This document shows, in pieces, positions 1 through 42,886 of a stretch of 42,886 nt of DNA (position 1 is the stretch's first letter; every line of letters starts with the position of its first letter). This DNA comes from a bacterium. Its GTDB lineage: Bacteria > CSSED10-310 > JAJRTK01. Made by a program: the position numbers and the translations under genes. The stretch is from NCBI GenBank assembly GCA_024278345.1, contig JAJRTK010000503.1, forward strand, positions 1 to 42,886, read 5' to 3'. The notes under the pieces were generated by a model. It saw only the letters and a list, made by a program, of their open reading frames with translations. It made no database searches and was not told the origin of the DNA.

Positions 1-1
1 G

Positions 2-460
2 GTGATCCTCAATGGTTTGTTGACCTTCGCGGAACATTGGAACCACAACGAGTTCCTCTATCGTTTTATCTTATTCGCCACCCCAACCCGAGAGATCGCC
101 AAGCTGGTCTGCGCCATCCTCTTTTTGGGCGTCATTTCTGTCTTCGCCCTTGGGGACAAAAAGCAAACCCATGTCGGGCTCGCATGCCGGAACCTTTGGT
201 GCCTGACTCTGCTCTTGGCCCTTTCGCCCACGATCCACCCTTGGTACGTGACCTGGCTGGCGCCCTGGGTCGTCTTGGCTCCAAGAATGACTCCCCTGGT
301 CTGGATGATCACGGTCCCGCTGAGCTACGAGATCCTCATCGCCTACAAAACCACCGGGATCTGGCAGGAAAAAACGTGGGTCGTCGCTTTGGAATACATT
401 CCCGTGGCCGGGGCATTCCTTTTTGATGGAGTCCGATGGGCCAGGACAAGGCGCCGTTAG
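2..460 (+). CDS. C-terminal part of a GT-C membrane mannosyltransferase-like protein (GT87/DUF2029 type)
   Basis: The frame is open to the left edge, so this is the last 152 residues of a larger gene; the GTG at position 2 is not a credible start. It shows alternating hydrophobic stretches, and a segment with the sequence SPTIHPWYVTWLAPW. That HPWY-type motif is typical of the C-terminal half of polyprenol-phosphate-dependent mannosyltransferases of the GT-C fold (GT87/DUF2029). By family knowledge such enzymes sit in the inner membrane and transfer a sugar from a lipid-linked donor to a periplasmic glycan or lipid. The gene ends 12 bp before the end of a convergent glycosyltransferase, so the two mark a surface-polysaccharide neighbourhood. 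The basic tail (RWARTRRR) is probably cytoplasmic. The sugar and acceptor cannot be told from this fragment. Confidence 0.7.
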   Translation: MILNGLLTFAEHWNHNEFLYRFILFATPTREIAKLVCAILFLGVISVFALGDKKQTHVGLACRNLWCLTLLLALSPTIHPWYVTWLAPWVVLAPRMTPLVWMITVPLSYEILIAYKTTGIWQEKTWVVALEYIPVAGAFLFDGVRWARTRRR

Positions 461-472
461 CCTCCCGTGAAC

Positions 473-2116
473 TCAATCCTTTAGAGACGAAAGGAGCTTT
501 CCCGATTCTCTTTTTTGGGGGTTGGGTTCCGCTCCCATCGGCGGCCGTCCGTCCGCCGCTGTCCGCCTGATTAACCGCTCACCGGGTCTTCCACCCCGAG
601 AAAAGGGGCTGCCCCATTTCCTTTTATCATGATCTGCGGTGGGGGAGACCGGTTTCCACCGTTCCCATAGGCTGGCGATCCCAATATAGGAGAGGCCCAG
701 CCCGTACAGGAGGTAGAAGGCGCTGGACCCGTACCAGTCCTTGAAAAAAAAGAGCCAGCTACAAAGGAGCGATGCCACCGCCAGAGGGAGTTCAAGCCAA
801 ATCGAAAACCCGAGCTTTGCTCGATAGTTGGCCGCCAGCGGGAGCACGGCGGGAAGGGTCGTGTTCACCTTTTTGGCTCCCGATGACTGGAGTTTCGGAG
901 TCCGCTCGAAGGTGCCGGTACCTGGCATCATGCCGCGGAGCACCGCACCGGAATTGTTGAGAGACATTCCCGCGCCTACCGCGATCAGTGCGGGCACCTC
1001 CAGAAGGGGGGCCAAGAGGCCGCGGCCACTCCGGTGTGACCCAGTTCCATAGAAAACCCATAAGACCAGGGTGGCAAGACCCAGCATGTAAGTATCAAGA
1101 AACCGGATATAGTCCGGAGGAGCCGAGGTGCGTCCCGCCCAGATGACGCCGTGAAGAAAAGCGAAGGCCACCAAAAGGAGATAGGTGCAGTTTCCAAGGA
1201 GAAATGCCGACGTCTCCATTTTTTGCGCCAGCGAAAGAGGGCTCTTCCAAAGTGGCCGAAGGAGCTTCCTTGCCGTTTGGATCGACCCGCGAGTCCAGCG
1301 CCGCTGCTGCGCCTTGTAAGCCGACAAGGCCTGGGGCAACTGCGCCGGCACGACGATGGCGGGCCGATACCGGATTCGCCAGCCCTTCATCTGGATGCGG
1401 CAAGAGAGATCGAGATCCTCCGTGAGAGTCTCCCACTGCCAACCTCCAGCTTCTTCAATCGCCTCCCGCCGCAGGATTCCCGCCGTGCCGTTGAAATTGA
1501 GCAGGAATCCCATCCGCTGGCGTCCCGAGTGCTCCACCAAGAAATGGCCGTCGAGCTGGAGCGCCTGTGTCCGAGTCAAAAGCGACGCGGAGCGGTTGAG
1601 ATGCCCCCACCGTGCCTGGACGAGGCCGACCTTCGGATCCCGAAACTCCGGGACGACGTCTCGGAGCACCCTGGGCGGCGGAAGGAAATCAGCATCGAAG
1701 ATCGCCAAAAGATCCCCCTTGGCCAAGGACAAACCGTAGGCCAGGGCACCGGCCTTGAATCCGTCACGCTTGTTTCGCCGAAGATGGCGGATATCGATTC
1801 CGCTGCTCTTGAGCTCCTCGATCAGGCGGCGGGTGGCGTCCGTGGAGCCGTCGTCGGAATCGTCCAGCACCTGGATCTCGAACCGCTCCGGTGGATAGTC
1901 AAAGTTGGCCGCGCAGCGGAGCAACTCCTCAACGACGAAGCTCTCGTTGTAAATGGGAAGCTGAACGGTCACCATGGGGAGTTCGTCGCCCGATGGCTCC
2001 CGAGCTTCGGTGGAGCAGTCTCGTGCAAAGAATGACGAAATCAGCAAGCAGAGGCGATGGAGCCCAAACAGGACCAGGCAGCCAGCCGCTCCAAGATAAA
2101 GAACCTCGACCAGCAA
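473..2116 (-). CDS. Processive-type family 2 glycosyltransferase (cellulose synthase/CslA-like membrane enzyme)
   Basis: A 547-residue protein if started at the TTG at 2116. That start has GGAGGAG about seven bases upstream, while the frame stays open to 2410 without a better signal. The order is: one N-terminal membrane segment (about residues 3-30), a GT-A catalytic domain, then several membrane segments (from about 305). Motifs of processive GT2 enzymes are present in order: DDSDD (about 85-89), DAD (141-143), TED (232-234) and QQRRW (270-274). In this family the enzyme polymerises a nucleotide-sugar and extrudes the chain; glucan or mannan are both possible. The last ~45 residues are basic and low in complexity and may be a late extension. 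The gene is divergent from hemB with only 38 bp between the starts. No PilZ domain or BcsB-like partner is visible. Confidence 0.85.
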
Positions 2117-2154
2117 TTGACATCTCCTCCCGATCTCGGAAAGAAAGGTGTTCC

Positions 2155-3243
2155 ATGAGTGAGCACTTTGATTTTCCACCACAAGAGGAGGTGCCCATGC
2201 AACCCGAGCTCTCGCCCGCTGCACCCAGAGATCCTCAAGCAGGTGTTGGACCCCGGACGGGGTCCCTGTCGCTTCCAGTCCGGCCTCGGCGGCTCCGTCG
2301 CACTCTAGCACTTCGGCGGATGGTGCGAGAGCACACCGTGCGAGTCGATCAATTGATCTACCCTTTGTTTGTGGTCCCCGGCAAGGATATCGACGATCCC
2401 ATCGACGCAATGCCCGGTGTCCGACACCTCTCAGTGGATCGGCTGGAGGCCGAGGTCTCCGAAGTCCGGCGCCTTGGCATCAAAGCGGTTCTTCTTTTCG
2501 GCTTGCCTCGCGTCAAGGATCCGTTCGGCAGCGATGCCACGAAACCGGATGGAGCAGTACCAGAAGCCATCCGGGCGATCAAGTCATGGGCGCCAGATCT
2601 CGTCGTGATGACGGATGTTTGTCTTTGTGCCTACACCGACCATGGTCACTGCGGAGTCGTGGAAGACGGTGTGATCCTCAACGATCCATCGGTAGATCTC
2701 TTGACTCGGATGGCGGTTGCCCACGCCGGTGCCGGCGCGGATGTCGTCGCCCCGTCAGACATGATGGACGGTCGGATTGGGGCCATTCGTTCATCCTTGG
2801 ACAAGCACGGCCTGAGCCACGTGGCCATCATGTCATACGCCGCGAAGTACGCGTCGAGCTACTACGGTCCGTTTCGAGATGCAGCCCATTCGGCGCCTCA
2901 GTTTGGAGATCGCCGAGCCTACCAGATGGATCCGGCCAATGGCCGGGAAGCGATTCGGGAGGTGCTTCTCGATGTAGCCGAAGGCGCTGATATCGTCATG
3001 GTCAAACCGGCAATGCCCTACTTGGATATCCTTCAAATGGTGCGGAATAACGTGCATTTGCCCGTTGCGGCCTACCAGGTTTCCGGCGAGTACAGCCAGA
3101 TCATTGCCGCGGCGGATCGCGGGTGGCTGGACAGGACGACCGTGATGGAGGAATCCCTCCTTGCCATCCGGCGGGCAGGCGCGGATCTCATCATCACCTA
3201 TTTTGCCAAGGATTATGCCCGGATGTCTCACCACGGATCGTAG
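2155..3243 (+). CDS. hemB: Delta-aminolevulinic acid dehydratase (porphobilinogen synthase)
   Basis: HemB condenses two 5-aminolevulinate molecules to porphobilinogen in tetrapyrrole synthesis, in the cytosol. The 362-residue product starts at ATG 2155 with AAAGG upstream; an in-frame extension to 1891 runs through the divergent glycosyltransferase and is rejected. The Schiff-base lysines are seen as K231 (in SYAAKYAS) and K284 (in VMVKPAMPY). The stretch [14 protein letters not shown] carries C156, C158 and C166, so this is the zinc-dependent type and not the aspartate-rich magnesium type. The core starts near residue 42 (RPRRLRRT); the first 40 residues are a proline-rich extension of no known role. 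Length and motifs are normal for the family. No other haem genes are nearby. Confidence 0.97.
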
Positions 3244-3360
3244 CAAAGTGGCGAGAGGAGGAGAGGGCGGCCCCGGAGGCAGAACCATGCACTGCGTCGG
3301 GGATCCGCCCGCCGAGGATGCCGGTGCCGGGCAGAGCGAGAGCCGCAAAAGCGGTCACCG

Positions 3361-3480
3361 ATGACCGAGCCCGTTGATGAGATTCCCGGGTATTACCGTG
3401 TGGTGGGAATCCTCTTATTTTTGACAAGCTGCACGAAAAACCACAAATTCACCCCCTCGTATGGCCCCTTGGGAGCTTGA
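3361..3480 (+). CDS. Possible small lipoprotein (39 residues)
   Basis: A short open frame with ATG at 3361 and TGA at 3478-3480. It encodes a hydrophobic stretch RVVGILLFLTSC followed by a polar tail (TKNHKFTPSYGPLGA). LTSC fits a lipobox, so the product could be a very small lipoprotein with a mature part of about 16 residues. There is no good ribosome binding site before the ATG, and a conserved homologue cannot be checked here. It lies between hemB and the helical-protein gene at 3534, upstream of exported proteins. Reading by chance through a spacer is the main alternative. Confidence 0.3.
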   Translation: MTEPVDEIPGYYRVVGILLFLTSCTKNHKFTPSYGPLGA

Positions 3481-3505
3481 CATCGAGCAGGGCGCTCGGA
3501 TAAAG
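3477..3505 (+). promoter_or_regulatory. Possible sigma-70-type promoter for the 3534-7480 gene run
   Basis: A consensus TTGACA (3477-3482) is followed after 16 bp by GATAAA (3499-3504), about 30 bp before the start at 3534. The -35 box is perfect and the -10 matches at four of six positions. It is the best promoter-like signal in the spacer after hemB. A second TTGACA at 3421 has a weaker partner. Confidence 0.35.
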
Positions 3506-3533
3506 GAATGTTGGTTGGAAGAGAGGTGATTCG

Positions 3534-4001
3534 TTGGCTCTTATTGATCGGATGCGGCGCTCAAAGCATATTTCAGGAACGGTTCCCTCGACTTGGGTGA
3601 AGCGGGACTTTCTGTACAGCAAGAGTTTGGGCGAGGTGCAGCTCAAAGAGATCGTGGATGACCTCCTTGAGGCTGAGCAGTTCATCGATGCTTTGCTTTT
3701 TCTTGAGTCGGCAAGAAAAATGGAAGAAATCAAGACGCTGGAAATAACGGCCATCGACCGAGGAGACTTCTTTCTCTATGATGCTTGTCGGAAGGCTAGG
3801 AAGGCCGATCCGGATCGCGGAGAGCTTGCAGCCCTGGCAAGGAAGGCGGAGAAGATGGGGAAGTTTTGCTTTTCCATGAACGCTTTCGAGCTTGCTGGAA
3901 AAACATCAGAAGTCGAGAGAGTGAAGGCTCGTTTCGAGCAGCTCGTTGGCAACGAACAGAAAGCTGAAGACACTTTGGCTGGGGGCGCTCAGCAAGCTTG
4001 A
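3534..4001 (+). CDS. Unknown helical protein of 155 residues
   Basis: Start TTG 3534 is preceded by GAGAGG; ATG 3552 is an alternative that would drop six residues. The product is rich in charged residues and looks wholly alpha-helical, with no signal peptide or membrane segment. Stretches such as EAEQFIDALLFLESARKME and LARKAEKMGKFCFSMNAFE look like degenerate TPR-type helical pairs. I do not recognise a named family. It stands 82 bp before the exported TPR gene on the same strand, probably in one transcript with it and with the binding-protein gene at 6536. A soluble scaffold or partner role is conceivable but is not shown. Confidence 0.75.
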   Translation: MALIDRMRRSKHISGTVPSTWVKRDFLYSKSLGEVQLKEIVDDLLEAEQFIDALLFLESARKMEEIKTLEITAIDRGDFFLYDACRKARKADPDRGELAALARKAEKMGKFCFSMNAFELAGKTSEVERVKARFEQLVGNEQKAEDTLAGGAQQA

Positions 4002-4083
4002 CTCCTTGACGGCAAGATGTCGAGCCGAGGAGCGTGGCTTAGGAAGCGGTCCGGCCAAGCAAGCGCATGGGTATGGTTGGTTG

Positions 4084-6534
4084 ATGAAGGCAGGGGCAAG
4101 GTCAGGCATTCTAACGGTTTTCTTTCTCTTGGCGGGGAACGTGATGTTTCCGTCTCCCGTCTTGGCGCAACGAGACGATGTCCCAGAGGCGGCGCGGCGG
4201 CCCATGGAAAAGGCAAGAAACTGCCTGGACAAATCGCCTCAAGACTGTGCATGCGCCGTGCCTCTCCTGGAAAAGGCGCTGACGTACTACAGTGGCTATG
4301 TCGAGGCTCTTGTTCCCCTTGGTTACTGTTATTACGCCGTTGGCCGGTACGAGGATGCCCTCAAGACGGCAAAGGCTGCGTCGAAGTTGCAGAGGCGGGA
4401 ACCCCTCGCGCTTCTCACCCAGGCCATGGCATACGAGAAACTGAGGAAAGTACCGGAGGCGGTTGTGGCCTACCGGGCTGCATTGAAGGCAAAGAAACAC
4501 GACCTCAATGCGGGGCTCGGGCTCGCCCGGATGCTCAAGAAAAGCGGGGACATCCAAGGTGCCATCGCGGCCTTCGAGGATGTTGTCGCGTCAAGGAAAC
4601 GCTATTTGCCCGCAGTCTTGCAGCTTGCCGAGTGCTACAAGGAGGTCCGTCAGCAAAAAAAAGCGGAAAAAGTGCTTCGAGCCTATCTCAAGGAGAATCC
4701 GAAGCACAGCGGGGTTCTCATGAGCCTTGCATCTCTTTATCGGGACTTGGGCCGATTCAATGACGCCATCAAGGCCCTCCAGGCTGTGTTGGGGGAAAAC
4801 TACAACCAACCTGTCATTCATCTCAGCCTGGCACAAACCTACATCGCCGCTGGAAAAACCGAAGAGGCTACCGTTCATTTACAGATAGCCACCGAGTTCG
4901 ATCCCAATTATATCGATGCAAAAATGACCCTCGCCACGCTTTACGCCAACGGTGGCAATCCAGAAGACGCCCTTCCTCTGCTGGACCACGTGTTAAGTCG
5001 CGGAGATTCCGAATACCTGCAAGCCGCTTACGAGACGAAAGTCAAGGTTTTGGCCCAACTTCATCGGCAAGTGGAAGCCGAAGAAGTCGCCGAAGCAGCC
5101 ATGGCCAAATACCCGGCGCATTTCCGGTTCATGGAGCTAGTGGCGCGGAAGAAGCTACGGGAAGGAGCCTATGAGCAGGCCTTAGAGCTTGCCCAGAAGT
5201 TGACCGGCAAGATAGAAAAGGACAAGGTCGGCTGGACCAAACCAGCAGTGGCGGCGGCCTGGAGTCTCCGTGCAGCCATCGAGCTGGTTTCCGGGAAGTT
5301 CCCCGAGGCGGAAAAATCCGCGCTGGCCGCGCTGGCCGCCGATCCCAAGGACGTGGATGCCATGGTCATCATGGCACGGGTCGGCGCCGCGGAAAAGAAC
5401 TTTGACAAAACTAAGGAGTGGGTTGACAAGGTCGTAGCCCGCAAACCGAAACGTCCAGAAGTGTTGAATAACCTTGCCGTCCTTCTCTTGGATTCGAAAG
5501 CTGAAGATGCCGTAGTGTTACTGGAAAAGGCACGGAAACTCCTTCCAAAATCACCCAGCATCAGGAACAACATCGCTGTTGCGGCCGCCCGGATCGGAGA
5601 CGGGGAACGAGGGATCAAGCTCTTGGAAGAGGTGGTTGCGGAGCGTCCTGACGATCCCGTTTTTCAGTGTAATCTGGCGCTCCTTATCACCGATCCCAAA
5701 CGAGACGTGGAGGCCTTGGCCCTCTTGGAAAAATCGGTGGCCAATGGCGCAACGGAGACTGGGTGTTACCAGAGATTGGGAGCGCTCTACGCCAAGCAGG
5801 GAGACCTCAAGAAGGCGGAAGAAGCCCTGCGTAAGGCCCTGGAGCTCGATCCTTCCTATGCTCCGCTCAAGACCTTCATTCTTTACAATCTTGGGACAAT
5901 TCTTCTTAGAAATCCAAGGAAACTTGGAGAAGCCCGTTCTTTGCTCTCCGATGCAGAGAAGCTGGACGACCAGATTCCAGAGATTTACAACAATCTCGGC
6001 TATTTGAATTTCAAGGCTGATCGCCTTCAACAGGCCAGGAATAACTTTCGCCAGGCCGCGGCATTGCGGTCGAACGAACGAGTGTTTCTGGCAAATCAAG
6101 TTGCGGCGGGGGAGTTGAATGTTGACTTGACGAAAATCAGTGGCCGGAGCGCGTTGGAAGAGCAGATGGGGGAAAACCTCAGGATCAAAGGGCTCAAGGC
6201 CATGGAGGGAGGTGACTGGGAAGCGGCCCTCTCCCACTTGCGCCAAGCCAAGGAGGCGGGCCTGCATTCCGCCCTCTTGGAAAACGCTCTAGGCGTCTGT
6301 CATGCTCGACTCGGACAAAGCGAACAGGCACAAGATGCCTTCATGCGGGCAATCGAAGTCGCTCCCGATTCGCCTGATCCCCTTTTGAACATTGCGCTTC
6401 TGGTTGACCTCAAGCTAGGCCAAACATCTGATTCCATCAAATACTACGACCGCTATTTGAGCCTGGAACAAGATCCCAAAGTTGCCCGGTATGTGAATCT
6501 CCAAAAGCGGCTTCTGGGAATTGAGGGGTTTTGA
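4084..6534 (+). CDS. Exported protein made almost wholly of TPR repeats (816 residues)
   Basis: The start at ATG 4084 gives a good signal peptide: charged MKAGAR, a hydrophobic core, and a likely cleavage after VLA (before QRDD). The upstream in-frame extension to 3946 overlaps the preceding gene and lacks a signal, so it is not used. After the signal the protein is a continuous solenoid of tetratricopeptide repeats, with typical units such as ALVPLGYCYYAVGRYEDA and IYNNLGYLNFKADRLQQA; about twenty units fit. TPR arrays bind proteins; the location would be the periplasm or the outer membrane face. The stop is one base before the ATG of the next gene (6536), so the two are almost certainly cotranscribed. 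Paired C-residues near the N-terminus (CLDKSPQDCACA) may form disulfides. The partner is unknown. Confidence 0.88.
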   Translation: MKAGARSGILTVFFLLAGNVMFPSPVLAQRDDVPEAARRPMEKARNCLDKSPQDCACAVPLLEKALTYYSGYVEALVPLGYCYYAVGRYEDALKTAKAASKLQRREPLALLTQAMAYEKLRKVPEAVVAYRAALKAKKHDLNAGLGLARMLKKSGDIQGAIAAFEDVVASRKRYLPAVLQLAECYKEVRQQKKAEKVLRAYLKENPKHSGVLMSLASLYRDLGRFNDAIKALQAVLGENYNQPVIHLSLAQTYIAAGKTEEATVHLQIATEFDPNYIDAKMTLATLYANGGNPEDALPLLDHVLSRGDSEYLQAAYETKVKVLAQLHRQVEAEEVAEAAMAKYPAHFRFMELVARKKLREGAYEQALELAQKLTGKIEKDKVGWTKPAVAAAWSLRAAIELVSGKFPEAEKSALAALAADPKDVDAMVIMARVGAAEKNFDKTKEWVDKVVARKPKRPEVLNNLAVLLLDSKAEDAVVLLEKARKLLPKSPSIRNNIAVAAARIGDGERGIKLLEEVVAERPDDPVFQCNLALLITDPKRDVEALALLEKSVANGATETGCYQRLGALYAKQGDLKKAEEALRKALELDPSYAPLKTFILYNLGTILLRNPRKLGEARSLLSDAEKLDDQIPEIYNNLGYLNFKADRLQQARNNFRQAAALRSNERVFLANQVAAGELNVDLTKISGRSALEEQMGENLRIKGLKAMEGGDWEAALSHLRQAKEAGLHSALLENALGVCHARLGQSEQAQDAFMRAIEVAPDSPDPLLNIALLVDLKLGQTSDSIKYYDRYLSLEQDPKVARYVNLQKRLLGIEGF

Positions 6535-6535
6535 C

Positions 6536-7480
6536 ATGAAACGGATTTTCGGCTCTGCCATTTCCTTGCTGCTGATCCTGCTTCTTTGGTGTGTTCCCCA
6601 GCCTGTTGGTGCAGCGCAACTGGTGCTCTATTATCCCGATGGCCCACAGGAATCTGGGCAGGTGGTAGCGGCGTTCCGCTCCCTGCGCAAGGCCGCGGGG
6701 TCCATGAAATTGAAGCTCAAGGCGCAGTATATAGGTCTGTTCGGGGATTTCGAGCGGGAGATCAATATCAAGCATCCGGAGCTGGCCATTGTTGACGTAG
6801 TTTATTACTTGGAAAATCGCACGAAATATGGGATGGAGATTCTGGCTCGAGCCCACGGGATCGACGAAAAAGGCGCCAGGCCCTATTGCCTTTTCGTGCG
6901 ATCAACTCGGCCCTGGTCCCGAGTTAGCCAGCTCAAGGGGAAGCTTCTTGCTCAGACGCACTTGGCGGCTGCCTACCAGAGTTTCATCCGTTTCTTCCTG
7001 TTTGAAGGGGCCATCTCTAGTCGCTTCTTTCGACCAAAGCTTGTGGCGGACGGACGTTCCGCGATTCAGGCAGTTGGCTTCGAAGCGGCTGATTCGGCAT
7101 TCGTTCCTTGCGGGCTTCTAAAGAAATATGGCGGAAAAAAGTTCAAGGCAATCTTCCGAAGCCGACCCATTCCCTACCCATTGCTCGTTTCCTTTTCGAA
7201 GGCCAGCGCGTCGGACAAGGAAAAGGCTACACGCCTGTTTACGTCGCTTCGCTCCTCGGATGCTCTGCTGGTTGCCTTGGGCATTGGGCGGTTCAGCCCT
7301 GTCACTCCGACCGATGCGGCAAACTTCGATGCGCTACTCGGTTCGGCAATTGTAACCCTGGCTGATTTGAGGCTGGACACAGGTGGAGGTTCCGCTGCTT
7401 CCGTGGAGCCATCCCCCATTCTTGATCGGGCCTTCCCGATGCTATTGCAACCGAAACCCATGGTTTCCGGGGCGGACTAA
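6536..7480 (+). CDS. PhnD-like periplasmic substrate-binding protein
   Basis: 314 residues, ATG 6536 with GAGGGG upstream. A signal peptide is evident (MKRIFG then a leucine-rich core, cleavage near VGA/AQ at about residue 26). The mature part has the type II periplasmic-binding pattern of phosphonate-binding-like proteins: an early strand LVLYYPDG, the segment ELAIVDVVYYL, the hinge-region motif SQLKGKLLAQ, and FEAADSAFVPCGLL in the second lobe. Known relatives bind phosphonates, phosphite or other small anions for ABC importers. No permease or ATPase gene is near; instead it follows the large TPR gene by one base. It may therefore act as a sensor or an accessory binding protein rather than as an importer subunit. 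The ligand cannot be inferred. Confidence 0.75.
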   Translation: MKRIFGSAISLLLILLLWCVPQPVGAAQLVLYYPDGPQESGQVVAAFRSLRKAAGSMKLKLKAQYIGLFGDFEREINIKHPELAIVDVVYYLENRTKYGMEILARAHGIDEKGARPYCLFVRSTRPWSRVSQLKGKLLAQTHLAAAYQSFIRFFLFEGAISSRFFRPKLVADGRSAIQAVGFEAADSAFVPCGLLKKYGGKKFKAIFRSRPIPYPLLVSFSKASASDKEKATRLFTSLRSSDALLVALGIGRFSPVTPTDAANFDALLGSAIVTLADLRLDTGGGSAASVEPSPILDRAFPMLLQPKPMVSGAD

Positions 7481-7541
7481 AGAATCCCGAGAGGCTGTTT
7501 CCACCGACCGAGGCTAGAGACTTCTCCGCGGGTTGGCGGAT

Positions 7542-8720
7542 TTATCGCCACCGGATGGAAACTTCGGCGCGGGTGCTGTTGACTTTGTGGCGGTGCGCGT
7601 TCCGGAGACTGATCTCAAGCTCCTGAGTGGAGCACCACTTCGAAATGATGTCGCTGATGTCAAGCTGACCCAGACGACCATTGGAGCATCTCGGGCAAAG
7701 CCGTAGGGATCCCGGCTCGGGAATCGTGAGAAAACAGATTTCACAGCCATAAACGCTAGATGGCACTTCCCCGATTGGATGCACTCCTGCTGGAGGTTCC
7801 GGCAGACTCACCCACCACTGTTTTTCCATTGCAACCGTCTCTGCTTGCAAGGTAAGATGAATTCCTGGGGAGAGTTGCTCGACAAAGGGATCTCGGGCCT
7901 TGAGTGGCAAAAGATGGAGGCGTATGTCCTGCCGATTCCTTGGTTTGCATCGACAATACGGACAGTTGGACCAACTCGAGCAACCGAATCTTTGACACTT
8001 TTTGCAGCGGACGATATCTCCGGGTACATTCCCTTCGGTCGAACCTGGCTGCGCCCCAATACGTAGCTTGTACGGTCCAAGATCGATTTCGGTTTCAGCC
8101 GCCAATTTGCACGTGTAGACTGGTTCGCCGCCAACATACGTCCCGTTAAGACTGTCTAGATCTTCGAGATAGTATTTTCCATGTTTGCAGATGACGCGGG
8201 CATGGTGTCGAGATACGTCGTCATCCGCCAGAACGATGTCCGAGCTTGGATCTCTGCCAATCGTTGTCACTCCAGGCTTCAACTGTTGCCGGACAACCCT
8301 CTTTTCTCCTAGCATCGCAGTGATCGTCCAGTCGCTTGCCATGTTCGTGGGCGCGGAGTCGGAGTAGGAAGCGATTTTGGTCTTGTCAAGGTCCTCTTCG
8401 GAAGGGTCAGTGGCTGACGCTTCCTCAGCGGAACCCACCTTGACCACGGTCAGCCGGTGACCTCCGATTTCAATCGTGTCCCCAATCCATAGGTTCGCTC
8501 GTCCCGCTTTCTCCCCGTTGAGGTTTGTTCCATTCAAACTGCCAAGATCTTCCAGCTCGTAACCACGGGCTGTCCGAACCAGTCGCGCATGGTGGCGAGA
8601 AGCGTTTGAGTCATCGATGAAAATGTCGTTTTTTGCATCCCGCCCTAGAAAAATGATTTCCTTAGAAAACCGGAATGATTCGGCTTCGCCATGTTCTGAA
8701 AGGACGTCGAGTTGAATCAT
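7542..8720 (-). CDS. Twin FHA-domain protein with C-terminal zinc ribbons
   Basis: 392 residues, ATG 8720 with GGAGGA upstream. Two forkhead-associated domains are visible: residues about 20-85 (GRDAKND, then SRHHAR and SLNGT) and about 150-215 (GRDPSSD, SRHHAR, SLNGT). All residues normally used for phosphothreonine binding are kept in both. A linker rich in acidic residues and threonine (EEDLDKTKIAS) lies between and could be a phosphorylation site. The C-terminal half has CKKC...CPYCRC and CEIC...CPRC pairs, so two zinc-ribbon-like knuckles. By family knowledge it is a cytosolic adaptor for Ser/Thr kinase signalling. No kinase gene is in the window. It is divergent from the DUF4388 gene across a 125-bp spacer that probably holds both promoters. 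Confidence 0.88.
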   Translation of the reverse strand: MIQLDVLSEHGEAESFRFSKEIIFLGRDAKNDIFIDDSNASRHHARLVRTARGYELEDLGSLNGTNLNGEKAGRANLWIGDTIEIGGHRLTVVKVGSAEEASATDPSEEDLDKTKIASYSDSAPTNMASDWTITAMLGEKRVVRQQLKPGVTTIGRDPSSDIVLADDDVSRHHARVICKHGKYYLEDLDSLNGTYVGGEPVYTCKLAAETEIDLGPYKLRIGAQPGSTEGNVPGDIVRCKKCQRFGCSSWSNCPYCRCKPRNRQDIRLHLLPLKARDPFVEQLSPGIHLTLQAETVAMEKQWWVSLPEPPAGVHPIGEVPSSVYGCEICFLTIPEPGSLRLCPRCSNGRLGQLDISDIISKWCSTQELEISLRNAHRHKVNSTRAEVSIRWR

Positions 8721-8845
8721 CTTTTCCTCCGGTCAGCAATTGGCGCTACCATGCACACAAGTTTTTCACCTTAGATCGTCGCGGAACGGCCAAGAAATCA
8801 TAACGCGTTCGCCATGCCGCCTCAACTACCCGATAGTAATCGATT

Positions 8846-10021
8846 ATGACGCTTGCAGGTAACCTTGCCACGATGTCCATCGCGGACCTTTTTCAATGGA
8901 TTGGCTTGGGAAAAAAAACGGGCACGCTGCGCCTTGAAACACCCGATGTCCGGAAATTCATCTATTTCCAGCTCGGCCAGGTATTCTTTGCCTCCTCGAA
9001 CAAAACCAAGGAAAGACTTGGTCAATTTTTGGTCCGGCAAGGATATCTCTCAGATGCCGATCTTGAAGGCAGCCTGGAGATCTGGAAAGAGTACAATGGA
9101 AATAAGAAACTAAGTGAAATTTTTGTGGCGCGAGGATTCCTGACTCAAGAAAGGATGATCAGGAGCTTGGGGGAACTCGTCCAAGAGATCATCTTCGACG
9201 TTTTCTTCTATGAACATGGGGAGTTTGAGTTCCAAGAAGGGTATTTGCCCCCTCAAGTCAAGAAGTCATTCCAACTCGATTCTCAATGGCTCATCATGGA
9301 GGGGCTTCGGCGGCTGGATGAATACCAAAGGAATGCCGATGCACTTCCGAGTCATGAGCAGGTGTTAGTCCGGTGTCCCGCGTCCCCAAGTGCCTTTGAG
9401 CTCATTGGTAGGGAAGCGCGCCTTCTATACGATCTCATCGATGGGGAGAGAGACGTGGAAATGATCGTCGAAGAGACGCCGTTTCCCGTCTATGAGGCGC
9501 AAGCGGCATTGGTGGAATTGCTGGAGGCAGGGCTCGTGGCGACACGACCCATGGGGACCGAGGAACTCCTTTGCCGGCGACTGCGGCGCACACTGCGCCT
9601 TGGCAGCGGCTTCCTCGAGCAGGGGGAGCTTGCTCGAGCTCGAGGCGCTCTTCGCCAAGCGATTGGGCTGTTAGATGGCCACCGGCAACATCATCGCCCT
9701 GAGAGTCCCCTTTATCGATCTCTCGCCGGTTTCAAACGAAGGCTGGACTACACTCTGGTTACCGAGGTCGAGCGGCTGTCGGGAGGACTCGAAAGACCCC
9801 TTACCGTCGATCCACAGCTCCTCACCGGCCAACGGATCGAGAATCTCAGCGCGGATGAAGGCTTCATCCTCTCTAGAATCGGCGAGCAGGCTACTCTAAG
9901 GGAAGTTCTTTTGACCAGTGGCTTTGCGAAGGCTCGGGCGTACGAGCTCTTGTATGAGCTCCTAAACCGAGGCATCATTTACCCCATCGGAGATGGAACG
10001 CAGCTTGCCGTTCCCACGTGA
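8846..10021 (+). CDS. DUF4388 (PatA-like) signalling protein
   Basis: 391 residues. ATG 8846 is chosen because the DUF4388 pattern starts at once (LAGNLATMSIADLFQW, then KKTGTLRL); the ribosome site is weak. The N-terminal ~95 residues are DUF4388, first noted in PatA-type response regulators. Residues about 50-100 have a helical segment like the T2SS ATPase N-terminal fold (LGQFLVRQGYLSDADLEG). The C-terminal half carries two winged-helix-like regions (FELIGREARLLYDLIDGERDV and FILSRIGEQATLREVLLTSG), as seen in many DUF4388 proteins. There is no receiver or DNA-binding domain that I can name. It is a cytosolic signalling protein by family. The divergent twin-FHA gene suggests a shared regulatory unit. 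Confidence 0.82.
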   Translation: MTLAGNLATMSIADLFQWIGLGKKTGTLRLETPDVRKFIYFQLGQVFFASSNKTKERLGQFLVRQGYLSDADLEGSLEIWKEYNGNKKLSEIFVARGFLTQERMIRSLGELVQEIIFDVFFYEHGEFEFQEGYLPPQVKKSFQLDSQWLIMEGLRRLDEYQRNADALPSHEQVLVRCPASPSAFELIGREARLLYDLIDGERDVEMIVEETPFPVYEAQAALVELLEAGLVATRPMGTEELLCRRLRRTLRLGSGFLEQGELARARGALRQAIGLLDGHRQHHRPESPLYRSLAGFKRRLDYTLVTEVERLSGGLERPLTVDPQLLTGQRIENLSADEGFILSRIGEQATLREVLLTSGFAKARAYELLYELLNRGIIYPIGDGTQLAVPT

Positions 10022-10039
10022 ATCCGTTTGTCTATGGTC

Positions 10040-11371
10040 TCACACCACGTTGATAGGAATTGTTAGCGGAGTCGAACCCAAGTCTCGAAACCAGGCCACA
10101 AGCTCGCTGACCATGTCGAAGTGAAGTGAATAACGGCCTTTTTGCTCAGGGCTTCGAAACCGGTATTCGAAGCAGGCGGTTCTTCCTGGAGGAACATCGG
10201 CCTCGAGTTGGACCCGTTTGTCTGAGTTTTGCCAAATGCGGCCCTTCTCGTCCATAAGCTGCCCGGCCAGGGTGACGAATCCCCCTGTGGGCCGTGGTGT
10301 GGAAAGCCAGATGGAGTCCCCCACGTTTGCTGCTCTTACTCTCCACACAAATTCCTGCCCCGCGGTGATTTTCTTGGGCCCCTTAGCCTTGATTCTTGCC
10401 CGCAGAAGAGACGGGGTTGCCGATGTGCGCTTTTCGTGCAAGGCGTTGGGCCATGGACCGGATTCGAAAAATTCCGGCCATATCTTTCGGGTGGGTCGCC
10501 CACCCCGTTGGTATTTCTTCGACGCTCCAGGAACAGGCAAGGAAAGGTGCCAGCAGAGAGAATCGATTTTCAGCATTCTTGCCAACCGCCGGGCCTCGTC
10601 CATCTCTTTCTTGCTATCGTTCCATTCAAATAGTATATAGCGCCACATCACGTGCGGCCCGCTGGCCCCGACCTTGGTTCGGTGGGCCACAATCCCGCCC
10701 ATGGCATCGAGGACTCGCTGAAGTTTTCCTCCCTTTCGATACCGAGAATAGCTCTGTTGCGTCGCTCCATCCACAGAGAAAATCAGGCGATCAATCCCGG
10801 AATCGACGATTTCCTGGCGCCGCTTTTCATCGAAGAAGAAATGTCCGTTTGTGCTACTGTCAATCCGAATGTGTGGAAACTTCTCTTTGACAAATCGGAT
10901 CATCGGAACCGTAGATCGGTGGATAAACGCTTCGCCGTAGTTGTAAAACTGAATTCGCTCTAGAAACGGACCCGCATCATTGACGACCGCGCAAAACTGG
11001 CTGGTACTCAAGAAACGGTGGCTCCGCATTGGAGTCGAGTTGTTGACTTGACAGGAAGGGATGGGGCATCTCAGGTTGCATACGATTGTTGGTTCGACGA
11101 GCAATCTCCTGGGACCGGGAGGCGTTTGAGGGCGGGGCAATACGGCTACCGTGCCACCAAGGCCGCAGCCCTGGCAGAGTTTGCCCGGCTTTCCATTTCC
11201 AATGCTCTCTCGGAGCGCTGCCATGGTTGCTCCGTTCCATAGCTCTAAAATGGAATTCCTGGCGACCGAACCGACAGGTCGTTCGTTGAATGGATCGGCA
11301 CAACCGCACACGACCGTTCCATCACAGGTCAGAACCAAGGTGTCAAAAGCCCAATTACAGAAAAAAGACAT
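10040..11371 (-). CDS. Radical SAM protein with an N-terminal SPASM-like part and a C-terminal Ig-like domain
   Basis: 443 residues from ATG 11371 (AGGT upstream); an open extension to 11593 crosses the divergent antiporter gene. Residues 5-70 look like a SPASM segment (C5, C16, C22, C24, C66, C69, with ILELWNG between), which normally follows the radical SAM barrel but here precedes it. The barrel starts near 92; its cluster motif is CNLRCPIPSC, C98-C102-C107, hence CX3CX4C instead of CX3CX2C. Barrel motifs YNYGEAF, SSTNGHFFF and FSVDGATQ follow. Residues 325-443 are a beta-rich domain ending in the pattern RYSLHFDMVSELVAWF, shared with the radical SAM gene at 19030. Peptide or glycan modification is possible. 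The protein is cytosolic and no precursor peptide is identified. Confidence 0.82.
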   Translation of the reverse strand: MSFFCNWAFDTLVLTCDGTVVCGCADPFNERPVGSVARNSILELWNGATMAALRESIGNGKPGKLCQGCGLGGTVAVLPRPQTPPGPRRLLVEPTIVCNLRCPIPSCQVNNSTPMRSHRFLSTSQFCAVVNDAGPFLERIQFYNYGEAFIHRSTVPMIRFVKEKFPHIRIDSSTNGHFFFDEKRRQEIVDSGIDRLIFSVDGATQQSYSRYRKGGKLQRVLDAMGGIVAHRTKVGASGPHVMWRYILFEWNDSKKEMDEARRLARMLKIDSLCWHLSLPVPGASKKYQRGGRPTRKIWPEFFESGPWPNALHEKRTSATPSLLRARIKAKGPKKITAGQEFVWRVRAANVGDSIWLSTPRPTGGFVTLAGQLMDEKGRIWQNSDKRVQLEADVPPGRTACFEYRFRSPEQKGRYSLHFDMVSELVAWFRDLGSTPLTIPINVV

Positions 11372-11420
11372 GCGCTTACCTGGTATTCGCCCCGTTGGGG
11401 CATCGAAAGAGAAAACTGTC

Positions 11421-13370
11421 TTGACTACGACCCGGTGCCGCAATCGCCTTCCAACCATCGCTTCCATCGTGGTCATGATTGTTTGGCTATCGTTCGTCGG
11501 TGCCGTTGACTCCGTCTTCGCCCAAAAGCCTTCTTTTTCCGCGCCAGATGTCGTTCTAAGTGGCGTTCCGTTTACGGTCAAAGGGAAGTACACAGGCCCA
11601 GCCGCGAAGCTACAGTTTGTCGTGGCGGGTCAGTCCCCTGTCGAAGGGCGATCCAACGGCGATGGTGAGTTCGAAAGCCCAGAGCTGACGATTCCCGATG
11701 CCGGGTCGAGACTTCTGGTCGTAAAGTCCAGCAATCAATCCTCCGAAACGAAGGCGCGGACGCTCCGACTCCAAGTTCTTCCCGGTTGGATTTCCCTAGC
11801 TCCACCGCTCCTGGCAATCCTTCTCACACTCTACCTCAGGCAAGTGGTTCCGTCGCTCCTTTGCGCGATCTTCATTGGTGGAACCTTGACCGCGGGCTAT
11901 AGCTTGACCGGCGGCTTCATAAGAACCATTGACCAATACATCGTGGGGGCGCTGGCGGATCGCGATCATGCATCCATTGTGGTTTTTAGCCTTCTCTTGG
12001 GAGGGCTTGTGGGGATGATCTCGCGCTCTGGAGGTACCCACGGGATCGTGGAACGACTTTCCACGTTTGCCACCAAGGCGTCTCACGGTCAGGTTGCCAC
12101 GTGGCTCATGGGCATTGCAATTTTCTTTGACGACTATGCCAACACACTCATTGTCGGAAACACCATGAGACCGGTGACGGATCGACTACGCATATCCCGG
12201 GAAAAGCTATCGTACATCGTTGATTCGACTTCCGCGCCGGTGGCAAGTCTGTTCATTTCCACCTGGATCGGTTACGAAGTTGGTCTCATCGGAGACACCT
12301 TCAAAGCCACGGGAATCGAGCTAGACCCGTTACAAACGTTTTGGGCGACCGTGCCCTATCGCTACTATCCTATATTAGCTCTCTTCATGGTTCTGGCCAC
12401 AGGAGCAATGAATCGGGATTTCGGGCCCATGCTCAAAGCGGAACGACGGGCTCGGCAAGGGAAAGGCGTTTTGAGGGAAGGCGCGGAGCCCGCCTTGGAC
12501 GCGGATGCTCCGGAGCTACAGCCAAAGCCGGGCGTTCCCCACCGGTGGCAAAACGCCGCAATACCCATCGCGATACTCATCTTTTCCACCATGACTGGCC
12601 TCATTTGGTCGGGTTACACGGCGCTTTCCAACGCTGGAGAGGTTCACTTCACTTTGGAAGACCTTCTGAGCAACGCCAACTCCTACCAAGTGCTTCTGGG
12701 TGCATCGTTGTTCAGTTTGCTCGCCACGACCCTCCTTCTCTGCGTCCAGAAAATACTCACGCTTGAGGAGGCCATTGAGGCCAGTATTTCTGGCTTTCGA
12801 TCCATGGTGATGGCAATAGTCATCTTGGTGTTGGCATGGTCGATAGGCGATGTTTGCAAGGATCTCCACACCGCTAATTATGTCGTTTCTCTGCTGTCGA
12901 ATCGACTCAACCCCATTTTCTTGCCGGGCCTGGTCTTCCTCTTTTCGGCGTTCGTCAGTTTTGCCACGGGAACTTCTTGGGCGACGATGGCGATCTTTAT
13001 GCCGCTGACCATTCCTCTGGCTGTCCGGGTAAGCGAGGCCGCCGGCTTACCACCAGGCGCTGCCGAGACTATCCTCATTGCCGCCATCTCCTCGGTCTTG
13101 GCCGGAAGTGTCTTTGGGGACCATTGTTCGCCCATCTCGGACACGACCATCCTCTCCTCCATGGCATCAGCTGCGGATCATTTGGATCACGTGAAAACCC
13201 AGCTTCCTTACGCGGTGTTCATTGCGCTGATTTCCGTCAGTTTCGGGACTTGTTCTCTCTATTTCGATCTTGGACCCTGGAGCGTCATCCTCATTGGAGT
13301 CGCCCTGGTGGTCGGAGTTCTTCTTGTTTTTGGAGAGAGCCCGTCGAGGGGAGTCGGCGCTGACGAGTAG
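11421..13370 (+). CDS. NhaC-family Na+/H+ antiporter with an exported N-terminal domain
   Basis: About 649 residues from TTG 11421, which leaves a short positive n-region (TTTRCRNR) before a signal-peptide-like core and VFAQK; ATG 11370 is an alternative, and neither has a strong ribosome site. After the signal come about 100 residues with an Ig/beta-sandwich look (APDVVLSGVPFTVKGKYTG). The multi-spanning antiporter domain begins near residue 125. Typical NhaC features are DDYANTLIVGNTMRPVTD, the long central loop, FATGTSWATMAIF and SVFGDHCSPISDTTI. The family exchanges Na+ (or an organic substrate) for H+ at the inner membrane. The N-terminal exported domain is an addition to the plain ~450-residue family. 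The start lies about 50 bp from that of the divergent radical SAM gene. Confidence 0.87.
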   Translation: MTTTRCRNRLPTIASIVVMIVWLSFVGAVDSVFAQKPSFSAPDVVLSGVPFTVKGKYTGPAAKLQFVVAGQSPVEGRSNGDGEFESPELTIPDAGSRLLVVKSSNQSSETKARTLRLQVLPGWISLAPPLLAILLTLYLRQVVPSLLCAIFIGGTLTAGYSLTGGFIRTIDQYIVGALADRDHASIVVFSLLLGGLVGMISRSGGTHGIVERLSTFATKASHGQVATWLMGIAIFFDDYANTLIVGNTMRPVTDRLRISREKLSYIVDSTSAPVASLFISTWIGYEVGLIGDTFKATGIELDPLQTFWATVPYRYYPILALFMVLATGAMNRDFGPMLKAERRARQGKGVLREGAEPALDADAPELQPKPGVPHRWQNAAIPIAILIFSTMTGLIWSGYTALSNAGEVHFTLEDLLSNANSYQVLLGASLFSLLATTLLLCVQKILTLEEAIEASISGFRSMVMAIVILVLAWSIGDVCKDLHTANYVVSLLSNRLNPIFLPGLVFLFSAFVSFATGTSWATMAIFMPLTIPLAVRVSEAAGLPPGAAETILIAAISSVLAGSVFGDHCSPISDTTILSSMASAADHLDHVKTQLPYAVFIALISVSFGTCSLYFDLGPWSVILIGVALVVGVLLVFGESPSRGVGADE

Positions 13371-13788
13371 CGGCCCGTTTTCGGGACACGGCATCGCCGA
13401 AAGGAGTGTTTTTCCGTCTGGCCGAGCGGGGAGGCGGTGGCCTCCAGGTCTTGTTGCCCCCGTGCGCGAAGATGCAAACTCAGGGTTCAACTCAGATGTT
13501 TCACAACGGATAGCTACGATGAAGTCTAAGGCGCGGTCCCACCAAGGACGAGGAGGGGGAGCGCCGTCGCCGTAGACTTTCTTGGTTCGAGGAGGTGGGA
13601 CGGTCGGTGACATCGATGGGGATAATGGACCAGACCCCGCTGCGGATCTGTTGCGGGGCACCTGGTTTGAGGCGGTTTGGATTGCAAATTTTTTTCCTGC
13701 TGTGCATACTTTGGTTTGTGGAGTGCGGATGGCGCTTGGGTTTCCCAGGCTGGGAACTGAAGTGTGGTGATGTAAGGAGGACGTGAGG
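13371..13788. other. Spacer between antiporter gene and surface-protein gene
   Basis: 418 bp with no convincing large gene. Frames on both strands are open but without family motifs. A 53-residue frame with one membrane segment (13625-13786) is listed separately. A clean AGGAGG at 13775-13780 serves the following gene. I see no tRNA and no clear terminator after the antiporter. Confidence 0.6.
13625..13786 (+). CDS. Possible 53-residue single-span membrane peptide
   Basis: ATG 13625 with GGGG upstream; the stop TGA lies at 13784-13786, just before the ATG of the next gene. The product has a hydrophobic stretch GLQIFFLLCILWFVECG between basic flanks and four further cysteines. It could be a leader peptide coupling to the surface-protein gene, since its last codons contain that gene's AGGAGG. 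No homology can be claimed, and a chance frame in a spacer is quite possible. Confidence 0.25.
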   Translation: MDQTPLRICCGAPGLRRFGLQIFFLLCILWFVECGWRLGFPGWELKCGDVRRT

Positions 13789-15660
13789 ATGTGCAGACAT
13801 AATTGGAGTAGGGTGTTCGCCCTCAAAGTTTTGGCTCTGAGTTTTGTCGTGTCGGCGTTTGCTCAGGAGGAAATGAGTCTGCGGCCCATCCGACGGTTGA
13901 ACACGGCGCCATTTTACAGTGGAGTTCAAGGCCAAACGGAACTAGTGCAAGTCATCAACCGGTATGCGGAGGACATTCGAACCGGCCTGGCGATGGCGGG
14001 ATTACCCCAACTTGCGGATCCAGTCATCGGTGAAATTCAGGCTGGCCGGCTTACCGCCGAAGAGCTACCTTTCGGCCAGAAATTCCACTTCATGTTGTTC
14101 CGTCATACGGTGAGTGGAAGAGATCAGGATACCGGTCGGAAGTTCAAACGTGGGGAGGTTGACGTTGTCCGGAACCTCTACTGGGCAAGTGACACGCCGG
14201 TACAGGCATACGTGCTTCGGGTTGATGTCCAGTCGAAGCAATACACGTTTGCGATTCCCTTCGGGCCAAAGGGCTGCACGAATCTGAGCCTCATTAGTGT
14301 GAAATCCTATCCTGTATGCCAACTTGTAATAAGACCTAAGCCAGCCCAGGCGGGGGTTCCTGTCACTATAGATGCCTCTGGCTCCTATGCTCCGTCGGGA
14401 GTCGTTTCGCTGGACGTCACGATCACCGACGCCTCGGGATCCGCCATTGCTTCCAAGGATGGTAGCAGGCCGTTTGAGTGGACTTGTCCTTCACCTGGTA
14501 ACTATGCCGTGAGAACCATTGTCACGTCAGATGGTCTCCAAGCAGATTGTTCCGAAAAGCTTCGTTGCGTCGAGCCCCCGCCCCCGCCGAATGAACCGCC
14601 GCGATGCACGCTGATCGTGTCGCCGGAACAGGCTGTTGGCGGCCAGACAATCACCATCGATGCAACCGGCGCCAGCGATCCAGAGGAATGTGTCAAGGCC
14701 AATACCCTGGAGATCAAGGATCAAACTGGGCAGCTCTTGCTTTCTTCGCCAGGTGATGAGGTCTTGTTCCACAAGTTCAAACGCCGCGGCTTGTACAGCA
14801 TCTCGAACACGGTCACCGACTGCAAAGGTGAAATCGCGTACTGCAAGAAAACGGTGGAAGTCACTCGAAAGCGGGGTACCTTTTCTGTTGCCGTGGGCGG
14901 TCTCTTCGAGAAGCGGCTTGGCTCAGAGTCATTCTCGGAGTTGTTTGACATCGGACTTATCGTGGAGACGGACCCGTGGCCGAACGTGCCGTTCGTTCGT
15001 GCCACCATCATGCAGCTCAACACACCAGGCAACGCGGCATCCATCAGTTATTCGATCAAACTTTACAGTGTGGATGGCGGTCGCGCTCTCATTGGGGAAA
15101 GCTCTGGTTCCACGGTCTTTGAGATGATGCTCCCGGGTTCTGGTTCCTACGAAGTCGTTGCCCGTGGCGAGACTCTGGTGAATGGTGGGACCGCTTCTGA
15201 TGAAGAGAGTATCGCGTTCACGGTTCAGAGCGGTACCACGGATTCTTTCAACGTGAACGATCAATCAACGACTGTTGTCTCCGAAAGGGAGAAGAAGGAA
15301 AAGAACTGGTACATCCCCGTAAAAATCGGCTATGCTTATGAGCTCGTCTCCAACCTTGAAGCCGCGATCTACGGCGGCGTTGCGATCTCTGTGGACAAGC
15401 TCGATGACTCCGTTCTCTTCGGCGATCTTCAGCTCAACCTGAACAAGGACCCGATCCTTATCGGTATCGGTTTGGGTTCGTGGGACATTACGGATCGCAG
15501 CGTTGTTGAATTGCTGGTCAACGCAGGGGTCATTGTTGGGCGGGGAGTCTTCGGAAGCGAGATATGGACGCTCTTCCTCCAGGGTCGCTTGCCGTTTGAC
15601 AAGCTGGACAAACTGTCCGACGAATTTAGGGTCATGTTTGGAATCCGGATCGACTTCTGA
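13789..15660 (+). CDS. Exported Ig/PKD-like protein with a C-terminal barrel-like region
   Basis: 623 residues. ATG 13789 is 8 bases from AGGAGG and is preferred over GTG 13783. A signal peptide ends near SAFA/QEE. An N-terminal region of about 150 residues of unknown fold follows. Two PKD/Ig-like repeats come next: about 177-260 (CQLVIRPKPAQAGVPVTIDA) and 275-365 (CTLIVSPEQAVGGQTITIDA), separated by a PPPPPNEPP linker. A third beta region carries short acidic and glycine-rich turns. The last ~125 residues alternate polar and hydrophobic residues and end in MFGIRIDF, a pattern of outer-membrane barrels with a terminal aromatic. Likely location: outer membrane. The ligand is unknown. A terminator hairpin follows 41 bp after the stop. 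Confidence 0.78.
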   Translation: MCRHNWSRVFALKVLALSFVVSAFAQEEMSLRPIRRLNTAPFYSGVQGQTELVQVINRYAEDIRTGLAMAGLPQLADPVIGEIQAGRLTAEELPFGQKFHFMLFRHTVSGRDQDTGRKFKRGEVDVVRNLYWASDTPVQAYVLRVDVQSKQYTFAIPFGPKGCTNLSLISVKSYPVCQLVIRPKPAQAGVPVTIDASGSYAPSGVVSLDVTITDASGSAIASKDGSRPFEWTCPSPGNYAVRTIVTSDGLQADCSEKLRCVEPPPPPNEPPRCTLIVSPEQAVGGQTITIDATGASDPEECVKANTLEIKDQTGQLLLSSPGDEVLFHKFKRRGLYSISNTVTDCKGEIAYCKKTVEVTRKRGTFSVAVGGLFEKRLGSESFSELFDIGLIVETDPWPNVPFVRATIMQLNTPGNAASISYSIKLYSVDGGRALIGESSGSTVFEMMLPGSGSYEVVARGETLVNGGTASDEESIAFTVQSGTTDSFNVNDQSTTVVSEREKKEKNWYIPVKIGYAYELVSNLEAAIYGGVAISVDKLDDSVLFGDLQLNLNKDPILIGIGLGSWDITDRSVVELLVNAGVIVGRGVFGSEIWTLFLQGRLPFDKLDKLSDEFRVMFGIRIDF

Positions 15661-15700
15661 TTCTAGGTGGTATTGCCGCCGACCGTCGCACCTTCATACA

Positions 15701-15734
15701 GCCAGGGTGGCTTGCCGCCCTGGCGGTATTTTTC
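15701..15734 (+). terminator. Rho-independent terminator after the surface-protein gene
   Basis: GCCAGGG (15701-15707) pairs with CCCTGGC (15718-15724), with further TGGC/GCC pairing inside the loop, followed by a T-rich run (GGTATTTTTCG). It lies 41 bp after the stop of the gene ending at 15660. Confidence 0.6.
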
Positions 15735-15785
15735 GCGCAAAGGGTGGAGATGGCTTGAGGAAGAAAGGCGGTCTCGTTCATTCCT

Positions 15786-15806
15786 AGTCGGCCAAGCCGA
15801 CTTTTG
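15786..15806 (+). terminator. Second hairpin with T-run
   Basis: AGTCGGC (15786-15792) and GCCGACT (15796-15802) form a seven-bp stem with a three-base loop, followed by TTTG. It may be a back-up terminator, or a regulatory hairpin in the leader of the gene at 15918. Confidence 0.4.
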
Positions 15807-15917
15807 TGCCGGGAGCTAGTAGCCTTCCTGTCGATGGCCGCTTGCCAGTACAACCCCGAGACGGTGAAAACACTGGTTGGCGGGGAAGGAGAGCGAGCCC
15901 GGGAAAGGCCACGGATC

Positions 15918-16505
15918 ATGCATCGTTTTCCATTGCTGCCGGGATGTCTTTTGCTGGCGTTTTTTTGCCAATGTTCGGCGAAAGAAAATCCTTCGAACCA
16001 AACCTCGAGGCTACTTGCCAATCCCTACAATGCGAAGGTCCGGGGTTCTCTGTTTCACAGCAACAGTGATGGGTTCGAGCTAAAGTTCAACACCCGTAAC
16101 TGGCGAGTGGAAAAAGGGGAGTACGCTCTGCACCTAGTGGCCAGAGACAAGCACACCACGGTCATTTTCGGTAGCCAGCACAGCATCCTTGGATCAGGCA
16201 GCCTGCCATCGGCTGCTCAGGGACTCCTCAAAAAGCTTGGGATGCGTTCGCCGCAGGTGGTTTCGCGGGACAAGGCGGAACTCAGTGGCGTTTCTGCTTT
16301 CAGCGTCGTCGCAGTCGGCCAGTTCCTGGTCGATCCGGCCCAGAAGTTCATCGTTTCGCGCAAAGTCAAAGTGATTGTGGCTCGCCAAGGTCGCCGGATT
16401 TACTGGATGAGCTATATCACCACGGAAGCAGATTTCCAGCGGTATCTGCCGGATATCGAGCTTTTGGAACAGGCGTTTGTTCTTTTGGAAGAGCAGAAAG
16501 GCTGA
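15918..16505 (+). CDS. Small exported protein of unknown function
   Basis: 195 residues from ATG 15918. The start is chosen because it begins a signal peptide (MHRFPLLPG then LLLAFF). FFCQCS follows; the cysteine could be lipidated, but the lipobox is not canonical. An open extension to 15804 adds only a non-signal region and crosses the second hairpin. The mature part is an alpha/beta sequence with phrases such as FELKFNTRNWRVEKGEYALHL, and a late IYWMSYITTEADF that recalls PsbP/DUF1795-like stress proteins in outline, without proof. It precedes the MCP-type gene at 16571 by 65 bp on the same strand and may be cotranscribed with it. An input-signal role at the membrane is a guess. Confidence 0.7.
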   Translation: MHRFPLLPGCLLLAFFCQCSAKENPSNQTSRLLANPYNAKVRGSLFHSNSDGFELKFNTRNWRVEKGEYALHLVARDKHTTVIFGSQHSILGSGSLPSAAQGLLKKLGMRSPQVVSRDKAELSGVSAFSVVAVGQFLVDPAQKFIVSRKVKVIVARQGRRIYWMSYITTEADFQRYLPDIELLEQAFVLLEEQKG

Positions 16506-16570
16506 AACGGCGGGAGTAGAATTTCCAGGTTCGAGGTTTTCGTGAGGGCGTGTTTCAGGAAAACTAGCTG

Positions 16571-18856
16571 ATGGAATTAGAACTCGACAGCTTGGCAGCG
16601 ACTCCTAGTCAGGAGGGCTTTCGCCGGTACTGGCGAGGCATTGCGATCCGAATGTTGGAGGAGTTCCTTGTCGCTGTCGTGGCCCTGCTGGTGGTGGTGT
16701 CGCTCCTTCTTCCCGGAGATGGTTTGTCGAGGGTCATGGAAATCCTTGTGGAACCGTTTCTTCCTGTGACCGCCTTGCTCTTGCTCTCCTATTCATTTCT
16801 CGTCCATCGATTGGCCGGCCCCGTAAGAAGGCTGATGGAGCGTTTCTGTGAAGGGAATCTGGAGGAAAACGAGATTTCCTCTGGTTTTACCCTCTGCAGC
16901 GAGCTCCCAAGGCGGATTTTCGTAGCGGGCGTGGTTTTTTGGATGATTGGAACATTCATCACCAGTTGGCTGGTGTTGGAGCGATATGGTTTTTCGTCTG
17001 CTTTGCCGACGACCGTGGGTGGGATTATCGCCCTGTTGACCCTGAATCTCGTCTCCTTTCACCGGAACAAAGATGCCATGGTCCCCGTTGTGCGGTTGCT
17101 TGCTCGGAAACTGAGAAAAGGGCGGCCTATACCCAGTTTTGTGGGAAGCGAGTTTCACCAACAATTGCAGTTTATTCTCCTGGTGTTCGGAGCTGTGGTC
17201 ACGCTTTTGGGTACCGCCATCGTTTTGCTTCAGCTCAACCAGTTTGAGGTTCTCAGCACCATGCCCGTGGGAACCCAGTCTTTTCGAGATTATGCTTTGA
17301 AGGCGATTGTGGGGTTGGGCTTTATCAGTCTTCTGCTTGGAGGGATCTTTGGGAGGCTGCTGGTGGGAGAGCTGAAGCGAAATGTCCGGCCGTTACTGGA
17401 ACAGGCAAACAGACTGGAAACCGGAGATTTCAGATGTGATTTTTTGCCCGTGGCATCTCGCGACCTAGGTCACCTTGCCAGCTCACTGAGGCATTTTTCT
17501 TTGCACCTAGGAGAGCTTTTCGAATGGTCCCGCGAGGCGCTTGAAGAGGTGAGGCGTACTTCTCAATCCGCATCCCTGGCGATAACTCGTTCGACGCGGT
17601 GCGCCGAGACACAGGAGAAGTTGGCAAAAACTTCTCGTGCTGAATTTCGGCAGTTGGTTGTCTATGTCGATGAAAGCCGTTCAGTAGTCAATGGGTGTGA
17701 AAAGCGCTTCGAGCAGCATGCAGAGAGGATCTCGCAAATATCGAGGCTCGTGGACAGCGTTTCGCCGTGGCTTGATGCCATGGCCTTGGCCACGGAGCGG
17801 TTGTCCAGCCAGTGCAGCGAATCCCATCAATCGTTGGTTTCTCTGAACCGGCATACTGAGGAGCTGCTCACTCGATCAGTCAAGAGCTCCCGACAGATCC
17901 TGGAGCTTTCAGATTTGGTGCTCAGGGCACAAGGGACAGCCGGCGAGTCGGCAAGCGTTAGCCAGAATGTCTTGTCCAGTGCCAAGGAAGGGATGATGGG
18001 GCTTCGAAGCCGCCTCGAAGGACTCATGTCAATCCAGGAAAGCATTTCTTGGGCTTCACAGTCCATCGGTGGGTTGGGCGAGCGGTCCCAGGAAATCGGC
18101 AACATCTTAGGGGTGATTACATCGATTGCTAAACAGACCAACATGCTTTCCCTCAATGCCTCGATCATCGCTTCCCAAGCAGGCGAGCATGGCCCAGGTT
18201 TCACCATTATCGCCGAAGAAATAAGGGCGCTGGCGGAGAAAACCTCCTCCTACACGGAAATGGTTCACGAGATCGTGAGCTCCATCGTGTCTGGAACCGA
18301 AAAAGCCATCGAGGCCATGATGGTCTGCTTTGAGCGCTTGAGTGCGGAGATGGAATCGTCTCGAACGACCGAGCGTTTGTTGGAAGCGATTGCGGCGGAT
18401 ACGAATCAGCTTCAGGCCTTGAGTGGAAATTCCATCGAGCTGGTTCGGCGAGAGCTCGAAGTCAGCGGACTTGTCAGTGAGCGAAATGAAAATTTCTACA
18501 AAGACTTGTCAGAGGTTGCCAAGAGTCTTAACGACGAGCGTGCACGCCACCAGAGCCTACTGGAGAGCATCCTGGACATTTCGGAGCTACTTCGGGGGTT
18601 TCGCTCGACCGTGGGAGAACACAACCGACATCATGCCACCTCAAGTCTCGAGCTTGGCGAGATTCGAGATTACCTGCAACGGCTAAAATCGGAATTGGGA
18701 ACCTCTCGGCCAGGTCTCGATACCTGTCTTACAAAACTCGATCAGCTCGATGAAAGCGCTAGAGAAACCAGAGAGATTTCGCTGACGGTTCGTGGAGCAC
18801 TGGATCAAGTGACTCGCCGGGTGGATGAGATCAGCGAAAGGCTCGGCCAATTCTAG
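16571..18856 (+). CDS. Methyl-accepting chemotaxis-type transducer without a periplasmic sensor
   Basis: 761 residues from ATG 16571. Six membrane segments lie at about 30-48, 62-79, 115-136, 145-164, 199-222 and 243-265, with only short loops; there is thus no classic periplasmic ligand domain. A HAMP-like stretch follows (262-320), then a long coiled-coil cytoplasmic region. The signalling tip is at about 520-555 (IAKQTNMLSLNAS, AGEHGPGF, IAEEIRALAEK). Compared with Tsr, the tip has isoleucine where E385 and glutamine where R388 would be. By family it would control a CheA-type kinase; no cheA or cheW is in the window. The neighbour upstream is a small exported protein and downstream a radical SAM gene. 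The membrane region might sense membrane state or a partner protein. Confidence 0.87.
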   Translation: MELELDSLAATPSQEGFRRYWRGIAIRMLEEFLVAVVALLVVVSLLLPGDGLSRVMEILVEPFLPVTALLLLSYSFLVHRLAGPVRRLMERFCEGNLEENEISSGFTLCSELPRRIFVAGVVFWMIGTFITSWLVLERYGFSSALPTTVGGIIALLTLNLVSFHRNKDAMVPVVRLLARKLRKGRPIPSFVGSEFHQQLQFILLVFGAVVTLLGTAIVLLQLNQFEVLSTMPVGTQSFRDYALKAIVGLGFISLLLGGIFGRLLVGELKRNVRPLLEQANRLETGDFRCDFLPVASRDLGHLASSLRHFSLHLGELFEWSREALEEVRRTSQSASLAITRSTRCAETQEKLAKTSRAEFRQLVVYVDESRSVVNGCEKRFEQHAERISQISRLVDSVSPWLDAMALATERLSSQCSESHQSLVSLNRHTEELLTRSVKSSRQILELSDLVLRAQGTAGESASVSQNVLSSAKEGMMGLRSRLEGLMSIQESISWASQSIGGLGERSQEIGNILGVITSIAKQTNMLSLNASIIASQAGEHGPGFTIIAEEIRALAEKTSSYTEMVHEIVSSIVSGTEKAIEAMMVCFERLSAEMESSRTTERLLEAIAADTNQLQALSGNSIELVRRELEVSGLVSERNENFYKDLSEVAKSLNDERARHQSLLESILDISELLRGFRSTVGEHNRHHATSSLELGEIRDYLQRLKSELGTSRPGLDTCLTKLDQLDESARETREISLTVRGALDQVTRRVDEISERLGQF

Positions 18857-19029
18857 TGTTGCATTGCGCTTGAAACTGAGCCGCGGGAAGCCTTTGTCAA
18901 GGTCACGGCCCATTGGCTGAGTGTCAATCGGAACGCAAAGGATTTTCTTCGGTCCCCGCCGGCCCCGCCGGAGCAGTAAATCGACTGATCTTTACGGGCA
19001 TGGCGCACCGTTAGTCTTGGGGAATCGGA

Positions 19030-20901
19030 ATGCTTGAACTGCACATGGCCGAACTTGGGCCCCAAAACGAACAGGTCTATGCGAACTTTGAGCTCAATTT
19101 GGCTGAAACCCGGACCCGGAAGACTCTCCTGGTGTCCCGTCCGATTCATATCCAAATCGAAACGACGACCCGGTGCAACTTGGGGTGTATACAGTGCGGA
19201 CTTCACTCCTACGCCCTAAAAAATCGGGACTTGGACGTTGAGGTTTTGCTGGACCTTGCCAAGAAGCTTTTTCCAACAGCGGGCTCGGTGGTTTTTTCCG
19301 ATACAGGAGAAGCTCTGATGTACAGTTGGCTCGACACTGTATTCGAGCTCGTTCGCCAATATAAGATCCCCGTTGCCGGCTTCTTCACCAATGGGACTCT
19401 GCTCGATGATAAAGCTGTGGCCGCGATTCTGGCTTCAGGGATGGCGTTCGTCAATGTTTCCATCGACGGCGCGACTCCAGAAACTTACGAGAGAATTCGC
19501 CTCGGCGCCCGATTTTCCGAGGTGATGGGCAACCTTCGGCGGCTCACCGATCAACGGCGGAAAAAGGGATCGAGGTTCCCCATTGTTCAAGTCAATTTCG
19601 TCGGGATGCGAGAGAATATCGAGGAGTTTCCGCGCCTGGTGGAGATGGTCGCTGATGCTGGAGCGGAACGGGTGGTTTGCTCCAATTTGGTTCCCTATAC
19701 CTACGAGCTGCAGGAGCGGTCTTTGGTTCATCAATCGGAAGTGACGGCGCGGGTGCGGCGCAGGGCACTTGAGATCGGTGAGGCGCTGGATGTCTATGTA
19801 GGTTTTCCGGAACCAGGTCTCCCGGCGATGAAGCGATCGAGTCATGGTACCAAACCCCAGATTTTCGACCCAGGTGCGAGGCTGTCACCGTCACACGCAG
19901 TGGCTTCTCTTGAGGTGAACGAAGTACCTGATCATGCGATCAGGGCCGAGTTTTTGCAGCTCCACGTGCTCGTCAAGAATCTTTCTCAGACCTTGTTTCG
20001 CGGGACAGGAGACCCAGTCTTGGGGCGGGTTGCTCTGAGTTACCACTGGGAGGATGAGCAAGGTGAGACCGTGGTTTTCGATGGGCTTCGGTCCGAGTTG
20101 GGTGGAGACCTGGAAGCGGGTGAATCGAAACGGGTTCTTTGCACTGTGAGGACCCCGGAAAAAGCAGGCAACTACAGGCTCGTACTCGATTTGGTTCGAG
20201 AGGGCGTGCGCTGGTTTGGAGACCTTTGCCAGCGACCGGTTAGCCAAATGGAGATTGCCGAGGCGTTCGCTCTCAATTATTTTCCCCCTCCATTGGGGCG
20301 GTGCGAGTATCCGTGGAAATATTTTACCGTCAAAGTGAGCGGTGACATCTATCCCTGCTGCTGGTTGTCGAAGAGCTTGGGTAACGTAAGGGAACAAAGC
20401 ATCGAGGAAATCTGGAATGGCGAGCGTTTTCAGCGATTGAGGGCGAGCATCTGTGACGGGAGTTATTCCGTTTGCCGCGGAGCACATTGCCCCTATTCGA
20501 GCTTGACCCCCCCCGATGCTTTTCGGATGGAGTTCGAGCCCCAGGAGGTGTTGGACAAAATGCTCTTGGGGAGGGAATCCCGGCTGGAGGTTCGCGTCTG
20601 GAATCGGTCTCCCTTCGTGTATCGAGCCTTCGGAGATGACTTTGACGGAGCCGTGCGCCTTGCCTACCATTGGCGGAGCCAGAAAGGCAAAACCCTGGTT
20701 TTCGACGGCCTGCGTACGCCCTTGCCGCACGACCTCGAACCCGGAGGCGCTGCGACGGTAAGCATGAGAATCGCTCCGCCTGCCAGAGCAGGGAAACATA
20801 GGCTCCTATTGGATGCTGTCATTGAGGGGGCCACTTGGTTTAGCCAAGCGGGCATGAAACCCGTGGAGCTTGAGGTAGACGTTCGTTGCTCAACCGCCTG
20901 A
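19030..20901 (+). CDS. Radical SAM/SPASM protein with two Ig-like domains
   Basis: 623 residues, ATG 19030 with GGGGAA upstream. The radical SAM barrel occupies about 35-260, with a canonical CX3CX2C cluster motif (C49, C53, C56 in TRCNLGCIQCG), FSDTGEAL, FFTNGTLL and VSIDGATPE. An Ig-like beta domain (about 295-405) is placed between barrel and SPASM. The SPASM part follows (about 418-490: CEYPW, VSGDIYPCCW, SIEEIWNGE, and late CRGAHC). A second Ig-like domain ends the protein (about 505-620). The two Ig domains are alike: both have SYHW or AYHW, VFDGLR, and a closing LVLDLVREGVRWF or LLLDAVIEGATWF. Such proteins modify peptides or other substrates with SAM-derived radicals. No precursor peptide is certain, though a repeated sequence lies immediately downstream. 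Confidence 0.87.
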   Translation: MLELHMAELGPQNEQVYANFELNLAETRTRKTLLVSRPIHIQIETTTRCNLGCIQCGLHSYALKNRDLDVEVLLDLAKKLFPTAGSVVFSDTGEALMYSWLDTVFELVRQYKIPVAGFFTNGTLLDDKAVAAILASGMAFVNVSIDGATPETYERIRLGARFSEVMGNLRRLTDQRRKKGSRFPIVQVNFVGMRENIEEFPRLVEMVADAGAERVVCSNLVPYTYELQERSLVHQSEVTARVRRRALEIGEALDVYVGFPEPGLPAMKRSSHGTKPQIFDPGARLSPSHAVASLEVNEVPDHAIRAEFLQLHVLVKNLSQTLFRGTGDPVLGRVALSYHWEDEQGETVVFDGLRSELGGDLEAGESKRVLCTVRTPEKAGNYRLVLDLVREGVRWFGDLCQRPVSQMEIAEAFALNYFPPPLGRCEYPWKYFTVKVSGDIYPCCWLSKSLGNVREQSIEEIWNGERFQRLRASICDGSYSVCRGAHCPYSSLTPPDAFRMEFEPQEVLDKMLLGRESRLEVRVWNRSPFVYRAFGDDFDGAVRLAYHWRSQKGKTLVFDGLRTPLPHDLEPGGAATVSMRIAPPARAGKHRLLLDAVIEGATWFSQAGMKPVELEVDVRCSTA

Positions 20902-21087
20902 TGCTCATCCCGGATATCTTCTCACGGACTCCCCCGGTACCTGAGCCGTTGTCTCCACCCGCATCCTCGTCGGGCGGAGCCGTGACGTTCAACGGCCTGA
21001 TGCTCATCCCGGATATCTTCTCACGGACTCCCCCGGCGCCTGAGCCGTTGTCTCCACCCGCATCCTCGTCGGGCGGAGCCGTGACGT
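20890..21087. repeat. 99-bp tandem direct repeat, two copies
   Basis: Copy 1 is 20890-20988 and copy 2 is 20989-21087. They differ at three positions only (20895/20994 and the pair at 20938-20939/21037-21038). The period is a multiple of three, and the sequence is open in the frame starting with ATG 20901-20903 on plus (a peptide with LIPDIFSRTPP and SPPASSSGGAVT, repeated every 33 residues). It is also open on minus. The first copy overlaps the last codons of the radical SAM gene. Confidence 0.9.
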
Positions 21088-21326
21088 AGTGCATGGCTAG
21101 CTGTGACTGACCTTCGCCGCAACTGTTGGCGAAGCTCCCGGTTGACGAGGCCCATTTGAAGTCTTAATGTCTTTAGTAGGGTGAGATGCAGGGAACAGCG
21201 GTTTGCTGCGGCGCAGCGTGGTTTGGTTTTTCCACGCCATTGAGTTGGAGAATCCAACGGTGGCGTATTTACTGGTTTCAGTCGGTTGGGGACAGTCTGT
21301 TGACACGCTTTCTGTCGGGTCCGGAA
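20902..21326. other. Spacer between radical SAM gene and receiver gene
   Basis: 425 bp. The left half is the 99-bp tandem repeat. The right half holds two small hairpins: CTTCGCC (21112-21118) with GGCGAAG (21128-21134), and a six-bp GTTGGA/TCCAAC dyad near 21245-21259. I see no confident gene. The open frame leading into the receiver gene from 21186 has no ribosome site or family match. Confidence 0.55.
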
Positions 21327-21758
21327 ATGAACCTCTTTCCTGTTTCCAGCAACTCGGCTAGATTGTGTTTCCCTGATCGCCTGTCCATCCTTGTGGTGGA
21401 CGATGAAAAAAACGTTCGGGAAGGGCTGGCAAAAGTCCTGGAGTACAAGGGATACCGAACGGCTGTGGCTCCGGGTGCATCGACGGCGTTAGAGATTTTG
21501 GGAGACCGGCGCTTCGATGCCGTGATCACGGATCTGCGGATGCCCGAACTGGATGGCCTGGCCTTCCTGCAAAAGGCCAAGGAAGAATGGCCCGAACTGC
21601 ATTTCATTCTTATGACGGCCTATGGCGAGATCCGGAGCTACCTGGACGCACGTCAGTATGGGGCTGTGGAGTATTTTAATAAACCGGTGAGAATCGACGA
21701 GCTCATCGCGGTTCTCAGCAGGTTGAGACCTGGAAAGACAAGGACGCTCAGGCGTTGA
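21327..21758 (+). CDS. Stand-alone receiver (CheY-like) response regulator
   Basis: 143 residues from ATG 21327; the frame is open to 21186, but the upstream part is not conserved-looking. The receiver fold is complete: acidic pair D25-D26, phospho-acceptor D69 (VITDLRMPELDG), T97 (ILMTAYG) and K119 (NKPV). There is no output domain. The protein would be phosphorylated by a histidine kinase, likely a CheA-type one given the MCP-type gene 80 bp downstream on the same strand. It ends in a short basic tail (RPGKTRTLRR). No kinase is present here, so the partner must be elsewhere. Confidence 0.92.
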   Translation: MNLFPVSSNSARLCFPDRLSILVVDDEKNVREGLAKVLEYKGYRTAVAPGASTALEILGDRRFDAVITDLRMPELDGLAFLQKAKEEWPELHFILMTAYGEIRSYLDARQYGAVEYFNKPVRIDELIAVLSRLRPGKTRTLRR

Positions 21759-21838
21759 GACCTTCTTTTGACTCGCGATGCCGCCCCGCCACTGATGCTA
21801 TTCTCCCTGGTACCTGTTGACTGGAACTTCCACGAGTT

Positions 21839-24040
21839 ATGCGGAAAGCCGGATCATTTCATCGAGGTGTGCGATTTCGCGAAGGGTTGAGCTGGCGTTT
21901 GAGCTTCGTCATGGCGTTGTCGATGCTCTGCATTCTGGGGATCCTGCTGCTGACCCTGTGGTATGTGGCTCGTTCCTTTCTTCTCCAGCAGTTTGAGCTC
22001 GAAGGTCGTTTCTTGGTCAAAACCACTGCTCTACGGCTTTCCCCCCCGGGGCAAGAACGTTCCGTCCTCAAAGGAGAGTTCCTCGTGCCCTGGGTGGAGG
22101 AGTTGGTCAGGGGACTCAACGCACGGCTCCGTTGGGTCCAGATTTATGATGACCAGGCGAGGCCATTGCTTTCCACTGTTGTGGGCGGTAAAGCTGTTCG
22201 TTCTGTTGCGGAGCGGTTACACCAAAAAGGGACGAGCATCGATTCCTCTGATGACCCCAACGTCGTGGTTTTCAGTGTGGCCGTGCCCCGATCCATGCAT
22301 ACGGCCACGGGGGTTCAAAAGAAGAACCTGGCGCTCGTGGAGCTGGCCCTGTCAAAAGAGGCGATATTCAAGCAGCTTTCTAAGATCGCCGGTTCTCTTT
22401 TCATCCTGGGATCTCTGTTGATTCTGTTCGCCATGTTGGCGACGAGTTTTACCGTCAATCTCCTGTTATTACCGGTTCAGGAGTTATCTACAGCCCTTGG
22501 CAGGGCGGCTCGCGGGGATTTCATGATGCGGCCCGTCACCACGAGTCGGACCGAGTTAGGAAACCTCGTCCAGGCGTTCAACAGGATGGCGGCAGCGACA
22601 CGCGAGCGCTTGGAGAGCATCCGGAAGAGCGGTCGGGCAACCGTTGAGCGTGCTCGGGAGCTGTCCATGGCGGCGGCGGGGCTCCAAAAAAGACGCGCCC
22701 TGAGCCTCGAGGAGCTAGGCAAGCTCAAGGAACAAACCGCGACACTGCTTCTCCAAACCGAAGAAGCCCAGAAATCTTTTTCTTCGGCTGAACCTGAGCT
22801 TCGGATGAGCCAAGCGGCGTTGACGACACTTGGGAGTCATCTCCAGGAAGTCCGGCGGCAACAAGAAAGTCTACGGTTGGGCACAGACTCTACGGCTGCT
22901 TTGGTAGAGCAACTCACGGGAAGTATCGAAGGCGTCGCGCTGGGCGTTTCACGGATATCATCCGCACTTGACGAATCATCCACGAACCTCACTGAGCTCT
23001 TTCCCTTGTCTCAAAAACTTGAAGCTGCCTGGGAGGAGTCTTCCGGGCTCAACTTGAAGGTTGAGCGGATGATTGGACAAGGGCTCTTGGCGATTCAAGA
23101 GAGTGCAAGGGGGCTCGATGGAGTTCATCGAACGGTGGAGCGTTCGGCCCGGTTCGTCCAAGCATTGGGCGCCCGTTCCCAAGAGATCGAAGAGATTCTG
23201 AACGTCGTGGATGACGTGGCGGCGCAGACCCACCTACTGGCGCTCAATGCGGCGATTCTCGCGGCTCAGACCGGAGAACAGGGAAAACAGTTTGCCGGAG
23301 TCGTGGAGGAGATCCGTGGCCTGGCGGAGCGTGCGACAGCCTCGACCAAAGAGATCGCGGGACTCCTGCAATCGCTTCGGCGGGAAAGTGCCGAGGCCGG
23401 AGACGCACTGGGAGAGGGTCTCAGGATCCTCGACGATGGGTCGCGGAGAAGCTCTTATACGGCCAATGCCATGGAGTCTATTGCCGCGAGGACCGAGGAG
23501 GGCCGAACCCTTTCCCGATCCATGATGGCAACTGCTCAAAAGGGATCGCAAATTGCCAAGAAACTTTTCCTGGAGGTCGAAACTGCCAAAAATGGTCTTC
23601 GGAAGGTCCAGACAGCTCGCCAGGCTCAATCCGAGACATCGGTTCAACTTCAAGGTGTTGCAACGGAGCTTCGGCGCAGCGTCGAACAACTTGCCGAGCG
23701 TGTTGGCCACCAACTGGGGATGAGGGAGGAACTTGGAGAAACACTGGAGAGGATTCAAACGCGTCTGGTGCGGGCGATCCAGTCAGCGAGAAACGCGAAT
23801 GTCGAAGCTTTGGGCTTGGTTTCGGAGCTCGAACAGCTCTTTGACCTCTCCCTTGATTCGATTCAATTGTCGCGGGGAGTCGATTCGCTCAGAGCTCGGT
23901 TCGAGGACGACGCCGAGGCTCTCTCCCGGGCGCTGGGTGATATGCTCAAAGGAGCCAGAAATGGCCAGAGTATGGACGATTCCCCCATGGTGGCGGCGGG
24001 GAGTGCGCCCCGCGCATCGACCGCTGAGCAGGGACAATGA
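21839..24040 (+). CDS. Methyl-accepting chemotaxis-type transducer with HAMP domain
   Basis: 733 residues from ATG 21839. Classic layout: first membrane segment about 20-42, periplasmic domain about 43-178 (small, with RWVQIYDDQARPL as in double-Cache-like or dCache-poor sensors), second membrane segment about 180-205, and HAMP about 206-260 (LLPVQELSTALGRAARGDF). A long coiled coil follows, with the signalling tip at about 462-500 (VAAQTHLLALNAAILAAQ, then GEQGKQF and EIRGLAERA). As in the MCP-type gene at 16571, the usual glutamate and arginine of the tip are replaced (leucine and glutamine). It forms a unit with the receiver gene upstream; its stop overlaps the ATG of the next gene by four bases (ATGA). 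Confidence 0.9.
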   Translation: MRKAGSFHRGVRFREGLSWRLSFVMALSMLCILGILLLTLWYVARSFLLQQFELEGRFLVKTTALRLSPPGQERSVLKGEFLVPWVEELVRGLNARLRWVQIYDDQARPLLSTVVGGKAVRSVAERLHQKGTSIDSSDDPNVVVFSVAVPRSMHTATGVQKKNLALVELALSKEAIFKQLSKIAGSLFILGSLLILFAMLATSFTVNLLLLPVQELSTALGRAARGDFMMRPVTTSRTELGNLVQAFNRMAAATRERLESIRKSGRATVERARELSMAAAGLQKRRALSLEELGKLKEQTATLLLQTEEAQKSFSSAEPELRMSQAALTTLGSHLQEVRRQQESLRLGTDSTAALVEQLTGSIEGVALGVSRISSALDESSTNLTELFPLSQKLEAAWEESSGLNLKVERMIGQGLLAIQESARGLDGVHRTVERSARFVQALGARSQEIEEILNVVDDVAAQTHLLALNAAILAAQTGEQGKQFAGVVEEIRGLAERATASTKEIAGLLQSLRRESAEAGDALGEGLRILDDGSRRSSYTANAMESIAARTEEGRTLSRSMMATAQKGSQIAKKLFLEVETAKNGLRKVQTARQAQSETSVQLQGVATELRRSVEQLAERVGHQLGMREELGETLERIQTRLVRAIQSARNANVEALGLVSELEQLFDLSLDSIQLSRGVDSLRARFEDDAEALSRALGDMLKGARNGQSMDDSPMVAAGSAPRASTAEQGQ

Positions 24041-24669
24041 AAACTCGCCGAGAGGCGAAGGATCGCCGAAGGCAGCCGCACGCTCAGTGGGGTGTTCTAT
24101 TTGGGGGATTCTTTGTCTTTATGGTGGTGGCGGGCCTGTTCACACGGCCGGGGCGGAAAATCGCACGCGCTCTCCGGTTTGGCGTGGTCAAGCTTCTTGA
24201 TACCCCTCCGCCCCCAGCTCGAAAACAGGCTGGCGCAACGGAGTCTACGAGATGGGCTCCCTTGGCCGAAGCCGACAGAGAATCCGCGAGGCTTGCCTTC
24301 TCTGGTGGCCCCGTCCTTCGGACTACCTCCGTTCAGGCCGATTCCCTGCTTCGCCAGTTCCGCGGGGAAGAAGATCCGGCGCTTTTGGAGATCCTGGCCA
24401 GGCGGATCGAGGAATTGGCTTCCAATTTGGGTGAGAGGGAGCGCGGGCGTGTGCTGGAGATGCTGGAGGATCTTCGCTTCGTCAAGCTGGACGAGTCGGT
24501 TCGAAAGCTGGCGGATTCCGGGGAGATCGAGGCTGCCGCAAACCTCCTGGATCGATACACCGAGTCGAGCCTCAGCGATGGCTGGAAGGCTAGTTTGAAA
24601 GATCTTCGGAATTACGTTTCTTCCAAGGCTTCGGCAGCGCTTCCCGGTCTTCGGCACGAGATTCGATAG
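24037..24669 (+). CDS. Single-span membrane protein of unknown function
   Basis: 210 residues. The start ATG overlaps the transducer stop by four bases, so translation is likely coupled. A basic cytoplasmic N-terminus (MKTRREAKDRRR) precedes one membrane segment (about 20-36), then a proline-rich linker (LDTPPPPARK) and a helical domain with DPALLEILARRIEELASNLG. No family is recognised. Orientation by the positive-inside rule puts the helical domain in the periplasm, but a cytoplasmic placement is not excluded. The last 80 bp overlap the 3' end of the convergent glycosyltransferase-like gene. Context points to an accessory of the chemotaxis-type receptor. Confidence 0.75.
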   Translation: MKTRREAKDRRRQPHAQWGVLFGGFFVFMVVAGLFTRPGRKIARALRFGVVKLLDTPPPPARKQAGATESTRWAPLAEADRESARLAFSGGPVLRTTSVQADSLLRQFRGEEDPALLEILARRIEELASNLGERERGRVLEMLEDLRFVKLDESVRKLADSGEIEAAANLLDRYTESSLSDGWKASLKDLRNYVSSKASAALPGLRHEIR

Positions 24670-27600
24670 CCGTTGGCAGGATGATGCGGTTCCGCAGAAT
24701 CCAAAGGTTGGCGCTGAGGCTCGGGATCCGCTCGCCGGACCTGGCATCGACAATTCCAAGACCTAACCAGGCGTGGCTCGGCTCTGGCATTCCTTGTTTC
24801 GGGAACTCCAATCTGAATTCCAGGGCGACTCGATCGCCGGGAGCCCACAGCGGCAGAGGCGGTTCGGCATCTGATGCAAGATCGACGTGAACCGAGATCC
24901 GCCGGCTGCGCAAGGATCTCAGTAGATCCGCTGCCCAGACGCTTAGCGGGCTTTTTCCGGGGCTCCCCATCTCCATCAAATGAGCGAAAAATGCCAAATT
25001 TCGTTTTCCGGGAAGTGATGTGACCTGTCCCAGCAAGACGCCCTTGAGGCCGCCTCCATCGCTACGAACACGGATGCCTTCCAAGGTCAAGAATCCTCCA
25101 AGATTCACCGCTGGTGCTGCCCGCAATCCAGCGAGCCTGGCGCTGGACAGGGCGTCTACCGGAGTCTTGCCGGCGATCACCGCGCATTCCACCCGGGCCA
25201 CCAGTGAACCAGGGGCCCGCCGAACCGCTTCCCGTGCATACCGGAGAGCCAGGTTCCAGCTTCCGGTTTGCAGCGCGGCCCGGGCTTGAATCAGGACCGG
25301 CCACCAGGCCTGCCTATCCCGGTCCGCCAGCCAGCCGGCCCACGAGGAAGCCAGATGGAGCCGTCCCGCTCGGAGGGCAAGGGCGGAAGCCCAGGCGAGC
25401 TTCTCTAGAGCGGGTACGCCTTTGGCCAGAGTCTTTTCCGCTGCCGCGATGGCTCCGCCGAGGTCGCCAGCGGCCTCCAGTGCCTCGATCCTGGTCCAAT
25501 CGATCCGCGGCGACTTCAATTGAGCCAACAAACGAAGTGCTCGCCTGGGTTGGGAGTGTTCCAGCCAGGCTCTGGCAAGTTTCGAGGGATCCGCGGTGAA
25601 CCGGATCTTTGCCCCCAGGAAGCGTGTATCCCTAACTTGAGTCCTCGCCGCTGGAACAAAGCTCCCATGGGTCTTGATCCTAAGGGGATAGAGATAACTG
25701 GTAGCCCCGTAGATGCTTGAATGGAGGTAGTGACTGGAAAAGTGGATCGGGAGTTCGCGGGACTCCCCGGCGTTCAGTCGAAGCCTCTCTTCCATGCCCG
25801 CTGCCTCCAGCTCGACTTCAACACCTGCCTCCCCGGCCTCCAACGTGATGAGAAGATCGTCCAGGCGTTGAAACGGAATTCGCAACACGACATCGGCCGT
25901 TCCGTCGCCTCGGGTCCAGAAGAATCCCTCCTCGCCGCCCCAGGTCCCGGCATCTGGAAGATAGGCCAAGACCCGTCCGTTATCGAAGGGGACTTTCAGG
26001 AAGTTTCGGTTGGGAATGCTGATGGAGTTCGTCAATGACAGCTCCAAAGGCAGGGAGTGGAATGGCTGCCGGGCCGCATGGGCTCCGGAGTTGAAGAGGC
26101 TCATAAAGGGGTAGAGGATCAGTTGCCCCGCAAGAGCCGTGGCTCCCAGGAGGGCAAAGCGATGAAAATTTCTGCCGGGCGGGCGCATGGTGAAGATCAG
26201 GGCCGGCAGGATCATGGAAAAATAGCGGTTTCCCACGGTACCGCTTCCTCCGAAGTAGTTCGACTGCCCTCGCTCCAGAAAGGCCAGCATGGCCACAATG
26301 ACGCAAAGCCAAATCAGGAGATCTTCGAGCTGGGGCTTTTGGGTCAGCGCGGGGAAGACCAGGAGCAGAAAGAGTGGGAAGTAGACCAGAATTCCGGAAT
26401 AACGCCCAATCCAAAAGCTGCTCAGGTTCGGCCAGAACATGGACCACTGGAATTTGTATTGGGCCAGGGCCTCTTTCAGGTTCCACTGTGAGCCTCGGGT
26501 CTTGGCGCCGCCCACGCTCCCATCCGTAGACTTGCGGGAAGCCAGGGCCTCCTTGTTGGTTTTTTTTCTGGCTTTTTTCCCTGTGTCGGCGATTTTTCCA
26601 GGGGTGCCTCTTCCGCCGGGACCAGGCGAGTGTTGACCAACATTCTCGGCGGCTTCTCTGTTGGGCCTGGCAGGTTTCTTTTGACGGAAGAAGGAGTCCT
26701 TTTCCTTGTTCTGATAGGGAAAGCCCCTTGAAAAATAGAAGATCGATCGATTGCCCGACTGGTAGTTCCACTCGCCTGTCGCCCACTGGTTCAGGGCGAA
26801 GAGCCCCACGAGGCTGGCAAAAAAACAGAAGCCGGAAAGCAGAAGCGCTCCAAACCTCCGGCGGAGAAGAAGAGTACCGAAGATCGGCCCGGCCATGACG
26901 ATGGTGGGAACCTTGGCGAAAGTTGCCATGCCCAGAATGAGACAAGCGACGGAGCACCTCCAGGCGGAGCCCCCCCGAGGCCTGGTGTTCCTCCCGGACC
27001 TCGGCCGTTCCTTGGGGTGGCTGTCCAGCTCATCTACGGAAAGCCCATGGCCACCTGGGCACCCCCGGGCTAGACCCCCGCTGTCCGGAATGGCTTTGGT
27101 GCTCGGTGATTCACGGTCTCCAACGGGGTGCTGGCCGGTGGGTCCATTCTCCGCGGCTTTCGGCCTAGTTTGGCGGCAATGGGTCGAGGGGTGGGAGCGG
27201 CTGCGAGCAACCCGAGAGGAACTCGACAAAGAGAAAGGCTCAGCGGCAGTTTCTTGTTTTTGCGGCGCTCCGCGCCAAATGAAATAGGCTGTTAAGACCA
27301 GCGCCATATTGGTGAGCTCGGGCTGCATCCAAAGAGCGTAGAGGTAGGCTGCCGACGCGCCAAAAAGAGCCCCCGCGGTGAGGAGCGGCCAGCGAAATCC
27401 TCTCCGCCGGAACCAGATGGCGGTGAGAGCCACCGACCCCAAGAGAGAGAGCACTCCCCAGAGTAGGGCACCGTTGGTCCCGAAAAGCCGGACGAATGGA
27501 GCGATGAACGCCGAATAGAGAAAGGGCTTGGCGTAGTAGACTGCTTCCTGGCCGTCGTCCAAGATTCGGCCCTTGAGGACAATCCCTTGAGGCCCCTGAT

Positions 27601-27868
27601 CGAACTCTTCAAAGATGCGAAGCAGGTCTTTTCGCTCGTAACGGATATCTCCGTCGTAGGCCAGGGACTGGGCCATCGTGTAGTAAACGGCCTCGTCCCC
27701 GTGGAAATAGCGGGCCACCTGATGGTAGTCCACGGAAAGTGCCAGCGAGATGAGAGGCGCTGCAAAAAGGATCAAGAGAAGCCAGGTGTTCGACCTGTTT
27801 GGCCTTGAAGTTGTCCATTGGCCGGCCAGTGGCTTTAGGGCTGGGCTCTGCTTAGCCAAGGAGGGCAT
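24590..27868 (-). CDS. GT-C-like membrane glycosyltransferase with basic loops, TPR and a C-terminal beta region
   Basis: 1092 residues. ATG 27868 has AGGAG seven bases upstream, inside the end of dop, and the two genes overlap by 17 bp, so translation is probably coupled. The N-terminus has the GT-C signature: membrane segment about 28-46, then HGDEAVYYTMAQSL, whose acidic residues fit the catalytic site of GT39/GT83-type polyprenol-dependent transferases. Further membrane segments follow up to about residue 600. Two long hydrophilic basic inserts (about 201-303 and 386-460) interrupt the membrane part. The C-terminal part has TPR-like helices (RRALRLLAQL, GDLGGAIAAAEKTLAKG) and ends in a beta-rich region. 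The donor and acceptor are unknown. Why it is coupled to a proteasome gene is unexplained. Confidence 0.78.
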   Translation of the reverse strand: MPSLAKQSPALKPLAGQWTTSRPNRSNTWLLLILFAAPLISLALSVDYHQVARYFHGDEAVYYTMAQSLAYDGDIRYERKDLLRIFEEFDQGPQGIVLKGRILDDGQEAVYYAKPFLYSAFIAPFVRLFGTNGALLWGVLSLLGSVALTAIWFRRRGFRWPLLTAGALFGASAAYLYALWMQPELTNMALVLTAYFIWRGAPQKQETAAEPFSLSSSSRVARSRSHPSTHCRQTRPKAAENGPTGQHPVGDRESPSTKAIPDSGGLARGCPGGHGLSVDELDSHPKERPRSGRNTRPRGGSAWRCSVACLILGMATFAKVPTIVMAGPIFGTLLLRRRFGALLLSGFCFFASLVGLFALNQWATGEWNYQSGNRSIFYFSRGFPYQNKEKDSFFRQKKPARPNREAAENVGQHSPGPGGRGTPGKIADTGKKARKKTNKEALASRKSTDGSVGGAKTRGSQWNLKEALAQYKFQWSMFWPNLSSFWIGRYSGILVYFPLFLLLVFPALTQKPQLEDLLIWLCVIVAMLAFLERGQSNYFGGSGTVGNRYFSMILPALIFTMRPPGRNFHRFALLGATALAGQLILYPFMSLFNSGAHAARQPFHSLPLELSLTNSISIPNRNFLKVPFDNGRVLAYLPDAGTWGGEEGFFWTRGDGTADVVLRIPFQRLDDLLITLEAGEAGVEVELEAAGMEERLRLNAGESRELPIHFSSHYLHSSIYGATSYLYPLRIKTHGSFVPAARTQVRDTRFLGAKIRFTADPSKLARAWLEHSQPRRALRLLAQLKSPRIDWTRIEALEAAGDLGGAIAAAEKTLAKGVPALEKLAWASALALRAGRLHLASSWAGWLADRDRQAWWPVLIQARAALQTGSWNLALRYAREAVRRAPGSLVARVECAVIAGKTPVDALSSARLAGLRAAPAVNLGGFLTLEGIRVRSDGGGLKGVLLGQVTSLPGKRNLAFFAHLMEMGSPGKSPLSVWAADLLRSLRSRRISVHVDLASDAEPPLPLWAPGDRVALEFRLEFPKQGMPEPSHAWLGLGIVDARSGERIPSLSANLWILRNRIILPTAIESRAEDREALPKPWKKRNSEDLSN

Positions 27869-29366
27869 CCAAGAGCTCCTGAGCCGTGCTGGCGTTGCGC
27901 AGCAGCTCTCCCACTAGCTCCTCGGTCCCCTTGAACGGGTCGGAAAGGAAGACCATCTTGTTCTTCTGGGTGCCGGAGAAGATGAGGTGATCCCAACTGA
28001 TACCGCAGATACTGGAAGCGAATTTCTCCAGGCACTTGCCTCGGAAGTAGGCTCGCGTGTCGGCTGGCGGGTTTTCCACGAAATAGCGGACGAGCTGATC
28101 GTCTGGAAGAACGCGATGAATATGTCCCGCGGCAACCAGGAGATTGTAGAGGCCTTTCTTGGGTCGAATGTCGTGGTATTGGATGTCCATTCTTCGGATG
28201 AGTGGGTGGTCCCAGGGGATGGATTTCGAGCGCATCTTGCGCCGGAGCAGCCAACGTTTCGTCACCCAGTCCACTCTGTCCACGAGCTCATCGGGGTCAT
28301 TTTCCAGCTTGGTCAGGACCTCTTCCCACTGAAAAAGGATGTCGTCGGCAAGGGGATCGCGGTGGCGCGTGGGATCGGAAAGATATTTTTGAGCGAGCTC
28401 CAAGAAGATCCTTTGGATTTCGATGGCGGTGTACCGTTTGCCGTTTTCCAGGGTAAGGCGATAGGTGAGGCCCGGATCGTGAGAGACACCCTTGATATCC
28501 CGAACGGGGTTGTTCAAAGCCAGATCCCGACCGATGAAATGGTCTTCCATCATCCGAAGAACGATCTGGGTTGTACCCACCTTGAGGTAGGTACAATACT
28601 CACTCATGTTCGCATCGCCCACAATGACGTGGAGGCGCCGGAAGCGGCTGCGATCGGCGTGAGGTTCGTCGCGAGTATTGATGATGGGCCGGTTGCACAT
28701 GGTCTTGCCATCGATGAGCGTCTCGAAGAAGTCGGCCCGCTGACTTACCTGGTAATCGACCTTCGGCGCCCCGTTTTCCGAGCCGACTTTACCCGCGCCA
28801 GTAAAGATCTGCCGAGTCACGAAGAAGGGGATGAGGTGGGAAATGACCTCGGGTTCTTTCCCGCCTTGCTGCCTGAAAATCCGCTCGTACGCCGTGGCGT
28901 CCATCAGGTAGTTTTCGTGACAACCGTAGCTGTTGCCCTTTTGATCCGAGTTGTTCTTGTAAATCTGGATGCTCTGTCCCGACTCGAGCTTGCGATTCGC
29001 CTCCTGCCGACTCATGTCAAGAATGATGCGCCCAGCGCTGTCGGCGGCCACCAGGTCCAGCGCGGAGCGGCATTCGGGAGTTGAGTATTCCGGATGCGCA
29101 TGATCGACGTAGAACCTGGCCCCATTCTTCAGCACATTGTTGATGGCGCGGTTGTCTTCCTGCGTGACCACCATGCTGGTGCCATTCCGCTTGAATCCAC
29201 GGGCGTCCTTGAGGGGGTCTTCCACGTCGTAGTCCCAAGAGATACGCGAGATGGAACGATAGGAATTCACCACCAGGAACGATGCCCAGATGGGGTTGAA
29301 TTCTTTCTGGCCGTCTACGGTGATGGCATATTCTTGTTCGATTCCCACAAGCTTTGGGATGCTCAT
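27852..29366 (-). CDS. dop: Dop: Pup deamidase/depupylase
   Basis: 504 residues from ATG 29366, close to the ~500 of mycobacterial Dop; an open extension to 29471 is not conserved-like. The carboxylate-amine ligase fold starts with VGIEQEYAI. Segments diagnostic of Dop rather than PafA are WDYDVEDPLKDARGF, NGARFYVDHAHPEY (D88 would be the catalytic aspartate), YKNNSDQKGNSYGCHENYL, IINTRDEPHAD and RRLHVIVGDANMSEY. The loop after WDYDVEDP is present but short. By family knowledge Dop deamidates the Pup C-terminal glutamine and removes Pup from substrates. It follows the proteasomal ATPase gene by about 400 bp and is coupled to the membrane transferase downstream. Pup, 20S subunits and PafA are not in the window. 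Confidence 0.92.
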   Translation of the reverse strand: MSIPKLVGIEQEYAITVDGQKEFNPIWASFLVVNSYRSISRISWDYDVEDPLKDARGFKRNGTSMVVTQEDNRAINNVLKNGARFYVDHAHPEYSTPECRSALDLVAADSAGRIILDMSRQEANRKLESGQSIQIYKNNSDQKGNSYGCHENYLMDATAYERIFRQQGGKEPEVISHLIPFFVTRQIFTGAGKVGSENGAPKVDYQVSQRADFFETLIDGKTMCNRPIINTRDEPHADRSRFRRLHVIVGDANMSEYCTYLKVGTTQIVLRMMEDHFIGRDLALNNPVRDIKGVSHDPGLTYRLTLENGKRYTAIEIQRIFLELAQKYLSDPTRHRDPLADDILFQWEEVLTKLENDPDELVDRVDWVTKRWLLRRKMRSKSIPWDHPLIRRMDIQYHDIRPKKGLYNLLVAAGHIHRVLPDDQLVRYFVENPPADTRAYFRGKCLEKFASSICGISWDHLIFSGTQKNKMVFLSDPFKGTEELVGELLRNASTAQELLDALLG

Positions 29367-29454
29367 TCTACCCGTTTCCTCGATGGGGGTTGGGAGCGCC
29401 GTTTGGCCGCCCTTCTTTTCGAAAACCTCTTTTTGCGTTGAGTTCCGCTCGCAT

Positions 29455-29474
29455 CGCGTGCAGGCCTGCACGCG
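29455..29474. repeat. 20-nt perfect palindrome upstream of dop
   Basis: CGCGTGCAGG followed directly by its reverse complement CCTGCACGCG. It is 89 bp before the dop start. It could be an operator or a cruciform-forming site. Confidence 0.7.
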
Positions 29475-29600
29475 CTACTCGCCTTCCCCCAACCCGGCAT
29501 GCCCCTGTCGCGCCCCCCCAAGAAGGATTCCGGCAGCGTTGACGCGCAGCGTAAAAAGAGGCGTGGGGAACTCGTTGCTTTTTATTGCAACGGGTCCTTG

Positions 29601-29678
29601 CTAGCTCCCTGGCGAGGTCCTGAACCGGAGCGGAGAACATCCGCAAGCCATAACCAGCGCTCCCGGCGGAGGTCCGGA
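29601..29678. repeat. Dispersed intergenic repeat, copy A
   Basis: It matches 42780-42861 over almost its whole length, including CTAGCTCCCTGGCGAGG, TCCTGAACCGGAGCG and CATAACCAGCGCTC. Copy A lacks about four bases in the middle. It is noncoding by position, between mpa and dop. Confidence 0.8.
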
Positions 29679-29694
29679 TGCCGCCTCCGCCGGG
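29662..29694. repeat. GC-rich 11-bp hairpin between mpa and dop
   Basis: CCCGGCGGAGG (29662-29672) and CCTCCGCCGGG (29684-29694) are perfect inverted repeats with an 11-base loop. No T-run follows on either strand, so this is not a standard terminator; attenuation or mRNA stabilisation are possible. Confidence 0.65.
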
Positions 29695-29774
29695 TTCCAG
29701 GGCTGGAAGACCTGGCGCTGAGCCCGAAATTCACTGGGTGGGAAAAACGATGAGCACCACCGAATGGCGCGTTC

Positions 29775-32195
29775 TTATAGATACCGGCTCGACACGGCCA
29801 GTGCCTCCGTTTCCTTGGTGTCTTCCCCTTCCAGCTTGGAGGGCATGAGTGTTTTTATAGCCACGATCTTTTCGCCCTTTCGACCGCTGATCCGGGACCA
29901 GTCGTCGGGGTTTGTCGTGTTGGGCAGGTCCTCGTTCTCTTTGTACTCGCCTCGGATCGCCTTGAGTAGGTCGTTGGAGCGGAGCCCGCGGTCGCCAGTA
30001 AGGATCGTGCGTTTGAGAGCGATCTTCTTCGCTCTGGAAACGATGCCATCGATCATGGCGCCGGAGGCGAAATCCTTGAAGTAGAGGGTTTCTTCGTCGC
30101 CGTTCTTGTAGGTGACCCGCAAGAATTCGTTCTCTTTCTTCGTGTCGTACATTTCCTCGACGGCCGTGACGATCATCTGCTGGATGAGGGTTTCCTTGTC
30201 GCCGGCTTCTTCCACTTCCTCCTGGTCAAGGGGGATGTCGGGTGTGAGGTAGATGGCGAAGATCTTTTTCGCGGCTAGTTTTTCCGGACGATCGATCTTG
30301 ATCTTGATGTCGAGTCGCCCGGGACGGAGGACCGCTGGGTCGATGAGGTCTTGCCGATTGGAGGCGCCAATGACAATCACGTTCTCGAGTTTCTCGACGC
30401 CATCAATTTCAGCCAGGAATTGGGGCACGACAGTCGATTCCATGTCTGAGCTGATGCCGGACCCGCGCGTGCGGAAGAGCGACTCCATTTCGTCGAAAAA
30501 GACGATGACCGGGAGCCCGTATTCGGCTTTTTCACGGGCTTTGATGAACACTTCCCGAATCTTGTGCTCGGTTTCGCCCACATACTTGTTCAGCAGCTCT
30601 GGCCCTTTGATATTCAGGAAATAGCTCTCGGACTCCGCTTCCATCCGTTCTCGGGTTCGCTTGAGCTCGGCGTCGAGGTTGTCGATCTCCACATTGTGGT
30701 TCCGAAGCGTGTTCTCCAGCCAATGGAGCATGTAGTCGCGGTCGGAGACGGCTCGTCGCTTCATCAAGTATTTCTTGCGTTTGCGCTCCAGCATGTTCCC
30801 GATTTTCTCGTCCTCTAGGGCGCCGTAACCCATTTTGTTGAGATCGAGTAGGAGATCCAGCCACTCCTGATGAGTGTAATGTCCTTCAGTGCGGCGCAAG
30901 AAGTCGCCAAGCAACCCCGTCTTGTCCAGGCGTTGTCGGAGCTCCTCGGCATTGTGCGCGGTTCTCCGGGCGTAGAGGTCTTGGATTCGGTAAATCCTGG
31001 ACTTGAGGATCTCAAATCTGTCGAGAAGGGTGCTGATGGGATGATCGGGGTCGGAGAGCTCCTTGTAGAGGAGGATCGCTTCCAGCGTGTCCTCGAGGCT
31101 TCGTTTCACCCGTTGGGCCAGATTGTAGGCCACGGCTTTCGCCACCAGAGTTTTCCCACACCCAGGGGGCCCGTAGAGCAAGATCCCCTTGGGCGGCTTG
31201 AGCTTGAAGTCCTTGTAGAGATGGGCATAGACATAAGGCAGCTCGATGCTATCCTTGATCTGCTCGATCTGTTCGTCCAACCCGCCGATTTCTCCGTAGG
31301 CGATACAGGGGAGCTCTTCGAGAACCACGTCTTCGATTTCGCTCTTGGGCATGCGTTCATAGACGATGTTACTGCGGTCGTCGAACCGGAGGTTCTCGCC
31401 GATCTTGAGTTTCTTGCCCTTGAGGGCGCCGGCGATCCGGGCGACCCGATCCTCGTTCTCCCGGCTCTTCACAATGACGCGGCCTTCATCCAGGACGTCG
31501 ATGACTTTGACGATTTGTCCCGTGTCGATAGTTTGCCTTGTTTCCAGCACGTTATACGCGCCGTTGAGGAGCAGGCGTTGCCCCGGTTCGAGATCGTCGA
31601 GGCGGATCTCTTCGTTGGCGACATTCACCTCGTATTCCCGGCCCTCCACGCTCACTACAGCGAGTTCGCCATCTTCGCTCCGCGAAACGAAAACCCCGTA
31701 GGGAAAGGGAGGCGCCTTGAGCTTTTGCACCTCTTCCCGAAGCTTCTGGATTTCCACCTTCGTCATCCGAAGCGTTTCCACGAGCTTCTGATTGGTAGCT
31801 TCCGCGGCTTTGGCATGGCGAAGTGCTTTGGCCCGATCTTTCTCGGCCGACTGGACCGCCTCCTGCCACGCCCGGAACTCCCGTTTGAGTTCTCGCACCT
31901 TTTCCGACAGATAGGCAATTTCGTCACTCTGGTGACGCAGTGTTCTCGCCGCGCGGCGCAAGTGGGTAGAAAACACGCGGAGCTTCTTGACGGCCTTGGT
32001 TTTTCCTTCGAGCGTTTCCAATGCTTCCGCAGCTTCGGAAAACAAGAGCTCGACCGCATCGACCAGGTTCTCGCCAGGGGCGCCACTCCGCTCCTGGAAC
32101 CGCGCTTCGATTTTCGTAAAGAGTCTGGTGAGCGTGGCGAGGTTCTCTTCGGCATAAACACGGAACAGTTCTCGCGCGTCCCGCTGGTTGCTCAT
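29775..32195 (-). CDS. mpa: Proteasomal AAA ATPase (Mpa/ARC type) with a large insert
   Basis: 806 residues, against about 600 for Mpa. ATG 32195 has AGGGG and AAGGA upstream. N-terminal helices (1-90) and a coiled coil (about 92-162) should bind Pup; two OB-like subdomains follow (about 165-290). The AAA domain has Walker A GPPGCGKT (342-349), Walker B VIVFFDEME (563-571), sensor ASN (611-613) and RPGR (624-627). Between Walker A and the segment SYFLNIKGPELLNKYVG lies an extra helical stretch (about 363-521) that Mpa lacks. The C-terminus ends RYL, close to the GQYL tail by which Mpa docks on the 20S core. The segment DLPNTTNPDDW near the end is typical of ARC/Mpa. The role is to unfold pupylated proteins for the proteasome. 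dop follows. Confidence 0.93.
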   Translation of the reverse strand: MSNQRDARELFRVYAEENLATLTRLFTKIEARFQERSGAPGENLVDAVELLFSEAAEALETLEGKTKAVKKLRVFSTHLRRAARTLRHQSDEIAYLSEKVRELKREFRAWQEAVQSAEKDRAKALRHAKAAEATNQKLVETLRMTKVEIQKLREEVQKLKAPPFPYGVFVSRSEDGELAVVSVEGREYEVNVANEEIRLDDLEPGQRLLLNGAYNVLETRQTIDTGQIVKVIDVLDEGRVIVKSRENEDRVARIAGALKGKKLKIGENLRFDDRSNIVYERMPKSEIEDVVLEELPCIAYGEIGGLDEQIEQIKDSIELPYVYAHLYKDFKLKPPKGILLYGPPGCGKTLVAKAVAYNLAQRVKRSLEDTLEAILLYKELSDPDHPISTLLDRFEILKSRIYRIQDLYARRTAHNAEELRQRLDKTGLLGDFLRRTEGHYTHQEWLDLLLDLNKMGYGALEDEKIGNMLERKRKKYLMKRRAVSDRDYMLHWLENTLRNHNVEIDNLDAELKRTRERMEAESESYFLNIKGPELLNKYVGETEHKIREVFIKAREKAEYGLPVIVFFDEMESLFRTRGSGISSDMESTVVPQFLAEIDGVEKLENVIVIGASNRQDLIDPAVLRPGRLDIKIKIDRPEKLAAKKIFAIYLTPDIPLDQEEVEEAGDKETLIQQMIVTAVEEMYDTKKENEFLRVTYKNGDEETLYFKDFASGAMIDGIVSRAKKIALKRTILTGDRGLRSNDLLKAIRGEYKENEDLPNTTNPDDWSRISGRKGEKIVAIKTLMPSKLEGEDTKETEALAVSSRYL

Positions 32196-32665
32196 TCCTT
32201 ACCCCTGAAAGATGTGTTGACTGTTGTGGTGAGGCCTTCGTGTGTCGCATAGGAGAGCACTTTTGCTTCGCGGCGGAAGTTCTCGGCCTGGGTGCCTGGT
32301 GGAACATCCTGCCCCCACCCCATCCAAGGCTAGTTCCGGCATGGATAATTGTCAAGGTTTCCCATGAGATCGAGGTTGGTTCGGCGCCGACGTGATATAA
32401 TCGAAATAGGCACGCAACTTTTCTTGCTTTTTGCCGATAAGAACCGTGATGAAACTCCGCGGTTTCCAGTACAGCGGACATGGGATAAGAGACAAGAAAG
32501 GCAGCGTTCGCGGGATTGAGGCAGATTCGGGGTCCTGAAAAGAAACTCCTTGCCTTCTTCCCTTTGGGTTTGCCGGGAATCCCGGTCTAGTGTTTGGAAA
32601 AAAAGCGGATACAGTGCAAAATCGAGCAAATAGGTTCGAGAGGCTTAAGAAAGGAGTCAGATAAC
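32196..32665. other. Divergent spacer between mpa and the glycine-rich protein gene
   Basis: 470 bp that must carry promoters for both strands. It has a perfect TATAAT on plus (32396-32401) and a dyad CCGGGA-A-TCCCGG (32573-32585) 80 bp before the start at 32666. A 29-codon frame at 32449-32538 has no features that would support it. I find no Pup-like frame. Confidence 0.6.
32376..32401 (+). promoter_or_regulatory. Possible promoter with perfect TATAAT
   Basis: TATAAT at 32396-32401; the best -35 candidate, TTGGTT at 32376-32381, gives a short 14-bp spacer, while GGTTGG at 32374 gives 16. It would leave a leader of about 260 nt before the gene at 32666. Confidence 0.35.
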
Positions 32666-33625
32666 ATGGGATTCATTCGCAGTGTGGGCCGTTTTTTCCG
32701 GCGGGCCATCAGCACCGTGGGCAAGGTTCTCAAACCCATCGCAAAGATAGCGCTTCCAGCGATTGGCACGTTGATTGGCGGACCCGTTGGTGGAGCCATC
32801 GGCGGCGCTCTCGGTGGCTTGCTCACCGGTAAACCCTCGTTCAAGAACATCATTGGTGGTGCCCTTAGTGGGATTACCGGTGGCTTGGGTGGCGGTTTGC
32901 TCAAAGGCGTGGGTGGAAGTCTCCTCAAGGGCGTTGTCGGTAAGGCTTTTGGTAGTGGCGGTATCGGCAGTATGCTGGGGGGTCTCTTCAAGGGCGGCGG
33001 CGGAATCGGCGGCCTGATCAGCAAAGGCCTCGGTCTTCTTGGCGGCGGCAAAGGTGGCGGGATCGGCCAGCTCTTTGGCAAGCTCCTAGGCGGCAAAGGC
33101 CCCATAGGCGGACTGCTCAAAAGTGTCATGGGCGGCGGCGGCCCCATGGGTATTATCAAGAATCTTATCGGTGGTAAGGGGGGCGGCCTGCTCAAGAGCA
33201 TCATGGGAGGACTTGGCAAAGGTCTACCCGGTGGCCTTCTCAACATTGCCAAGAATGTCTTTGGCGGCGGCATCCCGAAAATGCTGGGCCCCAGTGGCCT
33301 CCTGGGCAAGCTCATGCCCATGCTTGGCGGTGGCAAGGGTATCGCTGGTATGCTCAAGAGCATCGTCTCTGGAGGGAATCCTCTTGGCCAGATCATGAAA
33401 ACCATGATGGGTGGCACGGGCAATCTTGGCAAAATGTTTGGTCAATCGGCCATGCGGAACCCGCTCATGAACAACTTCATGCAGGCGTTCCAGGGATCCA
33501 ACAGTGCCGGATCCAATGCATTCGGCGCTGGAATGCAAGCTTTTTCCGGTATGCAGGGCGTCATGCAGGCGCACGCGGCGCTCATGCAATCGGTGGTATC
33601 GGCCTCCCGAATGCCTACCTGGTAA
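32666..33625 (+). CDS. Glycine-rich cationic repetitive protein with no acidic residues
   Basis: 319 residues from ATG 32666, with AAGGAG upstream (an open extension to 32594 is not used). I count 94 glycines (about 29%), 25 lysines and 6 arginines, and no aspartate, glutamate, cysteine or tyrosine. The N-terminal ~50 residues form an amphipathic basic helix (GFIRSVGRFFRRA) then a glycine-zipper stretch (GGPVGGAIGGALGGLL). The middle has loosely repeated units such as GGLLKSVMGG, GGLLKSIMGG and GGLFKGGGG. The C-terminal 70 residues are different: methionine-, asparagine- and glutamine-rich, ending in RMPTW. No family is recognised. Membrane insertion, pore formation or self-assembly is inferred from composition. 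It has its own terminator; an acidic TPR gene follows. Confidence 0.85.
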   Translation: MGFIRSVGRFFRRAISTVGKVLKPIAKIALPAIGTLIGGPVGGAIGGALGGLLTGKPSFKNIIGGALSGITGGLGGGLLKGVGGSLLKGVVGKAFGSGGIGSMLGGLFKGGGGIGGLISKGLGLLGGGKGGGIGQLFGKLLGGKGPIGGLLKSVMGGGGPMGIIKNLIGGKGGGLLKSIMGGLGKGLPGGLLNIAKNVFGGGIPKMLGPSGLLGKLMPMLGGGKGIAGMLKSIVSGGNPLGQIMKTMMGGTGNLGKMFGQSAMRNPLMNNFMQAFQGSNSAGSNAFGAGMQAFSGMQGVMQAHAALMQSVVSASRMPTW

Positions 33626-33644
33626 TGTTTTCCTATTCCTGATT

Positions 33645-33694
33645 GAGAGGAGCGAGCTCCGCACACCGCGGACTTGCTCCTCGTCTCTTTTTTT
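33645..33694 (+). terminator. Strong rho-independent terminator after the glycine-rich gene
   Basis: A long stem built from GAGA/TCTC, GGAGCGAG/CTTGCTCC and TCCGC/GCGGA arms with loop ACACC, then seven T (33688-33694). It begins 20 bp after the stop and separates this gene from the next at 33771. Confidence 0.85.
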
Positions 33695-33770
33695 GCGACG
33701 ATCACGCCTCAGGCCGCGATCACTTGTCGCCGTGGGGCGCACAACGGGATAACCTCAGGAGGTAGCAGCG

Positions 33771-34571
33771 ATGGCAGAGACTCAGCCGGAGCCGAGCCAG
33801 GAACAGGCCGATCTCATCACTCCCGAAGAGATCGAGAACATGAGCCCCGAAGACCAGAAAAAACTGGCTTATAACATCGAACAGACCGCAGTCATGCTTA
33901 GCGAGCTGACGGAAGAGGAAGTGGAGAAACTCCAGGCCATGCCTTGGGAGAAACTCGACGGCCCCGCCGAGCCTGATGCGCCGCTCACCGATGAAGACAA
34001 GGCTGCCTACCGGGAGATGTGGGACCTTGTCCAGGACGGAACGACGACCATGGCGGAAGTCCTTGGCTACGACGAGGACGAGATCATGAAGACCTACAGC
34101 GTCGGAGCCGCCCTTTCCGATCAGGGACGTTATGATGATGCTCTGAAAATTGCTGAAGGCCTCCTTTTTCTCATGCCGAAGCTGGTCCCGGGCCACCTGC
34201 TCAAGGGTGAAGTTTTGCGAAAACAGGGCCGCCTGGAAGAGGCACTAGAGGCCTATAATGCGGCGGTTTCCGCCGATCCGACCTACATTCAGTCCTATTT
34301 CGAGCGGGCGAAGCTCTTCTTCCGTGCGGAAAGTGGCCAGTACTTCCTGATGGACATCCAGACCATCGCGAATCTGGATCCTGAAGCAAAAACGCCCTTT
34401 GGCAAGGCAGCGCAGAAGATCTTGGAAGCCACGGCGGAAGAACTCAAGAAAGATGGGCTCTCAGACGAAGAGCTGGAAGCTATTGGAGACGCACTAGACG
34501 ACGCGATGCTCGATATCGACGAAGATACCATTCCCGAGATCGACGAGGATGGCAACCAGATCATCAAGTAG
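33771..34571 (+). CDS. Very acidic TPR protein resembling type III secretion class II chaperones (SycD/LcrH)
   Basis: 266 residues, ATG 33771 with AGGAGG upstream. I count 63 acidic against about 24 basic residues. The centre (about 98-215) has three TPR-like units: GAALSDQGRYDDALKIAE, LKGEVLRKQGRLEEALEA and YFERAKLFFRAESGQY. Before it, AEVLGYDEDEIMKTYSVG matches the entry to the TPRs in SycD/LcrH-type chaperones. The last ~50 residues are an acidic tail (DALDDAMLDIDEDTIPEIDEDG). There is no signal peptide or membrane segment, so it is cytosolic. The neighbour upstream is the cationic glycine-rich protein, an obvious candidate client by charge. No type III apparatus gene is in the window, so the chaperone reading is an inference. 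The next gene overlaps the stop by one base. Confidence 0.78.
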   Translation: MAETQPEPSQEQADLITPEEIENMSPEDQKKLAYNIEQTAVMLSELTEEEVEKLQAMPWEKLDGPAEPDAPLTDEDKAAYREMWDLVQDGTTTMAEVLGYDEDEIMKTYSVGAALSDQGRYDDALKIAEGLLFLMPKLVPGHLLKGEVLRKQGRLEEALEAYNAAVSADPTYIQSYFERAKLFFRAESGQYFLMDIQTIANLDPEAKTPFGKAAQKILEATAEELKKDGLSDEELEAIGDALDDAMLDIDEDTIPEIDEDGNQIIK

Positions 34572-35386
34572 TGCCACGACAATCCAACGATGCAAAAACT
34601 GATGGTCATCGCTTGGCCTTCGCGGCCAAGCGATGCCTCGATGCCTTTCTTCTGCTGACCTCCACCTCTTCGGAAGAAAATAGCAGTCTCAGGGCCTTGG
34701 TCTTCCACATGCTTGAAGGTCACGCCCCAGGTTTCTTCAGGCGATGCTCGCTTGCCACTCTCCTGAATTCCGCGATGAAGGGGCTGCAGCCGTTATCCAT
34801 CGAACTCCCGGAAAACCTGCCCGCCGACGACGGAATGGCTCGCATTGACGCCTGGTATTTACGAAGGCTAAGAGGATACCCTCATCCCGATCCCGACCCG
34901 GCCTGCCTGGAGCGATATTTGCGTTCCCTTGAGGCGCGGGGAGAACCTCTTCATGGCTGGATCATCCAATGGATGTGCCAGGATGTTGGCGTCCGCACGG
35001 CCAATTTCAACCGGGAATGGGAACACCGCGGGGGCTCCCTCATCCATGACCTCTATTGGGTGACGCACCTGGTCTTGCTGGAAACCCGGTATTTGTCTCG
35101 GCCCCTGAAGCCTGGGACATTGCCCAGGCTAGAGGAGGAGCTCTTCCGGGCTTGCCATTATGCACGGGCCCGGAGGCACATCGATGTGGCGGCGGAACTG
35201 GCCATCTGTCTACAGGTGGTGGGCCGACGGAATCACCGGTGGCACACAATCTTGATCGACGAGCTTCTGGAGCACCAGAAGCACGATGGCTCGGTCATGG
35301 ACAATAGCTTGGAGGCCCGTGGGCTCCGGGCACACTGCACCGGGGCATCGCTGGTAGCTTTCGCGGGTGGTGCGAGGGAGCCCTGA
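34571..35386 (+). CDS. Unknown helical protein coupled to the acidic TPR gene
   Basis: 271 residues from GTG 34571; its G overlaps the TAG stop of the TPR gene (TAGTG), so translation is probably coupled. There is no signal peptide or membrane segment. The C-terminal half has paired helices with HDLYWVTHLVLLETRYLSRPL, ARRHIDVAAELAICLQVVG and ILIDELLEHQKHDGSVMDN. This resembles an alpha/alpha-toroid of the kind found in terpene-cyclase-like or DUF6895-type proteins; the match is to outline only. Histidine is frequent (HDLYW, THLV, CHYA, RRH), perhaps for metal binding. It ends 10 bp before the convergent membrane synthase gene. Function unknown. Confidence 0.72.
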   Translation: MPRQSNDAKTDGHRLAFAAKRCLDAFLLLTSTSSEENSSLRALVFHMLEGHAPGFFRRCSLATLLNSAMKGLQPLSIELPENLPADDGMARIDAWYLRRLRGYPHPDPDPACLERYLRSLEARGEPLHGWIIQWMCQDVGVRTANFNREWEHRGGSLIHDLYWVTHLVLLETRYLSRPLKPGTLPRLEEELFRACHYARARRHIDVAAELAICLQVVGRRNHRWHTILIDELLEHQKHDGSVMDNSLEARGLRAHCTGASLVAFAGGAREP

Positions 35387-35396
35387 AGATTCCGAA

Positions 35397-37799
35397 TCAG
35401 GCATCCCTTCCAACGACGGCGATGGCCAGAGCGTAGACCGTGAATCCGGAAAGCAAGGCAACCGTGAACCCGTAGTTCATGGCCGTCGCGAACGCCAAGG
35501 TGGTCCCCAATACTGAGGTGGCCCCATTGATGCTCCAAGCCCAGGGAATCAGACGAGGTTCTTCCCGTTCCGTGGCACGAATGCCAAGGGGAAGGGGCAT
35601 GCCCATCAGAAAGCCCATGGGAAAGACCATGAGCACCACTGCAGCAATCTTGACGGTGGTGCTGCTCACGATAAGAAAGGGAAAGACCACCGGGTAGATC
35701 AAGAGCTCCAGCAGCCCCGTGGCGATCAAAATCGCGATGACCCGTCGAGCACCATGGCGTTCCTGCCGCAACATCCGGTTTCGGGTCCAACGTGCTCCAA
35801 ACCCACTGGCCAGAAGCAGAGAAAAGAGGATGACCACCAAAGAGTAGATGGGGCGTCCCAACAAGAGGATATATTTCTGTAGAAGCGCAATCTCCACCAA
35901 GATGAAGCCAAGCCCCAGACTCCCGAAGTACGGGAGCGTCCGAAGGAGGCCAACAGGCCGTTGACGGCGGATAAGCGTGTCGAGAAGAAGCGGTCCAACG
36001 ACGAGTAGCAAGACCAGCCCCATGGAGACGAAGAGGATTGTCACTAAAATGAAGACGGCATCCAGATTGAAGCCACCCTTGTCCCGGTCCATGGAGAAGA
36101 CCCGCAAAAAATCTCTGGGCCGTAGCATGTTGAAGAAAAAAGGCCGATCATCGGTGGTGGGGGTGATGTCGTATTCATAGCCGTCCAGGAGCTCTTGCCG
36201 GCCTTCGCCGAACAATCGGGAGAAGAAGTCGTGGCTCGGTCCTCGCGGAGAATGAATGACCTCGAATTCCTCCCGCATGCAAACTTCATGGAACTTGTCG
36301 ATTTGAGCTTCATCAAGAGCATCAAGTCCAAAGATGGCGGTGGAAATGAAGGCTTTTGGATCGCGATAATAGGGTGTTTTCGCGATGAGTACATGCCGCG
36401 CCAGATCGGTTTTCCCCAGCCGCAAAAGAGCCTCCGTAGCTATCGTCACCAAGCGAAGCGTTTGGCGCGGAGGTTCCGTGTAGAATCTTGACATTGTCAC
36501 GATTCCACCAGGCTCGAGGTGCCGGAAATAGTCTTCGAACGCCTCCACCGTGTAGAGAGAGTTCTCTGAAAGCGTAAACGCCCCGGCCGCGGTGGCGGCC
36601 CAAGTATCCACAAGAGAGGCCTGGATGATGTCGTACCGCCGGGGGCTCTTCCGGACGAAAGCCCGGCCTTCGTCGATGTGCGAATCCACGTTCGGTAGAG
36701 TGTAGGGGCGTCCGGAAAAATCGCCGAAAAGCTCCTGGACAAATTCCACTATGAGAGGATTGAGCTCTACGGCGGTGACGGCCTTCGCGCCCATGGCAAG
36801 GGGCGCCAAAATGTCCCGGCCACCGCCGGGGCCAATGACCAGAGCACGGGGCTCTTCCTTGAGGTAGTAAGCTAGGGAGGTGATGTCGTGCCTGAGGTAG
36901 GAAATCTCTTCATCGCGCCCCGTGTAACGGGTGATGGGGGTTCCGGCCATGGCGTCAATGTTCACGCCGCGGAGTGAGGGCTTTGGCCCGCGGTACGTCC
37001 TGCTGATTCCCCATGAGAAGAAGCGCGGCGAGCGAGGCGTGGAGGCCTTATTGGAAACCGCAATCCTAGAAAAGGAATTCCAGCGTGTGATGAAGTTTCC
37101 GGGCTTCTCGGCGAACCCCTTAGCATACTGAATCCTGAGCCACGGTTCAGAACCCAGATTCCTCCAGGTGGCAATCATGAAGGAGATGCCCAGCACCATC
37201 GAAACCGCGATGAGCAAGCGGGAACGAGCAGCCAGAGCGTAGATCCCTGCCGTGGCGGCTCCCAGTGTCGCGATAGCCAGAATCGTGTTGACCCCTCCAA
37301 GAAAGGAGAGGAGAGGTATGACCAAGAGGCAGCCCAGGCTTGCGCCCAGCAAGTCAAAAAAGTAGAGGCGGCTGATCTGGCGTGCTCCGAAGGCAATGAC
37401 CAGAGCGATGGCGAATCCGGCGAAAAAAAATGGCACCGAGCTGAGCCCATACACGAGCAGCAATGATCGAAAGCCTTTCCAAGAGACATCGGGCTGAAGA
37501 TTGGTACCAAGGAGAATCCAAACTGCTCCCACGGTCACGACGGAAAAAAGGAGCAGTGCCAGACTGCAGAAGGCTGGAACCAGCCGAGTGGGCAGCCGAT
37601 CGCGGAAGAGATAGACCACGATCCCGCTTGCCGCATTTCCAAAAAGTGCAAGAGAAATCGCCATGAAAGCGAAATGGTACCACAGGATGACCGAAAAAAG
37701 CCTGGTCAAGCCAAGCTCCAAGAGGAGGACGACCATCGTGTTGAGAAGTAGTGCTCCAGACATGGAGCGAAGGGGAAACTGCGGGCTCGATTTGTTCAT
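35397..37799 (-). CDS. Spermidine synthase-like membrane protein
   Basis: 800 residues from ATG 37799 (weak ribosome site; ATG at codon 14 is an alternative). About six membrane segments lie in the first 210 residues, a soluble Rossmann domain in the middle and about seven segments at the end. The Rossmann domain has a SAM-type binding loop VIGPGGGRDIL (about 322-332), the acidic VELNPLIVEF, DSHIDEGRAFV and QASLVDTWAA, as in spermidine synthase-like proteins fused to MFS-type membrane parts. True aminopropyl transfer is uncertain for such fusions; the family is widespread and mostly uncharacterised. It is convergent with the gene at 34571 and divergent from the YchF-like gene across a 214-bp spacer with a hairpin. 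Confidence 0.82.
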   Translation of the reverse strand: MNKSSPQFPLRSMSGALLLNTMVVLLLELGLTRLFSVILWYHFAFMAISLALFGNAASGIVVYLFRDRLPTRLVPAFCSLALLLFSVVTVGAVWILLGTNLQPDVSWKGFRSLLLVYGLSSVPFFFAGFAIALVIAFGARQISRLYFFDLLGASLGCLLVIPLLSFLGGVNTILAIATLGAATAGIYALAARSRLLIAVSMVLGISFMIATWRNLGSEPWLRIQYAKGFAEKPGNFITRWNSFSRIAVSNKASTPRSPRFFSWGISRTYRGPKPSLRGVNIDAMAGTPITRYTGRDEEISYLRHDITSLAYYLKEEPRALVIGPGGGRDILAPLAMGAKAVTAVELNPLIVEFVQELFGDFSGRPYTLPNVDSHIDEGRAFVRKSPRRYDIIQASLVDTWAATAAGAFTLSENSLYTVEAFEDYFRHLEPGGIVTMSRFYTEPPRQTLRLVTIATEALLRLGKTDLARHVLIAKTPYYRDPKAFISTAIFGLDALDEAQIDKFHEVCMREEFEVIHSPRGPSHDFFSRLFGEGRQELLDGYEYDITPTTDDRPFFFNMLRPRDFLRVFSMDRDKGGFNLDAVFILVTILFVSMGLVLLLVVGPLLLDTLIRRQRPVGLLRTLPYFGSLGLGFILVEIALLQKYILLLGRPIYSLVVILFSLLLASGFGARWTRNRMLRQERHGARRVIAILIATGLLELLIYPVVFPFLIVSSTTVKIAAVVLMVFPMGFLMGMPLPLGIRATEREEPRLIPWAWSINGATSVLGTTLAFATAMNYGFTVALLSGFTVYALAIAVVGRDA

Positions 37800-37832
37800 G
37801 GCAACCGATAGGGAAATGTTGGTGGAAAGATC

Positions 37833-37853
37833 GCCGGACCTTAGCGGTCCGGC
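37833..37853. promoter_or_regulatory. Perfect 8-bp hairpin in a divergent spacer
   Basis: GCCGGACC (37833-37840), loop TTAGC, GGTCCGGC (37846-37853). It lies 34 bp upstream of the 37799 start on minus. No T-run follows on either strand, so an operator or leader hairpin is likelier than a terminator. Confidence 0.45.
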
Positions 37854-38013
37854 TGCCGTGTGTCAAATCGCAGGATTTCTCGTCTCCAGGCCAGGCTTGA
37901 TGTTCCATTCTCGAAAGGCTATCTTCCCTCCGCTATGGCTGTTTTCGGGTTTTTTGCGTGACATGCCGGGCTGGAATGGCAGCTCATTGGACAAAAAATA
38001 GCGGGGCGATTCC

Positions 38014-39075
38014 ATGAAAATCGGTCTTATCGGACTGCCACAAGTGGGCAAAACCAGTATATTTCAGATTCTTACAGGCCAGGAGCCCAAGGGGGATCCC
38101 TATCAATCAAAGGCCAATCTGGGTATCGCCAAGGTGCCGGACAAGCGACTCCAACTCCTGAGCCAAATGTTCGCTCCCAAAAAGACCACGCCGGCTACCG
38201 TGGATTTCATTGATATCGCGGGAATCGCCAAGGGAGCGAGTAGCAATAGCATCTCATCGGCGTTCTTGAATCAAATCCGTGCTGTCGATGCCCTACTTCA
38301 CGTGGCTCGAAAGTTTGAATCAGCGAACCTCGAACCTCCCATCCCGCTATCTGAAGCTCTTTCCACGGTTCGTGACGAGCTCCTGCTGGCGGACCTTGAG
38401 GTGGTGGAAAAACGGATCAAGCGGTTGCGGAAAGACGTTCTCAAGACAGCCGATCGCGAGGCACGAAACGAGCTTGCTCTCATGGAGCGATCTCTCCAAA
38501 GCCTGGAGGCTGAGATCCCTATGCGCGAGATGGAGCTTTCCACGTACGAGCGGCAACAGCTCCGTGGGTTTGGATTGTTCACGCTCAAACCGGAGCTTTT
38601 GGTGGTCAATGTCGGTGAGGAGATGATGGCCGACGCCACCGGGCGCCGTGAACTTGAAGCTGATTGTGGAGAAAAAGATCTGTCCTTGTCCGCACCTTTG
38701 GAAAAAGATATCGCCACTTTGGAAGACCCGGACGAAAGAACTACATTCCTTGAGGAATACGGTCTCAAGGAGCCCGCTCGTGATCGACTTCTCCGGGGCT
38801 GTTACAGGTTGTTGGGAAGAATCTCTTTCTTTACAGTGGGAAGCGATGAGGTCCGAGCCTGGACCATTGCGGCCGGGACACGTGCGTCGGTTGCCGCGGG
38901 TACGATTCATTCCGATCTCCAACGGGGCTTCATTCGAGCCGAAGTTGTGACCTACGATGATCTCATTGTTGCAGGGAGTCTTCCCGATGCCAAGAGAAGA
39001 GGCAAAGTGAGGCTTGAAGGAAAAGACTACGAAGTCTGCGACGGAGACATTCTCAACATCCGTTTCAACGTCTAG
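38014..39075 (+). CDS. YchF/DUF933-type GTPase-like ATPase, divergent form
   Basis: 353 residues from ATG 38014, a length normal for YchF (about 363). The G1 loop reads GLPQVGKTS (7-15) in place of the usual GLPNVGKS; G3 is DIAGIAKGAS. The usual G4 replacement in YchF (N-V-x-E) is seen as VNVGE. A helical coiled-coil hairpin lies in the middle (about 125-180), and the C-terminal DUF933/TGS-like domain ends with GIRAEVVTYDD-like sequence (FIRAEVVTYDDLI) and YEVCDGDILNIRFNV. YchF proteins bind ATP and associate with ribosomes in translation and stress control. This sequence is the variant form found in several non-model phyla, and may be a paralogue rather than the main YchF. Confidence 0.88.
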   Translation: MKIGLIGLPQVGKTSIFQILTGQEPKGDPYQSKANLGIAKVPDKRLQLLSQMFAPKKTTPATVDFIDIAGIAKGASSNSISSAFLNQIRAVDALLHVARKFESANLEPPIPLSEALSTVRDELLLADLEVVEKRIKRLRKDVLKTADREARNELALMERSLQSLEAEIPMREMELSTYERQQLRGFGLFTLKPELLVVNVGEEMMADATGRRELEADCGEKDLSLSAPLEKDIATLEDPDERTTFLEEYGLKEPARDRLLRGCYRLLGRISFFTVGSDEVRAWTIAAGTRASVAAGTIHSDLQRGFIRAEVVTYDDLIVAGSLPDAKRRGKVRLEGKDYEVCDGDILNIRFNV

Positions 39076-39086
39076 CTTGGGCGGTC

Positions 39087-39240
39087 GGGACCTATCAGAT
39101 CCGGTTGACAAGTCCACGCACGAAAGGAACCCACCGTTCAATTCCGTGAATCCCGGCCAGACCGCCACCGGCAAGATGCCGGTGCCACCAGGGCGGCGCC
39201 GCGGAGTGTAAAGCAAAAACGCGGGGATTTGATAGGTCCC
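39087..39240. repeat. MITE-like element with 16-bp terminal inverted repeats
   Basis: The left end GGGACCTATCAGATCC (39087-39102) is the reverse complement of the right end GGATTTGATAGGTCCC (39225-39240) with one mismatch. The interior (122 bp) has no gene but contains an eight-bp hairpin at 39166-39184 (CACCGGCA, AGA, TGCCGGTG) of the REP-like type dispersed in many planctomycete- and verrucomicrobia-like genomes. It lies between the YchF-like and CpaF-like genes. Confidence 0.55.
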
Positions 39241-39284
39241 GGCGGTTCCAGGGCAGATTCCAACGACTATTGAAGGGAAATGTT

Positions 39285-40595
39285 GTGGCCAGTTTCTCCA
39301 CGATGGATCTGGGCAGAGTCCGAACCGAGGAACGCCGTAAAATGGCGGAAAACCTTGCGTGGCGCCAGTTGAAGCACTCCGTTATCGAGCAGCTCTTCGA
39401 CTCCTGCAAGAGCAATGTCCTCGAATACGAGCAACCAGGCAGCACGGGGGACCGACGTTCAAAACAGATCCTCTCGAAAACTCTTGCAAGCCTCCTTCGC
39501 TCCTTGCCAATCAAGGAGAGCGACATCGGGCTCATGACCCAAGAGGTGCTGGGACAGATCGAGACGTTTGGCCCTTTGGCGGATCTCGTTCTCAACCCCC
39601 ACATCTCCCAGATCCAGGTCAATGGCCGAAACCGGGTCTTCGTGGAAAAAGATGGCAAGCTTCTCTTGACGGATCGACAATTCCAATCAGAGCGCCATCT
39701 GACAGTGATTATTCAGCGGATCCTCTATCCCACGGGGCAGCTCATGGGTCCCAACGAACCCGTAAGGACAGGCCGGATCGATGACGAAACCCTTGTGACG
39801 GCCATGCTTCCTCCTCTGGCCCCCAACGGAGGGGCTTTGGTGATCCGAAAGATTTCTCACGAGCTCTGTGACCTGGGGGCGCTCTTGGACAAGCATGCCC
39901 TGAGCGTGCCCATGGCCCGCTTCCTGGAATCCTGCGTCCGGGGACGAAGAAACATCGTGGTCATCGGCCCTTCGGGATCGGGGAAGACAACACTGCTCGC
40001 CGCTCTCGCCAAACTTGTGCCCCAGCACGAACGGCTGATCTGCATCGAGCGCCAGAGAGAGCTGAGCCTCACGCGTCATATCAACCATTTGAGTCTGGAA
40101 TATGGCTCCGAAACAGGCACGCTTCTCCGCCTTCTGGATTCGGCGGTGGAGATGCGCCCCAACCGTCTGATCCTCGGTGAATGCCGGGGTGCCGAGGTCG
40201 TGCATCTGCTCCAGGCGATGACTGGGTCATTCAAGGGCTCCATGACCACGGTCAATGCCAACACCTCTGCCCAGCTCGTCTCCAAGCTCGAGTCTTTCAT
40301 GCTCCTGGGGGGCGAGAACGTCTCCGACACCGTTCTTCGATCAGAAATCAGTGCGGCTGTCGATCTCGTGGTTCAGCTCGGATTCGACCTTGGCGGAGGC
40401 AGGAGAATCCTGCGGGTCACGGAAATGGCCGGACTTGAAGGCGATATCGTTGCTCAAGCCGATATCTTCCTCTACGAAGCCGGCCGGCGGGATGGGGAGG
40501 GTCGATTCCTCTTCACGGGAAGAATGCCGAGCTTTACCAAGGAGCTCGGCGCCATGGGCATTACCCTGGAACGGCGCTCCATGGAGGAAAGCTAA
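39285..40595 (+). CDS. CpaF/TadA-type secretion ATPase, orphan
   Basis: 436 residues from GTG 39285, with GAAGGG seven bases upstream; TTG 39270 and ATG 39303 are possible. The N-terminal helical part (about 1-95) is followed by an N2-type domain with PHISQIQVNGRNRVFVEKDGK. The ATPase core has Walker A GPSGSGKTT (228-236), an arginine-containing ERQRELSLTRH stretch, and LILGECRGAEVVHLLQAM with TTVNANTS, the Walker B/His-box pattern of CpaF. CpaF powers Flp/Tad pilus assembly or other type II/IV secretion. No tadB, tadC, pilin or secretin gene is adjacent, so it may serve a system elsewhere or another process. It is convergent with the sugar transferase, 7 bp apart. Confidence 0.9.
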   Translation: MASFSTMDLGRVRTEERRKMAENLAWRQLKHSVIEQLFDSCKSNVLEYEQPGSTGDRRSKQILSKTLASLLRSLPIKESDIGLMTQEVLGQIETFGPLADLVLNPHISQIQVNGRNRVFVEKDGKLLLTDRQFQSERHLTVIIQRILYPTGQLMGPNEPVRTGRIDDETLVTAMLPPLAPNGGALVIRKISHELCDLGALLDKHALSVPMARFLESCVRGRRNIVVIGPSGSGKTTLLAALAKLVPQHERLICIERQRELSLTRHINHLSLEYGSETGTLLRLLDSAVEMRPNRLILGECRGAEVVHLLQAMTGSFKGSMTTVNANTSAQLVSKLESFMLLGGENVSDTVLRSEISAAVDLVVQLGFDLGGGRRILRVTEMAGLEGDIVAQADIFLYEAGRRDGEGRFLFTGRMPSFTKELGAMGITLERRSMEES

Positions 40596-40602
40596 CTCCA
40601 CT

Positions 40603-42027
40603 TCACCGTCCTCGGGAGCTCACAACCTCTTTGATGGTATCCAGGAGAATCGACAGATCCAGCCAGAGCGATTGGTTGTAAATGTAGGCCAAATCATAGC
40701 GCAACTTGTTGACCGGCGTCGTCTCATAGTTGCCGCGAACCTGCGCCAATCCGCTAACTCCGGGCTTGACCTTGAAGCGCTCGCCGTACGTAGGGAACTC
40801 CACTAGATGCTGTTCCACGAAGAAGGGCCGTTCCGGCCGTGGTCCCACAAGGCTCATCTCGCCGCGAAGAACGTTCCAGAGCTGAGGCAACTCGTCAATC
40901 CGGTAACGCCGAAGCCATCGACCTACGGGAGTAACCCTGGGGTCGTCGCTCTGGCATAGTACTGGCCCTGTCCCATTTTCGGCATCCGGGGACATGGTCC
41001 GCAGCTTGTAAAGCCAGAACTGCTGGAACTCCTGGCCAACCCGCTTCTGCCGATAGAGAATCGGTCCGCGATCCTGAAGCCAGACAGCTACCCCACCAGC
41101 TACGGCCACGGGGGCAAGGAGGACTGCAAGTCCGAGAGCCAGCGCGAGATCAACGAGCCGTTTCAGCAAAATATAAGGCCTGGCCGCCGGCTCCCTGGGC
41201 AGCTCCACCAGGGGGATCTCACGGACACTCAGGCGCTGGACCTTGGCGATCATCAGCTCGTAAAACCCGGGCACAATCCAAACTCGAGCTGTGGTGGAAC
41301 CGCCTCGGGCAATCGTCTCCAGGAGCCGGCCCTGCCAGGAGCCCTCGCTGGCAATGATAAGCTCGTTGATAGCGTGGCGCGGCGCCAGATCCAAGATTTC
41401 GGCGCGATTCCCCAAAACTGGAATTCCCTCGATCTTGGCCTCATCATCGGAAGGGGATTCCGTGAAAATACCCACGATCTCGAGGCGCCGATCACCCAGG
41501 GCGCGAATCTCCTTCACGAGCCGAGCCGCGGCGACTCCCGAACCAACAATCGCGATCCGCGACGCCTCTTGCCGGGAGGCGATCCAGTTCAAGAACCAAC
41601 CGCGCCAAAGGATGAGTCCCGTGGCATTGAGCGGCAAGAACAGCAAGTAAACTGAGCGGGGAAAATAAAGGGCTGATTCCGGAAGAGGCGTGCTCCACGG
41701 CGAAGTAAAGTAACGGAATCCAACAAGGAACAAGATTTGGAGCGCCACCGCGGCAAAACAGAGCTTCACCCACTGTCCTGCTCGGTGGCTGCCAAGACGG
41801 TCGTAGAGGCCCAGGCAATAGGGAAGAAGGACCTGCGATCCAGCCAAGATCCAGTAGAGGTGATCGACCTCCAGGAACCTGCTTCGGGGCAGAAACCCCT
41901 GCGTGCCGGGAAAAGCAATACTGAAACGCAACCAAAACGCCAGGGAATAGGCCACCACCAAAAGGAGAAGATCCCCCGCGGCAAGCAGCATCACACGGCT
42001 TCTGACAACGCGCCGCCCTTGCAACAT
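40603..42027 (-). CDS. Polyprenyl-phosphate sugar-1-phosphate transferase (WbaP/WcaJ type)
   Basis: 474 residues, ATG 42027 with GAGGA upstream. About four or five N-terminal membrane segments (from RSRVMLLAAGDLLLL) are followed by a Rossmann-like CoA-binding-type region (IAIVGSGVAAARLVKEI) and the bacterial sugar transferase domain from about 280 (KRLVDLALALGL, LYKLRTM, DELPQLWNVLRGEMSLVGPRPERP, GVSGLAQVRG). The family starts capsule, exopolysaccharide or O-antigen repeat synthesis by moving a hexose-1-phosphate to undecaprenyl phosphate at the inner membrane. The DELPQLWNVL and GPRPE motifs are intact. It belongs functionally with the glycosyltransferases at the left edge, although 40 kb apart. 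Confidence 0.93.
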   Translation of the reverse strand: MLQGRRVVRSRVMLLAAGDLLLLVVAYSLAFWLRFSIAFPGTQGFLPRSRFLEVDHLYWILAGSQVLLPYCLGLYDRLGSHRAGQWVKLCFAAVALQILFLVGFRYFTSPWSTPLPESALYFPRSVYLLFLPLNATGLILWRGWFLNWIASRQEASRIAIVGSGVAAARLVKEIRALGDRRLEIVGIFTESPSDDEAKIEGIPVLGNRAEILDLAPRHAINELIIASEGSWQGRLLETIARGGSTTARVWIVPGFYELMIAKVQRLSVREIPLVELPREPAARPYILLKRLVDLALALGLAVLLAPVAVAGGVAVWLQDRGPILYRQKRVGQEFQQFWLYKLRTMSPDAENGTGPVLCQSDDPRVTPVGRWLRRYRIDELPQLWNVLRGEMSLVGPRPERPFFVEQHLVEFPTYGERFKVKPGVSGLAQVRGNYETTPVNKLRYDLAYIYNQSLWLDLSILLDTIKEVVSSRGR

Positions 42028-42208
42028 CGGTTGATTCCTCGCGGGAATGAGACCATAAGTTGAAGAAAGAGTTTCCAGCCTCTAACCATTACAGGGATTC
42101 GGGACTCTTGTGCCACCGCGGATTTCTCTTTTTGTTGGGGTCCGCTCACGTCGCTCACATCCGTTGCGCGCCATTCGCCTTTCTGATCACCAGGGAGAAA
42201 ACTCATCA

Positions 42209-42703
42209 ATGTCTGATCAAGTTGTTGCCACATCGCCAGAGGGAGCCGAACCTGGTGCGGCAGAAAGGAATGTCGCCTCCACCGGCTTGGACGAGGTTGA
42301 CGTGGGCTCGCCGGAAGGGAGCCAGGCCATCCAGATTGCCCCGGAAGAATCTGAACCGCACGAATCGCTAGCGGAGGTTCATTCTTCCGCCGATGCCTTG
42401 GTGGAGAGTCCCGCCAAAGAGGTGCGGGAGGGCATAAAAACAGGGGCTACCCTGACCGTTGCGGATCTCCAGCGGGAGCTGGAGCTGGAGCGCACCCGCC
42501 GGCGGGGCGTGCTCTATATTCTTGTGGGGCTGGCGGCCCTGGAGGTCGCCAGATTCCTGACACCCATTTTTCACAAGTCCATCGCGGTTTTCGGAGCCGT
42601 ATTCTGTCTTGTCTACTCGTTTTACGGCCTCTATATCTATTCGACGACGGAGTCCTTCGTCCAGCTCCCCGAGGACGGGGAGGAAAAAGGGGACAAAAGA
42701 TAG
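42209..42703 (+). CDS. Small membrane protein with acidic N-terminus and coiled coil
   Basis: 164 residues from ATG 42209 (CAGGGAG about 12 bases upstream); an open extension to 42110 is not used. An acidic low-complexity first ~85 residues (many E, D and S) is followed by a short coiled coil (LQRELELERTRRR) and two membrane segments (VLYILVGLAALEVARFL and VFGAVFCLVYSFYGLYIYS), then an acidic tail. No family is recognised. It is divergent from the sugar transferase (181-bp spacer), perhaps acting in the same envelope process. A structured noncoding region follows. Confidence 0.65.
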   Translation: MSDQVVATSPEGAEPGAAERNVASTGLDEVDVGSPEGSQAIQIAPEESEPHESLAEVHSSADALVESPAKEVREGIKTGATLTVADLQRELELERTRRRGVLYILVGLAALEVARFLTPIFHKSIAVFGAVFCLVYSFYGLYIYSTTESFVQLPEDGEEKGDKR

Positions 42704-42725
42704 GTTGTGCGGGCCTTGGTCATCG

Positions 42726-42760
42726 TTTAGGCCACCCTCCCAAAAGATGCGTGGCCTAAA
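42726..42760. repeat. Perfect 10-bp inverted repeat after the last gene
   Basis: TTTAGGCCAC (42726-42735) and GTGGCCTAAA (42751-42760) with a 15-base loop. A run of A follows on plus, so it is not a usual terminator for the gene before; it may be part of the structured repeat region that follows. Confidence 0.65.
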
Positions 42761-42771
42761 AAAATGTGGGT

Positions 42772-42791
42772 CCAGGGAGCTAGCTCCCTGG
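42772..42791. repeat. 20-nt perfect palindrome at the repeat edge
   Basis: CCAGGGAGCT followed by its reverse complement AGCTCCCTGG. Its right half is the start of the dispersed repeat (copy B). Confidence 0.75.
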
Positions 42792-42861
42792 CGAGGTCCT
42801 GAACCGGAGCGTAGCGGAGATGGCCGCAGGCCATAACCAGCGCTCCTGGCGGAGGTTCGGA
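42780..42861. repeat. Dispersed intergenic repeat, copy B
   Basis: Same element as 29601-29678, about 13 kb away. Shared blocks are CTAGCTCCCTGGCGAGG, TCCTGAACCGGAGCG, GCCATAACCAGCGCTC and GGCGGAGG. It lies in the spacer at the right edge. Confidence 0.8.
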
Positions 42862-42886
42862 GGGCCTCGGTCATGGTACCGGCCAC

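What the first reader, a model, noticed from the sequence alone, without database searches (positions are those of the whole stretch)
32666..33625. A 319-residue protein with 29% glycine and no aspartate or glutamate
Seen directly: no acidic residue in 319, 31 basic residues, no Cys or Tyr, a single Trp as the last residue, a basic amphipathic start, then glycine-zipper and GGLLK-type units, then an M/N/Q-rich end. A cytosolic protein of this length without any acid is very rare. Composition recalls membrane-active or self-assembling polypeptides. A strong ribosome site and a strong private terminator show that it is a real, probably abundant product.
Basis: partly seen in the sequence, partly recalled or inferred. 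Interest (0 to 1): 0.88.

Follow-up and report, generated by a model that had tools for sequence, protein, structure and literature searches.

The report
Acid-free glycine-rich candidate type-III-secretion export
An uncultured bacterium carries a gene for an unusual protein with 29% glycine and no acidic residue; it shares a promoter element and gene layout with that bacterium's type III secretion ("injection needle") genes and sits beside a probable secretion chaperone, so it is most likely an exported, membrane-active part of that machine.

Summary
In detail: 32666-33625 encodes 319 aa with 94 Gly, no Asp or Glu, 31 Lys/Arg and pI 12. No homologue was found in 386 genomes, viral contigs, genome contigs, PDB, Pfam, NCBIfam or PHROGs. 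Its meaning comes from its surroundings. The next gene (33771-34571) encodes an acidic TPR protein (pI 4.1). By profile it groups with TPR chaperones next to T3SS genes in this phylum (CSSED10-310), and its predicted fold matches SycD best (Z 16.3; PcrH, AcrH and IpgC close behind). The genome holds a non-flagellar T3SS (SctV, J, N, R, S, T, U and a FliA-like sigma factor). At least three other loci repeat the layout: basic partner gene, hairpin terminator, acidic TPR gene. One partner has DUF1521, the domain of T3SS-secreted NopE. An exact GCAAC-N14-GCCGATAA element lies 233 bp upstream of the gene. Genome-wide, 7 of 13 hits of a slightly looser form lie in front of T3SS-linked genes, this one included. 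Best reading: a T3SS-regulon, chaperone-paired exported protein, probably membrane-active (translocator-like). Export and membrane activity are inferred. Homology to known translocators, or to the phylum's needle-like proteins, was tested and not found. The neighbouring pupylation genes look incidental.

The parts
32414..32440 (+). Promoter-like element GCAAC-N14-GCCGATAA; the second half equals the classical FliA (sigma-28) -10 consensus
   Evidence: Exact match. Same element and spacing in front of other T3SS-linked genes of this genome
32650..32656 (+). Ribosome-binding site AAAGGAG, 9 nt before the ATG
   Evidence: Sequence
32666..33625 (+). 319-aa glycine-rich, acid-free, basic protein (P0001); candidate T3SS-exported, membrane-active substrate
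   Evidence: no homologue found
33647..33694 (+). Intrinsic terminator (hairpin 33647-33682 plus T run) between P0001 and the TPR gene
   Evidence: similar hairpins between partner and chaperone genes in C251, C479, C504 and in G003
33771..34571 (+). 266-aa acidic TPR protein, SycD/LcrH-like (class II) T3SS chaperone; candidate cognate chaperone of P0001
   Evidence: TIGR02552 E 4e-9, below the curated cut-off; leave-one-out profile 75.9 bits; AF2 pLDDT 83; SycD Z 16.3
34571..35386 (+). 271-aa protein (DUF6895-like) overlapping the TPR stop codon by one base; possibly co-expressed, role unknown

Best explanation
P0001 is a substrate of the bacterium's non-flagellar type III secretion system. 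It is transcribed from a FliA/sigma-28-type promoter shared with other T3SS genes, made abundantly from its own terminated transcript, and held in the cytosol by the acidic SycD-like TPR chaperone encoded just downstream, whose charge is opposite to its own. It is then exported unfolded through the needle. Outside, its basic amphipathic N terminus and glycine-rich hydrophobic helices probably insert into or coat a target membrane (translocator or pore role). Shown by computation: the composition, the T3SS genes, the chaperone's family and predicted fold, the shared promoter element, and the repeated partner-terminator-chaperone layout. Inferred: chaperone binding, export, and membrane action. 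The T3SS-substrate step is rated about 0.65-0.7; the membrane-inserting role given export about 0.5.
For: Genome G000 encodes SctV (TIGR01399, above cut-off), SctJ, SctR, SctS, SctT, SctU and a FliA/WhiG sigma factor, and SctN and SctI-like proteins. It has one FHIPEP, one YscJ/FliF and one FliP hit, all of the T3SS type, hence no flagellum in this 88%-complete assembly. The adjacent TPR protein scores 75.9 bits against a profile built only from the other nine T3SS-linked TPR chaperones; the best single domain of generic TPR proteins in this genome is at most about 53. VIA ranks 1-10 for its model are SycD, PcrH, AcrH and IpgC chaperones. Partner - terminator - acidic TPR recurs at C251, C479, C504 and in G003. 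The C504 partner carries DUF1521 (8.5e-9, above cut-off), as in T3SS-secreted NopE and VIC_001052 (PMC6506597). The looser element GCAMC-N16-CGATAA has 13 hits in 6.06 Mb (2 for the reversed control); 7 lie in front of T3SS-linked genes: P0001, C93, C251 twice, C479, C489, C504. One-mismatch hits include a gene (C78) whose product is similar to the protein encoded after sctV in G003 (2e-21). P0001 pI 12.0 faces chaperone pI 4.1; the other partners in this genome also have pI 10.1-12. P0001 is the only hydrophobic member (GRAVY +0.46, others negative).
Against: P0001 has no sequence relation to any known translocator. The profile of the C-terminal needle-like motif of the phylum's other TPR-linked proteins gives P0001 no better score than shuffles (-3.2 bits, 1919 of 3000 shuffles equal or better). 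The class II chaperone-binding hexapeptide has only a loose match (PKMLGP at 204; 14% of shuffles have one). The TPR protein is below the curated LcrH_SycD cut-off (36 against 104.8 bits), and other TPR domains score Z 14 to its model. The gene is not inside a T3SS structural cluster. The promoter element was first spotted upstream of P0001 itself. No confident transmembrane segment.
Confidence: 0.65

Rival explanations
1. P0001 is exported by the T3SS but is a structural filament, needle-extension or tip protein rather than a membrane-active translocator.
For: Most other TPR-linked partner proteins in this phylum share a C-terminal helix of the needle/filament type; its profile's only PDB match is an EscF-like needle helix bound to its chaperones, at non-significant E 0.21. 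P0001's C terminus is M/Q-rich with an H...M..V pattern (2% of shuffles), and MAFFT puts its only His in the family's invariant His column.
Against: The profile finds nothing in P0001. The alignment needs an 11-residue insert. Its hydrophobicity and glycine content are unlike those proteins.
Confidence: 0.15
2. P0001 is an injected effector (basic, membrane- or nucleic-acid-binding) rather than part of the apparatus.
For: At least two other TPR-paired partners in this genome look like effectors (DUF1521 protein in C504, very basic protein in C479), under the same promoter element and layout.
Against: No enzymatic or eukaryotic-like domain. TPR-type chaperones classically serve translocators (PMC3443056), though here they also pair with effector-like genes.
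Confidence: 0.15
3. P0001 is a glycine-zipper contact-dependent bacteriocin (CdzC/D-like) or another toxin unrelated to the T3SS.
For: Glycine-zipper-like and basic, as in the cell-surface killers of Caulobacter (PMC5380434).
Against: No type I export genes or immunity gene in the flanking genes. It is beside a T3SS-type chaperone and behind a T3SS-type promoter element.
Confidence: 0.06
4. P0001 belongs to the pupylation/proteasome locus on its left (Mpa 29775-32195, Dop/PafA 27852-29471) as a substrate or regulator.
For: Divergent neighbour, 470 bp between the start codons.
Against: Mpa is absent from the seven other genomes held for the phylum. P0001 ends in MPTW, not the GGQ/GGE of Pup. 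Promoter, chaperone and layout all point the other way.
Confidence: 0.03

Closest known systems
T3SS hydrophobic translocators with class II chaperones (YopB/YopD-SycD, PopB/PopD-PcrH, IpaB-IpgC, AopB-AcrH)
   Same: Hydrophobic partner gene next to a SycD-like TPR chaperone gene in a T3SS-bearing genome; chaperone model best matches SycD, PcrH, AcrH and IpgC
   Different: No sequence relation; 29% Gly and no acidic residue; no confident transmembrane helix; chaperone-binding motif only loosely matched; not in the T3SS cluster
Needle/filament proteins with TPR chaperones (SctF-SctG, EscF-EscG; Bsp22-like)
   Same: Chaperone of TPR type; several partner proteins of this phylum carry a needle-like C-terminal helix
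   Different: P0001 fails that profile and is four times longer than a needle subunit
NopE / VIC_001052 DUF1521 (MIIA) T3SS-secreted proteins
   Same: A DUF1521 protein occupies P0001's position in the sibling locus C504, with the same promoter element, terminator and TPR gene
   Different: P0001 has no DUF1521 domain
Caulobacter CdzC/CdzD glycine-zipper bacteriocins
   Same: Glycine-zipper-like, basic, probably surface-active
   Different: Those are small and type-I-secreted; none of those genes flank P0001

Membership tests
SycD/LcrH class II T3SS chaperone (TPR protein 33771-34571) | Three-TPR SycD fold | tested here: met
   AF2 model pLDDT 83 (residues 100-220 above 90); 2vgx SycD Z 16.3, rmsd 2.2 over 132 residues; ranks 1-10 are all T3SS chaperones. 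Other TPR proteins reach Z 14.5
SycD/LcrH class II T3SS chaperone (TPR protein 33771-34571) | Score above the curated TIGR02552 cut-off | tested here: not met
   36.3 bits against 104.8; it is the best-scoring NCBIfam model. The phylum mates beside T3SS genes also fall below (41-62 bits)
SycD/LcrH class II T3SS chaperone (TPR protein 33771-34571) | Groups with chaperones located in T3SS loci | tested here: met
   Leave-one-out profile 75.9 bits against at most about 53 for single domains of generic TPR proteins of the genome
T3SS hydrophobic translocator (P0001) | Recognisable translocator sequence family | tested here: not met
   No Pfam, NCBIfam or PDB match
T3SS hydrophobic translocator (P0001) | Chaperone-binding hexapeptide (PELIKP type, PMC3443056) | tested here: inconclusive
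   PKMLGP at 204-209; 14% of shuffles have such a match
T3SS hydrophobic translocator (P0001) | Membrane-spanning hydrophobic segments | tested here: inconclusive
   GRAVY +0.46 but no KD19 window above 1.6; helical in a low-confidence model
T3SS hydrophobic translocator (P0001) | Secreted through the T3SS and needed for translocation | not testable with these tools
   Needs experiment
Needle/filament-type T3SS proteins of phylum CSSED10-310 | C-terminal helix [YF]..xSNxxKxxHxxxMxxIRNxK | tested here: not met
   Profile score -3.2 bits, 1919 of 3000 shuffles equal or better; partial His alignment only
T3SS regulon of this genome | GCAAC-N14-GCCGATAA element upstream, sense strand | tested here: met
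   Exact at 32414-32440
CdzC/D-type bacteriocin | Adjacent type I secretion and immunity genes | tested here: not met
   Flanking genes are Mpa, Dop, TPR, DUF6895-like and a spermine-synthase-like membrane protein
Pup / UBact | C-terminal GGQ/GGE | tested here: not met
   Ends ...SASRMPTW

The most novel reading that the evidence does not exclude
A new type of T3SS export, a polypeptide of glycine-rich amphipathic segments entirely lacking acidic residues, which coats or perforates target membranes in place of the usual hydrophobic translocators, as part of a T3SS regulon run by a dedicated sigma-28-family factor in an uncultured, apparently flagellum-free bacterium. The absence of acids would be a working feature: one charge sign lets an acidic TPR chaperone mask the whole chain until export.
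Probability: 0.3. Interest if true: 0.8.

Novelty: new variant of a known kind. Interest (0 to 1): 0.62.

Why it matters
If right, it gives a function to a composition that similarity searches cannot place, and shows how to find such proteins: by chaperone type, gene layout and promoter. It also points to an injection system in the candidate phylum CSSED10-310; a search of one text library for type III systems in uncultured phyla found nothing on it, and the short genome announcement for this phylum does not mention secretion. Here the export regulon can be read from sequence: GCAAC-N14-GCCGATAA with a FliA-like sigma factor encoded in the T3SS locus. What such free-living bacteria inject, and into whom, is an open question that this regulon makes testable.

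Tried and rejected
Homologues of P0001: none in 41 and then 386 genomes (other hits E 0.0026-0.008, short, in unrelated frames, taken as chance), none in genome contigs, viral contigs, PDB, Pfam, NCBIfam or PHROGs. Membership in the needle-like C-terminal family: tested twice by profile, rejected. Acid-poor glycine-rich proteins near SctV in other phyla: only a planctomycete protein with 18% Gly (L038) is of similar kind. Shared promoter in phylum mates: one-mismatch hits stay near background there and none falls on their T3SS contigs found here, so the element is specific to this genome. One exact element hit (C434) overlaps the end of a kinase gene and the start of a proline-rich ORF; treated as chance. 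C70, C78 and C396 carry ACAAC variants, each with a large basic protein just downstream; suggestive, kept out of the count of 7. The single-sequence model of P0001 was too poor to search with. A link to pupylation was considered and dropped. The 281-aa proline-rich ORF on the opposite strand is the reverse reading of glycine codons.

Full report
What was checked. The ORF at 32666-33625 reads exactly as described: 319 aa, 94 Gly, no Asp or Glu, 25 Lys and 6 Arg, no Cys or Tyr, one Trp at the end. The ATG has AAAGGAG 9 nt upstream and the gene ends in a strong terminator (hairpin 33647-33682 plus T7, -29.8 kcal/mol, z -5.25). Its acid-free run is 320 codons, against 110 for the next best among ORFs of 150 aa or more in the sequence held at that point. 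GC3 is even along the gene.

No homologue. P0001 finds only itself in its own genome and in 386 genomes, and nothing in genome contigs, viral contigs, PDB, Pfam, NCBIfam or PHROGs. By sequence it is an orphan; the remaining evidence is context.

Host. The window is a whole contig of a draft genome (6.06 Mb, 550 contigs, 88% complete) with seven other genomes held for its phylum. Two phylum mates were recognised by their contigs: G006 is 'candidate division CSSED10-310' from Zodletone Spring, and G003 is filed as 'Schekmanbacteria'. The phylum is therefore taken to be CSSED10-310 (PMC8248873).

The neighbour is a T3SS-type chaperone. The next gene (33771-34571, pI 4.1) has the SycD/LcrH chaperone model as its best NCBIfam match (4e-9, below the curated cut-off). 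Relatives lie in T3SS loci of the phylum: between a substrate-like gene and sctV in G006, and directly before sctV in G003. A profile made only from nine such relatives scores the window protein at 75.9 bits, well above single domains of generic TPR proteins of the genome. Its AF2 model (pLDDT 83) matches SycD best (Z 16.3), then AcrH, PcrH and IpgC; ranks 1-10 are all T3SS chaperones. Other TPR proteins reach Z 14.5, so the fold alone is not proof. The relatives also served as the alignment for the model, so the two tests are not fully independent.

The genome has a non-flagellar T3SS. SctV is above the curated cut-off for the T3SS type. Contig C251 carries SctJ, SctN and SctI-like genes, further T3SS-like genes and a FliA/WhiG sigma factor. 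C489 carries SctR, S, T, U, a FliM-like protein with FHA similarity, and a 74-aa needle-like protein. Each of the three export or ring families searched has one hit in this genome, of the T3SS type, so a flagellum is unlikely.

Sibling pairs. Acidic SycD-like TPR genes occur at C251, C93, C504, C479 and in the window. At C251, C504, C479 and the window the order is partner gene, hairpin terminator, TPR gene; the same order holds for a DUF1521 protein in G003. At C93 the TPR gene comes first. The partners in this genome are basic (pI 10.4-12). The C504 partner has DUF1521, the domain of T3SS-secreted NopE and VIC_001052 (PMC6506597). Several partners share a C-terminal helix...SNxxKxxHxxxMxxIRNxK, also on the needle-sized proteins. 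The only PDB match of that profile is an EscF-like needle helix in its chaperone complex, at a non-significant E of 0.21. P0001 does not carry this helix by profile.

Shared promoter element. Upstream of P0001, at 32414-32440, stands GCAAC-N14-GCCGATAA; the right half equals the FliA -10 consensus (own knowledge). Exact GCCGATAA occurs six times in 250 kb (both strands) of the loci examined; five lie upstream of T3SS-linked genes in sense. Genome-wide, GCAMC-N16-CGATAA has 13 hits (reversed control 2), of which seven precede P0001, the C93 TPR gene, C251_A, C251_B, the C479 partner, the C489 operon and the C504 partner. From that density, a chance hit in the 470 bp before P0001 on the sense strand has a probability of about 5e-4 (own arithmetic). 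The element was first noticed upstream of P0001 and then tested on the others. A one-mismatch variant precedes a protein (C78) similar to the one encoded after sctV in G003 (2e-21, compositionally biased). The element is not seen on the T3SS contigs of the phylum mates.

Mechanism proposed. The FliA-like factor switches on P0001 with the other T3SS genes. The terminator makes P0001 more abundant than its chaperone. The acidic TPR chaperone masks the all-positive chain and keeps it export-competent. The chain passes the needle, and outside, its amphipathic start and glycine-rich helices associate with a membrane. The first steps rest on sequence evidence; binding, export and membrane action are inferences. 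P0001 is the only hydrophobic partner found (GRAVY +0.46, others negative), so it is the best candidate for the translocator function that an injectisome needs. But it has no translocator homology, no confident transmembrane helix and only a chance-level hexapeptide match.

Verdict. A real and unusual protein with a well-supported T3SS context and an unproven role: a new variant of a known kind (chaperone-paired T3SS export), not a member of a known substrate family.

Noticed in passing
window 29775-32195 (-): Mpa/ARC proteasomal ATPase (805 aa) whose AAA domain is split by an insertion of about 160 residues after the Walker A region (around residues 360-518). No other genome held for the phylum has Mpa, and no pup gene was evident in the gap before dop.
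   Followed up: partly
G000 C251, L025:7866-8645 (-): A FliA/WhiG-type sigma factor encoded beside SctI and SctJ in a genome without detected flagellar genes; probably a T3SS-dedicated sigma factor. A similar sigma gene lies beside sctJ in G003 (L028:9980-10678).
   Followed up: partly
L193:1853-3898 (-), L192:1597-3489 (-), L191:656-4000 (+): Three large basic proteins just behind ACAAC-N14-GCCGATAA variants; one has about 12 tandem KTDSIAV repeats and an HEVNH metalloprotease-like motif. Candidate further members of the T3SS regulon.
   Followed up: partly
L143:3553-5706 (+), L144:2858-4504 (+): Two proteins with signal-peptide-like N termini carry the needle-type C-terminal motif (HxxxMAII.NM) near their ends; odd for proteins that look Sec-exported.
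   Followed up: no
L142:489-1844 (+): SctQ-like (FliM-related) protein with an apparent FHA domain directly before sctR; FHA domains are usual on SctD, not SctQ.
   Followed up: no
window 20890-21087: Two tandem 99-nt copies, 97% identical, around the end of a radical-SAM-like gene.
   Followed up: no
window about 39100-39216; L010 and L015 as well: Intergenic repeats whose frames read ...GGTGILPV.../...PASCRC..., recurring on several contigs of this genome and bounding the short sctV contig, which may explain the fragmented assembly.
   Followed up: no
L096:2286-3338 (-) / L148:3637-4974 (-): Very basic protein (26% Lys/Arg) with an internal duplication, paired with an acidic TPR protein; a possible nucleic-acid-binding T3SS effector.
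   Followed up: partly
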